This document shows, one piece after another, positions 1-64,000 of a stretch of DNA of 64,000 nt. Where the stretch lies: positions 5,122,001-5,186,000 of the forward strand of contig NC_022657.1 in assembly GCF_000494755.1 (NCBI RefSeq). The letters run 5' to 3'. The DNA is from Amorphoplanes friuliensis DSM 7358. GTDB lineage: Bacteria > Actinomycetota > Actinomycetes > Mycobacteriales > Micromonosporaceae. The stretch's first letter is position 1. Every line of letters starts with the position of its first letter. The position numbers and the translations under genes were made by a program. Under the pieces are notes generated by a model. The model made no database searches. It was not told where the DNA came from and saw only the letters and a program-made list of their open reading frames with translations.

Positions 1-3000
1 TCGGCCGGCTGGTAAGTGTCCAGCGGCAGGTAAGCCGCGCCGGACTTGAGCACACCGAGGATCGCGGGCACGGTCAACGGGCGCGGAACCGCGAGCGCAA
101 CGAGGTCGCCGCGGCCCACTCCCCGCCCGGCCAGCACGGCCGCCAGCCGGGTCGACCAGTCGTCCAGCTCGGCGAAGGTCCAGGACCGGCCGCCGGACAC
201 CAGGGCGATGCCCGGTGATCCCGCCTGCGCCGCCCACAGGTCCACGATGGACCCGGCCGGCGCCGGCCCGTTGTCGCCGCTGAGCAGCCGGTCGCGTTCG
301 TCCGGTGCGAGGACGTCCACGCGGCTGACCACCACGGACGCGTCGTCCGCGACCGCCGCGAGCACCCGCTGGAGACGGTCGACCAGTGTCCGGGCGGTGT
401 CCCGGTCGTAGCGGTCGGTGGCGAACTCGAGCACACCTTCGATGCCCGTACCGTCCGGGGTGTCGGCGAAGTCGAACGACAGGTCGAACATCGCGGAGGG
501 GTGACCGGCCGGTTCGGGGTGCCCGGTCAGGTCGCCGAGCTGCCACCGGTCGCCGCTGCCGGGTAGGTAGGACACCATTGTCTGGAACAGCGGGTGCCGC
601 CCCAGTGACCGCACCGGATTCAGGGCCTCGACCAGGTGCTCGAACGGCACCTCCTGCCGATCGAACGCCGCGAGGTCGGTTTCGCGGACCCGGGCCAGCA
701 GCTCCCGGAAAGTCGGATCCCCCGAGGTGTCGGTCCGCAGCACCAGCGTGTTCACGAAGAAGCCGACCAGGTCGTCGAGCGCCGAGTCCGGACGACCAGC
801 GACGGGCGAACCGAGCGGGATGTCGGTGCCCGCACCCAGCCGGGTCAGCAGCACCGCCACCGCGGCCTGAACGACCATGAAGAGGCTGGTGCCCGTCGTC
901 CGGGCCAGGTGCCGCAGCTCGCGGGACACCGTCCCGGGTACGGCGAACTCGACCACGTCACCGTGGTAGGTCGCCTCCGCCGGGCGGGGCCGGTCCGCAG
1001 GCAGCTCCAGCTCGTCCGGCAGCCCGGCCAGAGCTTCCCGCCAGGCCGCGATCTGTCCGGCGAGACCGTCGGCCTCCGCGCGCTGCCAGAGGGCGAAGTC
1101 CGCGTACTGCACGGGCAGCGGTGGGAAGTCCGGAGCGCGGCCGGCGCGGCGGGCCTCGTACGCGGTGGACAGGTCGGCCCGCAGCGGCTCGTCGGACCAC
1201 TCGTCACCGGCGATGTGGTGCAGCAGCAGGAGAAGCACGTGCTCGTCGGGGCCGGTCGTGGTCACGGTGACCCGCAGCGGCGCTTCCCGGTCGAGGTCGA
1301 AGCAGTAGCCGGGGTCGCCCTCCTCGAAGAGGACCGGAACGGCCTCGGGCGGGAGGATCCGCTGGTACGGCGTCCCGTCGACGTCGGGGAAGACCGTCCG
1401 CAACGTCTCGTGCCGAGCGGCGACGTCGTGCACGGCCGCGACCAGCGCGTCCCGATCGAGGTGTCCGCGCAGCCGCCAGGCCATCGGGATGTTGTAGGTC
1501 GGGTTCGGGCCTTCGAGGCGGTAGAGGAACCACAGCCGCTGCTGGGCGAACGACAGCGGCACACGTGCCGGCCGGTCGGCGGCGACGAGCGGTGCACGCC
1601 GGGCGCTTTCCAGCCTGGGCAGCAGGCCCGCGACGGTCGGGGCGTCGAACACGGCCCGGACCGGGAGCTCCACGTCGAGCACCGCGCGGACACGTCCGGC
1701 GAGACGCATGACGAGCAGCGAGTGCCCGCCGAGGGCGAAGAAGTTGTCGTCGATGCTCACCGTGGGCAGACCGAGGACCTCGGCGAAGAGGTCGCAGAGC
1801 TGTTGTTCGCGGGTGTTCCGGGCGGCCCGGCCGGTGCTCAGCAGCGAAAGGTCGGGGTCGGGCAGGGCGGCGACGTCGAGCTTGCCCGCGACCGTCCGTG
1901 GCAGCGCGTCGACCTCGACAAACGCTGCTGGGATCATGTAGTCCGGCAGCTTGGCGCGCAGGGCGTCGACGTCGACCGGACCGCCCACCACGTAGGCGAT
2001 CAGGCGGCCGTCGCGGACGATCACAGCGGCCTGCCCGAGGGCGGCTTCGATCTCGCCGAGCTCGATGCGGAAGCCGCGCACCTTGACCTGGCCGTCGGCG
2101 CGGCCGGCGAACTCCAGCACACCGTCCGGTGTCCAGCGGGCCAGGTCACCGGTGCTGTACATGCGGCTGCCCGGTTCGCCGTACGGGTCGGCGACAAAGC
2201 GCGTTGCTGTCTGGCCGAGCCGGTTGAGGTAGCCGTGGGCCAGGCCCGGGCCGGCCACGTACAGCTCGCCGAGGACGCCGCGAGGCACGGGCTGCAGGGT
2301 CTGGTCCAGCAGGTATGTACGCACGTTGGCCAGGCGGTAGGCGGACCGGTCCGGCCCGTGCCAGCCGTACGCGTCCACCGAGGCCTCGGTCGGCCCGTAC
2401 AGGTCATGGCAGACCAGGCCATCGACCGCGCAGATCTGGTGCCACAGCTGGGAATCGATGGCCTCACCACCGACGAGCAGCACCCGCAGACCCGCCTCGA
2501 GCACGCCGGCCGGGATCAACTCGCGGAGGTAGGTCGGGGTCACGTCGAGGACGTCGATCCGCTGGTCGCGCAGGCGTGACACGAGGACACCGGCGTCGCG
2601 GTACTCGTCGTCGTCGAGGACATGCAGCGCGTGCCCGTCGAGCAGCCAGATCAGCGGCTCCCACGATCCGTCGAAGGTGAACGAGGCGACGTGGGCCACC
2701 CGCCGGACCGGGCCCGGCATGAGCCGTTGCCGGTGGCCGGCAAAGAGATTCACGATGCCCCGGTGCGGAACGACCACACCCTTCGGGCGTCCCGTCGACC
2801 CGGACGTAAAGATCACGTACGCGGGCGCCTGCGGGTCGACCGACACCGGAGTGAGCGGCGCAGCGGCCGGCGCTTCGAGGCCGACCGTGACCCTCGCACC
2901 GGTCCACGGCACGTCGGCGCCCTCGGTGGTGACCAGCAGCCTCGGGCGCGCGTCTTCCAGCACGGTGGCGAGCCGGCCAGCGGGCTGGAACGTGTCGAGA

Positions 3001-6000
3001 GGCAGGTACGCCGCGCCGGTCCTGAGCACACCCAGGATCGCGGGCACGGTGAGCGGGCGGGCCGTCGCCAGGGCGATCAGGTCGCCGGGGCCGGCACACC
3101 GCGCGGTGAGCACGCCGGCCAGCCGTGCCGACCAGTCGTCCAGCTCGGCGAAGGTCCACTCCCGGCCACCGGAGACGAGTGCGGTGGCCTGCGGTGTCGC
3201 CGCCACCTGGGCGGCAAAGAGGTCCACGATGGAACCGTCGGGCACCGGCAGAGTGACGACTGGTTGCTCGCGCTCGTGCGGGGCGAGGACGTCGGTCCGG
3301 CTGATGGCGGCCGAGGGGTCGGCGGCGACCGCGGTCAGGACCCGTCGGAGGCGTTCGACCAGGGTCTCGGCGGAGTTCCGGTCGTAGCGGTCGGTGGCGT
3401 ACTCGAGCTCGCCGCGGACGCCGTCACGGGTTTCGAAGAAGTCGAACGACAGGTCGAACATGGCGACGTGCTGGCGGACGCGTTCGGCCTCGACCCGCAA
3501 CGGCCCGAGGTGCCAGGTGCTGTCGGCCTCACCCAGGTAGGACACCATCGTCTGGAACAGCGGGTGCCGCCCCAGCGACCGCACCGGATTCAGCGCCTCG
3601 ACCAGGTGCTCGAACGGCACCTCCTGCCGATCGAACGCCGCCAGATCGGTCTCCCGCACCCGGGCCAGCAGCTCCCGGAAAGTCGGATCCCCCGAGGTGT
3701 CGGTCCGCAGCACCAGCGTGTTCACGAAGAACCCGACCAGGTCGTCCAGCGCCGAGTCCGGACGACCAGCGACGGGCGAGCCCAGCGGGATGTCGGTGCC
3801 CGCACCGAGCCGGGTCAGCAGCACCGCCACCGCGGCCTGAACGACCATGAACATCGACGTGCCGGTGGACCGCGCGAGACTGCGCAGCTGGGCGGTGACA
3901 TCAGCGGGAAGACCGAACTCGACCACGTCACCGTGATAGGTGGCCTCCGCCGGTCGCGGCCGGTCGGCGGGCAGCTCCAGCTCCTCCGGGAGCCCTGCGA
4001 GAGCCTCACGCCAGCCGTCGATCTGCCCGGCGAGACTGTCCGCCTCGGCGCGCTGCCACAGGGCGAAGTCCGCGTACTGCACGGGCAGCGGCGGGAAACT
4101 CGGCGCGAGACCGGCACACCGGGACGTGTACGCCGCCACGATGTCCCGGCGCAGCGGCACGTCGGACCACTCGTCACCGGCGATGTGGTGCAGCAGCAGG
4201 ACGAGCACGTGCTCGTCCGGTGCCACCCGGAGCAGCCGGGCCTGCAGCGGCGGTTCCTGGTCGAGGCGGAAGGCGTACGCGCCGAGGGCCGCCAGCCGGT
4301 CGGCGACGTCAGCCTCGGCGATGTCCTCCACCGGGATGGTCAGCGGCCCGGCCGGCAGCACCCGCTGGTACGGCTCGGTGTCCTCGGCGAAAACCGTCCG
4401 CAGCGTCTCGTGGCGCGCCACGACGTCACCGACCGCCGCGATCAGCGCGTCCCGGTCCAGGCGGCCCCGCAGCCGCCAGGCCATCGGCAGGTTGTACGTC
4501 GGGTTGGGGCCCTCCAGGCGGTAGAGGAACCACAGCCGCTGCTGGGCGTACGACAGCGGCACACGCTCGGGCCGTTCGGTGGCGACCAGCGGCGCCCGAT
4601 TGGACCCTTCGAGGCGCGGCAGCAGTGCCGCCACGGTCGGGGCGTCGAACACCGCGCGGACCGGCAGTTCCACACCGAGGACCGACCGGACGCGTCCGGC
4701 GAGACGCATGACCAGCAGCGAGTGCCCGCCGAGGGCGAAGAAGTCGTCGTCGATGCCGACCGCCGGCAGGCCCAAGACCTCACCGAAGAGGTCACACAGC
4801 TGCTGCTCACGGGTGGTCCGCGCGACGCGACCGGTGCTCAGCAGCGAGAGGTCCGGGTCGGGCAGGGCGGCGACGTCGAGCTTGCCCGCGACCGTCCGCG
4901 GCAGCGCGTCCACCTCGACGAACACCGCCGGGATCATGTAATCCGGCAGCTTGGCCCGCAGGGCGTCGACGTCGACCGGAGCGCCCACCACGTAGGCGAC
5001 CAGGCGGCCGTCGCGCACCAGCACAGCGGCCTGCCCGAGGGCGGCCTCGATCTCGCCCAGCTCGATGCGGAAGCCACGCACCTTGACCTGGCCGTCAGCG
5101 CGGCCGGCGAACTCCAGCACGCCGTCCGGCGTCCAGCGGGCCAGGTCGCCGGTGCGGTACATGCGGCTGCCCGCCGGGCCGAACGGGTCGGCCAGGAAAC
5201 GACCGGCGGTCAGGCCCGGCCGGTTCAGGTAGCCGTGGGCCAGGCCGGCGCCGGCGACGTGGAGCTCACCGAGGACACCCGGCGGGACCGGGCGCAGCGC
5301 GTTGTCGAGGACGTAGGTGCGGACGTTGTCCAGCCGGTACGCCGACCGGTCCGGCCCGTGCCAGCCGTACGCGTCCACCGATGCTTCCGTCGGGCCGTAC
5401 AGGTCGTGGCAGACGAGGCCCTCGACCGCGCAGATCTGCTGCCACAACTGCGGATCGATGGCCTCACCACCGACCAGCAGCACCCGCAGACCGGCCTCGA
5501 GCACGCCCGCCGGGACCAGCTCACGCAGGTAGGTCGGCGTCACGTCGAGGACCTCGACGTGCTGCTCGCTCAGGTAGCCGACCAGCGCCCGCGCATCGCG
5601 GTAGACGTCCGCGTCGACGACGTGCAGCGTGTGGCCGCCGAGCAGCCACAACAGCGGCTCCCACGACCCGTCGAACGTGAACGACGCGACATGGGCCACC
5701 CGCCGTACCGGACCCGGCATGAGCCGTTTCTGATGGCCGGCAAAGAGATTCACGATGCCCCGGTGCGGGACGACCACACCCTTCGGGCGTCCCGTCGACC
5801 CGGACGTGTAGATCACGTACGCCGGCGACTCCGGATCGATCGCCCGGGTGAATGGCATTCCATCCGGCGTGTCCGGGCCGACCGTGATCCGGGCGCCGGT
5901 CCACGGCACGTCGACACCGCCGACGGTGATCAGCAGTGCCGGGGCGGCGTCGTCGAGCATCCCGGCGATCCGGTCGGCCGGCTGTTCCAGGTCGAGCGGC

Positions 6001-7564
6001 AGGTAGGCCGCGCCGCTCGCGAGCACACCGAACAGGGCCGGCACGGTCAGCGCCCGCGGCAGCGCCAGCGCGACCAGGTCCCCGGGACCGACACCGTGCT
6101 CGTGCAGGACGCCCGCCAGCCCGTGGGACCACTCCTGCAGCTCGGTGTAGCTCCACTGCCGGCCGCTGGCTACGAGCGCCGCTGCGTCCGGGGTCCGGCG
6201 CACCTGCTCGTCGAGCAGCCCGGTGATCGTGCCGGCCGGAACCGGTGCGTCGGTGTCGTTCCAGCCGCGCAGGATCGTCTGCCGCTCGGCCGGGCTCAGC
6301 ACGTCGGTCGTGGCCAGCGCCGCGTCGGGGGCGTCACAGATACGCGTCAGGACCCGCTCGAGCCGGGCCAGCAGCAACGCCGCTGCGGCGGGGTCGAACA
6401 GGTCGCCGCGGTACTCCAGGTCGAGGTGCATCCGCTCGCCCGGGCGCGCGGTCAGCGTGAGCGGGTAGTGGGCGCAGTCGCGGACCTCCGCGCCCGTCAC
6501 GCGCAAGCCGTCGCCGGATGCGGGCAGGCTGTCCCCCAGCGGGTAGTTCTCGAAGATCGTCAGCGTGTCGAACAGCTCGCCGTGCCCGCCCAGGCGCTGG
6601 ATCTCGGACAGGCCGAGGTACTGGTGGTCCATCACCCGTACCTGACCGTCCTGCAGCCGGCGCAGAGCCGCCACCACGGTCGCGCCCGGATCCAGCTTGA
6701 TCCGCACCGGGATGGTGTTGATGAACAGCCCGATCATCCGGTCGGACCCGGGCAGATCCGGCGGGCGCCCCGCCACGCTGGCGCCGACCACCACGTCGTT
6801 GCGGCCGGTCAGGGCACCGGCGACGATCCCCCACGCGCCCTGGACCAGGGTGTTCAAGGTGAGCCCGCGGGAGCGCCCGAGCGCCACGAGGCGTGCGGTC
6901 AGCTCGGGTGACAGGTCACGGACGGCGCTGTCCGGCACGACCGCACGGGCCGGGGGCTGCGGGGCGAGCAGGGTCGGCCCGTCCAGACCGGCCAGTTCCG
7001 CGCGCCAGGCGGCCTCCGCGGCCGGGCGGTCCTGAGCCGCGCACCAGCCGAGATAGGCCTTGAACGCGGGTGGCTCGGGCAGCGTGTCACCGCGGTAGTG
7101 CGCGATCAGCTCGTCCAGCGCGAGCGGGATCGACCAGCCGTCGATCAGCAGGTGGTGGTGGGTGAAGACGAGCCGGTGGTCGCCCGGCCCGAGCCGGACC
7201 AGGGTCATCCGCAGCAGCGGTGCCGACGCGGGGTCGAAACGCTGCCGCAGGTCCGCGTCGAGGAAGGCCGGCAGTTCCTCCGGCGTCAGGTCGAGCGTGG
7301 CCCACGGCAGCACCACGTGTTTGGGCACCATGGCGACGGCCTGGCCGTTCTTGCGGCGGCGGAACGCCACCCGCAGGTTGGGCCAGCGGTCGAGCAGGGC
7401 CTGTCCGGCCGCGCGCAGCCGTTCCGCGTCGAGCGGCCCGTGCAGGGCGATGGTGAGTTGTCCGGTGTAGACGTCCGGTCCGTCCGCGGCGAGGTGCGCG
7501 TGGAAGAGCAGGCCTTCCTGCAGCGGGGTCAGCGGCAGGATGTCGGCCAGCCCGGCGGGCGCGG

Positions 7565-7568
<4 letters not shown>
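1..7568 (-). CDS. Nonribosomal peptide synthetase, C-A-T-C-A-T-C-A(partial)
   Basis: Second synthetase of the operon; its 3' end lies beyond the window. The frame is open for about 2522 codons. Domains by residue: C1 about 1-430 (HHLLIDGWS), A1 about 440-930, T1 near 943 ([11 protein letters not shown]), C2 about 1000-1430 (HHIAGDEWS), A2 about 1446-1930, T2 near 1943, C3 about 2000-2426 (HHIAGDEWS), start of A3 about 2433. C1 follows the epimerase of the upstream protein, so it should be a D-accepting condensation domain; C2 and C3 begin like LCL domains. By manual alignment A1 and A2 share the pocket D-G-E-D-L-G-L-V-D, so both should load the same amino acid. The start chosen is GTG 7568, which overlaps the upstream stop as GTGA; an in-frame ATG at 7580 is possible. 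No thioesterase or product release domain is inside the window. Confidence 0.95.
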
Positions 7569-11989
<4,421 letters not shown>

Positions 11990-12029
11990 GCAGGCGCTCC
12001 CGAGGACAGGCCGATGAATCGCCTCACTA

Positions 12030-12048
12030 TAAGGCAAGCCTTACCTAA
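12030..12048 (-). promoter_or_regulatory. IdeR/DmdR-type iron box upstream of the NRPS operon
   Basis: On the minus strand this reads TTAGGTAAGGCTTGCCTTA, matching 15 of 19 positions of the actinobacterial DtxR/IdeR consensus TTAGGTTAGGCTAACCTAA. It ends about 40 bases before the NRPS start at 11989 and lies downstream of the monooxygenase stop, so it should serve the synthetases only. Iron-loaded IdeR binding here would repress the operon in iron-rich medium. Confidence 0.85.
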
Positions 12049-12095
12049 CAGGAGAGCCCGGCCGACGCCGGTTCGATAGGTGCAGGTGGGAGCGG

Positions 12096-13619
12096 TCAGA
12101 CCGGTTCGCGGGCCGCCCGATCAGCGTCCGGCATCCGGCCCGGTCCGAGCCGTCGCACCAGAGCCGGCGTGACACCCCGGTACGCGGCCGGGTCGATGAC
12201 GTTCAGCCAGTGCGACGCGCGGACCCGCTTGCTGATGTTGAGATCCAGGTCGTCGAGCACCTCGTCGACGTTGTGCATCGAGAACGGGATGATCTTCGTG
12301 CCGCGGCAGTGGTGGCGGTGCGTGGCCTCGTCCATGAACGCCAGCTGGTCGACGACCACGCGGCGCATCACGTCGGGCGCGGGAACGGGTGCGGCACCGA
12401 CCATGTGCGCCGCGATCCAGACCGCGGCCATCTCGGCGTTGAGCGGGCTGAAGAACGACGAGTTGTAGCCGTTGAAGTACAGGCCGGGGACGCCGAGCGG
12501 CAGGATCTGGCGGTACAGCATGAAGTTCGAACGCTCGTCGAAGAGGCGGTCCTGCACGCCCCTGTCCAGGAACGGCACACCCTGGGTGAAGCCGGTCGCG
12601 CACACCACGAGGTCGGCGCGGACACGGGTTCCGTCGGCCAGCTCGGCGTAGGGCACACCGTCCTCGGCCAGCAGGCGGCTGATCGTCATGTCGCGGTGGA
12701 CGACGATCCGGCCGGCCTCGACACCCTCGAAGAAGCCCTCCGACGCCAGGCCGATCGCGCCCTTGACGATGTCCTCCATCCGCCCACGGGGCACCAGATC
12801 GAGCTGCTCGAGCTTGAACTGGCGCACCGAAGCGGTGCCGAGGGAGTTCAGCATCCTGCGGCGGAGGCCGTTGCCCGGGCCGTGCAGGAACTTCTCCATC
12901 CCGCGCAGGTGGGCGTACCGGAAAAGGGCCTCGCCCAGCCGGGTGAGCAGCAGGAACTTGAAGTTGACCACGCCCCCGATCTTGCGTGGCACCTTCCACA
13001 GCAGCTGCCGGGCGATGACGTGGGTCGAGGCAGCGGTCGCGCTCAGCTCCACGGTGACGTCGCACGCCGACTTGCCGTAGCCGACCACCACCACGTGCCT
13101 GCCGCGGGCCTGCCCGGCGTCCTGCACCTCGGTGCCGGCCAGCAGCTGCCCGCCCGCGGCGGTGAACTCGTCGAGACCCGCGAACTGCGGCACGGCCGGC
13201 TCGCAGAAGACACCGTTGGCCACGAGCAGGCGGTCCACGGTCTCCGTGCTGTTCACGCCGTCACGGGTGTCCCGCAGCTCGAGAGTCCAGCCGCCGGCGT
13301 TGTCCCCCGCCGCGCGCAGCACCTCGGTGTTCAGGCGCAGATGGCGATCGACACCGAACTTCTCCGCGTACGCGACCAACCACGCCTGGACCTGCGCGCC
13401 CGTCGGCCATTCCGGATAGTCACGGGGCATCGGGAAGTCCGAGAACCCGTACGTGGCCTTGGCGCTCTGGGTCGTGACACCCGGGTAGCGGCGGGTCGCA
13501 CTCCACACGCCCCCGACGTCCGGGGTCCGGTCGACGACCAGCACCTCGTGGCCGGCCTGCAGCAGCGTCTTGGCCGTGGTGAGCCCGGCGACACCCGCGC
13601 CGATGATCCCGATCCGCAT
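12096..13619 (-). CDS. Flavin-containing monooxygenase (FMO/Baeyer-Villiger-like)
   Basis: A 507-residue soluble flavoprotein. The N-terminal FAD fold shows GIIGAGVAGL at residues 4-13, followed by a GGVW segment. A second dinucleotide fold (VVVGYGKSACDV, near 195) should bind NADPH, and the usual late ATGF motif is present (VCATGFTQG, near 345). I do not see the canonical FxGxxxHxxxY fingerprint, so N-/S-oxygenation and Baeyer-Villiger roles remain open. It lacks the layout of ornithine or lysine N-hydroxylases, so it is not an obvious siderophore hydroxylase. It starts two bases after the cupin stop and is probably cotranscribed with it under the palindrome at 14175-14191. Context suggests action on the aromatic compound degraded by the neighbouring operon, but its substrate is unknown. 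Confidence 0.85.
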   Translation of the reverse strand: MRIGIIGAGVAGLTTAKTLLQAGHEVLVVDRTPDVGGVWSATRRYPGVTTQSAKATYGFSDFPMPRDYPEWPTGAQVQAWLVAYAEKFGVDRHLRLNTEVLRAAGDNAGGWTLELRDTRDGVNSTETVDRLLVANGVFCEPAVPQFAGLDEFTAAGGQLLAGTEVQDAGQARGRHVVVVGYGKSACDVTVELSATAASTHVIARQLLWKVPRKIGGVVNFKFLLLTRLGEALFRYAHLRGMEKFLHGPGNGLRRRMLNSLGTASVRQFKLEQLDLVPRGRMEDIVKGAIGLASEGFFEGVEAGRIVVHRDMTISRLLAEDGVPYAELADGTRVRADLVVCATGFTQGVPFLDRGVQDRLFDERSNFMLYRQILPLGVPGLYFNGYNSSFFSPLNAEMAAVWIAAHMVGAAPVPAPDVMRRVVVDQLAFMDEATHRHHCRGTKIIPFSMHNVDEVLDDLDLNISKRVRASHWLNVIDPAAYRGVTPALVRRLGPGRMPDADRAAREPV

Positions 13620-13621
13620 GA

Positions 13622-14085
13622 TCAGTGACCCCCGGGCGGCAGCTGCAGCTCGATGCCGAACTCGACCATGATCTTCTGGATCGTCGCGATGTCCTTGGGA
13701 CCGGGCGGCAGCTCGGCGAGCGCCTGGTAGTACGCCTCCAGCCCGGCCGGCGAGACGACCGAGATGACCCGCGCCTCCACGTCGGCCGAGTTGCGGAAGG
13801 TGTGCACGACGTTGCGGGGCAGGAAGAGGTAGTCGCCGGGCTCGATGACGTACTCCTGGCCACCCAGCGACACGTCGAGCCGGCCGGCGAGGCAGATGAA
13901 CGACTCGTCCTCGCGGGTGTGCAGATGCGGCGGCGGGCCGCTGGTACCGCGGGGACTGCGTACTCGAAGAGCGAGTAGGCCCCGGCCGTGGAATCGCCGT
14001 TGGTCTTCATCGTGATCCCCAGGCCGATGGCCGGGATCTGCGTCCCCTCACGGGACGGGAGCATGTAGCCGCCACCCAGGCTCAC
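13622..14085 (-). pseudogene. Cupin-domain protein with a single-base frameshift
   Basis: Two reading frames together encode one small beta-barrel cupin of about 152 residues. The first frame runs from GTG 14085 (AAGGAG six bases upstream) to AYSLFEYAVP. The second continues with HLHTREDESFICLAG, the metal-binding cupin motif, through the second motif (PGDYLFLPRNVVHTF) to a stop at 13622. Adding one G to the GGGG run at 13951-13954 restores a continuous protein, RGTSGPPPHLHTRED. Either the gene is freshly broken or the sequence has a homopolymer error. An upstream ATG at 14118 has a poorer ribosome site. The monooxygenase starts two bases downstream, so a real frameshift could also weaken its translation. 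Confidence 0.8.
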
Positions 14086-14164
14086 GAACGTCTCCTTCGC
14101 GTTACGGCACGATGTCATGATCGATGTGCCCTGGCTCACAGCGTGGGCGGCGGCCGTCCGCGTA

Positions 14165-14956
14165 TCAATCAAGCGTCCCGCTGAGCGGGACTCTCCGATG
14201 CGAGTACGCCCGCGAACTCGCCGCGGCGGCCAGGCGTACCGCGGGACCGGCCCGGTCGACACGGACGACAGCGGTCGGGCCGGTGACCGACAGCGCGGCG
14301 ACCACCTGACCGAGCGGGCCGAAGATCGGCGCGGCGATGCAGCTCACGCCGATGTTGCCCTCCTCGCGGTCGACCGCCAGGCCACGTTCCGGGATCGCGG
14401 CCAGCTCGCGGCGCAGCGCGGTCGGCGAGGTGATCGTGCGGGGCGTCCGGCGTACCAGCCCCGCCTCGATCACGGTGTCGACCGTGGCGGCGTCGCTGTA
14501 GGCCAGGATCGCCCGCCCGATGCCCGAGCAGTGCGCCGGGATCATGCCGCCGACCTGCGACAACATCGGCATCGGACGATGCCCGGTGATCTTCTCGACG
14601 ACCAGCACCTGGGTCGCCTGGAGCACACCGAGCTGCACCGTCGTGCGCGTCGCGGTGTACAGGTCCTGGAGGTACGGCAGCACGGCCTCGCGCAGCTCGT
14701 GGCGTACCGGGGCGAGGCCGGAGAGCTCGAACAACCGGTTGCCGATGCGGTAGCGGTCGTGCGGTTTGTCGAGCCAGCCCAGCTTGATCATCTTGTCCGC
14801 GGTGCGGTGCGCGGTCGACCGCGGCAGCCCGGAACGCGCCACCAGGGCGGCGAGCGTCAGCTCCCGGTGGGTGTCGTCGAACGCCGCCAGGATGGCCGCC
14901 GCCCGGTCGAGGCCACCCGCGCCCGCACCTGTGTCGTCCCGCTGAGCGGGACTCAC
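14165..14956 (-). CDS. IclR-family transcriptional regulator (first copy)
   Basis: A 263-residue regulator. The N-terminal winged helix-turn-helix (LTLAALVARSGLPRSTAHR, about residues 33-51) is followed by the IclR effector domain with GIGRAILAY and the GNIGVSCIAAPIFG segment. The start is GTG 14956; the short ATG frame upstream is out of frame and stops at once. Identical 17-bp palindromes lie at the first codons and the last codons of the gene. It is divergent from the SDR-cupin-hydrolase-dioxygenase operon and sits behind the cupin-monooxygenase operon, so it probably controls both and itself. The effector is most likely the aromatic substrate or a pathway intermediate. Confidence 0.9.
   Translation of the reverse strand: MSPAQRDDTGAGAGGLDRAAAILAAFDDTHRELTLAALVARSGLPRSTAHRTADKMIKLGWLDKPHDRYRIGNRLFELSGLAPVRHELREAVLPYLQDLYTATRTTVQLGVLQATQVLVVEKITGHRPMPMLSQVGGMIPAHCSGIGRAILAYSDAATVDTVIEAGLVRRTPRTITSPTALRRELAAIPERGLAVDREEGNIGVSCIAAPIFGPLGQVVAALSVTGPTAVVRVDRAGPAVRLAAAASSRAYSHRRVPLSGTLD
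14175..14191. promoter_or_regulatory. IclR operator palindrome upstream of the cupin-FMO operon
   Basis: GTCCCGCTGAGCGGGAC is a perfect inverted repeat around a central base. It lies inside the last codons of the iclR gene (encoding part of VPLSGTLD) and about 90 bases upstream of the cupin start at 14085, a normal position for an operator. It is identical to the copy at 14936-14952. Binding by the adjacent IclR protein is inferred from position and repetition. Confidence 0.7.
14936..14952. promoter_or_regulatory. IclR operator palindrome in the iclR/SDR divergent region
   Basis: Second exact copy of GTCCCGCTGAGCGGGAC, just inside the 5' end of the iclR gene (codons 3-7) and about 70 bases before the divergent SDR start at 15023. 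This placement would allow one regulator dimer pair to control both its own gene and the plus-strand catabolic operon. Confidence 0.7.
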
Positions 14957-15022
14957 CGTTGGTCCGCGTCCGTCATGAAGCCAGGCTAACCACACACCGC
15001 GCTGCACACCTGGAGGTAGGCC

Positions 15023-15799
15023 ATCACCAAAAGAACAGCTCTTGTCGGTGGTGGTGCCTCCGGCATCGGCCGCGCGAGTGCCGAGCGCCTCGCGCTCGAC
15101 GGTCACCGGGTCGTGCTGACCGGCCGGAGTGCCGAGAAGCTCGCCGCCGCCGCGACCGGTCTCCGCCAGCGCACCGGCGCGCAGATCGACTTCCTGGCCG
15201 GCGACGTTGCCGATCCGGACTCCGCCGAGGCGATCATGCGTGAAGCCGCCGAGTGGTACGACGGCCCGGACGTGCTGGTGCTCAACGCCGGCGGCCCGCC
15301 GCCCGGACCGATCCTCGAGGTGGGTGACGACCAGTGGCGGGCGGCGTTCGAGCTGCTCGTGCTGGGACCGCTGCGGCTCGCCCGCCTGGCCCTGCCCGGC
15401 ATGGCCGAACGCGGCTTCGGGCGGGTCATCGTCATCACGTCGACCGCCGTGCGTCAGCCGCAGCCGGACCTGGCCGCCTCCGTCGTGCTGCGCGCGGCCA
15501 TGACCAGCGCCGCGAAGCTGCTCTCCCGCGAGTACGCGTCCGAGGGCGTCACCGTCAACTGCGTCGCCCCCGGGCCGACGGCCACCGACCGGCGCCACGA
15601 GATCCTCGCTGCGCGCGCCGACCGGCTCGGCAGCACCTTCGAGGAGCAGAACGCCGCCGATACGGCCACGGTCCCCGCGGGGCGGGCCGGGCAGCCCGAG
15701 GAGGTCGGCGCGGCGGTCGCCTTCCTCGCCTCGGCGGCCGCAAGCTACGTCAACGGGACCGTGCTCACGGTCGACGGTGGCAGAACGGAGACAATCTGA
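15023..15799 (+). CDS. Short-chain dehydrogenase/reductase-like protein, apparent ATC start
   Basis: A 258-residue Rossmann protein with the nucleotide-binding GGGASGIG near residue 8, NAGG near 90 and the C-terminal YVNGTVLTVDGG of SDRs. The frame is closed upstream by TAG at 15017, and the only codon with a proper ribosome site (GGAGG at 15012-15016) is ATC at 15023. A GTG at 15113 would delete the cofactor loop. The catalytic Tyr and Lys of classical SDRs align with Ser and Arg (SVVLRAA), so hydride chemistry may be altered. It is the first gene of the operon and overlaps the cupin start as TGATG. It might oxidise a diol or ketone of the aromatic substrate; that is inference. Confidence 0.85.
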   Translation: MTKRTALVGGGASGIGRASAERLALDGHRVVLTGRSAEKLAAAATGLRQRTGAQIDFLAGDVADPDSAEAIMREAAEWYDGPDVLVLNAGGPPPGPILEVGDDQWRAAFELLVLGPLRLARLALPGMAERGFGRVIVITSTAVRQPQPDLAASVVLRAAMTSAAKLLSREYASEGVTVNCVAPGPTATDRRHEILAARADRLGSTFEEQNAADTATVPAGRAGQPEEVGAAVAFLASAAASYVNGTVLTVDGGRTETI

Positions 15800-16302
15800 T
15801 GTCCGGATCCGGCGCAGACTTCAGCATGGCCGACTTCCTCGGCGCGATCACCGACACGGTCCGGCCCAGCACGGCCCGCCCGGTCGTGGTGCACGCCGCC
15901 GAGCTCGAACGGCTCCCCGCCGACCAGGTGCACAACCCCACCGAGCTGTCCATCGCCGGACGCCTGCCGACCACCACCTTCGAGATCTTCCGGCAGACGA
16001 TCCCCGCCGGTCTGAGCTCCGACATGCAGCGGCACTACCACGAGACCGTGCACTACGTGATCGCAGGCTTCGGCCACAGCGAGGTCGAGGACACCACCGA
16101 GAGCTGGTCGACGGGCGACTTCGTCTACACACCGCCGTGGACGTGGCACCGGCACTACAACGACTCCACCGAGGAGCCCGTCGAGTTCCTCACCATCGAG
16201 AACTCGCGGCTGCTCGGTGTCCTCGGCCTGGTCCGCCGGCAGAGCGCCGGACTGGCGACCGTCGCGGAGGCCCGGGCCCGATTCAAGGAGACACCGTCGT
16301 GA
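15799..16302 (+). CDS. Cupin-domain protein
   Basis: A 167-residue single-domain cupin. The first metal-binding motif is visible as RHYHETVHYVIAGFGHSEVE (about residues 74-93) and the second as TGDFVYTPPWTWHRHYN (about 103-119). It resembles cupins found beside aromatic ring-cleavage enzymes, some of which are dioxygenases and some of unknown role. The ATG overlaps the SDR stop (TGATG), and its own stop overlaps the hydrolase GTG start. It is intact, unlike the cupin at 13622-14085. The reaction is not assignable from sequence. Confidence 0.85.
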   Translation: MSGSGADFSMADFLGAITDTVRPSTARPVVVHAAELERLPADQVHNPTELSIAGRLPTTTFEIFRQTIPAGLSSDMQRHYHETVHYVIAGFGHSEVEDTTESWSTGDFVYTPPWTWHRHYNDSTEEPVEFLTIENSRLLGVLGLVRRQSAGLATVAEARARFKETPS

Positions 16303-17174
16303 GCAGCATTCCCGACCACATCAGCATCTGGGGCGAACTCGCCGACGTCGACCACGAGGTGCGCCACGTCGACGTCGGCGGCGTCCGCACCCGGGTCCTG
16401 CGAGCCGGTTCCGGCCCCGACCTCGTCCTCCTCCACGGTACGGGCGGACACCTGGAGGCGTACGCCCGCGACATCGGCGGACTGGCAGCGGACTTCCGGG
16501 TGACCGTGTACGACATGGTGGGCCACGGGTGGACGGATCTGCCCGACACCCCGTACACGATCGACGTGCTCGCGGACCACCTGCTGGCGCTGATGGACGC
16601 GCTGGGGATCGAGCGGGCCCATCTGTCGGGTGAGTCCCTCGGCGGCTGGGTCGCCGCCTGGACCGCCGCCTTCCATCCGGAGCGCGTGGACCGGCTCGTG
16701 CTCAACACCCCGGGCAACATCGCCAACAAGCCCGAGGTGATGCAGCGGCTGCGCGACAGCACGATGGCCGCCGTCCGCGATCCGAGCGAGGCGACCGTAC
16801 GCCCGCGGGTGGAGTTCCTGTTCCACCACAAGGAGATGGTCACCGACGAACTGGTGAACCTGCGCCGTGCCGTCTACAGCCGCCCGGGTTTCGTCCGGGC
16901 GATCACCAACACCCTGGTGCTCCAGGACCCGGAGGTCCGCAAGGACTTCGCCTGGAGCCCGGAGTGGGTCGGCAAGATCAGCACGACCACGCTGCTGCTC
17001 TGGACCGACCACGACCCGACCGGCGGGCTCGACGAGGCGGCGCTGCTGCTCGACTGGCTGCCCGACGCCCGCCTCCACGTCATCGAGGACGCCGGCCACT
17101 GGCCGCAGTGGGAGAAACCCGGCGAATACCTGCAGGTGCACCGCGACTTCCTTCTGAACGGGGAAACGGCATGA
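16299..17174 (+). CDS. Alpha/beta hydrolase, meta-cleavage product hydrolase-like (MhpC family)
   Basis: A 291-residue alpha/beta hydrolase. The oxyanion segment LLHGTGGH lies near residue 47, the nucleophile elbow GESLGGW near 110, an acid loop (LLLWTDHDPTGG) near 232, and the catalytic His in AGHWPQWEKP near 266. This matches C-C bond hydrolases that split ring-opened 2-hydroxy-6-oxo-dienoates into 2-hydroxypenta-2,4-dienoate and a carboxylic acid. It sits directly before an extradiol dioxygenase that would make such a substrate. The GTG start overlaps the cupin stop (GTGA), and the stop overlaps the next start (ATGA), so the operon is tightly coupled. Confidence 0.88.
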   Translation: MSSIPDHISIWGELADVDHEVRHVDVGGVRTRVLRAGSGPDLVLLHGTGGHLEAYARDIGGLAADFRVTVYDMVGHGWTDLPDTPYTIDVLADHLLALMDALGIERAHLSGESLGGWVAAWTAAFHPERVDRLVLNTPGNIANKPEVMQRLRDSTMAAVRDPSEATVRPRVEFLFHHKEMVTDELVNLRRAVYSRPGFVRAITNTLVLQDPEVRKDFAWSPEWVGKISTTTLLLWTDHDPTGGLDEAALLLDWLPDARLHVIEDAGHWPQWEKPGEYLQVHRDFLLNGETA

Positions 17175-18106
17175 GTGAGATCGTCGGCTTCGTCGGCATG
17201 TCCCACTCCCCCTTCGCCACGCTGCTGCCACCGGGATCCCCGGCCGAGCCCGGCGGCGCCTTCCTGGCCGACGCCGCTCGGGTCGCCGCGGCGGTCGCTG
17301 CGCTGGCGCCCGACGCCGTCGTCGTCATCGGCCCCGACCACTTCCACGCCAACTTCTACGACCAGATGCCGCCGTTCGTGCTCGGCGTCGAGGAGGCCGT
17401 CGGCTTCGGCGACTTCGGCAGCACCGCCGGTCCTCTCCCGGTCGCCGGGAAGCTCGCCTGGTCACTGCACGACAAGCTCTCGTCGGCGGGTTTCGACATT
17501 GCCCTCTCGTACGCCCTGACCGTCGACCACGGTGTGGTGCAGAGCTACGAGATGGCCACCGGTCGCACCGACATCCCCCTGGTGCCGCTCGTGGTCAACA
17601 CGGCCGCACCACCGCTGCCCCACCTGGAACGCTGCGTCGCGCTGGGCACCGCGCTGGGCGACGCCCTCCGGGCCGCTGACGACCCGAGCCGCGTCCTCGT
17701 CGTGGCCAGCGGCGGCCTGTCGCACTGGCTGCCCTCGAACGACCCCCGCGACCCGTCGGTGGTCGGCGAAAAACGCACCAACCTGATCCACGGCCGCCGC
17801 GACACCCGAGCCTTCGCCGCGGCCCGCGAACCGAAGGTCCGGGCGATGGGCGGCAACCCCGGCGCCCGTGTCAACGCCGTCTTCGACCGCTGGTTCCTGC
17901 AACAACTCCGCGGCACGGACCTCGAGCCCGTGACCAGCCTCGGCCACGAACGGCTGGAGGAGCAGGCGGGCAGCGGCGGCCACGAGATCCGGACCTGGCT
18001 GATCGGGCACGCGGCCGTGCGGAAGCCGCTGATCTGGGACAGCTACGAACCCGTACCGGAATGGATCACCGGCATGGGCATCGGCACGACCTTCCCGGTG
18101 GCCTGA
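17171..18106 (+). CDS. Class III (LigB-type) extradiol dioxygenase, MhpB-like
   Basis: A 311-residue ring-cleaving dioxygenase. Motifs of the LigB superfamily are FVGMSHSPF near the N-terminus, VVIGPDHFHANF near residue 55, the catalytic-region VDHGVVQSYE near 118, and ASGGLSHWLP near 179. The closest family by eye is 2,3-dihydroxyphenylpropionate 1,2-dioxygenase, an Fe(II) enzyme opening a catechol next to its hydroxyls. Together with the hydrolase and the distant mhpD-F-E genes it gives a complete meta-cleavage route. The exact catechol is unknown. Its last 64 bases overlap the 3' end of the LysR gene on the other strand. Confidence 0.9.
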   Translation: MSEIVGFVGMSHSPFATLLPPGSPAEPGGAFLADAARVAAAVAALAPDAVVVIGPDHFHANFYDQMPPFVLGVEEAVGFGDFGSTAGPLPVAGKLAWSLHDKLSSAGFDIALSYALTVDHGVVQSYEMATGRTDIPLVPLVVNTAAPPLPHLERCVALGTALGDALRAADDPSRVLVVASGGLSHWLPSNDPRDPSVVGEKRTNLIHGRRDTRAFAAAREPKVRAMGGNPGARVNAVFDRWFLQQLRGTDLEPVTSLGHERLEEQAGSGGHEIRTWLIGHAAVRKPLIWDSYEPVPEWITGMGIGTTFPVA

Positions 18107-18990
18107 TCGGGGGTCCGCAGGGCGGTGAGGACCGCGGCCAGCTCCGGGCGTGAGGTGGGCAGGCGCCGGACGGCGGCGGTGATCCGGCGGGTCACCGGCG
18201 GGTTGAGCGGCCGGGCCGCCACCCGGTACCGCGGGTCGACGGCCAGGCTGGGCAGCAGCGCGATCGAGCGGCCGCGTTCCACGTGCTGCAGGGCGATCAT
18301 GTAGTTGCTGAAGCGGCAGATCACCGTCGGTTCGAACCCGGACTCGCGGCACAGGCGGGTGGCCAGGTCGGACATGTACGAGTCGGCCACGTCGAAGGTC
18401 CAGTGCTGGTCGGCGCAGGCCTCGACGGCGACCGACTCGTGGGCGGTCAGCGGGTGGTCCGGCGGCAGGACCAGCACGATCGAGTCCTCGGCGATCGGGA
18501 CGAGGTCGATGGCCGGGTCGAGCTCGGTGCCCGCGAAGTCCGTGGTGGTGATGATGACGTCCACGTCGCCGCGGCGCAGGGCGGGCATGCTGTCGTGGGG
18601 TTCCAGCTCGAGCAGGACCACCGACAGGTCCGGGTGGCGCTCGGCCAGGCGGGCGACCGCGGGCTCGGCCAGGGCGTGCACCGCGCTCTGGAAAGCCGCG
18701 AGCGTGACCGTGCCGGCGGGTTCGTCGGCCAGCCCCCGCAGCTCGGCCTCGGCGGCGTCCATCGCGGCCAGGATCTCGCGGGCCCGGGCGGCCAGCAGGA
18801 CTCCGGCCGCCGTGAGCCGGACCCTTCTCCCGGTACGTTCGAGCAGCGCGGTCCGCGTCTCCCGTTCCAGCGTCGCGAGCTGCTGCGACACCGCGGACGG
18901 GCTGAGCCGGCCGCGCTGCGCCACCGCCCGGACCGTGCCGTGGGTCGCCAGATCGGCCAGCAGCCGCAGCCGCCACGGGTTGAGGGTCAC
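18043..18990 (-). CDS. LysR-type regulator, probable DgdR
   Basis: A 315-residue LysR protein with the N-terminal winged helix (VRAVAQRGRLSPSAVSQQLATLE, about residues 20-42) and a periplasmic-binding-like effector domain. It is divergent from the dialkylglycine decarboxylase gene with about 83 bases between the starts. The same head-to-head layout is known for dgdR-dgdA in Burkholderia cepacia, where DgdR responds to 2-methylalanine. The role is inferred from that synteny. The C-terminus reads through into the antisense of the dioxygenase gene for 64 bases. Confidence 0.85.
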   Translation of the reverse strand: MTLNPWRLRLLADLATHGTVRAVAQRGRLSPSAVSQQLATLERETRTALLERTGRRVRLTAAGVLLAARAREILAAMDAAEAELRGLADEPAGTVTLAAFQSAVHALAEPAVARLAERHPDLSVVLLELEPHDSMPALRRGDVDVIITTTDFAGTELDPAIDLVPIAEDSIVLVLPPDHPLTAHESVAVEACADQHWTFDVADSYMSDLATRLCRESGFEPTVICRFSNYMIALQHVERGRSIALLPSLAVDPRYRVAARPLNPPVTRRITAAVRRLPTSRPELAAVLTALRTPDQATGKVVPMPMPVIHSGTGS

Positions 18991-19064
18991 CCCTCGACTG
19001 TACGGCTACGCTTAACAGCAGCGGTGACAATGTGCGCTGGACGTGATGCTCGGTCGGTTCCTAG

Positions 19065-21214
<2,150 letters not shown>

Positions 21215-21232
<18 letters not shown>

Positions 21233-21595
21233 GCTGACGTCGACGATGCAGAAAAGGTTGCCCTCGGTGTCGGCCAGCACCACAAAATCGGGCTCGTCCG
21301 GATAGCTGTCCCAGTCGACGCGCTGCGCACCGAGCCCGACAAGCCGCGCGACCTCGGCCTCCTGCTCGGCCGCATCCGCCACGTGCAGATCCAGATGCAA
21401 CCGCGGCCGGGCCTCCGGCTCACTCTCACTGCGCTGCAGCGCGATGCTGATGCCCGACCCGTCCGCCGAGCTCAGCACGGTCCCCCACCCGCCGAGAACA
21501 CCCTCCCGCAGCCGATAACCCAGCGCGGCGCCCCAGAAAGCCGCCGCCCGTTCCACATCTGTCGCCCCCAGGGCGAGCACTCCCAAACGCAGCAC
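21215..21595 (-). CDS. VOC-fold (glyoxalase/bleomycin resistance-like) protein
   Basis: A 126-residue single-repeat pair of beta-alpha-beta-beta-beta folds: LGVLALGATDVERAAAFWGAALGYRL at the start, LHLDLHVAD near 67 and the metal-ligand region VVLADTEGNLFCIVD near 106. It follows mhpE by 31 bases on the same strand and may be the last gene of the mhpD-F-E operon. Family members include dioxygenases, isomerases and drug-binding proteins; no function can be chosen from sequence alone. Confidence 0.8.
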
Positions 21596-21626
21596 CCCGC
21601 CATCCTCACCACGGCGACGGGAAATC

Positions 21627-22637
21627 TCAACCGGTGGCAGCGAGGTCGAGGGCGATGTCGGTGAGCATGTCTTCCTGGCCGCCGACGAGGTGGCGGTGGC
21701 CGGCTTCGAGGAGGATGCGGCGCACGTCGACGCCGTAGCGGGACGAGGCGGCTTCGGCGTGGCGGAGGAAGGACGAGTAGACGCCGGCGTACCCGAGGGT
21801 GAGGGTTTCGCGGTCGACCCGGACCGGGCGGTCCTGGAGGGGGCGGACGAGGTCGTCGGCGGCGTCCTGCAGCGCGAAGAGGTCGCAGCCGTGCTCCCAG
21901 CCCTGGAGGTCCGCGACCGCGATGAACGGTTCGATCGGGCAGTTGCCGGCGCCGGCGCCGTGGCCCGCGAGGGAGGCGTCGACGCGGACCGCGCCCTCCT
22001 CCACGGCGACGACCGAGTTCGCGACCGACAGGGAGAGGTTTTCGTGGGCGTGGATGCCGATCTCGGTTCCCGGTTCGAGGATTTCCCGGTACGCCCGGAC
22101 GCGCTCGCGGACGCCGGTCATGGTCAGGCGCCCGCCGGAGTCGGTGACGTAGACGCAGTGCGCGCCGTACGACTCCATGAGTTCGGCCTGGGCCGCGAGG
22201 ACGTCGGGCGGGGCGAGGTGGCTCATCATGAGGAAGCCGCTGACGTCCATGCCGAGGTCGCGGGCGGTCGCGATGTGCTGCGCCGCGACGTCGGCCTCCG
22301 TGCAGTGGGTGGCCACCCGGACCGAACGCACACCGAGCCGGTACGCCTGTCGGAGTTCGGCGATCGTGCCGATGCCGGGGAGCAGCAGGGTGGTGAGGCG
22401 GGCCCGGGTGACCGCTCCGGCCGCGGCCTCGATCCACTCCCAGTCGGTGTTGCTGCCGGGGCCGTAGGTCAGGGAGCCGCCCGCGAGGCCGTCGCCGTGC
22501 GCGACCTCGATGGCGTCGACGCCGGCAGCGTCGAGGGCGGCGGCGATCCGCGCCACGTCCGCCGGGCTGATGCGGTGCCGGACGGCGTGCATCCCGTCCC
22601 GCAGGGTCACGTCCTGGACGAACAGTCGTGTGCTCAT
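21627..22637 (-). CDS. mhpE: 4-hydroxy-2-oxovalerate aldolase
   Basis: A 336-residue HMGL-like TIM barrel. [15 protein letters not shown] at residues 8-22 carries the metal-binding Asp of the family, and the metal-ligand motif [16 protein letters not shown] appears near 192. The C-terminal helices contain the [11 protein letters not shown] communication domain used by the partner dehydrogenase. It cleaves 4-hydroxy-2-oxopentanoate to pyruvate and acetaldehyde, which is channelled to MhpF. Its ATG overlaps the mhpF stop by four bases, consistent with a stable two-enzyme complex. Confidence 0.93.
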
Positions 22638-23554
22638 ACCCGTTCCGCCATCCGTAGTGCCGCCGAGGTCATGATGTCGAGGTTCCCCGCGTACGCGGGC
22701 AGGTAGTGCGCGGCCCCCTCGACCTCGAGGAAGACGGAGACCTGGTGGGTCGGCGGGATTCCGCTGCTGTCGGCCAGCAGTGTGGCGACGGGCTGGTCCG
22801 GGGGCACCGCGGTGATCTGCACGGGCTGTTTGAGCCGGTAGCCGGGCACGTACTCGGCCACGGACGCAACCATGCGCTCGATCGACTCGCGGACGGCGTC
22901 ATGCGTCGACGGTTCGCCGATGAGCGCGTGAACGGTGTCCCGCATGATCAGCGGAGGTTCGGCCGGGTTCAGCACGATGATCGCCTTGCCGCGCCGAGCG
23001 CCACCGACGGTCTCGATCGCGTGCGCGGTGGTCTCGGTGAACTCGTCGATGTTCGCGCGGGTGCCCGGCCCGGCCGAGCGGGACGCGATCGACGCGACGA
23101 TCTCCGCGTACGCGACGGGGGTGATCCGGGAGATCGCCGCGACGATCGGGATCGTGGCCTGCCCGCCGCAGGTCACCATGTTGACGTTGCCGGCGCCGAG
23201 GTGCTCCTCGAGATTGACCGCCGGCACCACGTAGGGCCCGATCGCGGCGGGTGTCAGATCGATCAGAGTCTTCCCGTACGGCGCCAGGCGCGCCGCGTTC
23301 GCCCGGTGCGCCGCCGCCGAGGTCGCGTCGAACACCACGGCGATGTCGGCGAAGCCCGGCAGGGCGATGAGCCCGTCGACACCCTTGGCCGTGGTCGGCA
23401 CACCGAGCCGGGCCGCCCGGGCGAGGCCGTCGGAGTCGGGGTCGATACCGACCATCGCGGCCATCTCCAGCACCGCCGACCGCCGCAGAACCTTGATCAT
23501 GAGGTCGGTGCCGATGTTGCCGGACCCGATGACCGCGACCTTCTTGCGGGTCAC
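22634..23554 (-). CDS. mhpF: Acetaldehyde dehydrogenase (acylating)
   Basis: A 306-residue NAD- and CoA-dependent enzyme. [21 protein letters not shown] at residues 3-23 is the cofactor fold, and [16 protein letters not shown] near 129 contains the catalytic cysteine. It converts acetaldehyde from the aldolase to acetyl-CoA, finishing the meta-cleavage pathway. It overlaps the hydratase stop and the aldolase start by four bases each. Length and motifs are those of the MhpF/BphJ family. Confidence 0.94.
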
Positions 23555-24327
23555 GACAGCTCACCGACCGTCGCGGTGACGGTGCCGAAGCCGGTCATCG
23601 TCGCGGAGATCCGGGCGCCCGGCTCGAGCGGGACCATCGGGCCGAGCGCACCCGACAGCACCACCTGACCGGCGCGCAGGGGACGGCCGACCTCACGGGC
23701 GGTACGCGCGAGCCAGGCCAGGGCGGCCAGCGGGTCACCCAGGCAGGCGGCGCCGGTGCCCGTCGAGGCCACCTCACCGTTGACGGTCATCGACATCACG
23801 GCGTCCTTCGGCTCCGCGTCGTCGAGCGTGACGCGGTCGTCACCGAGCACAAAAAGACCGCTCGACGCGTTGTCGGCGATCGTGTCGGCGATGGTGATGT
23901 CCCAGTCCTCGATCCGGCTGTCGACGATCTCGAGCGCGGGCACGGCGTACGCGACTGCTGCGCGTACGCGTTCGGGGGTGAGGTCTTCGCTGTCGAGGTC
24001 CTCGCTGAGCACAAAGGCGATCTCCGCCTCCACCTTCGGCTGCAGCAGGCCGGCCAGGGGGATGGCGGCGTGCTCGCTGACGTCCATGTCGGCGAAGAGC
24101 ACACCGAAGTCCGGCTGGTCGACACCGAGCTGCCGCTGGACCGCCGCGGACGTCAGGCCGATCTTGTGCCCGACGATGCGCGCGCCGGCGGCGAGACGGG
24201 CTTCGGTGAGGACCTCCTGCACGGCGTACGCGTCGGTGGCGCCGATGAGATCGCGGACCGGGGCGCAGGGTTTCCCCGTGCGTGCCGCCTCTTGCAGCCG
24301 CGCGGCCGCTTCCAACTGTGGAATCAT
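23551..24327 (-). CDS. mhpD: 2-oxopent-4-enoate hydratase (2-keto-4-pentenoate hydratase)
   Basis: A 258-residue member of the FAH-related hydratase family. [23 protein letters not shown] (about residues 52-74), the metal-ligand pattern in [11 protein letters not shown] near 99, and [25 protein letters not shown] near 180 are visible. It adds water to 2-hydroxypenta-2,4-dienoate to give 4-hydroxy-2-oxopentanoate. It is the first gene of the mhpD-F-E operon. Its ATG lies 44 bases downstream of the second IclR-type palindrome (24371-24387). Confidence 0.93.
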
Positions 24328-24345
24328 GCGCCCACCCTGACCGCC

Positions 24346-25107
24346 TCAGGCCTCCCGCGGCGAGCCGTTTGTTCCGCTGAGCGGAACAAGTGCCGCCGCG
24401 ATCCCCCGGGCCGCCGCCCGCACCGCCTCAGCGTGCTTGCGCGGCTGAAACCTGTTCACCGGCCCGGCGACGCTGACCGCGGCCACGAGAACCCCCGCCA
24501 CGATCGGCGCCCCGACACACACGATCCCGACCGCGGACTCCTCGAACTCGTACGCCACCCCGGCCGCCGCCACCTCACCCAGCTGATCAGCAAGAATCCC
24601 CGGCGCGGTGATGGTCCTCGGCGCCAGCCGCTCCAAAGGCCCCCGCAGAACGGCACTCCGAACGTCGCTGGGCGCGTACGCGAGAAGAGCCTTCCCGATC
24701 GCCGTGGCGTGCAACGGCATCCGCCCGCCCAGCCGCGACGGCGCGGCCGCCTGCCGATGACCACCGATCTTGAGCACGTAGACGACCTCGGTGCCTTCCC
24801 GCAGCCCGAGGTGCACGGTCTCGTGCGTCCGCTCGTACAGATCCTCGAGAAACGGCGTGGCCACCTCGACGAGACCCCGCTCGACGGAGGCGCGCAGGCC
24901 CAGTTCGAAAAGATGCCCCCCGAGATGGAAGCGCCCGTCGACCCGATCCAGCAGCCGCGCCGCCACCAGCTCACCACTCAGGCGATGCAGGGTGGCCTTG
25001 GCGAGACCGGTCCGCCGCTGCAACTCGGCAAAGCTGACACCCCGGTCCTCAGCCGTGAAGGCATCAAGAATCACCATCACCTTCCCGACCACGCCCATCG
25101 AAGCCAC
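24346..25107 (-). CDS. IclR-family transcriptional regulator (second copy)
   Basis: A 253-residue IclR protein with an N-terminal winged helix (VSFAELQRRTGLAKATLHR, about 24-42) and the effector domain (GKALLAY near 139, ESAVGIVCVGAPI near 197). It ends 19 bases before mhpD on the same strand, and its last codons contain the palindrome 24371-24387, so it should regulate mhpD-F-E. Alternative starts at 25107 (MASMG) and 25098 (MGVVG) are both possible. It is a paralogue of the IclR at 14165-14956, and the C-terminal VPLSGT is shared because the operator is embedded there. Confidence 0.9.
   Translation of the reverse strand: MASMGVVGKVMVILDAFTAEDRGVSFAELQRRTGLAKATLHRLSGELVAARLLDRVDGRFHLGGHLFELGLRASVERGLVEVATPFLEDLYERTHETVHLGLREGTEVVYVLKIGGHRQAAAPSRLGGRMPLHATAIGKALLAYAPSDVRSAVLRGPLERLAPRTITAPGILADQLGEVAAAGVAYEFEESAVGIVCVGAPIVAGVLVAAVSVAGPVNRFQPRKHAEAVRAAARGIAAALVPLSGTNGSPREA
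24371..24387. promoter_or_regulatory. IclR operator variant upstream of mhpD
   Basis: GTTCCGCTGAGCGGAAC is a perfect 17-bp palindrome that differs from the two copies near 14 kb only by a symmetric change at positions 3 and 15. It lies within the last codons of the second iclR gene and 44 bases before the mhpD start. The paired change suggests matching to a different IclR paralogue. Confidence 0.7.
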
Positions 25108-25479
25108 CGACCGAGTGTCCCCCGCATACGCCCAGAAATCTCCCGGCCGGGCCGATGGCGTGCCGCGTGACGGTGATCCGGGCGGACGCGCTCCTCTGCG
25201 ACGGTGGAATCGGGGAATCCAGAGACGTCAACCATGCGGGCCGCCACTACGGCGTCGACATAGGTATCCGCACCCGAGACAACCTGGTCGGACGAGGGGA
25301 TTTCCCGGAGCGCAGCGCCTGCCACCGATGACACCGAGTCATTCGAGATCGCCGATTCGAAACGGTGAGCAGTGACGGCTGGCAACAGGTGCGCATGGCG
25401 AACTCACCACCCGTGGCCCTTCCAGTCGATCTCCGTAGGTGGAAACGTCCTGGCAACCGACACGAGCTGAGGACACCCG
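25108..25479. other. Non-coding stretch, no feature recognised
   Basis: The 372 bases between the second iclR start and the small ORF show no ORF with a family signature, no palindrome like the IclR sites and no RNA motif I recognise. Short frames on both strands have no convincing ribosome site. It presumably holds the iclR promoter. Confidence 0.4.
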
Positions 25480-25644
25480 ATGAATGAGCTGCTAGTAGCC
25501 GGCCCAGCCCTCGCCGGCGGGTATCTGGCCCTGACCGGCACGGTTGCGCTCATCGCCTCGGCGCACCCGGATGAGAAGCGCCGCCGGGATGCGGCGCGCA
25601 TCCTCGACAGGCTGTTGCGGGTCCGGCAGCGTGACCGGCCGTGA
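25480..25644 (+). CDS. Small predicted membrane protein, 54 residues
   Basis: The ATG at 25480 follows a GAGG about ten bases upstream and opens a 55-codon frame. The product has one hydrophobic segment (PALAGGYLALTGTVALIAS, residues 9-27) followed by a basic tail rich in Arg and Asp. A strong hairpin begins 13 bases after the stop. I recall similar short one-helix proteins annotated as hypothetical in other actinomycetes, without a function. It stands next to the tRNA-like cluster, and the pair may be a relic of a mobile or plasmid-like segment; that is speculation. Confidence 0.45.
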   Translation: MNELLVAGPALAGGYLALTGTVALIASAHPDEKRRRDAARILDRLLRVRQRDRP

Positions 25645-25656
25645 GGAAATGGCGAA

Positions 25657-25683
25657 GCCCGGGGATATGGCCAATCCCCGGGC
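25657..25683 (+). terminator. Hairpin terminator after the small ORF
   Basis: A nine-base-pair perfect stem, GCCCGGGGA and TCCCCGGGC, separated by a nine-base loop, starts 13 bases after the stop at 25644. There is no clear U tract, as is common for actinobacterial terminators, and it may also work on the minus strand. Confidence 0.6.
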
Positions 25684-25729
25684 CTCTGTTTACCACTGAA
25701 TTGCACACACCAGCACGTTTAAGGGCCTG

Positions 25730-25774
25730 GATCATTCTTCATGACATCGGGTTTTGCCTTTAAACTACCGCCGC
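25730..25774 (-). other. tRNA-like 5' half (acceptor and D arm only)
   Basis: On the minus strand GCGGCGG is followed by TA and a D-arm-like hairpin (GTTT, loop AAAGGCA with the usual GG, AAAC). After that the anticodon region degenerates and I find no matching T arm or 3' acceptor strand downstream. GCGGCGG also pairs perfectly with the 3' acceptor strand of the element at 25782-25918, across a seven-base loop. I read it as a decayed or partial tRNA gene. Confidence 0.35.
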
Positions 25775-25781
25775 TCGAAGC

Positions 25782-25918
25782 GCGGCGGACCGGACTTGAA
25801 CCGGCATCCGCTGTCTCTGTCCGTACCCGGTCGATCCGGTGATCAGTGGTGAATGCTGACATTGGAGCGAGAGTCTGAGTCTGAGACCGGCTGCCTCTGC
25901 CAGTTGGGCTACCCCCGC
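25782..25918 (-). tRNA. Degenerate tRNA-like element with an expanded anticodon region
   Basis: The 5' part looks like a real tRNA (GCGGGGGTAGCCCAACTGG, then the second half of the D arm). The 3' part has a clear T arm (GCCGG, TTCAAGT, CCGGT) and a 3' strand CCGCCGC that pairs with GCGGGGG at six of seven positions. The total is 137 bases, about 60 more than normal. The extra lies in the anticodon region, where CCGGT and ACCGG could form a stem closing a loop of about 44 bases with a duplicated TCAGAC. It could be one disrupted gene, two truncated tRNAs joined, or a structured non-tRNA RNA. No CCA is encoded. Confidence 0.45.
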
Positions 25919-25926
25919 GTGGTTGA

Positions 25927-26018
25927 TGCGGGGGGCGGGACTCGAACCCGCACTGGGACCGGTGGATTCAGCTTGAGCTTCAGCTGTCAGCTTCACGCCG
26001 TTGCCGGCGCACCCCCGC
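25927..26018 (-). tRNA. tRNA-like element with intact acceptor, D and T arms but aberrant anticodon arm
   Basis: The acceptor strands GCGGGGG and CCCCCGC pair perfectly. The D stem CGCC/GGCG with loop GGCAAC and the T arm GCGGG-TTCGAGT-CCCGC are canonical. Between them lie about 44 bases made of AGCTGA-like repeats instead of a normal anticodon stem with U33, so no anticodon can be assigned. The length is 92 bases with the discriminator A. The neighbouring element has the same acceptor sequence, which suggests duplication. Confidence 0.5.
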
Positions 26019-26043
26019 GCTCCCACGGGGGAATCAGTGACGG

Positions 26044-26775
26044 TTACCCGAAGAGGTAACCGAAGACGGCCGCGCCGACCCGCTGGTCGGCGACCTCGGT
26101 GTTGTTGGCCTCCTCGCGCGCGAACTTGACCGCGGTCTGCAGGGCCAGGACCCGCTCGAGGATCTCGTTGACGCGCTTGGCCGGCAGCGCACCGGAGAAC
26201 TTCACCGTGGTCCAGTATCCGACCGTGATGTCCTCGTAGTACACCTCGACCTGCGCCGGGTGTTTGTCGGTCGCCTCGGCCTTGACGTGGTTGCGGGGCA
26301 CCTTCTTGGTGCGGTTGGTCCGCACCGGCTCGGTGCGCCAGCTGTCGGTGGAGTCGTCGCGGACCCACGACTCGGCCGCGTCGAGGACCGGCAGCTTCTT
26401 GACGAAGGTGTGCAGGTCGACGAGCTGCTTCTCGAGGAAGAGCAGGTAGGTCACCGGCACCTGCGTGGCGATGGTGCGGCCGTCGACGGTCACGTCGGCG
26501 CGGGCCACGCAGTTCGTCCAGTCCTTCGTCGCGGTGACGTCGAAGAGCCGCGTCAGCGTGCCGGCGACCTCCCGCAGGATGTCCTCAGCCTTGATCTGCA
26601 CACGCGTCGACTCGGCGGGGAGCTGCTCACCCTCCTCGTCCTTGGGCTGGTACGCCCGGGAGATACCCGCGAGCGGCCCGGTCTTCTGCACGGCGTGATG
26701 CGCCTCGCTCAGGTCGGCGAACGCCTTGCTCTTGACGCCCTTCTCCACGGCGATGATCTGGTTGAGTTTCGACAC
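26044..26775 (-). CDS. Conserved hypothetical protein
   Basis: A 243-residue soluble protein that I do not link to a known function. The GTG start at 26775 has AGGGG nine bases upstream and gives SKLNQIIAVEKGVKSKAFADL; a longer reading would be poorly supported. It is rich in charged residues, with a lysine/threonine-rich middle and a helical C-terminus (LPAKRVNEILERVLALQTAVK). I have seen this type annotated as a DUF protein in actinomycetes. It ends 25 bases before the tRNA-like cluster and is divergent from the gene at 26861. Confidence 0.7.
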   Translation of the reverse strand: MSKLNQIIAVEKGVKSKAFADLSEAHHAVQKTGPLAGISRAYQPKDEEGEQLPAESTRVQIKAEDILREVAGTLTRLFDVTATKDWTNCVARADVTVDGRTIATQVPVTYLLFLEKQLVDLHTFVKKLPVLDAAESWVRDDSTDSWRTEPVRTNRTKKVPRNHVKAEATDKHPAQVEVYYEDITVGYWTTVKFSGALPAKRVNEILERVLALQTAVKFAREEANNTEVADQRVGAAVFGYLFG

Positions 26776-26860
26776 GGTGGCCCCTTTCAACGCGGGGAAA
26801 CCTAGCACTCCATCGATCATCGTTCCGACCGGTTTTCCTGCCGCCGCCTACACTCCGGCC

Positions 26861-27382
26861 GTGACGGATGAGGATCTGACCCTGCCGGCGGCACTGGCGG
26901 AGGCGCACGACATCGGCTTCTTCGAGGACCACGACGGCTACGACCTGCAGCCGGAGGAGACGTTCCTGTGGTCGGGCGAGGTCACCGAATGGTGGCGCCA
27001 GTGGACCGGGAACGCTTCCGCAGAGCCACCGCCGTTGCGCGTCTTCGGCGCCGACGGCACCGGCGGGCTGGCCGCGTTCTGGGTCCGGGAGCCCGCCGCC
27101 GCGCTGGAGACGCAGCCTCTGGTGTTCGTCGGGTCCGAGGGTGAGATGCACGTGATCGCCAAGGATCTGGGTGACTACCTGTGGTTGCTGGCTGCGGGTG
27201 TCGGACCGCTCGAACCGATCGAGGGCATCAGGTCCGACCCCGAGCCCGTACCCGCACTCGTGGCCGTTGCCCGGCGCCACAGCGGACTCGAAACACGGCC
27301 GGTCGAGGCGGTGCTTGCCGCTGCCCGGGCGGAACACCCGGCGCTGGTCGAGGAGCTCACCCGGTGCGGTGGTGCTTCTTGA
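26861..27382 (+). CDS. SMI1/KNR4 (SUKH)-like protein
   Basis: A 173-residue acidic protein. The central segment GGLAAFWVREPAAALETQPLVFVGSEGEMHVIAKDLGDYLWLL (shown in parts: LAAFWV near 66, VFVGSEGEMHVIA near 84, DYLWLLAAG near 101) resembles the SUKH fold, in which an acidic sheet and a late DFLWLL-like helix are typical. SUKH proteins often act as immunity proteins of secreted toxins, but no toxin is adjacent, so this may be a stand-alone member. The start is GTG 26861. Its 3' end overlaps the convergent gene by 26 bases. Confidence 0.6.
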   Translation: MTDEDLTLPAALAEAHDIGFFEDHDGYDLQPEETFLWSGEVTEWWRQWTGNASAEPPPLRVFGADGTGGLAAFWVREPAAALETQPLVFVGSEGEMHVIAKDLGDYLWLLAAGVGPLEPIEGIRSDPEPVPALVAVARRHSGLETRPVEAVLAAARAEHPALVEELTRCGGAS

Positions 27383-28208
27383 CGAAGGTGTAGCCCGGGG
27401 CCAGCGGGCCCTCGGTCTCCTCGGCTCGTTCGTGGAGCGACACCTGCGTCTCGGACGGGTGGGCGCCCGGCGGGAGTTTGCGGACGAAGCCGTTGACCCA
27501 GTGCTCGCGGCGGTCGGTGCCGTCGTCGTCCTCACCGGGGTACGGCGCCGGCTCGACCAGGGGTGCGTAGAACAGCATGTCGGCGGGCTTCTGGCCCTCG
27601 ACCGCCGGGTAGGACGGGTAGCCGGCCTTGTCGACGCTGCCGGGCACGCGGGTGAGGTAGCCCTCGCGGATCAGCTGGTCGAGGGCGTTCTTGAGCAGGA
27701 ACGTGCCCTTGGCGCCCCGGCCGAGACCGCAGTGCGCCGCCAGGCCGGACTCGGGCAGGACCGCACTGCCGTCCTCGAAAACGCGGCCCAGCTTGCGGAC
27801 GGCGTGCAGCACCTGACCACGGTTCGAGGTGCCCGCGTCGAACTCTCGGGTGACGACGCGGGGGTCGTACTCGTGGAAGTAGTCGACGCCGTCGACGCGT
27901 ACGGGCTCGTCGAGGGGTGTCGTGCGGACGACCAGCTCGTCCTTGGCGGACTGCCACGAGACAGTGACGAGCACTCCGGGCCGGACGTCGGCGGGCCAGG
28001 CGACGTCGCCGAACTGCCACTCGACGTCTTCCTGCAGCGACGACTCGAACACCTGCCGGGTCGCCGTCAGGCCGTGGGTGCGGTGCTCGAGGATCAGCTC
28101 GACACGGTCGCGGTCGCGCAGCGTCTCGACGCTCTCCTCGGGGACGGCACAGACACCGCCGTCGAGGTCGGCCTGCCAGAGAGCAAATCGTCGGGTCACC
28201 TTCGGCAT
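27357..28208 (-). CDS. Hypothetical protein, 283 residues
   Basis: No family recognised. The protein is acidic and soluble, without signal peptide or membrane segment. A middle region (GQVLHAVRKLGRVFEDGSAVLPESG, then LKNALDQLIREGYLTRVPG) could be a winged-helix-like fold. The C-terminus contains PHSETQVSLHERAEE-like charged sequence and ends in basic KKHHRTG. It lies tail to tail with the SUKH-like gene, overlapping by 26 bases. Confidence 0.6.
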   Translation of the reverse strand: MPKVTRRFALWQADLDGGVCAVPEESVETLRDRDRVELILEHRTHGLTATRQVFESSLQEDVEWQFGDVAWPADVRPGVLVTVSWQSAKDELVVRTTPLDEPVRVDGVDYFHEYDPRVVTREFDAGTSNRGQVLHAVRKLGRVFEDGSAVLPESGLAAHCGLGRGAKGTFLLKNALDQLIREGYLTRVPGSVDKAGYPSYPAVEGQKPADMLFYAPLVEPAPYPGEDDDGTDRREHWVNGFVRKLPPGAHPSETQVSLHERAEETEGPLAPGYTFVKKHHRTG

Positions 28209-28262
28209 GATCCAACCTCCGTCCGCTCCCGGCGCGAACCCGACCCTACCCGGCGGGTCGCC

Positions 28263-28520
28263 TCACCCGACGCGGCGCAGGCAGAGGAGCTTGCCGCCCG
28301 CGTCGACGCTCACCGTCTGCCAGCCGCGGGTCTCGAGCAGCTCGGCGGCGGACAGCAGCACATCGACACGGCCCAGGTCACCGGGGTGGATCGAGGTGCC
28401 GGCGTAGAACGACGCCGCCGAGATGACCAGGTAGATCAGCCGGAAGGGGTAGCCGTCGAGCGAGATCCGGCCGGAGAGCACGTCGTCGGCCTCGAACAGG
28501 CGAGGTGGGCGCGGTTGCAT
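28263..28520 (-). CDS. Hypothetical protein, 85 residues
   Basis: Small protein from ATG 28520 (MQPRPPRLFEADDVLSGR). The sequence has an alternating hydrophobic core and ends TVSVDAGGKLLCLRRVG. No motif identifies it. It lies 54 bases upstream of the gene ending at 27357 on the same strand and might be cotranscribed with it. Confidence 0.5.
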   Translation of the reverse strand: MQPRPPRLFEADDVLSGRISLDGYPFRLIYLVISAASFYAGTSIHPGDLGRVDVLLSAAELLETRGWQTVSVDAGGKLLCLRRVG

Positions 28521-28708
28521 CGGGACAATATGCCAGCGAAGCCCCGGCCGCGTGGTCCCGCTAGGAACGGCCGGCGCGGGCCAGCGCCTCCTCCGCCTGC
28601 GCAGGTCCGTGATCAGGTCGACGGACTCCCCCGCCCAGACCGGCAGCGGCGGCAATACCGGAGGGGTAGGGCAATCCGCCCTGATCGGGAGCGAATCCGG
28701 CCGACCGG

Positions 28709-29521
28709 ATGAGCCGGACGGACGGCGACGGCACGCACCATATCGGCGTGATCCGAAAAGTCCTCGCTCTCGTGCTGGTCGGCGTGGTGACCGCCGCCGG
28801 CCTGGTGGCGAGCGATCCGCAGCGGGGCGACGCGGCGGGGACGGCCGGGGTCGAGGTGTTGTTCGTCGGCAACAGCCTGCTCGGCACCCGGGCGGCCAGT
28901 GGGGAGGACACCCCGGACGTGGTGGGGCGTCTGGCCCGGTCGACCGGCCTGACCCTGCGGGCTACCGAGGTGATCCGCTTCGGCAACACCCTGCAGCGGA
29001 CCTGGGACGCGGGCCTGGCGCGGAGGGCCCTGGACGGTTCCACGCGGTACGACTTCATCGTGCTGCAGGAGTACAGCACGCTGGTCGCGACCGAACCGGA
29101 CCGTGCGAGCTCGACGCTGCTGGAGACCTATGCGCCCGCGCTGCAGCGCTCGCTCAAGCCGGGCGGCAAGGTGGTGCTGTTCAAGAACTGGGCGCTGACG
29201 GATCCGGCACCGTTCGCCTCGCGGGCGCAGAACGTCGCCGCGATCGACGCCGGCTATGCCCGCCTGGCCGCGTCGCTACCGGTGCCCGTCGTCGTCGCCC
29301 CGATCAGTGACGAGTTCGAGGCCGTGGTCGCCCGGGACGGGACCGGGTCGCTGATCGTGCCGGACGGCAAACACCCGACCGGCCGGGCCGTCTATCTCGA
29401 CGCCGTCACCCTGTACGCCCTGATCTTCGCCCGGTCACCGCGCGGGCTGCCCGACCTGTACCTGTCCCCCGGCACCGCCGGGCACCTGCGGGGCGTGGCT
29501 GCGACCGCCCTCGGCTACTGA
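28709..29521 (+). CDS. Secreted SGNH-fold hydrolase
   Basis: A 270-residue protein with an N-terminal signal segment (VLALVLVGVVTAAGLVAS). The block I motif is FVGNSLLG (near residue 53) with a Gly-Asn-Ser in place of GDS. IVLQEYSTL near 112 carries a block III-like region, and the catalytic Asp-His pair is in DGKHPTGRA near 222. Family members are lipases, esterases and acetylxylan esterases acting outside the cell. A start at GTG 28748 would place the signal peptide nearer the N-terminus and is equally plausible. Confidence 0.7.
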   Translation: MSRTDGDGTHHIGVIRKVLALVLVGVVTAAGLVASDPQRGDAAGTAGVEVLFVGNSLLGTRAASGEDTPDVVGRLARSTGLTLRATEVIRFGNTLQRTWDAGLARRALDGSTRYDFIVLQEYSTLVATEPDRASSTLLETYAPALQRSLKPGGKVVLFKNWALTDPAPFASRAQNVAAIDAGYARLAASLPVPVVVAPISDEFEAVVARDGTGSLIVPDGKHPTGRAVYLDAVTLYALIFARSPRGLPDLYLSPGTAGHLRGVAATALGY

Positions 29522-29569
29522 CGTACCCTGCTGCGGCACAGGTAGTGCTCGATGTCTGGGGAAGAGCCG

Positions 29570-30004
29570 ATGATCAGGATTCTGCGTGGTGCCGTGGTGC
29601 TGACCGCCCTGCTGGTGGTGGGTGGCTGCGGTGGTGAGACTGCCGCGCCGGAACCGGCGGCGAGTGCGGTCGCGGACAACCAGGCCGCGGTCTGCGCCCG
29701 CTGGAAAGAGGCCCAGCTTCCCTTCCTGGCGGGTACGGCGCCGGAGGCCAAGGCGTACACGCGGGCGATGGCCGACTCGTACCAGGGCAAGGAGACGGCC
29801 GGAGCCCTCGAGATCCAGAAGGCGTTCTGGACCGGCTGGGCCGACGCGATCCGGCCGCTCGTCGCGGAGGCGACCGGGCCGGAGCTGAAGAAGGCGCTGA
29901 CGGCGCAGGTCGGCGAGCTGGAACAGCGGGCCGCGACCGGCCAGGTCGACTTCGCTCAGCAGCCGGTCACGGGGTCGGCTCAGGAGCTCTGCCTGAAGCC
30001 CTGA
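29570..30004 (+). CDS. Small lipoprotein
   Basis: From ATG 29570 the product has a hydrophobic leader and a lipobox (VVGGC) that would be cleaved before Cys, then an Ala/Pro linker and a mature domain of about 120 residues with two further cysteines (AAVCARW and ELCLKP), probably disulphide linked. No family is recognised. An in-frame ATG at 29552 is possible. The last 25 bases overlap the kinase gene on the other strand. Confidence 0.7.
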   Translation: MIRILRGAVVLTALLVVGGCGGETAAPEPAASAVADNQAAVCARWKEAQLPFLAGTAPEAKAYTRAMADSYQGKETAGALEIQKAFWTGWADAIRPLVAEATGPELKKALTAQVGELEQRAATGQVDFAQQPVTGSAQELCLKP

Positions 30005-30618
30005 CCGGCGGTCACGATCAGGTCGGCGCGGGCCCTCGTGCCCGCGACGGCATCGGCGTTGACCTGGTCGACGGTGGACGCCCACTCCGCGGCGCGGTCG
30101 GCGGCCAGGCCGTGCTGCTGGTGACGCAGGGTCAGGCGGGACAGGCGGGTCGGGTCGTCCAGTTCGAGATACCAGCTCTCGTCCAGCAGCGCGGCGACGC
30201 CCGCCCAGCCTCCCCGGTCGTACAGGAGGTAGTTGCCCTCGGTCACGACCAGGGGCACGTCGCGGCGGACCGGGATCGCCGAGCCGAGGGACTCGTCGAT
30301 CGTGCGGTCGAAGTCGGGCGCGTGCACCACGTCCTCGGCCTGGTCGCGCAGGCGGCGCAGCAGGTGGACGTAACCGTCGGCGTCGAAGGTGTCCCAGGCC
30401 CCCTTGCGGTCCCGGCGCTGCCACGCCGTCAGGGTCGCGTTGCTCAGATGAAAACCGTCCATCGGTACGAGCACAGCGCGCTCCGGCCCGAGCTCGTCCA
30501 CCACGGCACGGGCGACAGTGGACTTGCCCGCGCCCGGAGCCCCGGTGATGCCGAGAATGCGGCGGTGTCCCGGCGTGGCCAGGTCCGCGGCCCGGGCGAT
30601 CAGATCGGCGCTGGTCAC
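29980..30618 (-). CDS. P-loop kinase of the uridine kinase/fructokinase-like family
   Basis: A 212-residue cytosolic kinase with Walker A GAPGAGKST (near residue 27), DGFHLSNATL near 54 and the later TEGNYLLYD near 126, hallmarks of the YggC/PanK-like branch of the phosphoribulokinase family. These phosphorylate nucleosides, pantothenate or sugars. Its ATG overlaps the stop of the transaldolase-family gene (ATGA), so the two are probably one operon, and a sugar substrate is the better guess. Confidence 0.75.
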   Translation of the reverse strand: MTSADLIARAADLATPGHRRILGITGAPGAGKSTVARAVVDELGPERAVLVPMDGFHLSNATLTAWQRRDRKGAWDTFDADGYVHLLRRLRDQAEDVVHAPDFDRTIDESLGSAIPVRRDVPLVVTEGNYLLYDRGGWAGVAALLDESWYLELDDPTRLSRLTLRHQQHGLAADRAAEWASTVDQVNADAVAGTRARADLIVTAGQGFRQSS

Positions 30619-31265
30619 GGCGTCCCCGCCACGGCGTCCTCGAAGGTGCGGACGGCCTCGGCGGTGAGCTCGTCGGCGAAGAACTGCTCGGCGATCGCGG
30701 GTGCCATGGTGAAGCAGTCGACGCCGTGGCGGGCCAGCGCCACCATCGACGGCACGTCGGGGATGCTCGCCAGCAGCACCTTGGTCCCGCTGCCGGTCGC
30801 GGCGAGCAGCTCGTGCATGGCCAGCACGTCGCCGTGCCCGTCACGCCCGGCAGCGATGAGCCGTCGCAGGTACGGCGCGATGTAGGTGGCGCCCGCCGCC
30901 GCGGCGACCATCGCCTGCCCCGGGTCGTAGACCGCGGTCAGCAGGGTCGGTACGCCGTCGGCGGCGAGCCGCGCGCAGGCCGCGGTGCCGGCCCGGGAGG
31001 CGACGAGCTTGACGACCACCTCGTCGCCGAGCCCGCGCAGCTCCCGCCCGCGCTCGACGAGCGTCTCCGTGTCCTCACCCCAGGCCTGGAAGAACACCTC
31101 GCGCGCGCCTGACTCGGTGGCCCACCGGTAGATGGCGGGGATGTCGTCGACCCCGGAACCGGCCCGCCGCAGGATCGTGGGGTTGGTGGTCACCCCGGCG
31201 AAGAGACCGGTAGCCAGTAGCCCTTCGGCGGCGGAACGATCGGCGGTGTCGGCGTAGAGGCGCAA
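30615..31265 (-). CDS. Transaldolase-family protein (fructose-6-phosphate aldolase-like)
   Basis: With TTG 31265 as start the protein is 216 residues, the usual size of the FSA/small transaldolase group, and begins LRLYADTADRSAAE. GVTTNPTIL near 26 and the Schiff-base lysine in EVVVKLVAS near 84 are the family motifs, as is YIAPYLRR near 128. Members split or join ketose and hydroxyacetone units. It is the first gene of an operon with the sugar-type kinase, downstream of a LacI-like palindrome. The longer frame from 31340 runs through that palindrome and is not preferred. Confidence 0.75.
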   Translation of the reverse strand: MRLYADTADRSAAEGLLATGLFAGVTTNPTILRRAGSGVDDIPAIYRWATESGAREVFFQAWGEDTETLVERGRELRGLGDEVVVKLVASRAGTAACARLAADGVPTLLTAVYDPGQAMVAAAAGATYIAPYLRRLIAAGRDGHGDVLAMHELLAATGSGTKVLLASIPDVPSMVALARHGVDCFTMAPAIAEQFFADELTAEAVRTFEDAVAGTP

Positions 31266-31280
31266 CGGTGATCCCTTCGA

Positions 31281-31296
31281 GCGCTCATATGAGCGC
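31281..31296. promoter_or_regulatory. LacI-like palindromic operator
   Basis: GCGCTCATATGAGCGC is a perfect 16-bp palindrome 16 bases upstream of the TTG start. It overlaps a second palindrome, GAGCGCTC (31279-31286), and is followed by GAGC-N8-GCTC around CACGTG (31291-31306). Repeated TGAGCGC half sites are typical of LacI-family sugar regulators. No such regulator is nearby, so the cognate protein is unknown. Confidence 0.5.
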
Positions 31297-31343
31297 ACGT
31301 GTGCTCCTATGTCAACCGATGCTCTCCCGCGCGCGGGCATCCG

Positions 31344-32189
31344 TCAACTCAGCAGCGACCGTACCGACGTCGCGGGGTGACCGAGGAGACCCACCAGCTC
31401 CGGATCCGTCGTGGCGAACTCGCCGCGGCGGGACGCGTGGAACATCCCGAGGAGCATCGTCGCCTGCTCGGCGGGCACACCGTGACCCACCAGCCCGGCG
31501 GTCCACTCGTCGTCGTCGGCGACGACGCGGCGGATGGTGCGCCCGGTCAGGTCGGTGAGGATCGCCGCGACATCCGCCAGGTCGAGGGCCTCCGGCGCGG
31601 TCAGCGGCGGCGTCGGGCCGTCGTAGCGTCCCTCGTCGGCCAGGATGACCGCGGCCGCCTCGGCCAGATCGGCGTGCGCGGTCCAGGAGACCGGCCCGTC
31701 GGCGGGCGCGACGAGCTCACCGGTCTGGAGGGCCCGCCCCAGCAGTTGCTGGACCGTGCCGGCGTAGAACCCGTTGCGCAGCGACGTGAACGGCGTCCCG
31801 GTCTTGGCCAGGTAGCGCTCGGTCGCGGCGTGGTCGGGCATCGGCGCGAAGAGCGAGTCGTCGCCGGCGCCCTGGTGGCTGGTGTAGAGGATGCGCCCGG
31901 CACCGGCCGCGACCGCGGCGTCGATCGCGGCGACGTGCTGACTGAGCGCCTCCTCACCGGACTTGTCGGTCGACACGACGAGGACCTGCGAGGCGCCCTC
32001 GAACGCGTCGGCCAGCGTGGCGGGATCGGTGAAGTCGCCGCGCCGCACCCGCACACCGCGGGCGGCGAGCTCCGCGGCACGCCCGGTGTCGCGCACACTC
32101 ACGCCGACCTGATCCGCGGGCACCCGCTCGAGCAGCCGCTCGACGATCTGCGAGCCGAGACGGCCGGTTCCGCCGGTAATGACGATCAT
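31344..32189 (-). CDS. NmrA-like NAD(P)-binding protein
   Basis: A 281-residue atypical SDR from ATG 32189 (MIVITGGTGRLGSQIVERLL). The GGTGRLG loop is the nucleotide site; the region LYTSHQGAG and the NGFYAG segment match NmrA/QOR2-type quinone oxidoreductase-like proteins, which lack the usual Tyr-Lys pair. It is divergent from a TetR regulator whose half sites lie between them, so it is probably the TetR target. Confidence 0.85.
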   Translation of the reverse strand: MIVITGGTGRLGSQIVERLLERVPADQVGVSVRDTGRAAELAARGVRVRRGDFTDPATLADAFEGASQVLVVSTDKSGEEALSQHVAAIDAAVAAGAGRILYTSHQGAGDDSLFAPMPDHAATERYLAKTGTPFTSLRNGFYAGTVQQLLGRALQTGELVAPADGPVSWTAHADLAEAAAVILADEGRYDGPTPPLTAPEALDLADVAAILTDLTGRTIRRVVADDDEWTAGLVGHGVPAEQATMLLGMFHASRRGEFATTDPELVGLLGHPATSVRSLLS

Positions 32190-32202
32190 GATGATTCCTC
32201 TC

Positions 32203-32252
32203 GCTAACAACGTTTCGAGTCTGACGCTACCACCGTTAGCAACGTCGTTAGC
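32203..32252. promoter_or_regulatory. TetR-type operator half sites between divergent genes
   Basis: GCTAAC at 32203-32208 is inverted relative to GTTAGC at 32235-32240 and 32247-32252. The last two form the direct repeat CGTTAGCAACGTCGTTAGC. All three lie in the 86 bases between the NmrA-like gene and the TetR gene, where an autoregulating TetR dimer would bind. Confidence 0.6.
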
Positions 32253-32275
32253 AAAAGTGAGATATCGTCGACAGC

Positions 32276-32962
32276 ATGGTGGAGGTCAGGCAGCAGACCC
32301 GGGACAAGATCGTCGAGAGCGCCGCCCAGCTTCTGCGGGAGCACGGCGCCGCGGCGGTCACGACCCGCGCGGTGGCACAGGCGGCCGGGATGCAGGCGCC
32401 GACGATCTACCGGTTCTTCGAGGACAAGGAGGCGCTGCTCGACGCCGTCGCCGAGCACGTCTTCGCGACGTACGTCTCCGGGAAGACCTACGCCGGCACC
32501 GACCCCGATCCCCTGGCCGACATGAAGGCCGGCTGGGACACCCACATCGACTTCGGCCTCGCCAACGCCGCACTGTTCGGGCTCCTGATCGACCCGTCCC
32601 GTGGCGCCCGGTCACCCGCGGTGGCCGCCGGGACGGAGATCCTGCGGGCCCGGGTACGCCGGGTGGCGGCGGTCGGGCGTCTCCGCGTACCGGAGAAACG
32701 GGCTGTTGATCTGATCCACGCCGCCGGGACGGGCGCGGTGCTGGCGCTGCTCGAGATGCCGCCGGAGCAGCGCGACCTCGGACTCACCGACGCGATGTAC
32801 ACGGCGGTGATGCGCTCGATCCTCACCGACGTGCCGGCACTGCCGGCCGACGACGCGACCGCAGCCGCGATCGCTTTCCGGGCCGTCGTCCCGGAGCTGA
32901 AGAACCTCACGCCCGTCGAACGGTCACTGCTCTCCGAGTGGCTGGACCGCGCCGTCGGCTGA
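32276..32962 (+). CDS. TetR/AcrR-family regulator
   Basis: A 228-residue repressor. The helix-turn-helix is at residues 27-48 (VTTRAVAQAAGMQAPTIYRFFEDK), followed by an all-helical ligand domain. It is divergent from the NmrA-like oxidoreductase, and the GTTAGC half sites sit between them. It probably represses that gene and itself in the absence of a quinone or xenobiotic ligand; that is inferred from layout. Confidence 0.88.
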   Translation: MVEVRQQTRDKIVESAAQLLREHGAAAVTTRAVAQAAGMQAPTIYRFFEDKEALLDAVAEHVFATYVSGKTYAGTDPDPLADMKAGWDTHIDFGLANAALFGLLIDPSRGARSPAVAAGTEILRARVRRVAAVGRLRVPEKRAVDLIHAAGTGAVLALLEMPPEQRDLGLTDAMYTAVMRSILTDVPALPADDATAAAIAFRAVVPELKNLTPVERSLLSEWLDRAVG

Positions 32963-33009
32963 CAAACGCGGGGCAGCGACGCCGGTGACGATCTCCTATG
33001 CTGGGCGCC

Positions 33010-33282
33010 ATGACCGGCGAGCACGACGACCTGCGCACGATCCGTCTGCGCGCGGCGAATCTGTCGATGGGGATCGGGTTGCTCGGGCTGCTGCTCGCGT
33101 TCTTCTACCTCTCGTCGCCGGTGCTGCCCGCCTTCATCCTGCTGGTTCTCGGCGGTGTGGTGGCGATCGGCGTCTACCGGGCCCGCGACACGTCGATGTC
33201 GCGCTGGTTCACCGTGTGGTCCCTGCTGCTGACGGTCGCCGGTGTGGGTGCCGCGGCGCTGATCGGATCTCTCGCGGGCTGA
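33010..33282 (+). CDS. Small integral membrane protein
   Basis: A 90-residue protein with a charged N-terminus and three hydrophobic stretches (MGIGLLGLLLAFFYLSS, VLPAFILLVLGGVVAIGVY, WFTVWSLLLTVAGVGAAALI). No family is recognised. It precedes a WXG-like gene by 24 bases and may be cotranscribed with it. Confidence 0.6.
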   Translation: MTGEHDDLRTIRLRAANLSMGIGLLGLLLAFFYLSSPVLPAFILLVLGGVVAIGVYRARDTSMSRWFTVWSLLLTVAGVGAAALIGSLAG

Positions 33283-33306
33283 CGGCACTTCCACGGGGGT
33301 AACAGA

Positions 33307-34419
33307 ATGGGTTTCCGGGTCGAACCGTCCTATCTGGACGGTTACAGCAAACAGGTGCAGCGGGCCGGCGATCACGCCGCGGCCGTGAAGACGTATCTCG
33401 GCGGCCATCCGCCGCCGCAGAGCATGGGCGAGGACGGTCTCCACGCGCTGATCGGCCCGGTGAAAAGTGCCCTCGACAAGTCGATGAACGCCGCGCTGAG
33501 CGCATCCGACCGGGTCAACAAGGTGCTGGTGAGCTCCGGGGACGGGCTCTCGGAGGCCGCCTCGCACTACCGCCACAGCGACGCGGCCGCGGCGGCCCGG
33601 CTCGACAACACTCTTCCGGCCGCCACCACCGGTGAGCCGACCGGCCTGGAGAAGCAGTGGGCGGCCAACGTCTGCGGGCCGTCCTTCGGCGACAGTCGCG
33701 CCCCGGAGGGCCGGCTGACCGCCCCCGGCGACACCGAGTTCTCCCATCCGCTCGGCTGGATGGACAACCTCAGCGTCTCCAACTGGGCACTCAAGGGTTT
33801 CGACTGGGTCTTCGGGTTCAACCCGCTCGACCGGGTGCTCGAGTCCCTGCTCGGCGACTGGCAGGCCATCGCCAAGGGTGGCATCGCTCTCGGCCGCGCC
33901 GGTGACGCCTTCGGGGACATCGGCTACAACGTCCAGGGCGGCGCGATCGCGGTCCGCGCCGGCTGGGAGGGCCGGGCCGCCGACGCCGCCTACCACCGGT
34001 TCACCGGCATCGCCGGCGACACCGCGAGCCTCGGCGATCCGCTGCGGGAGATGTCCCGGCAGTATTCCGAGATCGCCCGGGGCGTCTGGAACACCTCCGA
34101 GGCGGTCAGCGGCTTCATCAAGGGCCTGCTCGACGCCGCCATCATCGCCGGGATAGCCGCCGCAGCCGGCACCGCCACCGCGGCCTCGGGCGTCGGCGCG
34201 GTCGTCGGGTACGGCGTGGCGGCGGCCGAGGTCGCGAACATGCTGAAGCTCTGGGGCCAGGCCACCGCCGCCATCAGCGCGATCTACGGCGCCGTGCAGA
34301 TGGCCCTCGGTGTGGTCGAGGGCCAGATTGCCAAGCTGGACAGCATCACGCTGCCCGACAACTCCGCGAGCAGCGGTTACCGCCATCCGCTGGTCCCCGA
34401 CTGGGTGGGGGCCCGCTGA
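33307..34419 (+). CDS. WXG100-like protein, putative type VII secretion substrate
   Basis: A 370-residue helical protein without a classical signal peptide. The N-terminal 100 residues resemble the excreted virulence factor EspC-like helical region (FRVEPSYLDGYSKQVQRAGDHAA). A second helical domain contains the WXG turn in AGWEGRAADAAYHRF near 220. It ends with an Ala/Gly-rich hydrophobic segment (AAIIAGIAAAAGTATAASGVGAVVGYG) and a short tail, DWVGAR. The fold suggests export by a type VII system, but no EccC or other machinery is in the window. The next gene starts one base after its stop. Confidence 0.6.
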   Translation: MGFRVEPSYLDGYSKQVQRAGDHAAAVKTYLGGHPPPQSMGEDGLHALIGPVKSALDKSMNAALSASDRVNKVLVSSGDGLSEAASHYRHSDAAAAARLDNTLPAATTGEPTGLEKQWAANVCGPSFGDSRAPEGRLTAPGDTEFSHPLGWMDNLSVSNWALKGFDWVFGFNPLDRVLESLLGDWQAIAKGGIALGRAGDAFGDIGYNVQGGAIAVRAGWEGRAADAAYHRFTGIAGDTASLGDPLREMSRQYSEIARGVWNTSEAVSGFIKGLLDAAIIAGIAAAAGTATAASGVGAVVGYGVAAAEVANMLKLWGQATAAISAIYGAVQMALGVVEGQIAKLDSITLPDNSASSGYRHPLVPDWVGAR

Positions 34420-34420
34420 C

Positions 34421-34714
34421 ATGCACGACAGCGCCTACGAGGTCGCCGGCGACGATCCCCGGCTGGCCAAGCTCCTGCGGGTCAGCCTGACCAAGCTCGC
34501 CGAGGGTGATGACCCGCTGCTGCGCGAGATGGCCGAGGGGGTCCTCGACGGCAGCGTGGACCTGCGCCGGGCCGCGATGTCCGACGCCTACGACGCCGGC
34601 TTCGACGCTGCGTTCTCGCAGTTCCGCGACCACTACGACTCGCTCGACCAGGACCAGCGCGAGGAGCTGGCCGCCGAGACCGAACGACAGCTGGACTCCC
34701 TGCTCGACGATTGA
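34421..34714 (+). CDS. Acidic hypothetical protein, 97 residues
   Basis: A very acidic helical protein (MHDSAYEVAGDDPRLAK at the start, ELAAETERQLDSLLDD at the end). It starts one base after the WXG-like stop, so the two are probably translated from the same message. Size and charge would suit a dedicated partner or chaperone of the WXG-like protein, which is speculation. Confidence 0.6.
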   Translation: MHDSAYEVAGDDPRLAKLLRVSLTKLAEGDDPLLREMAEGVLDGSVDLRRAAMSDAYDAGFDAAFSQFRDHYDSLDQDQREELAAETERQLDSLLDD

Positions 34715-34750
34715 TCTCAGGACAGCGGTCGTCACTGCCGATAACCTGGT

Positions 34751-37700
34751 GTGACGGCTGTCCGGTTCCGGGTGCGCCGCCCGCAGCCGCGGGCCGTGGT
34801 GCTGGTCCGCCGTGCGCTCCTGCTGCTGGTCGTGGCGGCGGCGGTCGGTGTCGGCGGGGCGAGCGCCTGGGCGTACTGGACGGCCGGGGCCGCGCCGGGT
34901 GGTGCCGGCTCCGGGATCGCGGCGTCGGTCAACCTCGCCACCACGCCGACGGTCAGCAAGTACGCCGCGCAGGCCGTGCAGGTCACCTGGCCGGCGGTGA
35001 CCCTGTCGAACACCGTCGCGGTCGACGGTTACGTCGTCACCCGGTACAACTCCGTGACGCTGGCCACCCAGACGGTGCTCTCCGGCTGCGCCGGCACGAT
35101 CACCACCCTCACCTGTACGGAGACAGGCGTGCCCACGGGCAGCTGGCGGTACTCGGTGCACCCGGTGATCGGCACGAACTGGGCAGGCGCCGAGAGCGGG
35201 CTCAGCACCACCGTGTCGACCGCCCCCGCCACCCTGACGCTGGCCCAGACGCTGTTCAAGGGGCCGTTCCCGATTGCCACCACCGGCACGATCGCGGGTT
35301 TCGGGGTCAACGAGGCGCTGAGCTACCGGCTGGACGCGGCGACCCCGCTGACCGGCTTCCCGACCGTCGTCGACGTCACCGGCAGCGCCCCGATCTCGTC
35401 GTTGAGCATCCCGTCGGCGGCCGAGGGCCCGCACACCGTCACGGTCACCGGCGCGCACGGCTCGACCGCCACCACGACGATCACCATCGACACGGTCGCC
35501 CCGATCCCGTCCGCCGTGCTGTCACCGGCCGGGAACGGCACCGGCTGGAGCACCACCCCACCGGTTCAGGTGTCTCTCTCGGCGATCGACGGCACCTCGG
35601 GTGTCGCGGCGATCAGGTACACGCTCGACGGCACCGATCCGACCGTCTCCGGCACCGCGATCACCTACAGCGGGCCGTTCCCGATCTCCGTGGCGACAAC
35701 CGTCCGCTACTTCGCGACCGACCTCGCCGGCAACGCCTCGACCGTGGCGACACAGATCGTGAAGTTCGACGCGGTGGCACCGGCGAACTCGATCACCCTG
35801 ACCGGCGCGACCGGGGCGAAGCTCACCGGCACGACGATCTTCTACCGGGGCAGCACGCCGGGCTCGTTCACGCTGACCAACGCGGTCTCCGACGCCCTCT
35901 CCGGCCCGGCGTCGAGCAGCACCGTGCTCGGCGGCACGAGCACCGGGTTCACCCACGTGGCGTCGACGGTCAGCACACCCGCCGGCGGCCCGTACGTGAG
36001 CAACACCGTCAGCTGGGCCGCCTCGACGAGCAGCGCACCGACCGCCACCGTGACAGGCGCGGACGTGGCCGGCAACACCACCGCGACGGTCCTCGGCCTG
36101 GTCAACGACTCGACGGCACCGGCCGGTGGCAGCGTCGACGCGACCGGGCTCGTCGGCACCGGCAGCCGTTACTCGACCTCCACGTCGCTCAGCGTCGCCT
36201 TCGCGAAGGGCACGGACACCGGCGTGGGCCTCGCAACCGGGACACTGCTGCAACGCGCGACGGCCACGCTCTCCAACGGCGTCTGCGGCACCTACGGCAC
36301 CGCGACCACGCTCGCCACCGACCCACCGTCCTCCCCGTACGCCGACACGGTCGCCGACCAGGCCTGCTACCGCTACCAGTACGTGGTCGCCGACGGCGTC
36401 GGGAACACCACGACCTACCTCGGTGGCGACGTCAAGGTCGACACCACGGCACCCAGCGCGTCGACCTTCGCGTCCACGGCGTCGACCAACACGTTCGTCA
36501 CCGGGTCGACGCTCTACTACCGCTCCAATGCGACGAGCGGCTCGATCACGCTGACGGCGACCGCCACGGACCCGGCGTCGGGCATCCTCAGCTACGCGTT
36601 CCCCGCCTTCGGCACCAACTGGACGTCGACCCCGGGAACCACGGGCATCAACACGTACGCGTGGAGCGGCGCCCCCGCGGCACCCGGCACGAAGTCGATC
36701 ACGGCGACCAACAACGCGGGCCTGACCACGGGCGCCAACCTGACCGCGGTGAGCGACACGACCGCACCCACCGGCTCGGCGCCGACCTACACCGCGGGAT
36801 TCCTGTCCAGCCCCTCGGTCTCCGTGACGATCCCCGCGGGCGCCGACACCGGCGGCAGCGGCATCAGCACGGCTCTCGGTGTGCTGCAGCGCAGGTCCGC
36901 ACCGATGACCGCCGGCGTCTGCGGCACCTACGGCTCCTTCGCCACGATCGTCACCGGACCCCCCACCCCGTACGCCGACACGACCGTGGCCAACGGCACC
37001 TGCAACCAGTACCAGTACGTGTACTCCGACAACGTCGGCAACACCACGCCGTACGCGAGCTCGACGGTCGTGAAGGCACCGAAGTACTACACGTGCCAGG
37101 CGGCCATCACCGCCGACAACCCCGACGAGTACTACCAGATGGCCGAGGCCGCCGGCCCGACCGCGATCGACAGCTCCGGCAAGACCCGCAACGGCAGCTA
37201 CACGGGCACGATCACGCCCGGAACCGTGGGCGCGTGCGGCAGCGGCGCCACGCTGCCGGGTGGTTCGGCCGGCTACATCGCGACCCCGACGCTGTTCGAC
37301 AACCCCACGGTGTACAGCCAGGAAGTGTGGTTCCGGACGGCGACGGCCGGCTCGACCACCACCGGCAAGCTGATCGGTTTCGGCAAGGAGAAGACGGGCG
37401 GCAGCGGCAACTACGACCGGCACGTCTACCTGAGCTCGAACGGCAAGGTGAACTTCGGCGCCTGGAACATCCTGCTCGTCATCCCGCTGAACATCTCCAT
37501 CAGCTCGCCGCTGTCCTACAACGACGGCAAGTGGCACCACGTCGCCGCCACCCAGTCCGGGTCCGGTATGAAGCTCTACGTCGACGGTGCCCTGGTCGCC
37601 AGCAACGGTGTGACGGCGGCCCAGAACTACACCGGGTACTGGCGGGTGGGCTGGGACAACCTCAACGGCTGGGGCTCCCAGAGCAACACCGACTACTTCA

Positions 37701-38206
37701 ACGGGGCGATGAGCAACGCCGCCTTCTACTCGGCCGCGGAGCTGTCCGCGACCCAGATCTACGACCACTACCTCGCGGGCGCGGTGAGCACGAGCACGCA
37801 GATCGTCGCTCCGGCGATGGTGGCGTCGATCGCGAGTGCGCCGTCGGTGCGGACGCAGGCTCAGCCGCCGTCATCCTCGACCCGGGCGCCGTCCGTGACG
37901 GCCTCGCCGTCGCGTTCCGTGTCCGTGCCGCCGTCCGTCTCACCGTCGGTGCCGCTGTCGGTGTCTGTGCCGCCGTCCGTGCCGCCGTCGGTGTCCGTGC
38001 CGCCGTCGCCGCCTTTGTCTCCGTCGCCGTCGGTGCCGGCCGGGCTCGGGACGACACCGGCGCCCATTCCTGAACCGGTCACCACACCGGCCGAGGCCGG
38101 CGCGGCGCGGTCCACCCCCGAGCCCGCAGCCGGTTCCGTGCCGATGTCCGGCTCGGAGCCGGAACCCCCGCCGGCTTCCCCGCCGGAGGTCACCGCGCCC
38201 GGGTGA
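34751..38206 (+). CDS. Large secreted LamG-domain protein
   Basis: A 1151-residue surface or exported protein. The N-terminus has Arg-rich then hydrophobic sequence (LLLLVVAAAVGVGGASAWAYW), a signal ending in an AYWTA-type motif like SipW-dependent proteins. It is followed by Ig/chitobiase-type modules, for example YTLDGTDPTVSGTAITYSGP near 297 and repeated CGTYG-DNVGNTT units. A concanavalin-like LamG domain lies about 780-1010 (YNDGKWHHVAATQSGSGMKL), and a Pro/Ser/Val tail of about 130 residues follows. No LPXTG anchor is visible. It may bind carbohydrate or serve as an adhesin. The start is GTG 34751; the 3' end overlaps the mocR gene by 17 bases. Confidence 0.85.
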   Translation: MTAVRFRVRRPQPRAVVLVRRALLLLVVAAAVGVGGASAWAYWTAGAAPGGAGSGIAASVNLATTPTVSKYAAQAVQVTWPAVTLSNTVAVDGYVVTRYNSVTLATQTVLSGCAGTITTLTCTETGVPTGSWRYSVHPVIGTNWAGAESGLSTTVSTAPATLTLAQTLFKGPFPIATTGTIAGFGVNEALSYRLDAATPLTGFPTVVDVTGSAPISSLSIPSAAEGPHTVTVTGAHGSTATTTITIDTVAPIPSAVLSPAGNGTGWSTTPPVQVSLSAIDGTSGVAAIRYTLDGTDPTVSGTAITYSGPFPISVATTVRYFATDLAGNASTVATQIVKFDAVAPANSITLTGATGAKLTGTTIFYRGSTPGSFTLTNAVSDALSGPASSSTVLGGTSTGFTHVASTVSTPAGGPYVSNTVSWAASTSSAPTATVTGADVAGNTTATVLGLVNDSTAPAGGSVDATGLVGTGSRYSTSTSLSVAFAKGTDTGVGLATGTLLQRATATLSNGVCGTYGTATTLATDPPSSPYADTVADQACYRYQYVVADGVGNTTTYLGGDVKVDTTAPSASTFASTASTNTFVTGSTLYYRSNATSGSITLTATATDPASGILSYAFPAFGTNWTSTPGTTGINTYAWSGAPAAPGTKSITATNNAGLTTGANLTAVSDTTAPTGSAPTYTAGFLSSPSVSVTIPAGADTGGSGISTALGVLQRRSAPMTAGVCGTYGSFATIVTGPPTPYADTTVANGTCNQYQYVYSDNVGNTTPYASSTVVKAPKYYTCQAAITADNPDEYYQMAEAAGPTAIDSSGKTRNGSYTGTITPGTVGACGSGATLPGGSAGYIATPTLFDNPTVYSQEVWFRTATAGSTTTGKLIGFGKEKTGGSGNYDRHVYLSSNGKVNFGAWNILLVIPLNISISSPLSYNDGKWHHVAATQSGSGMKLYVDGALVASNGVTAAQNYTGYWRVGWDNLNGWGSQSNTDYFNGAMSNAAFYSAAELSATQIYDHYLAGAVSTSTQIVAPAMVASIASAPSVRTQAQPPSSSTRAPSVTASPSRSVSVPPSVSPSVPLSVSVPPSVPPSVSVPPSPPLSPSPSVPAGLGTTPAPIPEPVTTPAEAGAARSTPEPAAGSVPMSGSEPEPPPASPPEVTAPG

Positions 38207-39608
38207 GCGACCGCAGGGCCTCGCCGAGGATCGCCGCACCGGCCGGGAAGGCCGACGGATTCGGGCCGCTGTAGTTGAGGCGGAGGAACGGGGCCGCGGG
38301 CTCGGCCGGGAACCATTCGCCGCCCGGGGCGACGAACAGGCCGGCCCGCTCGCAGTCGAGCACGAGCTGCTGCACGTCCGTACCGTCCGGCAGGCGTACC
38401 CAGAGATTCAGGCCGCCGGACGGCACCAGGGTGAGATCCGCGGCCGGCACGTGCTCGCGCAGCGCGGTGACCAGGAGGTCGCGGCGTTCGCCGAGCTGGC
38501 GGCGCAGGCCGCGGAGGTGGGTCTGCCAGGCGGGCTGGGTGACGACGTCGAGGGCCGCGGCCTGCAGGAGACCACTGACGTACATCGACTCGGCACCACG
38601 GTCGGCGAGGAGGCGTTCGCGGGCCGGGCCCCGGGCGACGATCGCCGCGACACGGACGGCCGGCGACACGGTCTTGGTCAGTGACCGCAGGTAGACGACG
38701 TGACCCCGATCGTCGCGGGCGGCCACCGGCGTCGCGGTGGAGGTGATGCCGAAGTCGTGGGCCCAGTCGTCCTCGAGCAGGAAAGCGCCGTGCTCACGGA
38801 CCACACCGAGGATCGTCTCGTGCACCTCCACCGGCCACTGTGCACCGGTCGGGTTGGCGTAGTTCGGCTGCGCGTAGAACAACCGCGCGGAGGTCTCGGT
38901 GAAGGCCCGGTCCAGCTCGGCCGGATCGGGCCCGGCGGGACCGCTGGGCACCGGCACGATCCGGACGCCGGTCTGCTGCGCAGCCTTGATCGCACCCCAG
39001 TACGTCGGTGACTCCATCAGCACCGGTTGACCGGTCCCGGCCAGGGCACGGAAGGCCGAGCTGAGCCCGCTCTGGCTGCCGGGCAGGACGATGACGTCGC
39101 TCGGCGCGGGCGCGGTGACCCCGGCCGGTGTCGCCGCGGCAAGTTCGGCGGCGAACCACGACTGCAGCTCCGGAAGGCCCGCGGTGGGCGTCCGTTCCAG
39201 GGCAGCATCGGTACGCGCGGCACGCGCGAGTGCCGCACGAACGAGCCGTCCGGGCAGGAGCTCCCGGTCGGGGTAGCCCGACTGCAGGGCGATGACGTCG
39301 TTCGGGCTGCTGCGCAGGGTCGTGGAGATCGGCCGGCTGCGGGTCCGCGGCGAGCGCAACGCGGCCGTCTGCCAGCCGTAGTCCGCCGGTCGCGCCGTGC
39401 GCTGCGCCCGGACGAAGGTGCCGACACCCGGCCGGCTCTCGATGAGCCCCTGACCGGCGAGAGTCCGCAGCGCCTGCTGCACGGTCACCGGACTCACCTG
39501 GTAGCGGGCGACCAGCTCACGCGTGGACGGCAGACGCGCGCCCGGGGCCGCCGCGCCGGCCCACGTCCGGAGGTCCGCCGTGATGCGGGCACTGCTACTG
39601 TCATTCAT
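38190..39608 (-). CDS. MocR/PdxR-type regulator (GntR-aminotransferase fusion)
   Basis: A 472-residue fusion. A GntR winged helix (RLPSTRELVARYQVSPVTVQQALRTL, about 25-50) is joined to a class I aminotransferase-like domain with the PLP-site motifs PTGAQWP near 250 and SLTKTVSPAVRVA near 303, where the Lys would form the Schiff base. MocR proteins sense PLP or amino compounds; many control transporters or PLP synthesis. Its ATG (39608-39606) overlaps the ATG of the divergent EamA transporter by two bases, so the transporter is the likely target. Confidence 0.88.
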   Translation of the reverse strand: MNDSSSARITADLRTWAGAAAPGARLPSTRELVARYQVSPVTVQQALRTLAGQGLIESRPGVGTFVRAQRTARPADYGWQTAALRSPRTRSRPISTTLRSSPNDVIALQSGYPDRELLPGRLVRAALARAARTDAALERTPTAGLPELQSWFAAELAAATPAGVTAPAPSDVIVLPGSQSGLSSAFRALAGTGQPVLMESPTYWGAIKAAQQTGVRIVPVPSGPAGPDPAELDRAFTETSARLFYAQPNYANPTGAQWPVEVHETILGVVREHGAFLLEDDWAHDFGITSTATPVAARDDRGHVVYLRSLTKTVSPAVRVAAIVARGPARERLLADRGAESMYVSGLLQAAALDVVTQPAWQTHLRGLRRQLGERRDLLVTALREHVPAADLTLVPSGGLNLWVRLPDGTDVQQLVLDCERAGLFVAPGGEWFPAEPAAPFLRLNYSGPNPSAFPAGAAILGEALRSLTRAR

Positions 39609-39622
39609 GACGGATCATAGTA
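39596..39622. promoter_or_regulatory. Paired leaderless promoters of mocR and eamA
   Basis: TACTGT (39596-39601) lies five bases before the plus-strand ATG at 39607. On the minus strand, TACTAT (39622-39617) lies eight bases before the ATG at 39608. Both fit a -10 element for a message starting at the start codon. The inverted repeats CTACT...AGTAG and GTCAT-TC-ATGAC cover both start codons and could be the MocR site. Confidence 0.5.
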
Positions 39623-40590
39623 GCGCTATCGTTGCCGACCCCCTTCCGCTATCACGTCCGGCGACGACCGGGTTGCGGTGGGGACTGCTCGGCGTGGTGG
39701 CGTTCTCGTTCACCGTCCCGTTCACACGAGTGGCCGTCGACAGCCTCTCCCCGCTGTTCATCGGTTCGGGCCGGGCCGTCGTCGCCGCCGTCCTGGCCGC
39801 CGCGGCACTGGCCGTCACCCGGCAGCGCCTTCCCCACGGCACGCAGTGGTGGCGTCTCGCGGTGGTCGGCGGTGGCGTGGTGGCCGGTTTCCCCCTCCTG
39901 ACCTCGTACGCCCTGACGACCGTCCCGGCGACCCACAGTGCTGTGGTCATCGCCGTCCTGCCCGCCGCCACGGCCGTCCTGGTGGTGCTCCGCGGACGCG
40001 AACATCCGCCGCGGGCGTTCTGGATCGCCGCGGGCACCGGCGCCGTGGCCGCCGTTGCGTTCGCCTCCGCCCAGGGTGGCGGCTTCGGCCACCTGCACTG
40101 GGCCGACCTGCTCCTCTTCGGAGCCGTCCTCGCCGCCGCGATCGGGTACGCGGAAGGTGGCCTGCTCGCCCGCGAACTGGGCCCGTGGCAGACGGTCTCG
40201 TGGGCGCTGGTGCTCTGCTCACCGGTGATGCTCGCCCTCGCGGTCACCTCGGCGATCCACGAGCCCCCGCACGCGACACCGGCGCAGTGGGCGGCGTTCG
40301 CCTATCTCGCCGTCGTCAGCATGTTCCTGGGCTTCTTCGCCTGGTACCACGGGTTGTCCCTGGGCCCGATGGCTCAGGTCAGCCAGGTACAACTCGTCCA
40401 GCCGGTTCTGACGATCACCTGGGCGGCCCTGCTGCTCGGCGAGAACCTCACCTGGACCACGATCGCCGGCGGTGCCGCCGTTGTCCTCTGTGCGGGCGGC
40501 GCCGTCCGGGCACGAATATCGGCGACCGCGGCGGAGAATTGCCGCCCGCAGCGCCGACAATCGCGCGGCAAGATCGACGAATTGCGATAA
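39607..40590 (+). CDS. EamA/DMT-family transporter
   Basis: A 327-residue inner-membrane protein with ten predicted helices in two EamA repeats (for example WGLLGVVAFSFTVPFTRVAV and LLLFGAVLAAAIGYAEGGLL; the second repeat ends LLLGENLTWTTIAGGAAVVL). These export amino acids or metabolites. It is divergent from mocR with overlapping start codons. The last 30 residues after AVRARIS are polar and may be loosely folded. Confidence 0.88.
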   Translation: MTDHSSAIVADPLPLSRPATTGLRWGLLGVVAFSFTVPFTRVAVDSLSPLFIGSGRAVVAAVLAAAALAVTRQRLPHGTQWWRLAVVGGGVVAGFPLLTSYALTTVPATHSAVVIAVLPAATAVLVVLRGREHPPRAFWIAAGTGAVAAVAFASAQGGGFGHLHWADLLLFGAVLAAAIGYAEGGLLARELGPWQTVSWALVLCSPVMLALAVTSAIHEPPHATPAQWAAFAYLAVVSMFLGFFAWYHGLSLGPMAQVSQVQLVQPVLTITWAALLLGENLTWTTIAGGAAVVLCAGGAVRARISATAAENCRPQRRQSRGKIDELR

Positions 40591-40721
40591 CGGGAACACG
40601 AATAGTTGTTTTTCCGGCCGGTTCGACCGTGCCCGAAGGAACGTTCAGCAGATCCGCTATGGTGACGACAGTGAGGGCATTCACCGGATGCCCGGCCGCA
40701 TTTTTCAGGAGCGACCTCGAT

Positions 40722-41072
40722 ATGGCAAAAACGATCGTCACCTTGCTGACCGACGACATCGACGGCAGCAAAGCGGACCGCACCCTGGAATTCGGCCTCG
40801 ATGGCGTGGCCTACACCATCGACCTTTCCGACAAGAACGCCGGGAAGCTTCGTAAGGCGCTGGACCCGTTCCTCGCGGCGGCGTCCCGCATCGGCCGCAG
40901 CAATACCTCGGGCCGTATCGCCTCGCGCAGCACTGCCGCCGCAGCGCCGAGCCGGGCCAATCGCGAGCAGAACCAGGCCATCCGGGAATGGGCCGGCCGG
41001 AACGGTTTTGAGGTCTCCGAGCGGGGCCGCATCCCGAGCTCGGTCGTCGAGGCGTTCCACAGCAAGCGCTGA
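40722..41072 (+). CDS. lsr2: Lsr2-family nucleoid-associated protein
   Basis: A 116-residue protein. The N-terminal dimerisation sheet reads MAKTIVTLLTDDIDGSKAD and LEFGLDGVAYTIDLS; the C-terminal DNA-binding domain has the E/AIREWAGRNGFEVSERGRIP pattern, whose RGR AT-hook lies in the minor groove. Lsr2 bridges and silences AT-rich foreign DNA in actinobacteria. GGAG lies nine bases upstream of ATG 40722. The upstream 130 bases are unusually AT-rich for this window, which may reflect self-regulation. Confidence 0.92.
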   Translation: MAKTIVTLLTDDIDGSKADRTLEFGLDGVAYTIDLSDKNAGKLRKALDPFLAAASRIGRSNTSGRIASRSTAAAAPSRANREQNQAIREWAGRNGFEVSERGRIPSSVVEAFHSKR

Positions 41073-41175
41073 TCCTCTCCGGCCGGCGGCGCGGCCGGCG
41101 ACGGTCCGCGCTGCCGGTTCCGGCCGTCTCCATTAGCATTGCCGCGTTCTCCCAGCACCCCTGAGACGAGGCGAT

Positions 41176-41886
41176 ATGCGGTGGTTCCGGCTCGGGCCGG
41201 GCAGGCAGCAGGTCCAGCAGGATCCGGACCGGCAGGCCGCGCTGCTCCACGACATCCGGCAGCGTTTCGGCCCCCACGTGCAGGTCAGGTTCACCGACCA
41301 GGCCCGCGAGGTCGCGCACGCCCTCAACGGCGACGACGGCCTGTTCGCGGCGGCCACCGTGCTGCGCGACTTCGCCGACGCGGCCGCCTCGGACATGCAC
41401 TCGCAGGCCGCGGCCAATTACCAGCGCACCGGCCGCGGATTTGCGGTCGACCGCCGCAACTACCGGCCCGCGTGGAAAGCCGCCGGGCCGGAGCTGCGGT
41501 GGCCGCTGTTCGCGCTGCCGTGCGGCTTTCATCCGTACGTGCACGTGGCCGGGGCTGTACTGGTCGTCGGCGCCAACGCCAAACGGATCACCAAGGTGAT
41601 GGATCCGGACCCGCTGCTCGTCCACCTGTTCGAGGTCCTCGACCTCACCGTGGCCGGCTGGGAGTTCGGCAACGTCCGGGTGGACGCCGACATCGCCGGC
41701 CTGGCGCTCGCGCTGGTCTCGACCACCCGTGACCTGCGCGCGGCCATGGACGAGCCGCCTCCGCTGCCACCGGCGGTCCGCGAGCTGATGCGGCGCAACA
41801 ACACCATCACCGTGCTCGACCTGAGCGGACACGGTGTCGCCGCATTCAACCCGGGCAAGGAGATGCGCGAAGCCCTCCTGGCATGA
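41176..41886 (+). CDS. Hypothetical protein, 236 residues
   Basis: No family recognised. The protein is soluble and mostly helical, starting MRWFRLGPGRQQVQQDPDR, with a conserved-looking core (FAALPCGFHPYVHVAGAVLVVG-like stretch near 118). Its stop overlaps the ATG of the MFS gene (ATGA), so the two are cotranscribed and may work together. Confidence 0.6.
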   Translation: MRWFRLGPGRQQVQQDPDRQAALLHDIRQRFGPHVQVRFTDQAREVAHALNGDDGLFAAATVLRDFADAAASDMHSQAAANYQRTGRGFAVDRRNYRPAWKAAGPELRWPLFALPCGFHPYVHVAGAVLVVGANAKRITKVMDPDPLLVHLFEVLDLTVAGWEFGNVRVDADIAGLALALVSTTRDLRAAMDEPPPLPPAVRELMRRNNTITVLDLSGHGVAAFNPGKEMREALLA

Positions 41887-43073
41887 GTCTGCTCCCGGAA
41901 CGCGGCCCGGTCCGGACGCTGGCCGTCGCCACGCTGGTCAACACCATCGGCAGCGGGCTGTGGATGACCTCCAGCGCGCTGTTCCTGACCCGTTCGGTGG
42001 GCCTCTCGGTCACGCAGACCGGTCTGGCGTTCACCCTGGTCGCCGTGGTCAGCCTGGTGACCAGCACACCGGTGGGTTACCTGGCCGACCGGCTCGGGCC
42101 GCGCGGTGTGGCGATCGGTGGCATCACGGCCCTCGCCGTCCTCGAGCTGGGAATGGTCGAGGTCCGCTCGATGGCCGGCTTTCTCCTGGTCGCGGCGCCG
42201 ATGGCGGTCTTCGACGCGGCGCAGCGGGCGGCCCGCGGTGCGATCATCGGCAACGCGGTGCCACCCGACCGCCGCGTCTACACCCGCGCCTACCTGCGGT
42301 CGGTCACCAACGTCGGCATCACGGTCGGTGCGGCCGTCGCCGGCATCGGCCTCACTGTGGACACCCGGACCGCCTACCTGTCGCTGATCGTCGCCGACGC
42401 GGTGACGTACCTGCTGGCCGCCGCCGTCCTCACCCGCCTGCCAGCGGTGGCGCCGGTCCCCCGGGCCGCCTCCGGACCGCGGCTGACCGCCCTGCGTGAC
42501 CGGCCGTTCCTGACGTTCGTGGTGCTGGACGGTTTTCTGGCCACCAACTTCGGTCTCTTCGAGGTCGCGCTGCCGCTCTGGATCGCCGGCCGCACCGACG
42601 CGCCCCGCTGGATGATCTCGGTGGTGTTCGTGGTCAACACCGTCACCGTCGTGCTTCTGCAGGTCCGCGCGTCCCGGGGCACCAGCACGCTCACCGGGGC
42701 GGCGCGCGCCTCCCGCCGGGCCGGGTTCGGCCTGCTCGCCGCATGCCTGATCTTCCCGCTCACCGACGGTACGCGGCACCTGACGACCATCGTGCTGCTG
42801 ATCGTCGCCGCGCTGGTCCACGTCTTCGCCGAGATGTGGTACTCGGCCGGCGGCTGGGGCATCTCCTTCGGGCTGGCCCCGGACCACGCCCACGGCCAGT
42901 ACCAGGGGACGTACGCGATGGGCCACCAGTTCGGACAGATGATCGCCCCGGCGGCGGTCACCACGCTCGCCCTCGGCTGGGGCGCGCCGGGCTGGTGGGT
43001 GCTCGGCATCACCTTTGCCGTGGTGGGAAGTCTCATTCCGCCGGTCGTCCGCCGCGCCACCGCGAGCATTTGA
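41883..43073 (+). CDS. MFS-family transporter
   Basis: A 396-residue major facilitator protein with about twelve hydrophobic segments. The loop 2-3 signature appears as GYLADRLGPRGVAIGG near 63. It starts with the ATGA overlap of the preceding hypothetical gene. Drug or metabolite export is the usual role of this subgroup; the substrate is unknown. Confidence 0.88.
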   Translation: MSLLPERGPVRTLAVATLVNTIGSGLWMTSSALFLTRSVGLSVTQTGLAFTLVAVVSLVTSTPVGYLADRLGPRGVAIGGITALAVLELGMVEVRSMAGFLLVAAPMAVFDAAQRAARGAIIGNAVPPDRRVYTRAYLRSVTNVGITVGAAVAGIGLTVDTRTAYLSLIVADAVTYLLAAAVLTRLPAVAPVPRAASGPRLTALRDRPFLTFVVLDGFLATNFGLFEVALPLWIAGRTDAPRWMISVVFVVNTVTVVLLQVRASRGTSTLTGAARASRRAGFGLLAACLIFPLTDGTRHLTTIVLLIVAALVHVFAEMWYSAGGWGISFGLAPDHAHGQYQGTYAMGHQFGQMIAPAAVTTLALGWGAPGWWVLGITFAVVGSLIPPVVRRATASI

Positions 43074-43129
43074 TTTCTCCCCCGGAAATGGCCATCGCCC
43101 CTTTTGCCGGAGGCCGGTATGGTGCACCG

Positions 43130-43933
43130 ATGAATCGCACCGCGCTGGTCACCGGAGCCTCCTCCGGCATCGGGCAGGCAACAGCGGCCGCCCTCGCCGC
43201 CCGCGGTTACCGCGTCCTCGGCACGAGCCGTCACCCCGAATCCCTTGCGGAAGGGCAAAGAGCACCCGGGGTCGAATATCTGCCCCTGGATCTGACCGAC
43301 GACAACTCGGTCGACGCGCTCGCGGACCGCCTCACCGAGGTCGACGTGCTGGTGAACAACGCGGGCGAAAGCCAGTCCGGACCGTTCGAGGAACTGCCCG
43401 CGGACGCCCTGCGCAGACTCTTCCAGGTCAATGTCGTCGCCCCGGTCCGGCTGACCCAGCTCGCCCTGCCGGGCATGCGCAAACGCGGTTACGGCCGGGT
43501 CGTGATGGTCGGTTCCATGCTCGCGTCGTTCCCCCTCGCCTACCGTTCCTCGTACGTCGCGAGCAAAGCGGCCCTGAAGGGCTTCAGCAACGCCGCCCGC
43601 CACGAACTGTCCCCGTTCGGCGTGTGGCTGACCACGGTCGAGCCCGGCTCCATCAACACCGGCATCAGCGAACGCCGCACCCGGTACGTGAACCCGGACT
43701 CCCCGCACCGTCCCGACTTCGAAACCATGCTGTCCGCCCTCGACCGCAACGAGCGGGACGGTGTGCCCGCGGGCCGCGTCGCCTCAACGATCGTCCAGGC
43801 AATCGAAGCGGCCCGACCCAAGCCCCGGTACGCGGTGGGGAGCAACGCCCCGCTGGTCTTCGCCCTGCGCCGCATCCTGCCCGCCGGCCTCACCGAAAAG
43901 CTGATCCACCGCCGCTACGGCCTCCCCCGCTGA
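43130..43933 (+). CDS. Classical short-chain dehydrogenase/reductase
   Basis: A 267-residue SDR. The cofactor loop TGASSGIG is at residues 8-15, NNAG at 83-86, catalytic Ser in VGSML near 130, and YVASK with Tyr and Lys near 146. All catalytic residues are intact, unlike the SDR at 15023. The start is ATG 43130. It lies 57 bases after the MFS gene; no pathway partner is evident. Confidence 0.88.
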   Translation: MNRTALVTGASSGIGQATAAALAARGYRVLGTSRHPESLAEGQRAPGVEYLPLDLTDDNSVDALADRLTEVDVLVNNAGESQSGPFEELPADALRRLFQVNVVAPVRLTQLALPGMRKRGYGRVVMVGSMLASFPLAYRSSYVASKAALKGFSNAARHELSPFGVWLTTVEPGSINTGISERRTRYVNPDSPHRPDFETMLSALDRNERDGVPAGRVASTIVQAIEAARPKPRYAVGSNAPLVFALRRILPAGLTEKLIHRRYGLPR

Positions 43934-43982
43934 CCGCGCCGACGCCGTGACCTGTCCTGTTGCTGCGGCACGAGGCCGATGA

Positions 43983-45035
43983 TCACCGGCCGAGCCAGTC
44001 CAGGCCGGTCGGGGAGATCTGCGCGGCTTCGGCCACGGTCACCAGGTTGTCGAGGGTGATCGAGCCTTCGCCGATCAGCGTCATCAGCCGGCCGTGGCCG
44101 AGGTCGACCACCAGGTAGGTGAGGGACTGACCAGCCAGGTCGGTGCGTACCGGGTGGCGTGCCGGGTGACCGGCGACCGTGAGCTTCTTGCCGCCTTTCG
44201 GGGCGTCGGTGGTCGTCCCGACCGCGACGGACAGGCTGCCGGCCTCACCACCGGTCGCTTCCGGACCTGCGAAGACCTCACTCCGCCACGTGGCCGGCCG
44301 TGCGCCACTGACGGAGAAGCCGGTGGCTGCCCAGCCGTCGGGAAGCCGCGGCAGGGTCAGCGGTGCTGCGAGCGTACCGGGAACGGGCTTGACCGATCTG
44401 GCCATGCGCAGGAGGTCCGGCTCGGAGATCGCGAGCTGGTGCGCGCTGATCATCAGCCAGGTGTGCGGGCCGGGTGACCAGCTCACGGACGACTTCGGAT
44501 CGTCGAGACCGCCGTAATAACCCCGCACACCGCCGATGTCCACGGCGCGGCCGTCGCGGTTCATCACGGCGGCCGGGTCCGGCACGTCGGTCCGGATGGA
44601 GAAGATCAACTCGGCGCCGCCCCACGGGTCGCCGGGCCCGACGTCCTTCTTCCAGACCCGGTCGAGAATCGGCCCGGTGGGGTCACCCACGAACGCCGAC
44701 CGGATGTGCTCGGCAAACCCGGACGGCACCCACGACGGCGCAAACCCGAGCCGGAACTCCGGCAGCGGCGCCGGCCCGGGCTCAACCCGCGGGGTGACCG
44801 CCACGGAAGCCGGTGCTGCGATCTGCGGCGCGGGCCCGGGCCTCTCCGCGGTCAGCACCGGAACGGTGACAGCCGCTGCCCCCACCGCGACGACAACAGC
44901 CCCGATCATGCCCAGTCGGCGCCGGCGGTGCGCCCGGGCAACCTTGACGGGTAGCGCAGACCGGATCCGGTCCTCCGCGGCCACCTGACCGGCGAGGTGC
45001 GTCTGCGTCTGCCGTACCAGATCCTCGATGTTCAC
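43983..45035 (-). CDS. Single-pass membrane protein, probable anti-sigma partner
   Basis: A 350-residue protein with a cytosolic N-terminus (MNIEDLVRQTQTHLAGQV), one transmembrane segment (LGMIGAVVVAVGAAAVTVPVL, about 41-61) and a large extracytoplasmic domain of unknown fold. Its ATG overlaps the stop of an ECF sigma gene by four bases, the usual arrangement of a sigma factor with a membrane regulator. No zinc anti-sigma motif HxxxCxxC is present, so the mode of control is uncertain. Confidence 0.7.
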   Translation of the reverse strand: MNIEDLVRQTQTHLAGQVAAEDRIRSALPVKVARAHRRRRLGMIGAVVVAVGAAAVTVPVLTAERPGPAPQIAAPASVAVTPRVEPGPAPLPEFRLGFAPSWVPSGFAEHIRSAFVGDPTGPILDRVWKKDVGPGDPWGGAELIFSIRTDVPDPAAVMNRDGRAVDIGGVRGYYGGLDDPKSSVSWSPGPHTWLMISAHQLAISEPDLLRMARSVKPVPGTLAAPLTLPRLPDGWAATGFSVSGARPATWRSEVFAGPEATGGEAGSLSVAVGTTTDAPKGGKKLTVAGHPARHPVRTDLAGQSLTYLVVDLGHGRLMTLIGEGSITLDNLVTVAEAAQISPTGLDWLGR

Positions 45036-45538
45036 AGCTTCTCCCCGGTGGTCGTGAGTGTGGCCGGCAGCGCCTGCTGCAACGCGGCCAGGGCACGGGC
45101 AAGGTGGGTGCGGACGGTGACCGTCCGGCAGCCGAGAATCTCCGCGATCTGATCGACAGCCAGATCCTCGTAAAAACGCAGAGCGATCACGGCCCGCTGC
45201 CGGGGCGGCAACCGCGCGATCAGCCGCAACATCGCATCCCGGTCATCCCGCTGCGCCGTCGGATCCGGCATCGGCGGCAACAACCCACCCAGCGTCTCCG
45301 CCGCCAGCGGAACCGAATTGGCCGCCCTCCGCCGCCGCAACGACAAGAACTCGTTGACAACCATGCGCTTGACGTACAGCTCCGGCGCATCGAGCCGCCC
45401 GATCCGCCCCCACCGCAACTGCGCCCGCACGAGAACGTTCTGAATGATGTCCTCAGCCAGATGCGGATCCCAGGTGACCACGGTGGCGTACCTCACCAGG
45501 CTCCCCAGGCGGGCGGACACGAACTCTTCGAAGGTCAC
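45032..45538 (-). CDS. ECF sigma factor, SigE/SigM-like (SigE family)
   Basis: From GTG 45538 the protein is 168 residues, the typical size for the actinobacterial SigE-family ECF factors. Region 2 reads VTFEEFVSARLGSLVRYATVVTWDPHLAEDIIQNVLVRA; region 4 is LPPRQRAVIALRFYEDLAVDQIAEILGCRTVTVRTHLARAL. It directs RNA polymerase to stress or surface genes. The upstream extension to 45655 is basic and low in conservation. It is coupled to the following membrane gene. Confidence 0.85.
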   Translation of the reverse strand: MTFEEFVSARLGSLVRYATVVTWDPHLAEDIIQNVLVRAQLRWGRIGRLDAPELYVKRMVVNEFLSLRRRRAANSVPLAAETLGGLLPPMPDPTAQRDDRDAMLRLIARLPPRQRAVIALRFYEDLAVDQIAEILGCRTVTVRTHLARALAALQQALPATLTTTGEKL

Positions 45539-45980
45539 GACAGCCAAACGCTTCCGCCGCCCCGGGATGATGACAAGCCGCCCGACCCACTTTCCCGCGG
45601 CCCGCGCTGCCGCCCCGATCCGATTCCTACGGCTAGCGCTGACCGCCGAACTCACTTTCGGCGCCTGCGATCCCGAGCTTGGTCACCGGACTTCCTTTCC
45701 CGCGGCCCCGGCACCTCCCCGTAACCCATCGAGGGCGCCCGGCCACCTCCTCGCGGTCCCACAAGCTGCCCGGTCCGCTCCCCTGCCCGCTTCGCCGGCT
45801 GCGGCGTCGACTATCCCTCGGCCCGCACAGGTCGCCCGGTCCGTTGCGGTGCGGCCCGCAAAGGTCGCCCGGTCCGTTGTGGTGCGGCCTGTGCTGGCCG
45901 CTTGCGGCCACGACGGGGTCGATCACGTCGCGCGGACGACACGATGGGCGTCACGCGACGTCCCGCCACGGAGGTAACCG
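45539..45980. other. Intergenic region with direct repeats
   Basis: 442 bases between the sigma factor start and the divergent lipoprotein gene. Besides two copies of a 33-bp repeat (45822-45887) I see no RNA motif. A possible minus-strand frame (45926-45633) is made largely of the repeat and is probably not a gene. The promoters of both flanking genes must lie here. Confidence 0.4.
45822..45887. repeat. Two tandem copies of a 33-bp repeat
   Basis: CCCGCACAGGTCGCCCGGTC begins the first unit and CCCGCAAAGGTCGCCCGGTC the second, 33 bases later. Both continue CGTTGYGGTGCGG, and a partial third copy follows. The units differ at only a few positions. No protein or RNA role is evident. Confidence 0.6.
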
Positions 45981-46415
45981 ATGCGTCTGTCCCTGTCCGG
46001 GTCCATTGTGGTCATCTTGCTGCTTGCTGGTGGGTGCAGCAGCACGGACAAGCCGCCGGCCGCTGCGCCTTCGGTCAGCGGCTCGCCGTCTGCCACAACT
46101 TCGGCTGTTCCTTCTCCGGCCCCATCGTCGAAGGCGCCGTTTGCTGCGGCTGATGGGACCAATCTGAAGGCCTGTGCTGACGGCGCCTGCGAGGTCATTG
46201 TCAGGAGCGGTGATTCCGTCCCGGCGGCTGGTGGGCTGGGGAAGGTCAAGATTTCGGTACGCGGTGACGAGGTCACGATCTCGAAGAAGACGGCGGACGG
46301 GTTCACCAGCACGCTCACGGGGACTCCCGGTCTTGTTCAGCAGATCAACAAGCAACTCTTCCTGATCGTCGCTGTTGAGGACGGCCGTGCCGTCCTGCGG
46401 ATGGCCCTGAGCTGA
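45981..46415 (+). CDS. Small lipoprotein
   Basis: A 144-residue protein with a signal peptide and lipobox (LLLAGGCSS, cleavage before Cys-20), a Ser/Pro/Ala linker of about 35 residues, and a beta-rich mature domain with a possible disulphide (CADGACEVIV). Family not recognised. It lies opposite to the YwqG-like gene, with six bases between the stops. Confidence 0.7.
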   Translation: MRLSLSGSIVVILLLAGGCSSTDKPPAAAPSVSGSPSATTSAVPSPAPSSKAPFAAADGTNLKACADGACEVIVRSGDSVPAAGGLGKVKISVRGDEVTISKKTADGFTSTLTGTPGLVQQINKQLFLIVAVEDGRAVLRMALS

Positions 46416-46421
46416 CGTCTC

Positions 46422-47444
46422 CTATTGCTGGTCCACGACGTAGGGAGTGCCCGGGCAGCGCAGGCAGGCGAAGATGCGCAGTGCACCCCATCGGCCCACG
46501 ACAACACCGGTCGGCTGGGCGGACGACTCGGGGTCGGGATCGTCGGCCGGGCGCCAGCGCTCGCGGGACGTGCTGTCGAACTCCTCCGAGTCGATCACCA
46601 GGAGAAGGTCGGCTGGTTCGGCGCAGACCGGGCAAGGGGTTTCTCCCAGGCCGGTGAGACTCCAGTCGGCGTAGCCGCCGACCTTCCAGCCCGGGGCCAT
46701 CGCCACGTCGACGTAGGTTGCCTCGGGCCACTTGTCGTCCCAGGTGTCGACGCGGTCGAGGAGATCCTGCGGGAGCTCCTCCGGGAACGGATATTCGACG
46801 ACCTGCTCCGGGTGCAGCCGGCACGGGCGCGGGACCAGCGCCTCACGACCGATCTCCCCGACCGGCGGGACGGCGGACGGTGCCGAGATGCCTGCCTCGT
46901 GACGCCAGCGCAGGTGGAGGACGGGGCCGGCCGGTTGGGTCGCGTGGTCGCCGGGGCACCAGAGAACTTGCAGCAGGTCGGCGCCGTCCGGGCGGGGCAG
47001 GTCGGGGATGTCGGACGCGCGGAGCTGGGCCACCGCGACCATCGGGTTGGGAACGGGATGGGGTCTCGCCGCGTAGCGATGGCCCATGACCGGACCGTCG
47101 CCGAACGAGCCGAAGCCGGTGTAGCCCTCGCCGACGAACCGGGCGATCTCGGCTCGCACCTCGTTCTGCTCCCGGGTCAGCACGGGCTGCTGCTCCCGGT
47201 TGGCGTCGGCGGCGCGTAGACGCTCCAGCAGCTCGTCCGGGAGGGGAACGTCCTCCCGCACGAGAACGGGTGTGGTGCAGGTCGGCCAGGGCTCGTCCGC
47301 CGGCCAGCGCAGCGGCCCTCCGATGTGGCTTTCGGCGGCCGTGACGGGGCCGGGCCGCGGGTGCAGGCGGGTGGTGGTGCGCGCGAACGCGGTCAGCTCG
47401 GGGAGGTGGGCGAGGAACTCCGGGGGCGGAGGTGGAGTGATCAC
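46422..47444 (-). CDS. YwqG/DUF1963-like hypothetical protein
   Basis: A 340-residue cytosolic protein. SHIGGPLRWPADEPWP (near 42) and the later PMVAVAQLRASDIPDL and ADLLQVLWCPGDH resemble DUF1963/YwqG proteins, whose function is unknown. CxxC pairs (CPVCAEPA and ACLRCPGT) suggest a metal site in the C-terminal part. It starts with GTG 47444, overlapping the preceding gene's stop as GTGA. Confidence 0.65.
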   Translation of the reverse strand: MITPPPPPEFLAHLPELTAFARTTTRLHPRPGPVTAAESHIGGPLRWPADEPWPTCTTPVLVREDVPLPDELLERLRAADANREQQPVLTREQNEVRAEIARFVGEGYTGFGSFGDGPVMGHRYAARPHPVPNPMVAVAQLRASDIPDLPRPDGADLLQVLWCPGDHATQPAGPVLHLRWRHEAGISAPSAVPPVGEIGREALVPRPCRLHPEQVVEYPFPEELPQDLLDRVDTWDDKWPEATYVDVAMAPGWKVGGYADWSLTGLGETPCPVCAEPADLLLVIDSEEFDSTSRERWRPADDPDPESSAQPTGVVVGRWGALRIFACLRCPGTPYVVDQQ

Positions 47445-47953
47445 GGGCGTGTCCTGCCGGTGCGAAGGTCGGCGTGCGCGGTGCGGAGTGCATCCAGCTG
47501 GGCATCGGTGCCCGGCGGCGAGAGTTTGTCGAGCTCGTGCCAAGCCTGGTCGAGGGCCTGCTCCAGGCCGGCGTGCTGGCGGCGGAGGTCGGCCCGCAGC
47601 GTCTCGATACGCCGGATCCACCCGGCGGCGGACTGCTCCGACGCCCTCTCGCGAGCCGGCTCCGCGGCCGGCGCAAGACTCCGGGCCGGGCTTGCGGCCC
47701 CGGCTCGATGCGGCACTCCGACCAGACCGGACGCCCCGGTCGGGCCCGGAGCCCGGGCCGACGGCGAGGGTGCGGCCGGGGCCGGAATCGGGACGATGGC
47801 GGCCAGAGGGCGGCCCTTGTCGGTGACCACCGTGGTCTGTCGGGTCAGGCCGGCGAGGCGCGCCAGCTGGACGAAGCGGGTCCGCGCCTCGGCCAGCGGC
47901 AACTCCAGGCGGGGAGCGGTTGTCGGTACGGCAGGCTCAGCCATGCCCCGCAT
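47441..47953 (-). CDS. Phd/YefM antitoxin-like protein
   Basis: The N-terminal segment LPLAEARTRFVQLARLAGLT followed by TTVVTDKGRPLAAIVP matches the DNA-binding part of Phd/YefM antitoxins (about residues 19-57 from ATG 47953). A Pro/Ala linker and a helical C-terminus follow (IETLRADLRRQHAGLEQALDQ). No toxin gene of the Doc/RelE type is adjacent; the next gene is YwqG-like. Starts at 47953 and 47944 are both possible. The 5' end overlaps the PPOX gene by 17 bases. Confidence 0.6.
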   Translation of the reverse strand: MRGMAEPAVPTTAPRLELPLAEARTRFVQLARLAGLTRQTTVVTDKGRPLAAIVPIPAPAAPSPSARAPGPTGASGLVGVPHRAGAASPARSLAPAAEPARERASEQSAAGWIRRIETLRADLRRQHAGLEQALDQAWHELDKLSPPGTDAQLDALRTAHADLRTGRTRP

Positions 47954-48530
47954 GATGCCGGTCCCCTGTGACATTTTCCGGCGCGAAGATCGGGCGGCCG
48001 TCGATGCTGAAGCCGTTCTTCACGCGGCGGTACTCCGCGAGGTCCTCGTCGGAGCGGCGTTCGTGGGCGCGGGTGAGCAGGTCACGGTCGCCTTCGTAGG
48101 TCATCAGGGGGACGGCGTAGCCGCACGAGTCGCTGATCCGTGTGACGTCGACCTCGATGATGGAGCGGACGCCGTGGAGGTCCGGTGGGGCGGGGAACAG
48201 CTGGACCAGTTCGGCGTACCCGGGGTCGGTGACCGGGACCGCGCGGCCGCGGCCGTGGAGGCGGACGATGTTCGGCGGGCCCTGGAAGGCGCAGAACATC
48301 AGGGTGATGCGGCCGTTCTCGTGCAGGTGGGCGATCGTTTCCGCGCCGCTGCCGTGGTAGTCGAGGTAGGCCACGCGGTGTTCACCGAGCACGACGAAGG
48401 TGCCGCCCATGCCTTTGGGTGAGACGTTGACGTGCCCGCCGGGCCCGTCGGGGGCGGTGGCCACGAAGAACATCGGCTGCGCTTCGATGAAGTCGCGCAG
48501 CCGTCCGCCGATCTCCTCATGCAGCTTCAT
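47937..48530 (-). CDS. Pyridoxamine 5'-phosphate oxidase-fold protein
   Basis: A 197-residue flavin/F420-binding split-barrel protein. FIEAQPMFFVATAPDGPGGHVNVSPKG (residues 14-40 in part) is the characteristic first strand pair, and ITLMFCAFQGPPNIVRLHG (near 75) is the second. ATG 48530 has GGAGG nine bases upstream. Members reduce quinones or other small molecules with F420 or FMN; the substrate is unknown. Confidence 0.8.
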   Translation of the reverse strand: MKLHEEIGGRLRDFIEAQPMFFVATAPDGPGGHVNVSPKGMGGTFVVLGEHRVAYLDYHGSGAETIAHLHENGRITLMFCAFQGPPNIVRLHGRGRAVPVTDPGYAELVQLFPAPPDLHGVRSIIEVDVTRISDSCGYAVPLMTYEGDRDLLTRAHERRSDEDLAEYRRVKNGFSIDGRPIFAPENVTGDRHHAGHG

Positions 48531-48568
48531 GGTGCCCATCCTCCAGGGCCCGGGCAAGGGCGGCCGGG

Positions 48569-49027
48569 TCAGGCGGCGACGGGCACGGCGGCCCCGCGCC
48601 GGCGGAACGCGTTGCGGATGACGAAGACCCAGCCGATCAGCGCCGCGATGCCACCGACCACAAACGCGGTGACCAGCAGATACGTCGATCCGCCGGTGGT
48701 GGCGAACACGCCGTTGCGCGCACCGGTGTCGAGGGCCTCGATGGTCCTGCCGGTGGTGAACGCGTCCGGTTCGTCGTACAGGATGATGTCGGTGCGGCTG
48801 CTGCTGCCGTCGGTGGCGGCCCACGAGCCGACGAAGTTGCAGGACCGGCGGCTGCAGTCCTCGCGTTCGGCGGTGAACGTGCCTGTCGCGCCGCTGCCGT
48901 TGTGCGCCTGCCAGGCCGGGACGAGGTCGAACACGCCGAACATGAAGCCCATGGTGGCGATGACCGGGAGTCCGACCCAGAGGAAGAACTTCATGCGCCA
49001 CTCGCTGATTTTGCCCAAGATACCCAC
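48569..49027 (-). CDS. Two-helix membrane protein, hypothetical
   Basis: About 152 residues from GTG 49027 (or 141 from ATG 48994). Hydrophobic segments at both ends (FFLWVGLPVIATMGFMFGVF and LLVTAFVVGGIAALIGWVFVI) flank an extracytoplasmic loop with a Cys pair (CSRRSCNFVG). No family is recognised. Confidence 0.6.
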   Translation of the reverse strand: MGILGKISEWRMKFFLWVGLPVIATMGFMFGVFDLVPAWQAHNGSGATGTFTAEREDCSRRSCNFVGSWAATDGSSSRTDIILYDEPDAFTTGRTIEALDTGARNGVFATTGGSTYLLVTAFVVGGIAALIGWVFVIRNAFRRRGAAVPVAA

Positions 49028-49038
49028 GGCGGGGAAGG

Positions 49039-49704
49039 TTAGGACACGAGCGCTTCTCGCGCTGCCCCGTTCCTGACGCGGGCGGCGGCGAAGGCCCACG
49101 CGGCGAGCACCACGACGATGCCGACCTCGCTGATCGTGAGGACACGTTCGACGGCGCCGAGCGGGATCGCCCGCCACCAGGCCACGTCGGTCCACGGCTG
49201 CGCGACGATCGCACCGACGATCGGCAGGAAGGACAGCAGTGACCACACGCCGAGCCCGAGGGTCCAGGTGGCGTGAGCACGCCACCGTTTGTGCCGGCGC
49301 CAGGCGCGCCCGATGAGCAGCGCTCCGATCGGCAGGCTGAGGAACGCCACGACGCTCGCGATCCGGTGGATCGTTCCGCCGGCGCTGGGCCCGACCGCCC
49401 AGTTGTGCTTCGGGAAGTAGACGACGACGGCCAGCGCGGCGCTCCACAGCACCAGCGAGACCGCACCGCCCGACAGCGGCGGGAACAGCCCGGCGCCGAG
49501 GGCCGCCAGCAGCGTCGCCACCGACCCCGCGGCCAGGATCAGCACCGCCACGTTGAAGACCGGTCCGGCGTCGGTGAGCGCATATTCGCTGATGGTCCGC
49601 CTGTACGGGCTGACGGCCGACGACGGCGGGACCACGTGCAACGCTCCGAGCAGCAGCACCGCCACACCGACCGCACCCATGCCCGCCACTGCCAGCAATC
49701 TCAC
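49039..49704 (-). CDS. DUF998-like integral membrane protein
   Basis: A 221-residue protein with six hydrophobic segments. PYRRTISEYALTDAG near 33 and the later VHRIASVVAFLSLPIGALLIG-like region match DUF998 proteins of unknown role. GTG 49704 is chosen because the frame further upstream runs into the neighbouring gene. It may be translated after the gene at 49734. Confidence 0.7.
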   Translation of the reverse strand: MRLLAVAGMGAVGVAVLLLGALHVVPPSSAVSPYRRTISEYALTDAGPVFNVAVLILAAGSVATLLAALGAGLFPPLSGGAVSLVLWSAALAVVVYFPKHNWAVGPSAGGTIHRIASVVAFLSLPIGALLIGRAWRRHKRWRAHATWTLGLGVWSLLSFLPIVGAIVAQPWTDVAWWRAIPLGAVERVLTISEVGIVVVLAAWAFAAARVRNGAAREALVS

Positions 49705-49733
49705 GATCGAGATGCTGCCAGGCGTACCTGTGA

Positions 49734-50333
49734 TTATCCCGGACGTGGCGGGCGTACCAGGGTCATGATCTGCAGCGCGACGATGAGCAGGAGCACCGCC
49801 GTCGTTGTCCACAGGCCCCAGCCGAGGTGCACGACCTCACCCGCCCGCCCGTCCAGGTCGCGGCCCTCGACCGACGGCAGATAACTGCCCATGAGCAGGA
49901 AGAACTCGGCCGCCTCGGTCAGCTTCGCCCTGATCAGGTACGCCATGACGGCCACCAGGGCGAGCGCGGCCACGGCGGCTCCGGCAGCGACGGCCGCGCG
50001 TACCCGTACCCGGCGGATCAAGGGTGTGGCAGTGGCCGCGAGCAGAGCAGCGACGGTGAGCAACGCCAGGATCTGCACGCCGCGCGGCACAGCGACGTAG
50101 AGATCCGCGCGGTCCTGCTGAGCGGGCGACAGTGCCAGACCGCCGTCGGCGTCGAGGTGCTCGTGGGAGACGACCAGGTCGGCGCCGCTTATCGACGTCC
50201 CGAGGGTGCCACCCGACGACGCGGAGTCCGGAGGCACGTCGCACGATGCCGTCGCCAGCGGCAGGACCAGGAACAGCAGCAGAGCCAGCAGGAACCCGGC
50301 CGGCGTGATCCTGCGGGTGACCGTCTCGTTCAT
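49734..50333 (-). CDS. Membrane protein, hypothetical
   Basis: A 199-residue protein with an N-terminal hydrophobic segment (GFLLALLLFLVLPLATA), an extracytoplasmic part with one Cys, and three further hydrophobic stretches at the C-terminus. The first segment ends ATASC, which could be a lipobox-like site. Family not recognised. Confidence 0.65.
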   Translation of the reverse strand: MNETVTRRITPAGFLLALLLFLVLPLATASCDVPPDSASSGGTLGTSISGADLVVSHEHLDADGGLALSPAQQDRADLYVAVPRGVQILALLTVAALLAATATPLIRRVRVRAAVAAGAAVAALALVAVMAYLIRAKLTEAAEFFLLMGSYLPSVEGRDLDGRAGEVVHLGWGLWTTTAVLLLIVALQIMTLVRPPRPG

Positions 50334-50415
50334 GACCGGCAATCTAGGGGCCACCACCCGCTCCGGACCCGCCGTGACCGCAACCGGCCACGGCGGGCTT
50401 TTCCCCCGGTACGAC

Positions 50416-51468
50416 CTAGCAGCCGATGCCCTTCTCGAAGCCGCGGGGCAGATCGTCGTCGGCGATCTTGTCGGCGACGTCCCAGAAGACCTCCGGCCAG
50501 TCCCCCTCGGCGTTCATGTCGTTCAGCACCTTCCAGTTGCGGCTGCTGCGGAGCGCGGCGCTCGCCTTCCCGGCGGCGTCCTCGTCCTTGGCCTCCTTGG
50601 CCCGCTTCCACTCGGCGACCCAGCCGCAGCCGACCAGGCCGGTGACCTTGGCGCCGAACTGGTACGGGTCGTTGGAGCCACCGTCCTCGAGGACGCTGAG
50701 GTCCAGTCCCGGCGGGAGCGGCACGTCGGCGAGCACCTTCTTCGCGGCGTCCTCGACGCGGCCGGGCGTGACGATGCTCGACGGGAGCGCCGCCAGCCAG
50801 GTGCGGACGTCGACGTGCTTGATGACGGTGAGCACCTGGTCGAAGGTCTGCCGCGTCCAGGCCTCACCCGTGCGCAGCTCGACGAACGTGCCGTCGCGGG
50901 GGGTGAGCATGACCGCGAAATCCGAGGCGCTGTAGGTGAACAGATCACCGGCGCGCCCGTCGACCTTCACGCGCTCCGGCGCACTCACCCCGAGGCGGTC
51001 CTTGTGGTAACGGTCGTACTGCTTCGCCGGGTACCAGTTCATCTCGAGCTTGCGGCCCGCGTTCTCGAACTGGATCGCACCGTCCTTCTTCGAGAAGCCG
51101 TAGACGGTGGTGACCTTCCAGCCCGGTTCGCCGATCAGCAGACGCGGGGTCTTCTCGGCGGCCTGCAGCACCGCGGCGGAGTAGACCAGCACGGTGTCCG
51201 CCGGGGCTGTCGTCGACGGCACGACGGGATTGACGCGGACGTCGTCGGAGCGTTCCCGCAGCGCGGCCGAGGCCGCGAAGACGGTGGTGACGACCGCGGC
51301 GGCGGCCAGGGCCGCGACGGTACGCCAGGCAAAACCGCGGCGTTGAGTATTCGGTTGGGACACGATCTCCTCCAGGAGGATCTGCTCCGCCCCGTCGAGG
51401 CGCCCGATGACCTCGCTGCGGTAGGGATCGGCGTCCCGGACCAGGCGGTCGAGGTGTTCGTCGGTCAT
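50416..51468 (-). CDS. Single-pass membrane protein coupled to an ECF sigma factor
   Basis: A 350-residue protein with a cytosolic N-terminus, one transmembrane segment (TVAALAAAAVVTTVFAASAAL, about 50-70) and a large outer domain. The ATG overlaps the sigma stop by four bases. The layout and length parallel the pair at 43983-45538, so it is probably a regulator or sensor of its sigma factor. No catalytic motif is visible. Confidence 0.7.
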   Translation of the reverse strand: MTDEHLDRLVRDADPYRSEVIGRLDGAEQILLEEIVSQPNTQRRGFAWRTVAALAAAAVVTTVFAASAALRERSDDVRVNPVVPSTTAPADTVLVYSAAVLQAAEKTPRLLIGEPGWKVTTVYGFSKKDGAIQFENAGRKLEMNWYPAKQYDRYHKDRLGVSAPERVKVDGRAGDLFTYSASDFAVMLTPRDGTFVELRTGEAWTRQTFDQVLTVIKHVDVRTWLAALPSSIVTPGRVEDAAKKVLADVPLPPGLDLSVLEDGGSNDPYQFGAKVTGLVGCGWVAEWKRAKEAKDEDAAGKASAALRSSRNWKVLNDMNAEGDWPEVFWDVADKIADDDLPRGFEKGIGC

Positions 51469-52037
51469 CTGCCCTCCTTCGGGTTCGGTGCGGTCAGGAC
51501 GTCGAGTTCATGTCCGGGTGGATGGAGATCGTCACCGACGAGTTCGCGGAGTTTTGCCCGCGCCCGTGAGAGCCGGGTGCGGACGGCCTCCGGCGTCACC
51601 TGGAGCACCGCGGCCACCTCCCGGGGCTGCAGGCCTTCCCAGATGGTCAGCGTCAGCACCTCGCGGTCCAGGTCACCCAGCCGGGCGAGCGCCGCCTGCA
51701 CCGTGAGCCGCTCGACCACCTCACCCGCGGGGTCGGCGGTCACCACCGCGGCCAGCCGCTGCCGGAGCCGGTCGCCGAGACGCTCCCGCCGGACGCCACC
51801 CCGGTGATGGTTGGACAGGACCCGCCGGGCAACGCCGTAGAGCCACAGCCGCGCCTCGTCACCGGGCGGCAGCTCGTGCCCCCGCCGCCAGGCGATCAGG
51901 AACGTCTCGGCGACGACGTCGGCCGCGTCCTCGTGCTGCTCGACACGCCTCACCGCGTACGCCAGCAGCGGCGCGAAGTTGGCGGCGTACATGCGCCGGA
52001 AGCGGTCCTCGTGCTCGGTCGCGGACTTCACATCCAC
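51465..52037 (-). CDS. ECF sigma factor
   Basis: A 190-residue sigma factor from GTG 52037. Region 2 is EDRFRRMYAANFAPLLAYAVRRVEQHEDAADVVAETFLIAWRR (in parts, about 9-50) and region 4 is LGDLDREVLTLTIWEGLQPREVAAVLQVTPEAVRTRLSRAR. It is coupled to the membrane protein at 50416-51468. The divergent gene is the YCII-like protein at 52168. Confidence 0.88.
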   Translation of the reverse strand: MDVKSATEHEDRFRRMYAANFAPLLAYAVRRVEQHEDAADVVAETFLIAWRRGHELPPGDEARLWLYGVARRVLSNHHRGGVRRERLGDRLRQRLAAVVTADPAGEVVERLTVQAALARLGDLDREVLTLTIWEGLQPREVAAVLQVTPEAVRTRLSRARAKLRELVGDDLHPPGHELDVLTAPNPKEGR

Positions 52038-52167
52038 CCCATGTCCGGTCGGGGACCCATCGTGACAGGAAAACTTTCCGGATCTGATGTCGAGAATCCG
52101 TGACCGGCTGCGTCCCCGGTCGTGAACGCGGCGACAATGGGTCGCACCAGCACCGAGGAGAATCACG

Positions 52168-52575
52168 ATGGCAAAGTTTCTGCTGCTCAAGCACTACCGC
52201 GGCGCCCCGGCGGCGGTCAACGACGTGTCGATGGACAAGTGGACGCCGGAGGAGATCTCGGCGCACATGCAGTACATGCAGGACTTCGCGGACCGGCTCG
52301 AGAAGACCGGGGAGTACGTCGACGGTCAGGCGCTGGCCCCCGAGGGGATGTTCGTCCGTTACGACGGGGAGGGCCGCCCGCCGGTCACCGACGGTCCGTT
52401 CGCCGAGACCAAGGACCTGATCGCCGGCTGGATGATCATCGACGTCGACAGCCAGGACCGGGCGGTCGAGCTGGCCGGGGAGCTGTCGGCCGCGCCCGGG
52501 GCCGGCGGCCGGCCGATCCACGAGTGGCTCGAGCTGCGGCCGTTCCTGACCGAGCTGCCCACCATCTCGGAGTGA
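52168..52575 (+). CDS. YCII/DGPF-domain protein
   Basis: A 135-residue protein: MAKFLLLKHYRGAP at the start and the DGPF motif in PVTDGPFAETKDLIAGWMIID near 72. This family is constantly found next to ECF42-type sigma factors, as here, where its stop overlaps the sigma start by GTGA. The reaction is unknown. Confidence 0.9.
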   Translation: MAKFLLLKHYRGAPAAVNDVSMDKWTPEEISAHMQYMQDFADRLEKTGEYVDGQALAPEGMFVRYDGEGRPPVTDGPFAETKDLIAGWMIIDVDSQDRAVELAGELSAAPGAGGRPIHEWLELRPFLTELPTISE

Positions 52576-53723
52576 CCGTTCCGGTGGACGAGCTCCTGCT
52601 CCGGAGCCTCACACCGGGCGTTCTCGGCATCCTCGTCCGCCGCGGGGCAGGCTTCGCGGCGGCCGAGGATGCCGTGCAGGACGCGCTGGTCGAGGCGGTC
52701 CGGGTGTGGCCGGACGACCCGCCCCGCGACCCGAAGGGCTGGCTGGTCACCGCGGCCTGGCGCAAGTTCCTCGACGCGACCCGGGCGGACACCGCCCGGC
52801 GCCGGCGCGAGGACCTCGTCGACGACGAGCCCGCGCCCGGACCGGTGCCGGCGAGCGACGACACGCTGCAGCTCTACTTCCTGTGCGCGCATCCGTCGCT
52901 GACCCCGTCGTCGGCGGTCGCCCTCACCCTGCGCGCCGTCGGCGGGCTGACCACCCGGCAGATCGCCCAGGCCTACCTGGTGCCCGAGGCGACCATGGCG
53001 CAGCGCATCAGCCGGGCCAAACGCACCGTCTCGGGCGTCCGCTTCGACCAGCCCGGGGACGTCGCCACCGTGCTGCGCGTGCTTTATCTGGTCTTCAACG
53101 AGGGTTACTCCGGCGACGTCGACCTGGCCGCCGAGGCCATCCGGCTGACCCGGCAGGTCGCGGCCGCGATCGACCACCCCGAGGTGGCGGGGCTCCTCGC
53201 CCTGATGCTGCTCCACCACGCCCGGCGCAACGCCCGGACAGCGCCGGACGGCAGCCTGGTGCCGCTCGCCGAGCAGGACCGCAGCCGGTGGAACACCACG
53301 ATGATCGCGGAGGGTGTCGAGATCTTGCAGGCGGCCCTCGCCCGCGACCGGCTGGGAGAGTTCCAGGCCCAGGCCGCCGTCGCTGCCCTCCACGCCGACG
53401 CACCGGCCGCCGCGGAGACCGACTGGGTGCAGATCGTCGAGTGGTACGACGAGCTCATCAAGCTGACCGGCAGCCCGGTGGCCCGCCTCAACCGGGCGGT
53501 GGCGGTCGGCGAGGCCGACGGCCCCCGCGCCGGCCTGGCGGCGCTCGCCGCGCTGGACGACTCACTCCCCCGCCACACGGCGGTGTCGGCCTACCTCACC
53601 GAACGCGACGGCGACCTGCCGAAGGCGGCGCGGCTCTACGCCGAGGCCGCCCGCCAGGCACCCAACCTCGCCGAACGCGACCACCTGACCCGGCAGGCCG
53701 CCCGCCTCAACTCCCGCCTCTGA
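52572..53723 (+). CDS. ECF42-type sigma factor with C-terminal extension
   Basis: A 383-residue sigma factor. Region 2 (GAGFAAAEDAVQDALVEAVRVWP, about 22-44) and region 4 (LTTRQIAQAYLVPEATMAQRISRAKRTV, about 126-153) are followed by a long TPR-like extension (YLVFNEGYSG near 169). That extension and the DGPF-protein neighbour define the ECF42 group. The GTG overlaps the YCII stop. A 15-bp tandem repeat starts at its stop codon. Confidence 0.9.
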   Translation: MTVPVDELLLRSLTPGVLGILVRRGAGFAAAEDAVQDALVEAVRVWPDDPPRDPKGWLVTAAWRKFLDATRADTARRRREDLVDDEPAPGPVPASDDTLQLYFLCAHPSLTPSSAVALTLRAVGGLTTRQIAQAYLVPEATMAQRISRAKRTVSGVRFDQPGDVATVLRVLYLVFNEGYSGDVDLAAEAIRLTRQVAAAIDHPEVAGLLALMLLHHARRNARTAPDGSLVPLAEQDRSRWNTTMIAEGVEILQAALARDRLGEFQAQAAVAALHADAPAAAETDWVQIVEWYDELIKLTGSPVARLNRAVAVGEADGPRAGLAALAALDDSLPRHTAVSAYLTERDGDLPKAARLYAEAARQAPNLAERDHLTRQAARLNSRL

Positions 53724-53856
53724 GCAGGCCGGCCGACAACAGGCCGGCCAGCAGCAGACCGACCGGCAGCAGACCGACCGACAGCAGACCGGCCAGCAGC
53801 AGACCGACCGACAGCAGACCGGCCAGCAGTAGACCGGCCGGCAGCAGGCCGACGTG
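53722..53856. repeat. 15-bp tandem repeat, about nine units
   Basis: Units such as CAGCAGACCGACCGG, CAGCAGACCGACCGA and CAGCAGACCGGCCAG follow one another with a 15-bp period from the sigma stop codon onwards. The period is a multiple of three, so in the sigma frame it would encode a five-residue repeat if the stop were lost. It is imperfect, with several single-base differences between units. Confidence 0.75.
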
Positions 53857-53885
53857 GAGAGTCAGCCCGCGACGACTGGATCGCT

Positions 53886-54020
53886 AAGGCCCAACTTCAA
53901 GGAAGTCGGGCGAAGGCCCAACTTCAAGGAAGTCGGGCGAAGGCCCAACTTCAAGGAAGTCGGGCGAAGGCCCAACTTCAAGGAAGTCGGGCGAAGGCCC
54001 AACTTCAAGGAAGTCGGGCC
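53886..54020. repeat. Five tandem copies of a 27-bp hairpin-forming unit
   Basis: The unit contains GCCCAACTTC, a three-base spacer and GAAGTCGGGC, then GAA. The five copies are identical up to the last base. On minus-strand RNA the arms pair completely with one G-U, giving five consecutive ten-base-pair hairpins just downstream of the MarR stop at 54083. On plus-strand RNA there is one A-C mismatch per stem. There are no spacers between the units. Confidence 0.85.
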
Positions 54021-54082
54021 TGCAAGAAAGCTGGGCAGGACCGATGGCCGGGCACCGCCCCACAGCGTCGACCGTCCCGGAC

Positions 54083-54589
54083 TCACTCTTGCCGGTGGCG
54101 CAGATAGCTCAGCTCGACCGGGCACTCGCGTTGCGGGCACGCCGCCAGCTCGCACATCCGGCAGACGACGGTCGCATGGTCCGCGCTGCGCGGCAGGGCG
54201 TCGAGGACCAGATCGAGGAGCCGTTCGAGCTGGTCACGGTCCTGGGCGGACAACGGCTCGAGAACTGTCGCCAGCACCGCCGAACGCGCGGCCAGCACGT
54301 CGGCCGCCTTCTGCTGCCCGGCCGCCGTCAGCGTCAGCACCACCGACCGCCGGTCCTGGTCGGACCTGGCCCGCGTGACCAGAGCCCGAGACTCGAGCTG
54401 ATCAATCATCCGTACGGCCGCGGAGTGCGTCAGGCCGAGCCGGCGCCCCAGCTCGACGATCGTGAGCCCGGGATGATCCGCCAGCTGCACCACAGCGGCA
54501 TCGGAGGTCGCCATCCGCAGGTCGTCCACCACAGCGAGGGACAGCGCGCCCAGGAGGTTCCCGACCCTCGATGTATATGCAACACTCAT
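54083..54589 (-). CDS. MarR-family regulator with a C-terminal cysteine cluster
   Basis: A 168-residue regulator. The winged helix (TIVELGRRLGLTHSAAVRMIDQLESRALV, about 43-71) and the wing RSDQDRRSVVLTLT are typical of MarR. The C-terminus carries four cysteines (CRMCELAACPQRECPVE, about 142-158), a likely zinc or redox site. It is divergent from an EamA transporter with an ATGTAT/ATACAT repeat at its start codon, so it probably represses that transporter and itself. Confidence 0.85.
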   Translation of the reverse strand: MSVAYTSRVGNLLGALSLAVVDDLRMATSDAAVVQLADHPGLTIVELGRRLGLTHSAAVRMIDQLESRALVTRARSDQDRRSVVLTLTAAGQQKAADVLAARSAVLATVLEPLSAQDRDQLERLLDLVLDALPRSADHATVVCRMCELAACPQRECPVELSYLRHRQE

Positions 54590-54593
54590 ACAT
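54571..54593. promoter_or_regulatory. MarR-type operator
   Basis: ATGTAT (54571-54576) and ATACAT (54588-54593) form a six-base inverted repeat with an 11-base spacer. It covers the MarR start codon and is AT-rich in a GC-rich setting. The position between two divergent genes suggests autoregulation and control of the EamA gene. Confidence 0.5.
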
Positions 54594-54625
54594 AGATACT
54601 GGCGCTCTAGGAGGCGGCTGTCCAG

Positions 54626-55648
54626 ATGACACGAGGAATCACACTCGGCACCGGCGCGGGGCTGCTGTGGGGGCTGGCCTTCGTGCTGCCGGCTCTGGCC
54701 CCCGGGTGGTCACCCGTGGCGATCACCACGGGCCGCTATCTGGCGTACGGGATCGTCTCGGTCCTGGTCATCGCTTTGATCGCACGTCGGCGACCCGGGA
54801 CGCTGCACACCGCCCGTCGCCACTGGCGTCACGCCCTGCTGTACGCGGCGACCGGCAACGTCGCCTACTACCTGCTGCTCGTGGTGGCCATTCAGACCGC
54901 CGGCGCACCGATCACCACCGTGCTGATCGGTTCCATCCCGGTGGTCATGGCCGCGGTCGCCAACCTTCGCGAGCACCGCTACCGGTGGCGGCACCTGGCC
55001 GGTCCGCTGGTGCTGGTCAGTGCCGGGCTGGCCGTGGTGAGTGGCCCGGGGATCCTGCACCCCGCCGGCGGATCGGCGGCGGAGATGGCCGTCGGGCTGG
55101 CCGCGAGCACCGGCGCGATCGTGCTGTGGACGAGTTACGGGATCGGGAACGCGACCTTCCTCAGACGCCACCCGGACCTCGGCGGATCGCTGTGGGCGGC
55201 GGTCATCGGCGTCGCCACGGGCGGGCTCGCCCTGCTCCTCGTGCCGGTCGCCCTCGTCACCGGACCGTCGACCGGCGCCGGGGGCGAGGTGGGCGATTTC
55301 CTCGCCGCGAGCGCCGCGCTCGGCATCGCCGTCTCGTGGGGCGCCACCTGGTTGTGGAACGAGGCGTCGAGCCGGTTGTCGACGACCCTGGCCGGCCTGC
55401 TCATCACCACCGAGACCGTCGCCGGGTACGCGTACTCCTACATGCTCGAGGCCCGGTGGCCCGCACTGCTGGAGTTGCTGGGGTTTGCGCTGGTCCTGGT
55501 CGGTGTTGTCGCCGTCACCGCTCTCAGGGATCATCCAGGGAACGCCCCTAAGCTGCCGCTCGAGGGGAGTACCTCGACAGATCGACCCGGTCAGTACGGT
55601 TCCCCGGTGGGAACCCCGGGCGGTCGCTCGCCGGACGCCGGCGGGTGA
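54626..55648 (+). CDS. EamA/DMT-family transporter
   Basis: A membrane exporter with ten hydrophobic segments (GAGLLWGLAFVLPALAPG at the start; LELLGFALVLVGVVAVTAL as the last helix near 300). AGGAGG lies upstream of ATG 54626. After the last helix the frame continues for about 35 polar residues through the whole aptamer of a manganese riboswitch before stopping at 55648. Either the protein tail is tolerated there or the real stop was lost. It is the probable target of the adjacent MarR. Confidence 0.85.
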   Translation: MTRGITLGTGAGLLWGLAFVLPALAPGWSPVAITTGRYLAYGIVSVLVIALIARRRPGTLHTARRHWRHALLYAATGNVAYYLLLVVAIQTAGAPITTVLIGSIPVVMAAVANLREHRYRWRHLAGPLVLVSAGLAVVSGPGILHPAGGSAAEMAVGLAASTGAIVLWTSYGIGNATFLRRHPDLGGSLWAAVIGVATGGLALLLVPVALVTGPSTGAGGEVGDFLAASAALGIAVSWGATWLWNEASSRLSTTLAGLLITTETVAGYAYSYMLEARWPALLELLGFALVLVGVVAVTALRDHPGNAPKLPLEGSTSTDRPGQYGSPVGTPGGRSPDAGG

Positions 55649-55658
55649 GGGAGACCTC
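55562..55658 (+). ncRNA. yybP-ykoY manganese riboswitch aptamer
   Basis: The two conserved blocks are present: GAGGGGAGTA at 55562-55571 and GGGAGACCTC at 55649-55658. GAGG and CCTC form the P1 closing stem, with GC-rich hairpins between them. The element lies just upstream of a TerC-family gene, a classical target of this Mn2+-sensing class. The identification is by eye; a covariance search would settle it. Confidence 0.75.
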
Positions 55659-55680
55659 AGACAGTTACGCGTGTCTGAGG
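55655..55680 (+). promoter_or_regulatory. Shine-Dalgarno-sequestering hairpin of the riboswitch
   Basis: CCTCAGACA and TGTCTGAGG form a perfect nine-base-pair stem over an eight-base loop. Its 5' end (CCTC 55655-55658) is the 3' strand of riboswitch P1, and its 3' end (GAGG) is part of the GAGGAGG ribosome site (55677-55683) of the gene starting at 55688. The two pairings exclude each other, so Mn2+-stabilised P1 should free the ribosome site. Confidence 0.7.
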
Positions 55681-55687
55681 AGGCTCC

Positions 55688-56674
55688 GTGCTCGAATCCA
55701 TCGGCTCCCCCCTGCTCTGGGGTGTCACCATCGCCGTCCTCCTGGGCCTGCTCGCCCTGGACTTCGCGATCACGCGCCGGCCGCACGACGTGCCGATGCG
55801 CGAGGCGGTCGGCTGGACCGTCTTCTACCTGGCCCTGCCCGTGGTGTTCGGCCTGATCCTGTGGCCGGTCTACGGCGGCACGGTGTCCATGGAGTTCTTC
55901 ACCGGCTGGGTCGTCGAGAAGTCGCTGTCGGTCGACAACCTGTTCGTCTTCATGCTGCTGCTGGCGGCGTTCGCGGTGCCACCGGCGCTGGCACAGCGGG
56001 TTCTGCTCTACGGCATCGTGGGGGCTCTCGTCCTGCGCGCGATCTTCATCGCGCTCGGCGCCGTGGTCATCAGCGCGGGGAGCTGGGCGTTCCTGCTCTT
56101 CGGCGGGATCCTGCTGGTCACCGCGGCCAAGGTGATGCGTGACGCGATCCGCGGCCACGAGCAGCAGGTCGACATCGACACGATGCGCAGCGTGCGGCTC
56201 CTGCGCCGGCTGATGCCGGTCACGAAGGAGTACCACGGCGCCGCCCTGACCATCAGGAAGGCGGGCCGCCGGGCGCTGACCCCGATGGCCCTCGTGGTCG
56301 TCGCCGTCTTCGTGACCGACATCGTCTTCGCCGTCGACTCGGTGCCGGCCGTCTACGGCGTCACCGACGACCCGTACATCGTCTTCGCGACGAACGCCTT
56401 TGCGCTGCTCGGTCTGCGGGCGCTCTACTTCGTCCTGCACAACGCCCTGAGCAAGCTGCGGCACCTCAACCACGGTCTCGGCATCATCCTGGCGTTCATC
56501 GGGGTGAAGCTGGTGCTGCACTGGGCGCACACGGTCTGGTCGCAGGTGCCGGACGTGCCGACACCGCTCTCCCTCGTGGTCATCCTGGGCGTGCTGGTCA
56601 CCGTCACCCTCACCAGTCTCCGGGCCAACCGCCGCGACGAGGCCGAGGAGCGCGAGAAGGTCGAGGTCAGCTGA
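55688..56674 (+). CDS. TerC-family membrane protein (Alx/MntP-like metal exporter)
   Basis: A 328-residue integral membrane protein with about nine helices. EKSLSVDNLFVFMLLL near 76 and VTDIVFAVDSVPAVYG near 212 carry the acidic residues conserved in TerC/Alx proteins, which export or sense manganese. The GTG start has GAGGAGG four bases upstream and is controlled by the riboswitch. Its 3' end overlaps the NmrA-like gene by eight bases. Confidence 0.92.
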   Translation: MLESIGSPLLWGVTIAVLLGLLALDFAITRRPHDVPMREAVGWTVFYLALPVVFGLILWPVYGGTVSMEFFTGWVVEKSLSVDNLFVFMLLLAAFAVPPALAQRVLLYGIVGALVLRAIFIALGAVVISAGSWAFLLFGGILLVTAAKVMRDAIRGHEQQVDIDTMRSVRLLRRLMPVTKEYHGAALTIRKAGRRALTPMALVVVAVFVTDIVFAVDSVPAVYGVTDDPYIVFATNAFALLGLRALYFVLHNALSKLRHLNHGLGIILAFIGVKLVLHWAHTVWSQVPDVPTPLSLVVILGVLVTVTLTSLRANRRDEAEEREKVEVS

Positions 56675-57548
56675 CCGCGGGCCGGAGCACCTCCTCGCAC
56701 CACTGCCGGAAGGTGGTGGGGCTGGAGGACTCCGGCGTCCGCGGTTCGGCGGAATCGAGGCCGTTCTCCTTGGCGGCCATCATGTCGATCCGTCCTTGCG
56801 CCATGGCTTCCGTCATGCCGTACCCGAGGAGCCTGGCCTTGATCGTCTCGGCCGGGACCTGCTGGTAGCGGACCGGGCGGCCGAGCACGTCGGTCATGAC
56901 GGCGGCCATGTCGTCGAAGGAGAGGTCCTCGGGGCCCAGCACCGGCACGCTGCCGTGGCCGGTCCAGGTGTCGTCGAGCAGGAGCCGGGCCGCCGCGGCG
57001 GCGATGTCGCGGGTGGCGCAGGTCGGCCGCCTGGTGTCGCCGGGCAGGCAGTCGGTGAAAACTCCCTCGGTACGGATCGACGGCACCGCACGCAGGATGT
57101 TGTCCATGAACGACGGCATCGTCAGCGCGCGATAGGGCACGCCCGTGGCCGCGATCAGGTCGTCCGTACGCAGGGACCAGTGGACGTAACCGGACTCCTT
57201 CTCGACGGGTGTGCCGCGGCCGAGGGCCGAGACGCCGACCACGCGGCCGACGCCCTGGCTCGCGAAGGCCGCGGCGGCGGGGCGGGTGAAGTCGACGTAC
57301 GCGGCCTCGAGGCTCGCAGCCTTCGGGTCGGGCGGGACGAGCCAGAAGACCGCGTCGGCGCCGGCGAAGGCCTTGGTGACCACATCGGGGTCGTCGAGCG
57401 AGCCTTGGACGACCTCGACGGCCTCCCGCACAGCCGGGTCGAGCTTGTCGGGGTTGCGGGCGATGACGCGGACGGGCGCGTTCCGGTCGAGGAGGTTCTG
57501 CACCACCTGGCTTCCGATGGCGCCGGTGGGTGTGCTGATGACGATCAT
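56667..57548 (-). CDS. NmrA-like NAD(P)-binding oxidoreductase
   Basis: A 293-residue atypical SDR: MIVISTPTGAIGSQVVQNLL at the start with the PTGAIG cofactor loop, then VFWLVPPDP near 78 and a C-terminal NmrA-like region. It is related to the protein at 31344-32189. It is divergent from a LysR gene, 69 bases apart, which is probably its regulator. The substrate is unknown; quinones or azo compounds are typical. Confidence 0.85.
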   Translation of the reverse strand: MIVISTPTGAIGSQVVQNLLDRNAPVRVIARNPDKLDPAVREAVEVVQGSLDDPDVVTKAFAGADAVFWLVPPDPKAASLEAAYVDFTRPAAAAFASQGVGRVVGVSALGRGTPVEKESGYVHWSLRTDDLIAATGVPYRALTMPSFMDNILRAVPSIRTEGVFTDCLPGDTRRPTCATRDIAAAAARLLLDDTWTGHGSVPVLGPEDLSFDDMAAVMTDVLGRPVRYQQVPAETIKARLLGYGMTEAMAQGRIDMMAAKENGLDSAEPRTPESSSPTTFRQWCEEVLRPAVS

Positions 57549-57617
57549 GTGATCAGTCAACGCCGCCCGCGGCCGCGACTGAAGGACCGATCCGGTCGCC
57601 ATTGATACCCTGGCGAT

Positions 57618-58511
57618 ATGAGTGACCTGGAGGTCCGGCAGCTGCGCTACTTCGTGGCCGTGGCCGAGGAACTGCACTTCGGGCGGGCCGCCGAACGCCT
57701 CGGCATGGCCCAGCCACCGCTGTCGCGGGCGATCCGGGAGCTGGAACGGCAGCTCGGCGTCCAGCTCCTCGTCCGCACCACACGGCAGGTCGCGCTCACG
57801 CCCGCCGGGGAGGTGCTGCTGCGCGACGCGCGGATTGCCCTGGACGCCGTGACCGCGGCTGCCCGGCGCGCCCGCCACGCCGGTTGTCCCGCGCCCGCGC
57901 TGCGGCTGGCGCTCAAGGCCGACTACGACGCCGGGCTGCTGCCGCTCCTCCTGGACGCGTACCAGGAGGAGGAAGCCGCCCTGCCGGTCGAGCTGCTGCT
58001 GGGCGGGCGTGGCGAGCAGGTGCCGGCGCTCCGCGACGGCCGGGCGGACGTGGCGCTGCTGCCCGTGCCGTTCGACGCCACCGACCTCGACGTCGAGGAG
58101 CTGCTCACCGAGCCCCGGGTGGTCGCCATGGCCGCTGCCGACCCGCTCGCCGCGCACTCCGTGCTGCGGCTGGCCGACCTGACCGGCCGCACCGAGCTCG
58201 ACGGCAGCCCGGCGGAGGAGGGCGGCACCCGTCCGGCGGACCCGAACCGGCCGGCGCTGGATCTGGCCCAGATCTTCAACCTGATCGAGGTCGGCACCAT
58301 CCTGTGGTTCCTGCCGGCCTCGGTCGCCCACCGGCATCCGCGGCCGGGCATCGCGTACCGGCCGGTCGTCGACCTGACTCCGTCCACGCTGGCCCTGGCC
58401 TGGCCGCAGCACTCCCGCTCACCGGCCGTGGCCGCCTTCGTCCGCGTCGCGACCGCGGCGGCCGGCGCCCGTACCGTGCCAGCGCCCGCCGAACCCACGA
58501 GGGGCCGCTGA
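57618..58511 (+). CDS. LysR-type regulator
   Basis: A 297-residue LysR protein. The helix-turn-helix is at about residues 17-45 (EELHFGRAAERLGMAQPPLSRAIRELER), followed by the two-lobed effector domain. It is divergent from the NmrA-like oxidoreductase, a common arrangement for detoxification genes. Confidence 0.88.
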   Translation: MSDLEVRQLRYFVAVAEELHFGRAAERLGMAQPPLSRAIRELERQLGVQLLVRTTRQVALTPAGEVLLRDARIALDAVTAAARRARHAGCPAPALRLALKADYDAGLLPLLLDAYQEEEAALPVELLLGGRGEQVPALRDGRADVALLPVPFDATDLDVEELLTEPRVVAMAAADPLAAHSVLRLADLTGRTELDGSPAEEGGTRPADPNRPALDLAQIFNLIEVGTILWFLPASVAHRHPRPGIAYRPVVDLTPSTLALAWPQHSRSPAVAAFVRVATAAAGARTVPAPAEPTRGR

Positions 58512-58564
58512 GCGAACCCCGCCGGGCGATATCTCGGTCGCGCGGACCGCTCCGCACCGGCAGG

Positions 58565-58822
58565 ATGCGGGACATGCTCATCGTCGTGACACCGCGCCCG
58601 GAGCTGCGCCTGCCCCCGATCTGGAAGGCAGCGGCGTGGCAGCCGGTCCGGGGCCGTAAGTACCTCACGGCCGGGACCACGCACCCCGGCTCCCCCACGC
58701 CCCGGCGGCACCGCCGTTCCCGCCGCAACCTGCCGGGCCAGCCGTTCCTCGCCGGCCGCATCCCGGACTCCGGGTTCCAGCCGTTCATCGGCCGCTCGCA
58801 CCGCCGCTCGGTCCGCGGCTGA
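58565..58822 (+). CDS. Small basic hypothetical protein
   Basis: An 85-residue frame from ATG 58565 (or 58574). The product is rich in Pro and Arg (RRHRRSRRNLPGQP) with no known domain. The ribosome site is weak and the gene may be spurious; it is kept because no better frame covers this interval. Confidence 0.35.
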   Translation: MRDMLIVVTPRPELRLPPIWKAAAWQPVRGRKYLTAGTTHPGSPTPRRHRRSRRNLPGQPFLAGRIPDSGFQPFIGRSHRRSVRG

Positions 58823-58854
58823 CCGCCGCTCCGCCGCCGACTGCCAGGGGGCGG

Positions 58855-59919
58855 TCAGTCGGTGTCGGTGGCGGCCAGCAGGGCGAGGCGGCGGCGGTCC
58901 GGTGAGACGACCGCGAGGCCGACGTCCCAGGCGATGTTGTCGAACCAGCCGGTGGTCGCGGCGAAGGACCACCACGAACCGGCGTGCGCCAGCGCCTCGA
59001 CCTCGGCCGCCGGCGCGTCCGGCGGCGCGCCCACCAGGGCTGCAACCGATTGCCAGGCGAGCAACCGCCCGTAGGCCCCGAAAGCACCCGAGGGGTACGC
59101 ACCACCGCCGGATGCGGCCAGGAACAACTGCTCCCACGCCTGCGTCGCCGTGCACGGCCCGGGGCCGGACTTCAGCCCGCCCAGGCACTCGGCGTCCAGT
59201 GTGGCCAGCGTGTCCACGACCGCGTCCGGGTGCAGGTCGGCGTCCAGGGCGTAGATCCGGGCCTCGACCCGGCCGTTCGACTCCTCGGCCCACGTCGCCA
59301 CCGCCGCCCCGATCGCTGCGGAGTCTTGGGCGGTCGTCGTCTCGCGTACCGGGGGAACCGGACCGTGACCGTGGAAGGGCTCGACCGACAGACCGGGAAC
59401 GTCCCCGCTGCCGCCGTTGACGTGGTAGTGCGGAAGGCTGGGCCGGCCCTCCAGGGGTGTCAGCGTGCGCGGCAGCCAGGCGAGCGGGTGAAAACCGAGA
59501 CCGGGAGCCTCGGCGCCGCGGAGAACCAGCTCGTGCGCCAGGCAGGCGCGGAGCTCCTGCGCGGCGCTGCCCCGAAGGACGATCTCCAGCTCGGCAGCGG
59601 AGTGGGCCGAGGCGAGCAGCGACGCGGCGTAGCGGGCGTGGCGGCGGTCCGGGGAGACCGCGATCAACCGCAGGGCCTGGTCGAGCGTTCCCGGTGTCAG
59701 GGTCAGCAGCCGCAGCATCCGGTCGAAGGCGCTGCGGAACTGCCACGGCGGCGAGGTGTCCTTCCCGTGCCGCCGCCACATCGCGATGCCGAGATCCGCC
59801 ACGAAGGCCGCGTCGCCGGCGTGGAGGTGCCGCTCGGCGATCTCCCACAGGCCGGTGACGTCATTCCGACCGGCGAGCCCGGCCGCGAGGGCCCGGGGGT
59901 CGTCGTCACTCATGGTCAT
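58855..59919 (-). CDS. Hypothetical protein, about 354 residues
   Basis: Soluble helical protein from ATG 59919 or 59913 (MSDDDPRALAAGLAG). It has an armadillo-like run of helices in the first half (LRLIAVSPDRRHARYAASLLAS) and a Trp-rich end (GSWWSFAATTGWFDNIAWD). I do not recognise the family with confidence; it resembles uncharacterised actinobacterial DUF proteins. It is divergent from the aglE promoter region. Confidence 0.65.
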   Translation of the reverse strand: MTMSDDDPRALAAGLAGRNDVTGLWEIAERHLHAGDAAFVADLGIAMWRRHGKDTSPPWQFRSAFDRMLRLLTLTPGTLDQALRLIAVSPDRRHARYAASLLASAHSAAELEIVLRGSAAQELRACLAHELVLRGAEAPGLGFHPLAWLPRTLTPLEGRPSLPHYHVNGGSGDVPGLSVEPFHGHGPVPPVRETTTAQDSAAIGAAVATWAEESNGRVEARIYALDADLHPDAVVDTLATLDAECLGGLKSGPGPCTATQAWEQLFLAASGGGAYPSGAFGAYGRLLAWQSVAALVGAPPDAPAAEVEALAHAGSWWSFAATTGWFDNIAWDVGLAVVSPDRRRLALLAATDTD

Positions 59920-60067
59920 CACTGTACTGAGCGCGCGAAGTGTCGTACTTCTTCGCCGAAAGGTTGCTGAAAAGGTGCGCTCAGGGAGGGCCCGCTCACA
60001 GTAAGTTTTCTTAACCGTTTAAGGTCTCTGCTGGCCCGCTGCTGAATCGTTATTCGGTTGATCAAGC

Positions 60068-60092
60068 GGAAACATTGCGAAACACAGTTTCC
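60068..60092. promoter_or_regulatory. Inverted repeat upstream of aglE
   Basis: GGAAAC (60068-60073) and GTTTCC (60087-60092) form an inverted repeat with a 13-base spacer containing a further GAAAC. It lies about 80 bases before the aglE start, in the region where a LacI-type sugar regulator or catabolite control would act. A second hairpin (TCACGC, GCGTGA) lies close to the start codon. Confidence 0.4.
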
Positions 60093-60172
60093 ACCTCTTG
60101 ACTGACACGCGGGGGAACCGGAGACGGTGACGGTGTTGTCACGCCCCGGCGTGATGTGACATAGGGAGAGGG

Positions 60173-61537
60173 ATGTTCGGTCAATCCAAGAGTCCGCGCT
60201 TCAGGAGCGCGCTCGCCGGCACTGTGGGCGTAGGCCTGGTGTTCGGTCTCGCCGCTTGCGGCGGAAGTGACGACTCGGACGACGATTCCAACACGGCTAC
60301 GCAGGCGATCGACTGCGCGCAGTTCAGCTCGTTCGGAGATCTGAAGGGCAAGACGGTCTCGGTCTACACGGGCATCGTGACGCCCGAGGACAAGGCCTAC
60401 AAGGACTCTTACAAGCCCTTCGAGGACTGCACCGGCGTCACCATCAAGTACGAGGGTGACAAGTCGTTCGAGACGCAGATCCTGGTCCGCGCCAAGGCGG
60501 GCAACCCGCCGGACCTGGCGATCGTGCCGCAGCCCGGCCTGCTCAAGCAGCTCGTGGCGACCGGCAAGGCCGTCGAGGCGCCCGCCGAGGTCGCGGCGAA
60601 CGTCGACAAGTTCTGGGGCAAGGACTGGAAGGCGTACGCGACCGTCGACGGCAAGTTCTACGGCGCGCCGTCGGGTGCCAGCGTCAAGTCGCTCGTCTGG
60701 TACTCGCCGACCGAGTTCAAGGACTCCGGTTACACGGTGCCGACGACGCTCGACGAGCTCAAGGCCCTGACCGACAAGATGGTCGCGGACAAGAAGAAGC
60801 CGTGGTGCGCCGGCATCGCCAGTGGTGAGGCCACCGGCTGGCCGATCACCGACTGGCACGAGGACATGATGCTGCGGCTGTCCGGGCCGGAGACGTACGA
60901 CAAGTGGGTCAGCCACGAGATCCCGTTCAACGGCCCCGAGTCGACGGCGGCGCTGGACGCGGTCGGTGGGTACCTGAAGAACGACGCGTACGTCAACGGC
61001 GGTCTGGGCGACGTCAAGAGCATCGCCACGACCACGTTCCAGGACGGCGGCCTGCCGATCCTCGAGGGCACCTGCTCGCTGCACCGCCAGGCCAGCTTCT
61101 ACGCGGCCAACTTCCCGAAGGACGCCAAGGTGGCCGAGGACGGCGACGTCTTCGCGTTCTACCTGCCGGGCAAGGACGCCGCGTCCAAGCCCGTCCTCGG
61201 TGGTGGCGAGTTCAACGTGGCGTTCGCGGACCGTCCGGAGGTCAAGGCCTTCCAGACGTACCTGTCCACGGACACCTGGGCGAACATCAAGGCGAAGGCC
61301 TCGCAGGGCTGGGTCAGCGCCAACAAGGGCATCGACCCGAACAACCTGAGCAACCCGGTCGACAAGCTGGCGGCGACGATCCTGCTCGACCCCAAGACGA
61401 CGTTCCGCTTCGACGGCTCGGACCAGATGCCGGCCGCCGTGGGCTCGAACGCGTACTGGAAGCAGGCCACGAGCTGGATCACCGGTCAGGACACCAAGAC
61501 GACGGTGGACAACATCGAGAAGGCTTGGCCGAAGTAG
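60173..61537 (+). CDS. aglE: Alpha-glucoside ABC transporter, substrate-binding lipoprotein
   Basis: A 454-residue extracellular binding protein with a lipobox (FGLAACGGS, about residues 24-32) and a family 1 solute-binding fold. DLAIVPQPGLLKQLVATGK near 118 and KPWCAGIASGEATGWPITDW near 205 match the AglE group, which feeds trehalose, sucrose or maltose to AglFG. It is followed by two permease genes; the ATPase is not in the window and is probably the shared MsiK-type protein. Confidence 0.9.
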   Translation: MFGQSKSPRFRSALAGTVGVGLVFGLAACGGSDDSDDDSNTATQAIDCAQFSSFGDLKGKTVSVYTGIVTPEDKAYKDSYKPFEDCTGVTIKYEGDKSFETQILVRAKAGNPPDLAIVPQPGLLKQLVATGKAVEAPAEVAANVDKFWGKDWKAYATVDGKFYGAPSGASVKSLVWYSPTEFKDSGYTVPTTLDELKALTDKMVADKKKPWCAGIASGEATGWPITDWHEDMMLRLSGPETYDKWVSHEIPFNGPESTAALDAVGGYLKNDAYVNGGLGDVKSIATTTFQDGGLPILEGTCSLHRQASFYAANFPKDAKVAEDGDVFAFYLPGKDAASKPVLGGGEFNVAFADRPEVKAFQTYLSTDTWANIKAKASQGWVSANKGIDPNNLSNPVDKLAATILLDPKTTFRFDGSDQMPAAVGSNAYWKQATSWITGQDTKTTVDNIEKAWPK

Positions 61538-61612
61538 ATCTGAATCTTCACCCCGGGGCCGGTCGCCGTTTGGTGGCCGGCCCCACCGCTCTCCCGAGGA
61601 GGTACGGGTCGC

Positions 61613-62596
61613 GTGTTCGACACCGCCGACACCACCGCCGAGAAGTTCACGCAGATGTTCGCTGCGATCCTTCTCTTCGCCGCGGTCGTGGGCATCATCC
61701 TGTTCATCGCGGGGCGCTTCGGCGGCCGCCGCGGTGACCGTATCGTCGCCTATTCCTATCTCGCCCCGACGCTGATCATGCTGATCGTCGGGCTGCTCTA
61801 TCCCGGTCTGCGCACCATCTACGAGTCGTTCTTCGACGCCGCAGGCAGCGCGTTCATCGGGATCGACAACTACAAGACGATCTTCACGGACTCCGATCAG
61901 CTGACGGTGCTGCGCAACACCGTGTTCTGGGTCGTGGTGACGCCCTTCGTGGCCACCGGGGTCGGCCTGCTCTACGCGATCCTCGTGGACAAGGCCAAGC
62001 TGGAGTCGTTCGCGAAGGCCCTGATCTTCCTGCCCATGGCGATCTCGTTCGTAGGCGCGTCGATCATCTGGAAGTTCGTCTACGAGTTCCGGCCCGACCA
62101 GGCCAACGTCAAGCAGATCGGCCTGCTCAACCAGGTGCTGGTCTGGCTCGGCGGCAGCCCCCAGCAGTGGCTGGTCGACTCGCCGCTCAACACGTTCCTG
62201 CTGATCGTGGTCATGATCTGGATCCAGGCCGGTTTTGCCATGACCGTGCTGTCGGCGGCCATCAAGGCGATCCCGGACGACATCATCGAGGCCGCGCGTC
62301 TCGACGGCGTCGGCCCGTGGGGCATGTTCCGCTTCGTGACCCTGCCGGCGATCCGCCCGGCCGTCGTGGTCGTGCTGACCACGATCGGCATCGGCACGCT
62401 GAAGGTCTTCGACATCGTGCGCACGATGACCGGTGGCCAGTTCGACACCAGCGTCATCGCCAACGAGTTCTACAGCCAGAGTTTCCGCAGCGACAACCAG
62501 GGCCTGGGCTCCGCACTCGCCGTGCTGCTGTTCGTGCTGGTCATCCCGATCGTCGCCTACAACATCCGGCAGATCCGTCAATCGGAGGCGCTATGA
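61613..62596 (+). CDS. aglF: Alpha-glucoside ABC transporter, permease AglF
   Basis: A 327-residue permease with six to eight helices. The cytosolic EAA loop EAARLDGVGPWGMFRFVTLPAIRP (near 222-245) is the ATPase contact. The GTG start lies 76 bases after aglE; GAGGAGG is upstream. Its stop overlaps the aglG start by ATGA. Confidence 0.93.
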   Translation: MFDTADTTAEKFTQMFAAILLFAAVVGIILFIAGRFGGRRGDRIVAYSYLAPTLIMLIVGLLYPGLRTIYESFFDAAGSAFIGIDNYKTIFTDSDQLTVLRNTVFWVVVTPFVATGVGLLYAILVDKAKLESFAKALIFLPMAISFVGASIIWKFVYEFRPDQANVKQIGLLNQVLVWLGGSPQQWLVDSPLNTFLLIVVMIWIQAGFAMTVLSAAIKAIPDDIIEAARLDGVGPWGMFRFVTLPAIRPAVVVVLTTIGIGTLKVFDIVRTMTGGQFDTSVIANEFYSQSFRSDNQGLGSALAVLLFVLVIPIVAYNIRQIRQSEAL

Positions 62597-63507
62597 CAAC
62601 CACGACTCCGCCGGTGACGCCCGCTCCGCTGGTGGCCGAGAAGGTAAAAGCCTCGTCCATCGCGAAGAAGAAGCTCACCTCGCCCTGGGCCTCGCTGGCG
62701 GCACTCATCATCGCGGTGCTCTGGACGCTGCCGACGTTCGGATTGCTGGTGTCGTCGTTCCGCCCCGAGCGGGCGATCAAGACGACCGGATGGTGGACGT
62801 TCTTCAGTGACCCGACGTTCACGATGGACAACTACAAGGCCGTGCTGGACTCGGAGGAGGGTGCCGGTCTCGGCTCCTTCTTCGTGAACTCGCTGGTGAT
62901 CACCATCCCCTCGGTGATCATCCCGATGAGCCTCGCCTGCCTGGCCGCGTACGCGTTCGCCTGGATCAAGTTCCCGGGCCGCAACATCCTGTTCCTCGCG
63001 ATCTTCGCCCTGCAGATCGTGCCGCTGCAGGTCACGCTGATCCCCCTGCTGACCCTGTACGTGGACGCCGGCCTGGCCAACACGTTCTGGACCATCTGGT
63101 TGTCGCACTCGATCTTCGGCCTGCCGCTGGCGATCTACCTGCTGCACAACTTCATGAAGGAGATCCCGGCCGGCCTGCTCGAGGCGGCCCGGGTCGACGG
63201 GGCCGGGCACGTGTCGATCTTCTTCCGGGTGCTGCTGCCGCTGCTGCGGCCCGCCCTGGCGGCGTTCGGCATCTTCCAGTTCCTCTGGGTGTGGAACGAC
63301 CTGCTGGTCGCCCTCACCTTCGCCGGTGGTGGCGACTCGGTCGCCCCGATCACCGTCGCGCTGGCCAACCTCAGCGGCACGCGCGGCACCGCCTGGCACC
63401 TGCTCTCCGCGGGCGCCTTCGTCTCGATCCTGGTGCCGGTCACCATCTTCCTGGTGCTCCAGCGCTACTTCGTCCGCGGCCTGCTCGCGGGCAGCGTCAA
63501 GGGCTGA
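62593..63507 (+). CDS. aglG: Alpha-glucoside ABC transporter, permease AglG
   Basis: A 304-residue permease with six helices and the EAA loop EAARVDGAGHVSIFFRVLLP (near 196-215). It starts by ATGA overlap with aglF, forming the heterodimeric channel with it. A strong hairpin 18 bases after the stop ends the operon. Confidence 0.93.
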   Translation: MTTTTPPVTPAPLVAEKVKASSIAKKKLTSPWASLAALIIAVLWTLPTFGLLVSSFRPERAIKTTGWWTFFSDPTFTMDNYKAVLDSEEGAGLGSFFVNSLVITIPSVIIPMSLACLAAYAFAWIKFPGRNILFLAIFALQIVPLQVTLIPLLTLYVDAGLANTFWTIWLSHSIFGLPLAIYLLHNFMKEIPAGLLEAARVDGAGHVSIFFRVLLPLLRPALAAFGIFQFLWVWNDLLVALTFAGGGDSVAPITVALANLSGTRGTAWHLLSAGAFVSILVPVTIFLVLQRYFVRGLLAGSVKG

Positions 63508-63524
63508 CGAACCCGGCCCGGACA

Positions 63525-63554
63525 GGCCCGTGACCGCTCCGGCGGTCACGGGCC
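63525..63554. terminator. Strong bidirectional terminator between aglG and glgP
   Basis: GGCCCGTGACCGC and GCGGTCACGGGCC form a perfect 13-base-pair stem with a four-base loop. It sits between the two convergent stops (63507 and 63561) and is long enough to end transcription from both sides. Confidence 0.85.
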
Positions 63555-63560
63555 TTCGTG

Positions 63561-64000
63561 CTACTCCCCCACCGGTACGGGCGTGACGTGCCAGATGTCG
63601 CGGCAGTAGTCGCGCACGGTGCGGTCGGAGGAGAAGAAGCCGCTGCGCGCCGTGTTGAGGATCGACGCGCGGGTCCACCCCGCCGTGTCGCGCCAGGCCC
63701 GGGCCACCCGGTCCTGGCAGTCCACGTACGCCCGGAAGTCGGCCAGCGTCAGGTACTCGTCGTGGTTGAGCAGGTCGTCGGCGATCTGCGGCTCCAGCCG
63801 GGCCACCGTGTCGACGACCTCGCGCAGTTCCTCGTCCCGCTCGTAGAAGTCGCGGGAGCGGTAGCCCTTCTCGCGGACCGCGGCGACCTCGGCGGTGTCC
63901 AGGCCGAAGAGGAAGAAGTTCTCGGCGCCGACCCGGTCACGGATCTCGACGTTGGCGCCGTCGAGGGTGCCGATGGTCAGCGCGCCGTTGAGCGCCAGCT
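63561..64000 (-). CDS. glgP: Glycogen/maltodextrin phosphorylase, C-terminal part
   Basis: The last 146 codons of a gene that starts beyond the right edge. LALNGALTIGTLDGANVEIRD at the window edge is the signature C-terminal phosphorylase segment, and DYCRDIWHVTPVPVGE ends the protein. The enzyme releases glucose-1-phosphate from alpha-1,4-glucan with PLP; the PLP lysine lies outside the window. Its closeness to aglEFG suggests joint alpha-glucan use. Confidence 0.93.
   Translation of the reverse strand, partial: LALNGALTIGTLDGANVEIRDRVGAENFFLFGLDTAEVAAVREKGYRSRDFYERDEELREVVDTVARLEPQIADDLLNHDEYLTLADFRAYVDCQDRVARAWRDTAGWTRASILNTARSGFFSSDRTVRDYCRDIWHVTPVPVGE

What the first reader, a model, noticed from the sequence alone, without database searches (positions are those of the whole stretch)
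25730..26018. Cluster of aberrant tRNA-like elements with repeat-expanded anticodon regions
At least two minus-strand elements keep acceptor, D and T arms, yet the anticodon arm is replaced by AGCTGA-type repeats in one and by a TCAGAC duplication plus a roughly 44-base loop in the other. A third keeps only the 5' half. The shared GCGGGGG acceptor suggests duplication. They might be decayed tRNAs of a mobile element, attachment-site debris or a family of tRNA-shaped RNAs with another role.
Basis: partly seen in the sequence, partly recalled or inferred. Interest (0 to 1): 0.62.

Follow-up and report, generated by a model that had tools for sequence, protein, structure and literature searches.

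The report
Phage-borne RNA carrying inside-out tRNA modules
What looked like broken tRNA genes is one large, well-conserved RNA that carries two inside-out copies of the tRNA shape without an anticodon; it is paired with a protein of unknown function and shared between soil bacteria and many phages, so it points to a tRNA-mimicking machine that we did not find described.

Summary
The tRNA-like pieces are real but are not broken tRNAs. Window 25654-26031 (minus strand) encodes one structured RNA of about 380 nt, just after the stop codon of a DUF7873 gene (26044-26775). It holds two circularly permuted tRNA modules: T arm, acceptor hairpin, D arm, with the anticodon stem opening into the rest of the RNA. 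Elbow nucleotides are invariant, stems covary strongly, and there is no anticodon loop.

The pair recurs in other Actinoplanes, Streptomyces and related genera, and in phages of actinobacteria, cyanobacteria, Rhizobium, Vibrio and Klebsiella, in many of them beside tRNA genes. In 150 Streptomyces genomes the 70 with the protein are exactly the 70 with the RNA.

The same topology is known from bacterial Y RNA (YrlA), but the Ro60/TROVE partner and the Y-RNA motif are missing; the same genome has a separate Ro60-like gene with its own Y RNA. Best explanation: DUF7873 and this RNA form a tRNA-mimicking RNP whose modules dock on a tRNA-binding protein, as tether or decoy. Structure, conservation and linkage are shown; RNP formation and docking are inferred.

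The parts
26044..26775 (-). DUF7873 protein gene (GTG start at 26775 preferred; the longest ORF begins at 26820), upstream partner of the RNA
   Evidence: PF25283 388.7 bits, E 1.6e-116, cut-off 27; start by comparison with relatives
25654..26031 (-). whole structured RNA, about 378 nt, from the first hairpin after the DUF7873 stop codon to the terminal hairpin (5' and 3' ends not mapped)
   Evidence: stretch 25640-26060 conserved at 83-92% identity in 14 other same-genus genomes; consensus structure with covariation
26012..26031 (-). first GC-rich hairpin CCCCCGUGGGAGCGCGGGGG
   Evidence: helix 1; coordinates
25995..26010 (-). second small hairpin
   Evidence: RNAalifold on Actinoplanes; coordinates
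25967..25993 (-).
   Evidence: helices 2-4
25935..25951 (-). module 1 T arm
   Evidence: helix 6, 100% paired; T loop TTCRA in 40 of 40
25912..25934 (-). module 1 acceptor stem closed as a hairpin (3' strand first)
   Evidence: helix 7, 280 of 280 cells paired
25893..25911 (-). module 1 UA linker and D arm
   Evidence: helix 8; GG in the D loop 40 of 40
25852..25884 (-).
   Evidence: helices 2-4
25819..25851 (-). 5' strands of the helices that close domain 2 and the conserved AUCGACC stretch
   Evidence: helices 9-11
25789..25805 (-). module 2 T arm
   Evidence: helix 13, 99.5% paired
25768..25788 (-). module 2 acceptor stem closed as a hairpin
   Evidence: helix 14, 279 of 280 cells paired
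   Evidence: helix 15
25691..25725 (-). conserved CUUAAACG stretch and 3' strands of the domain 2 closing helices
   Evidence: helices 9 and 10
25654..25686 (-). terminal hairpin with conserved GGNYA loop; the terminator scan gives no match on this strand
   Evidence: helix 16; such a hairpin in 112 of 113 distinct bacterial sequences against 23 antisense

Best explanation
The locus encodes a two-part ribonucleoprotein: a DUF7873 protein and a roughly 380-nt RNA. The RNA body is the likely binding platform for DUF7873. From it project one or two circularly permuted tRNA mimics that keep the tRNA elbow (T arm, D arm, acceptor stem) but have neither an anticodon loop nor, as transcribed, an open acceptor end. 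The mimics therefore cannot decode and most likely act by being bound by a protein that recognises the tRNA elbow or acceptor, for example an RNA-decay, tRNA-processing, tRNA-modifying or tRNA-cutting enzyme, which is thereby recruited or occupied. Shown: conserved structure, permuted topology, strict genetic linkage, phage distribution. Inferred: that DUF7873 binds this RNA, that the modules dock on a tRNA-binding protein, and that recruitment (as with Y RNA and PNPase) is likelier than competition.
For: Structure: 98.0% of 3507 pair cells formed against 41-46% for slid partners, covariation score 0.398 against a mean of 0.178 in 500 shuffles, 53 of 88 pairs with changes on both sides. Permuted pairing 280/280 and 279/280 cells, linear tRNA pairing 197/280. 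Positions matching U8, G18, G19, U54, U55, C56, A58 invariant in 40 of 40 in both modules (tRNA numbering recalled). Linkage: in 150 genomes of the genus taken as Streptomyces DUF7873 is in 70 and strong RNA-model hits are in the same 70; in 60 relatives the 16 genomes with full DUF7873 are the 16 with RNA-model hits better than 1e-10. Phages: 73 of 50,697 phage records hold DUF7873; model R1, built from bacterial loci only, hits 68 of 80 viral contig loci at E <= 0.001, 61 of them over its full length. The same permuted topology is reported for YrlA, whose domain binds PNPase and whose stem binds Rsr (passages of PMC8394870; of PMC11472068). Modularity: by a simple pattern module 1 is absent, with a short spacer in its place, in 15 of the 103 bacterial loci that could be judged (137 examined, 34 not scorable); a plain hairpin is seen there by eye in L062, L072 and L128. 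DUF7873 has several invariant lysines, weak support for nucleic-acid binding.
Against: No transcript, complex or phenotype was observed. Nothing shows which protein the modules bind. No neighbour is shared by all bacterial loci within 2.5 kb (best cluster 17 of 80), so context does not point to a pathway. ACCA or NCCA follows the acceptor strand in part of the modules, which leaves open that RNase P or other processing opens the acceptor end. Phage loci diverge enough that R1 misses 12 of 80. Tandem tRNA genes also score with the module part of R1, so module-only hits in tRNA-rich phages are weaker evidence.
Confidence: 0.6

Rival explanations
1. Decoy: the permuted modules compete with real tRNAs for tRNA-targeting nucleases of host defence or of rival elements; lacking an anticodon loop they cannot be cut there, so they trap the enzyme and protect the tRNAs of phage or cell. 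DUF7873 stabilises the RNA.
For: Position beside phage tRNA genes: annotated tRNAs in 9 of the 13 phage stretches read, not counting the Klebsiella 'tRNA-Stop', and 3 or more ARAGORN tRNAs in 9 of 24 IMG/VR loci. Hughes et al. 2020 propose competitive inhibition of an anticodon nuclease for the YrlA domain (passage of PMC7790460). tRNA-targeting defences and phage tRNAs that evade them are described in PMC10264068 and PMC11555353 (search listing and abstract starts only).
Against: Single copies in 70 of 150 Streptomyces, with neighbours shared within groups of loci, suggest a host use too. No PADLOC match for DUF7873. No ARAGORN tRNA within the fetched stretch in 13 of 24 IMG/VR loci. In 2 of the 9 phage stretches, TM16 and Y1_11, the only tRNA is the one inside the RNA region.
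Confidence: 0.2
2. RNA-inhibited protein: DUF7873 is a toxin or enzyme kept inactive by the adjacent RNA, in the manner of a type III toxin-antitoxin pair.
For: Strict co-occurrence and adjacency of one protein and one RNA; patchy distribution.
Against: One large structured RNA, not an array of short repeats as in type III systems (recalled); DUF7873 matched no toxin or nuclease family in Pfam, NCBIfam or PADLOC; retained tRNA elbows are not needed for such a role.
Confidence: 0.08
3. A 3' UTR element that controls stability or processing of the DUF7873 mRNA through RNase P or related enzymes.
For: In most of the loci printed the RNA begins within tens of bases of the stop codon; NCCA is sometimes retained after the acceptor strand.
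Against: The RNA-model hit begins about 0.54 and 0.77 kb after the DUF7873 match in L177 and L215 (about 0.19 kb in L163), is on the opposite strand in L225 and upstream of DUF7873 in L282, so it behaves as a gene of its own there.
Confidence: 0.08
4. Decayed tRNAs or attachment-site debris.
For: Sequence similarity of module 1 to junctions of neighbouring tRNA genes in relatives, 79-84% over about 60-70 nt.
Against: Compensatory change throughout, invariant elbow positions, co-occurrence with DUF7873: strong hits in 70 of 70 genomes with it and in 0 of 80 without it.
Confidence: 0.01

Closest known systems
Bacterial Y RNA / YrlA with Ro60-like protein Rsr (TROVE); RYPER with PNPase
   Same: Circularly permuted tRNA domain (T arm, acceptor hairpin, D arm) on a helix in place of the anticodon stem; encoded beside a dedicated protein gene.
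   Different: DUF7873 in place of TROVE; no Y-RNA motif (0 of 138 distinct sequences); usually two modules; about 380 nt with a second large domain and a GGNYA terminal hairpin; found in many phages. The same genome carries a separate TROVE gene with its own Y RNA.
tmRNA with SmpB
   Same: tRNA-like domain embedded in a larger RNA (passage of PMC8394870; extended anticodon stem recalled).
   Different: Permuted order, usually two modules, closed acceptor end; adjacent partner is DUF7873. Two phage RNAs give weak beta_tmRNA matches far below gathering (24.8 and 24.1 bits against 84).
GOLLD and ROOL RNAs
   Same: Large structured RNAs that also turn up in phages and near tRNA genes (search listing and abstract starts only; tRNA link partly recalled).
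   Different: Neither is among the Rfam matches listed; this RNA has tRNA modules and a dedicated protein.
Permuted tRNA genes of algae and archaea (recalled)
   Same: 3' half encoded before the 5' half, joined through the acceptor ends.
   Different: Those mature to decoding tRNAs; here no anticodon exists.

Membership tests
Bacterial Y RNA (YrlA, RF02553) | circularly permuted tRNA-like domain | tested here: met
   two modules; pairing 280/280 and 279/280 cells; elbow positions invariant
Bacterial Y RNA (YrlA, RF02553) | Ro60/TROVE (Rsr) partner gene beside it | tested here: not met
   the adjacent gene is DUF7873; the genome's only TROVE match is at C1:2442767-2442994, far from the window at 5122001-5186000, and has its own Y RNA
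Bacterial Y RNA (YrlA, RF02553) | sequence motif shared by TROVE-linked RNAs of this genus (taken as Ro-binding, recalled) | tested here: not met
   pattern read found in 4 of 5 TROVE loci (L001/L197, L198, L200, L201; not L199) and in 0 of 167 DUF7873 RNAs, 0 of 138 distinct ones
Bacterial Y RNA (YrlA, RF02553) | Rfam gathering score 69 bits | tested here: inconclusive
   28.1 bits in the window, 31.8-37.9 in four of nine relatives; but the TROVE-linked Y RNAs of this genus also get no match at gathering, so the model is a poor test here
tRNA (RF00005) | linear cloverleaf with anticodon arm | tested here: not met
   0 ARAGORN genes; linear acceptor pairing complete in 0 of 40; no anticodon loop in the covarying structure
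tmRNA | match to the tmRNA models of ARAGORN or Rfam | tested here: not met
   no ARAGORN tmRNA in the window or 28 loci; no Rfam tmRNA match in the window at gathering; two weak beta_tmRNA matches among nine relatives, 24.8 and 24.1 bits against 84. A tag-peptide frame was not looked for
DUF7873 (PF25283) | profile match over the family cut-off | tested here: met
   388.7 bits against 27
PNPase-tethering RNP (RYPER-like function) | module binds PNPase, RNA body binds the partner protein | not testable with these tools
   needs pull-downs

The most novel reading that the evidence does not exclude
This is the founding case of a separate class of phage-spread RNP: a new protein family (DUF7873) with its own RNA family that presents one or two anticodon-less, inside-out tRNAs, carried beside phage tRNA genes across hosts of several phyla and domesticated in actinobacteria, where it works in the contest over tRNAs (recruiting, blocking or reprogramming tRNA-handling enzymes). 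It would have arisen apart from Ro60/Y RNA, perhaps from the junctions of neighbouring tRNA genes.
Probability: 0.5. Interest if true: 0.93.

Novelty: new variant of a known kind. Interest (0 to 1): 0.85.

Why it matters
Large phages carry tRNA genes whose purpose is debated, and this unit sits beside many of them unannotated, so it gives a testable handle on what phages do to tRNA metabolism. It would show that circularly permuted tRNA mimicry, described for Y RNA with Ro60, also occurs with a different partner protein. It gives DUF7873 a first functional lead, and it warns that tRNA finders can call these modules odd tRNAs.

Tried and rejected
Ordinary or decayed tRNAs, attachment-site debris: rejected by covariation and permuted pairing. 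A plain Y RNA: topology fits, partner and motif do not. Known Rfam family: none at gathering in the window; below E 0.01 in nine relatives only YrlA, tRNA, beta_tmRNA and group I intron were listed.

Fold of DUF7873: AlphaFold2 model with mean pLDDT 91.2 from 34 sequences. Foldseek gave no PDB or BFVD match at E <= 0.001 and VIA-align no Z of 8 or more (best 7.0); this does not show that the fold is new. A weak viral hit (A0A7M1RW91, phage cr118_1, E 0.042, TMq 0.45) was not followed. Sequence searches of the PDB gave only matches at E 0.089 or worse; PHROGs and PADLOC none at E 0.1.

Gene neighbours: no common partner within 2.5 kb. Promoter scan: nothing; the one terminator-like match lies on the plus strand of the terminal hairpin, with 0.8 expected by chance. 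Short R1 hits in genomes without full DUF7873 or away from it: of six places fetched five hold a TROVE gene (L197-L201) and one (L202) two neighbouring tRNA genes; the many such hits in Streptomyces were not inspected one by one. First alignment of the RNA mixed strands and was replaced. The phage hits were listed again.

Full report
WHAT IS THERE. On the minus strand, just after the stop codon of an ORF that matches DUF7873 (PF25283, 388.7 bits), lie two tRNA-like pieces at 25964-25886 and 25815-25743. ARAGORN finds no tRNA in the window and Rfam none of its families at gathering threshold, although the genome has 68 tRNA matches over the cut-off, none in the window. At relaxed threshold the best match is YrlA, the bacterial Y RNA, 28.1 bits, E 0.0011; a second YrlA match on the other piece is not significant (21.1 bits, E 0.11). 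Read as YrlA, each piece is a tRNA turned inside out: T arm, then the 3' acceptor strand, a short loop, the 5' acceptor strand, then the D arm, with the strands on both sides pairing where the anticodon stem would be.

TEST OF THE TOPOLOGY. The stretch is conserved at 83-92% in 14 other genomes of the genus. I aligned 40 bacterial RNAs. They come from 44 two-module bacterial loci left after removing near-duplicates; I left out L148, L149, L151 and L154, which looked hard to align, without testing them. RNAalifold predicts 88 pairs. Of 3507 pair cells 98.0% form a standard pair, against 41-46% when partners are slid, and 53 of 88 pairs show changes on both sides; no shuffle of 500 reaches these values. 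The structure came from the same alignment, which favours it against slid versions; the size of the double-sided change (441 cells against a mean of 129 in shuffles) is the stronger point, though relatedness of the sequences also raises it. The acceptor hairpins of the permuted reading pair in 280 of 280 and 279 of 280 cells; the linear tRNA reading pairs in 197 of 280 and is complete in none of 40. In both modules the columns that correspond to U8, G18, G19, U54, U55, C56 and A58 of tRNA do not vary in 40 of 40 (numbering recalled). So the tRNA elbow is under selection, the acceptor stem is kept by compensatory change, and the anticodon loop is absent.

MODULARITY. By the strict module scanner, of 138 distinct downstream sequences 106 have two modules, 29 one, 2 three and 1 none (on the redundant 167 loci 131, 32, 2 and 2). 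Some single-module counts are misses of the strict pattern. By another pattern module 1 is absent in 15 of 137 bacterial loci (all 15 distinct), present in 88, and 34 could not be scored. The loci without a module (L177, L178) have the RNA further downstream: R1 finds it in L177 (E 1.2e-10) and in the same two contigs as L254 and L255.

CONTROL. The scanner finds a module in 1 of 138 antisense stretches and 3 of 136 upstream stretches, and in 2 of 1670 dinucleotide shuffles. It requires pairing, so it measures presence and not covariation.

LINKAGE TO DUF7873. In 60 relatives 16 genomes have the full protein and G020 a fragment. R1, a covariance model of domain 2 built from 28 bacterial RNAs, hits better than 1e-10 in the same 16. 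In 150 genomes of genus g42 the protein is in 70, one match each, and strong R1 hits (E <= 6.7e-11) are in the same 70. I take g42 to be Streptomyces because L134 from it has the same RNA sequence as L075, named Streptomyces thermodiastaticus. Weaker, mostly module-only R1 hits bring the tally to 139 of 150 genomes; three in tandem in G451 at 78-base spacing look like neighbouring tRNA genes, but these hits were not inspected. The genome searches score only a limited number of candidates per genome with strict filters. In a class-wide sample 28 of 296 genomes have DUF7873, one (G233) only fragments; 4 of 72,556 plasmid records have it.

PHAGES. DUF7873 is in 73 of 50,697 phage records: Vibrio 29, Gordonia 12, Rhizobium 12, Klebsiella 7, Serratia 6, Arthrobacter 3, Pseudanabaena 2, Rhodococcus 1, Microcoleus 1 (many near-identical). 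I read the surroundings in 13 of the 73. Annotated tRNAs lie in 9 of the 13 stretches, five of them with five or more (Mimi, Phendrix, NiceHouse, RHph_TM21B, K477). Twelve of 13 have a module within 0.7 kb downstream by the strict or a laxer scanner without its own control, in PA-SR01 only about 600 nt after the stop codon; the Microcoleus phage has none, but an R1 hit about 2 kb away (35.1 bits). R1 itself missed 7 of the 13 (PA-SR01, RHph_TM21B, D505, Centimanus, TM16, Y1_11, K477) at E 0.01. In IMG/VR the first scan gave 26 loci and the profile scan 80, overlapping the first and partly redundant. R1, built without viral sequence, hits 68 of these 80 at E <= 0.001, 61 over its full length. 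The scanner with a slightly laxer pattern finds a module in 70 of the 79 with enough sequence (antisense 2 of 79). 76 of 80 have one or the other. The exceptions are L226, L272 and L286, where T-arm pieces are visible by eye, and L250, which ends too early. The RNA-model hit is on the opposite strand in L225 and upstream of DUF7873 in L282, so the RNA is a gene of its own. A terminal hairpin with a GGNYA loop is in 112 of 113 distinct bacterial sequences (23 antisense) and in 56 of 82 distinct viral ones (4 antisense); on the redundant sets 136 of 137 (38 antisense, 21 of 411 mono-shuffles) and 87 of 116 (6 antisense, 13 of 348). In the Vibrio and Rhizobium phages L203, L205, L208 and L209 a genuine tRNA follows the last module, before a terminal hairpin that the scan confirms in L205 but not in L203 or L209 (L208 not printed, all four by eye).

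COMPARISON WITH Y RNA. YrlA has the same circular permutation (passages of PMC11472068); its domain is modified like tRNA and binds PNPase while its stem binds Rsr (passages of PMC8394870). The genome of the window has one TROVE match. Its ORF is preceded by a Y RNA with a motif shared with three of four sister-genome loci that also hold a TROVE gene (L199 lacks the exact pattern). That motif is in 0 of 138 distinct DUF7873 RNAs. So the two systems sit in one cell and share, as far as tested, only the inside-out tRNA. The unit is not filed as a Y RNA, because two defining features were tested and not met; it may well work like one.

MECHANISM. Shown: structure, topology, linkage, distribution. 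Inferred: DUF7873 binds the RNA body (adjacency, strict co-occurrence, invariant lysines); the modules are bound by a protein that recognises the tRNA elbow or acceptor. A tether, as with Rsr and PNPase, is my first choice. A decoy against tRNA nucleases is the main rival; Hughes et al. 2020 raise it for YrlA (passage of PMC7790460), and it fits the place beside phage tRNA genes. An NCCA after the acceptor strand survives in some modules (module 1 ACCA in 6 of 14 viral and 28 of 94 bacterial, module 2 TCCA or GCCA in 7 of 16 and 13 of 117; module 2 counts not freed of duplicates), so opening of the acceptor loop by processing is possible.

NOVELTY. No paper in the searched library holds 'DUF7873', and the listings showed none that evidently describes this RNA; only top results were listed and few were opened. 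A review of jumbo phages notes TROVE proteins in a few of them (passage of PMC7824862), not this unit in the passages seen. Most subscription papers are not held, so this is not proof of absence.

LIMITS. No expression data. R1 covers only domain 2. Viral counts are partly redundant. Host statements for phages rest on record names.

Noticed in passing
L197:1683-3284 (-) and about 3244-3480 (-), genome C1:2440500-2446500: A TROVE/Ro60-like gene with a classical Y RNA just upstream in the same genome; like those in sister genomes (L198-L201, each with a TROVE match) it gets no Rfam match at gathering, so RF02553 seems to miss these actinobacterial Y RNAs.
   Followed up: partly
L204:3522-3605: In Klebsiella phage Centimanus part of the RNA is annotated as 'tRNA-Stop(tta)'; ARAGORN also calls a tRNA-Phe or tRNA-Leu inside the RNA in L064 and L101 (3267-3353), and a 'tRNA-???' next to the RNA in L047. 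Such entries may be a quick way to find more members.
   Followed up: no
L203:3597-3669, L205:3719-3789, L208:3694-3769, L209:3600-3672: In Vibrio and Rhizobium phages a genuine tRNA (Lys, Thr, Ile, Lys) follows the last permuted module, before the terminal hairpin seen by eye.
   Followed up: no
L158:2063-2591: Gordonia phage Phendrix has a tmRNA match (Rfam 89 bits) in its tRNA array where the record's table shows no feature.
   Followed up: no
L017-L023: Same-genus genomes without full DUF7873 have tRNA arrays or small clusters whose neighbouring-tRNA junctions resemble module 1 (79-84% over about 60-70 nt), a possible source of the module.
   Followed up: partly
L225:4438-4603 (-), L282:2228-2388 (+): Viral contigs where the RNA-model hit is inverted or upstream relative to DUF7873.
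   Followed up: no
L166:1689-1908: Group I intron-like match, 44.7 bits, just below the gathering score of 50, in a viral contig.
   Followed up: no
window 25541-25600 (+): Weak Guanidine-III riboswitch match, 21.3 bits against a gathering score of 36; probably chance.
   Followed up: no
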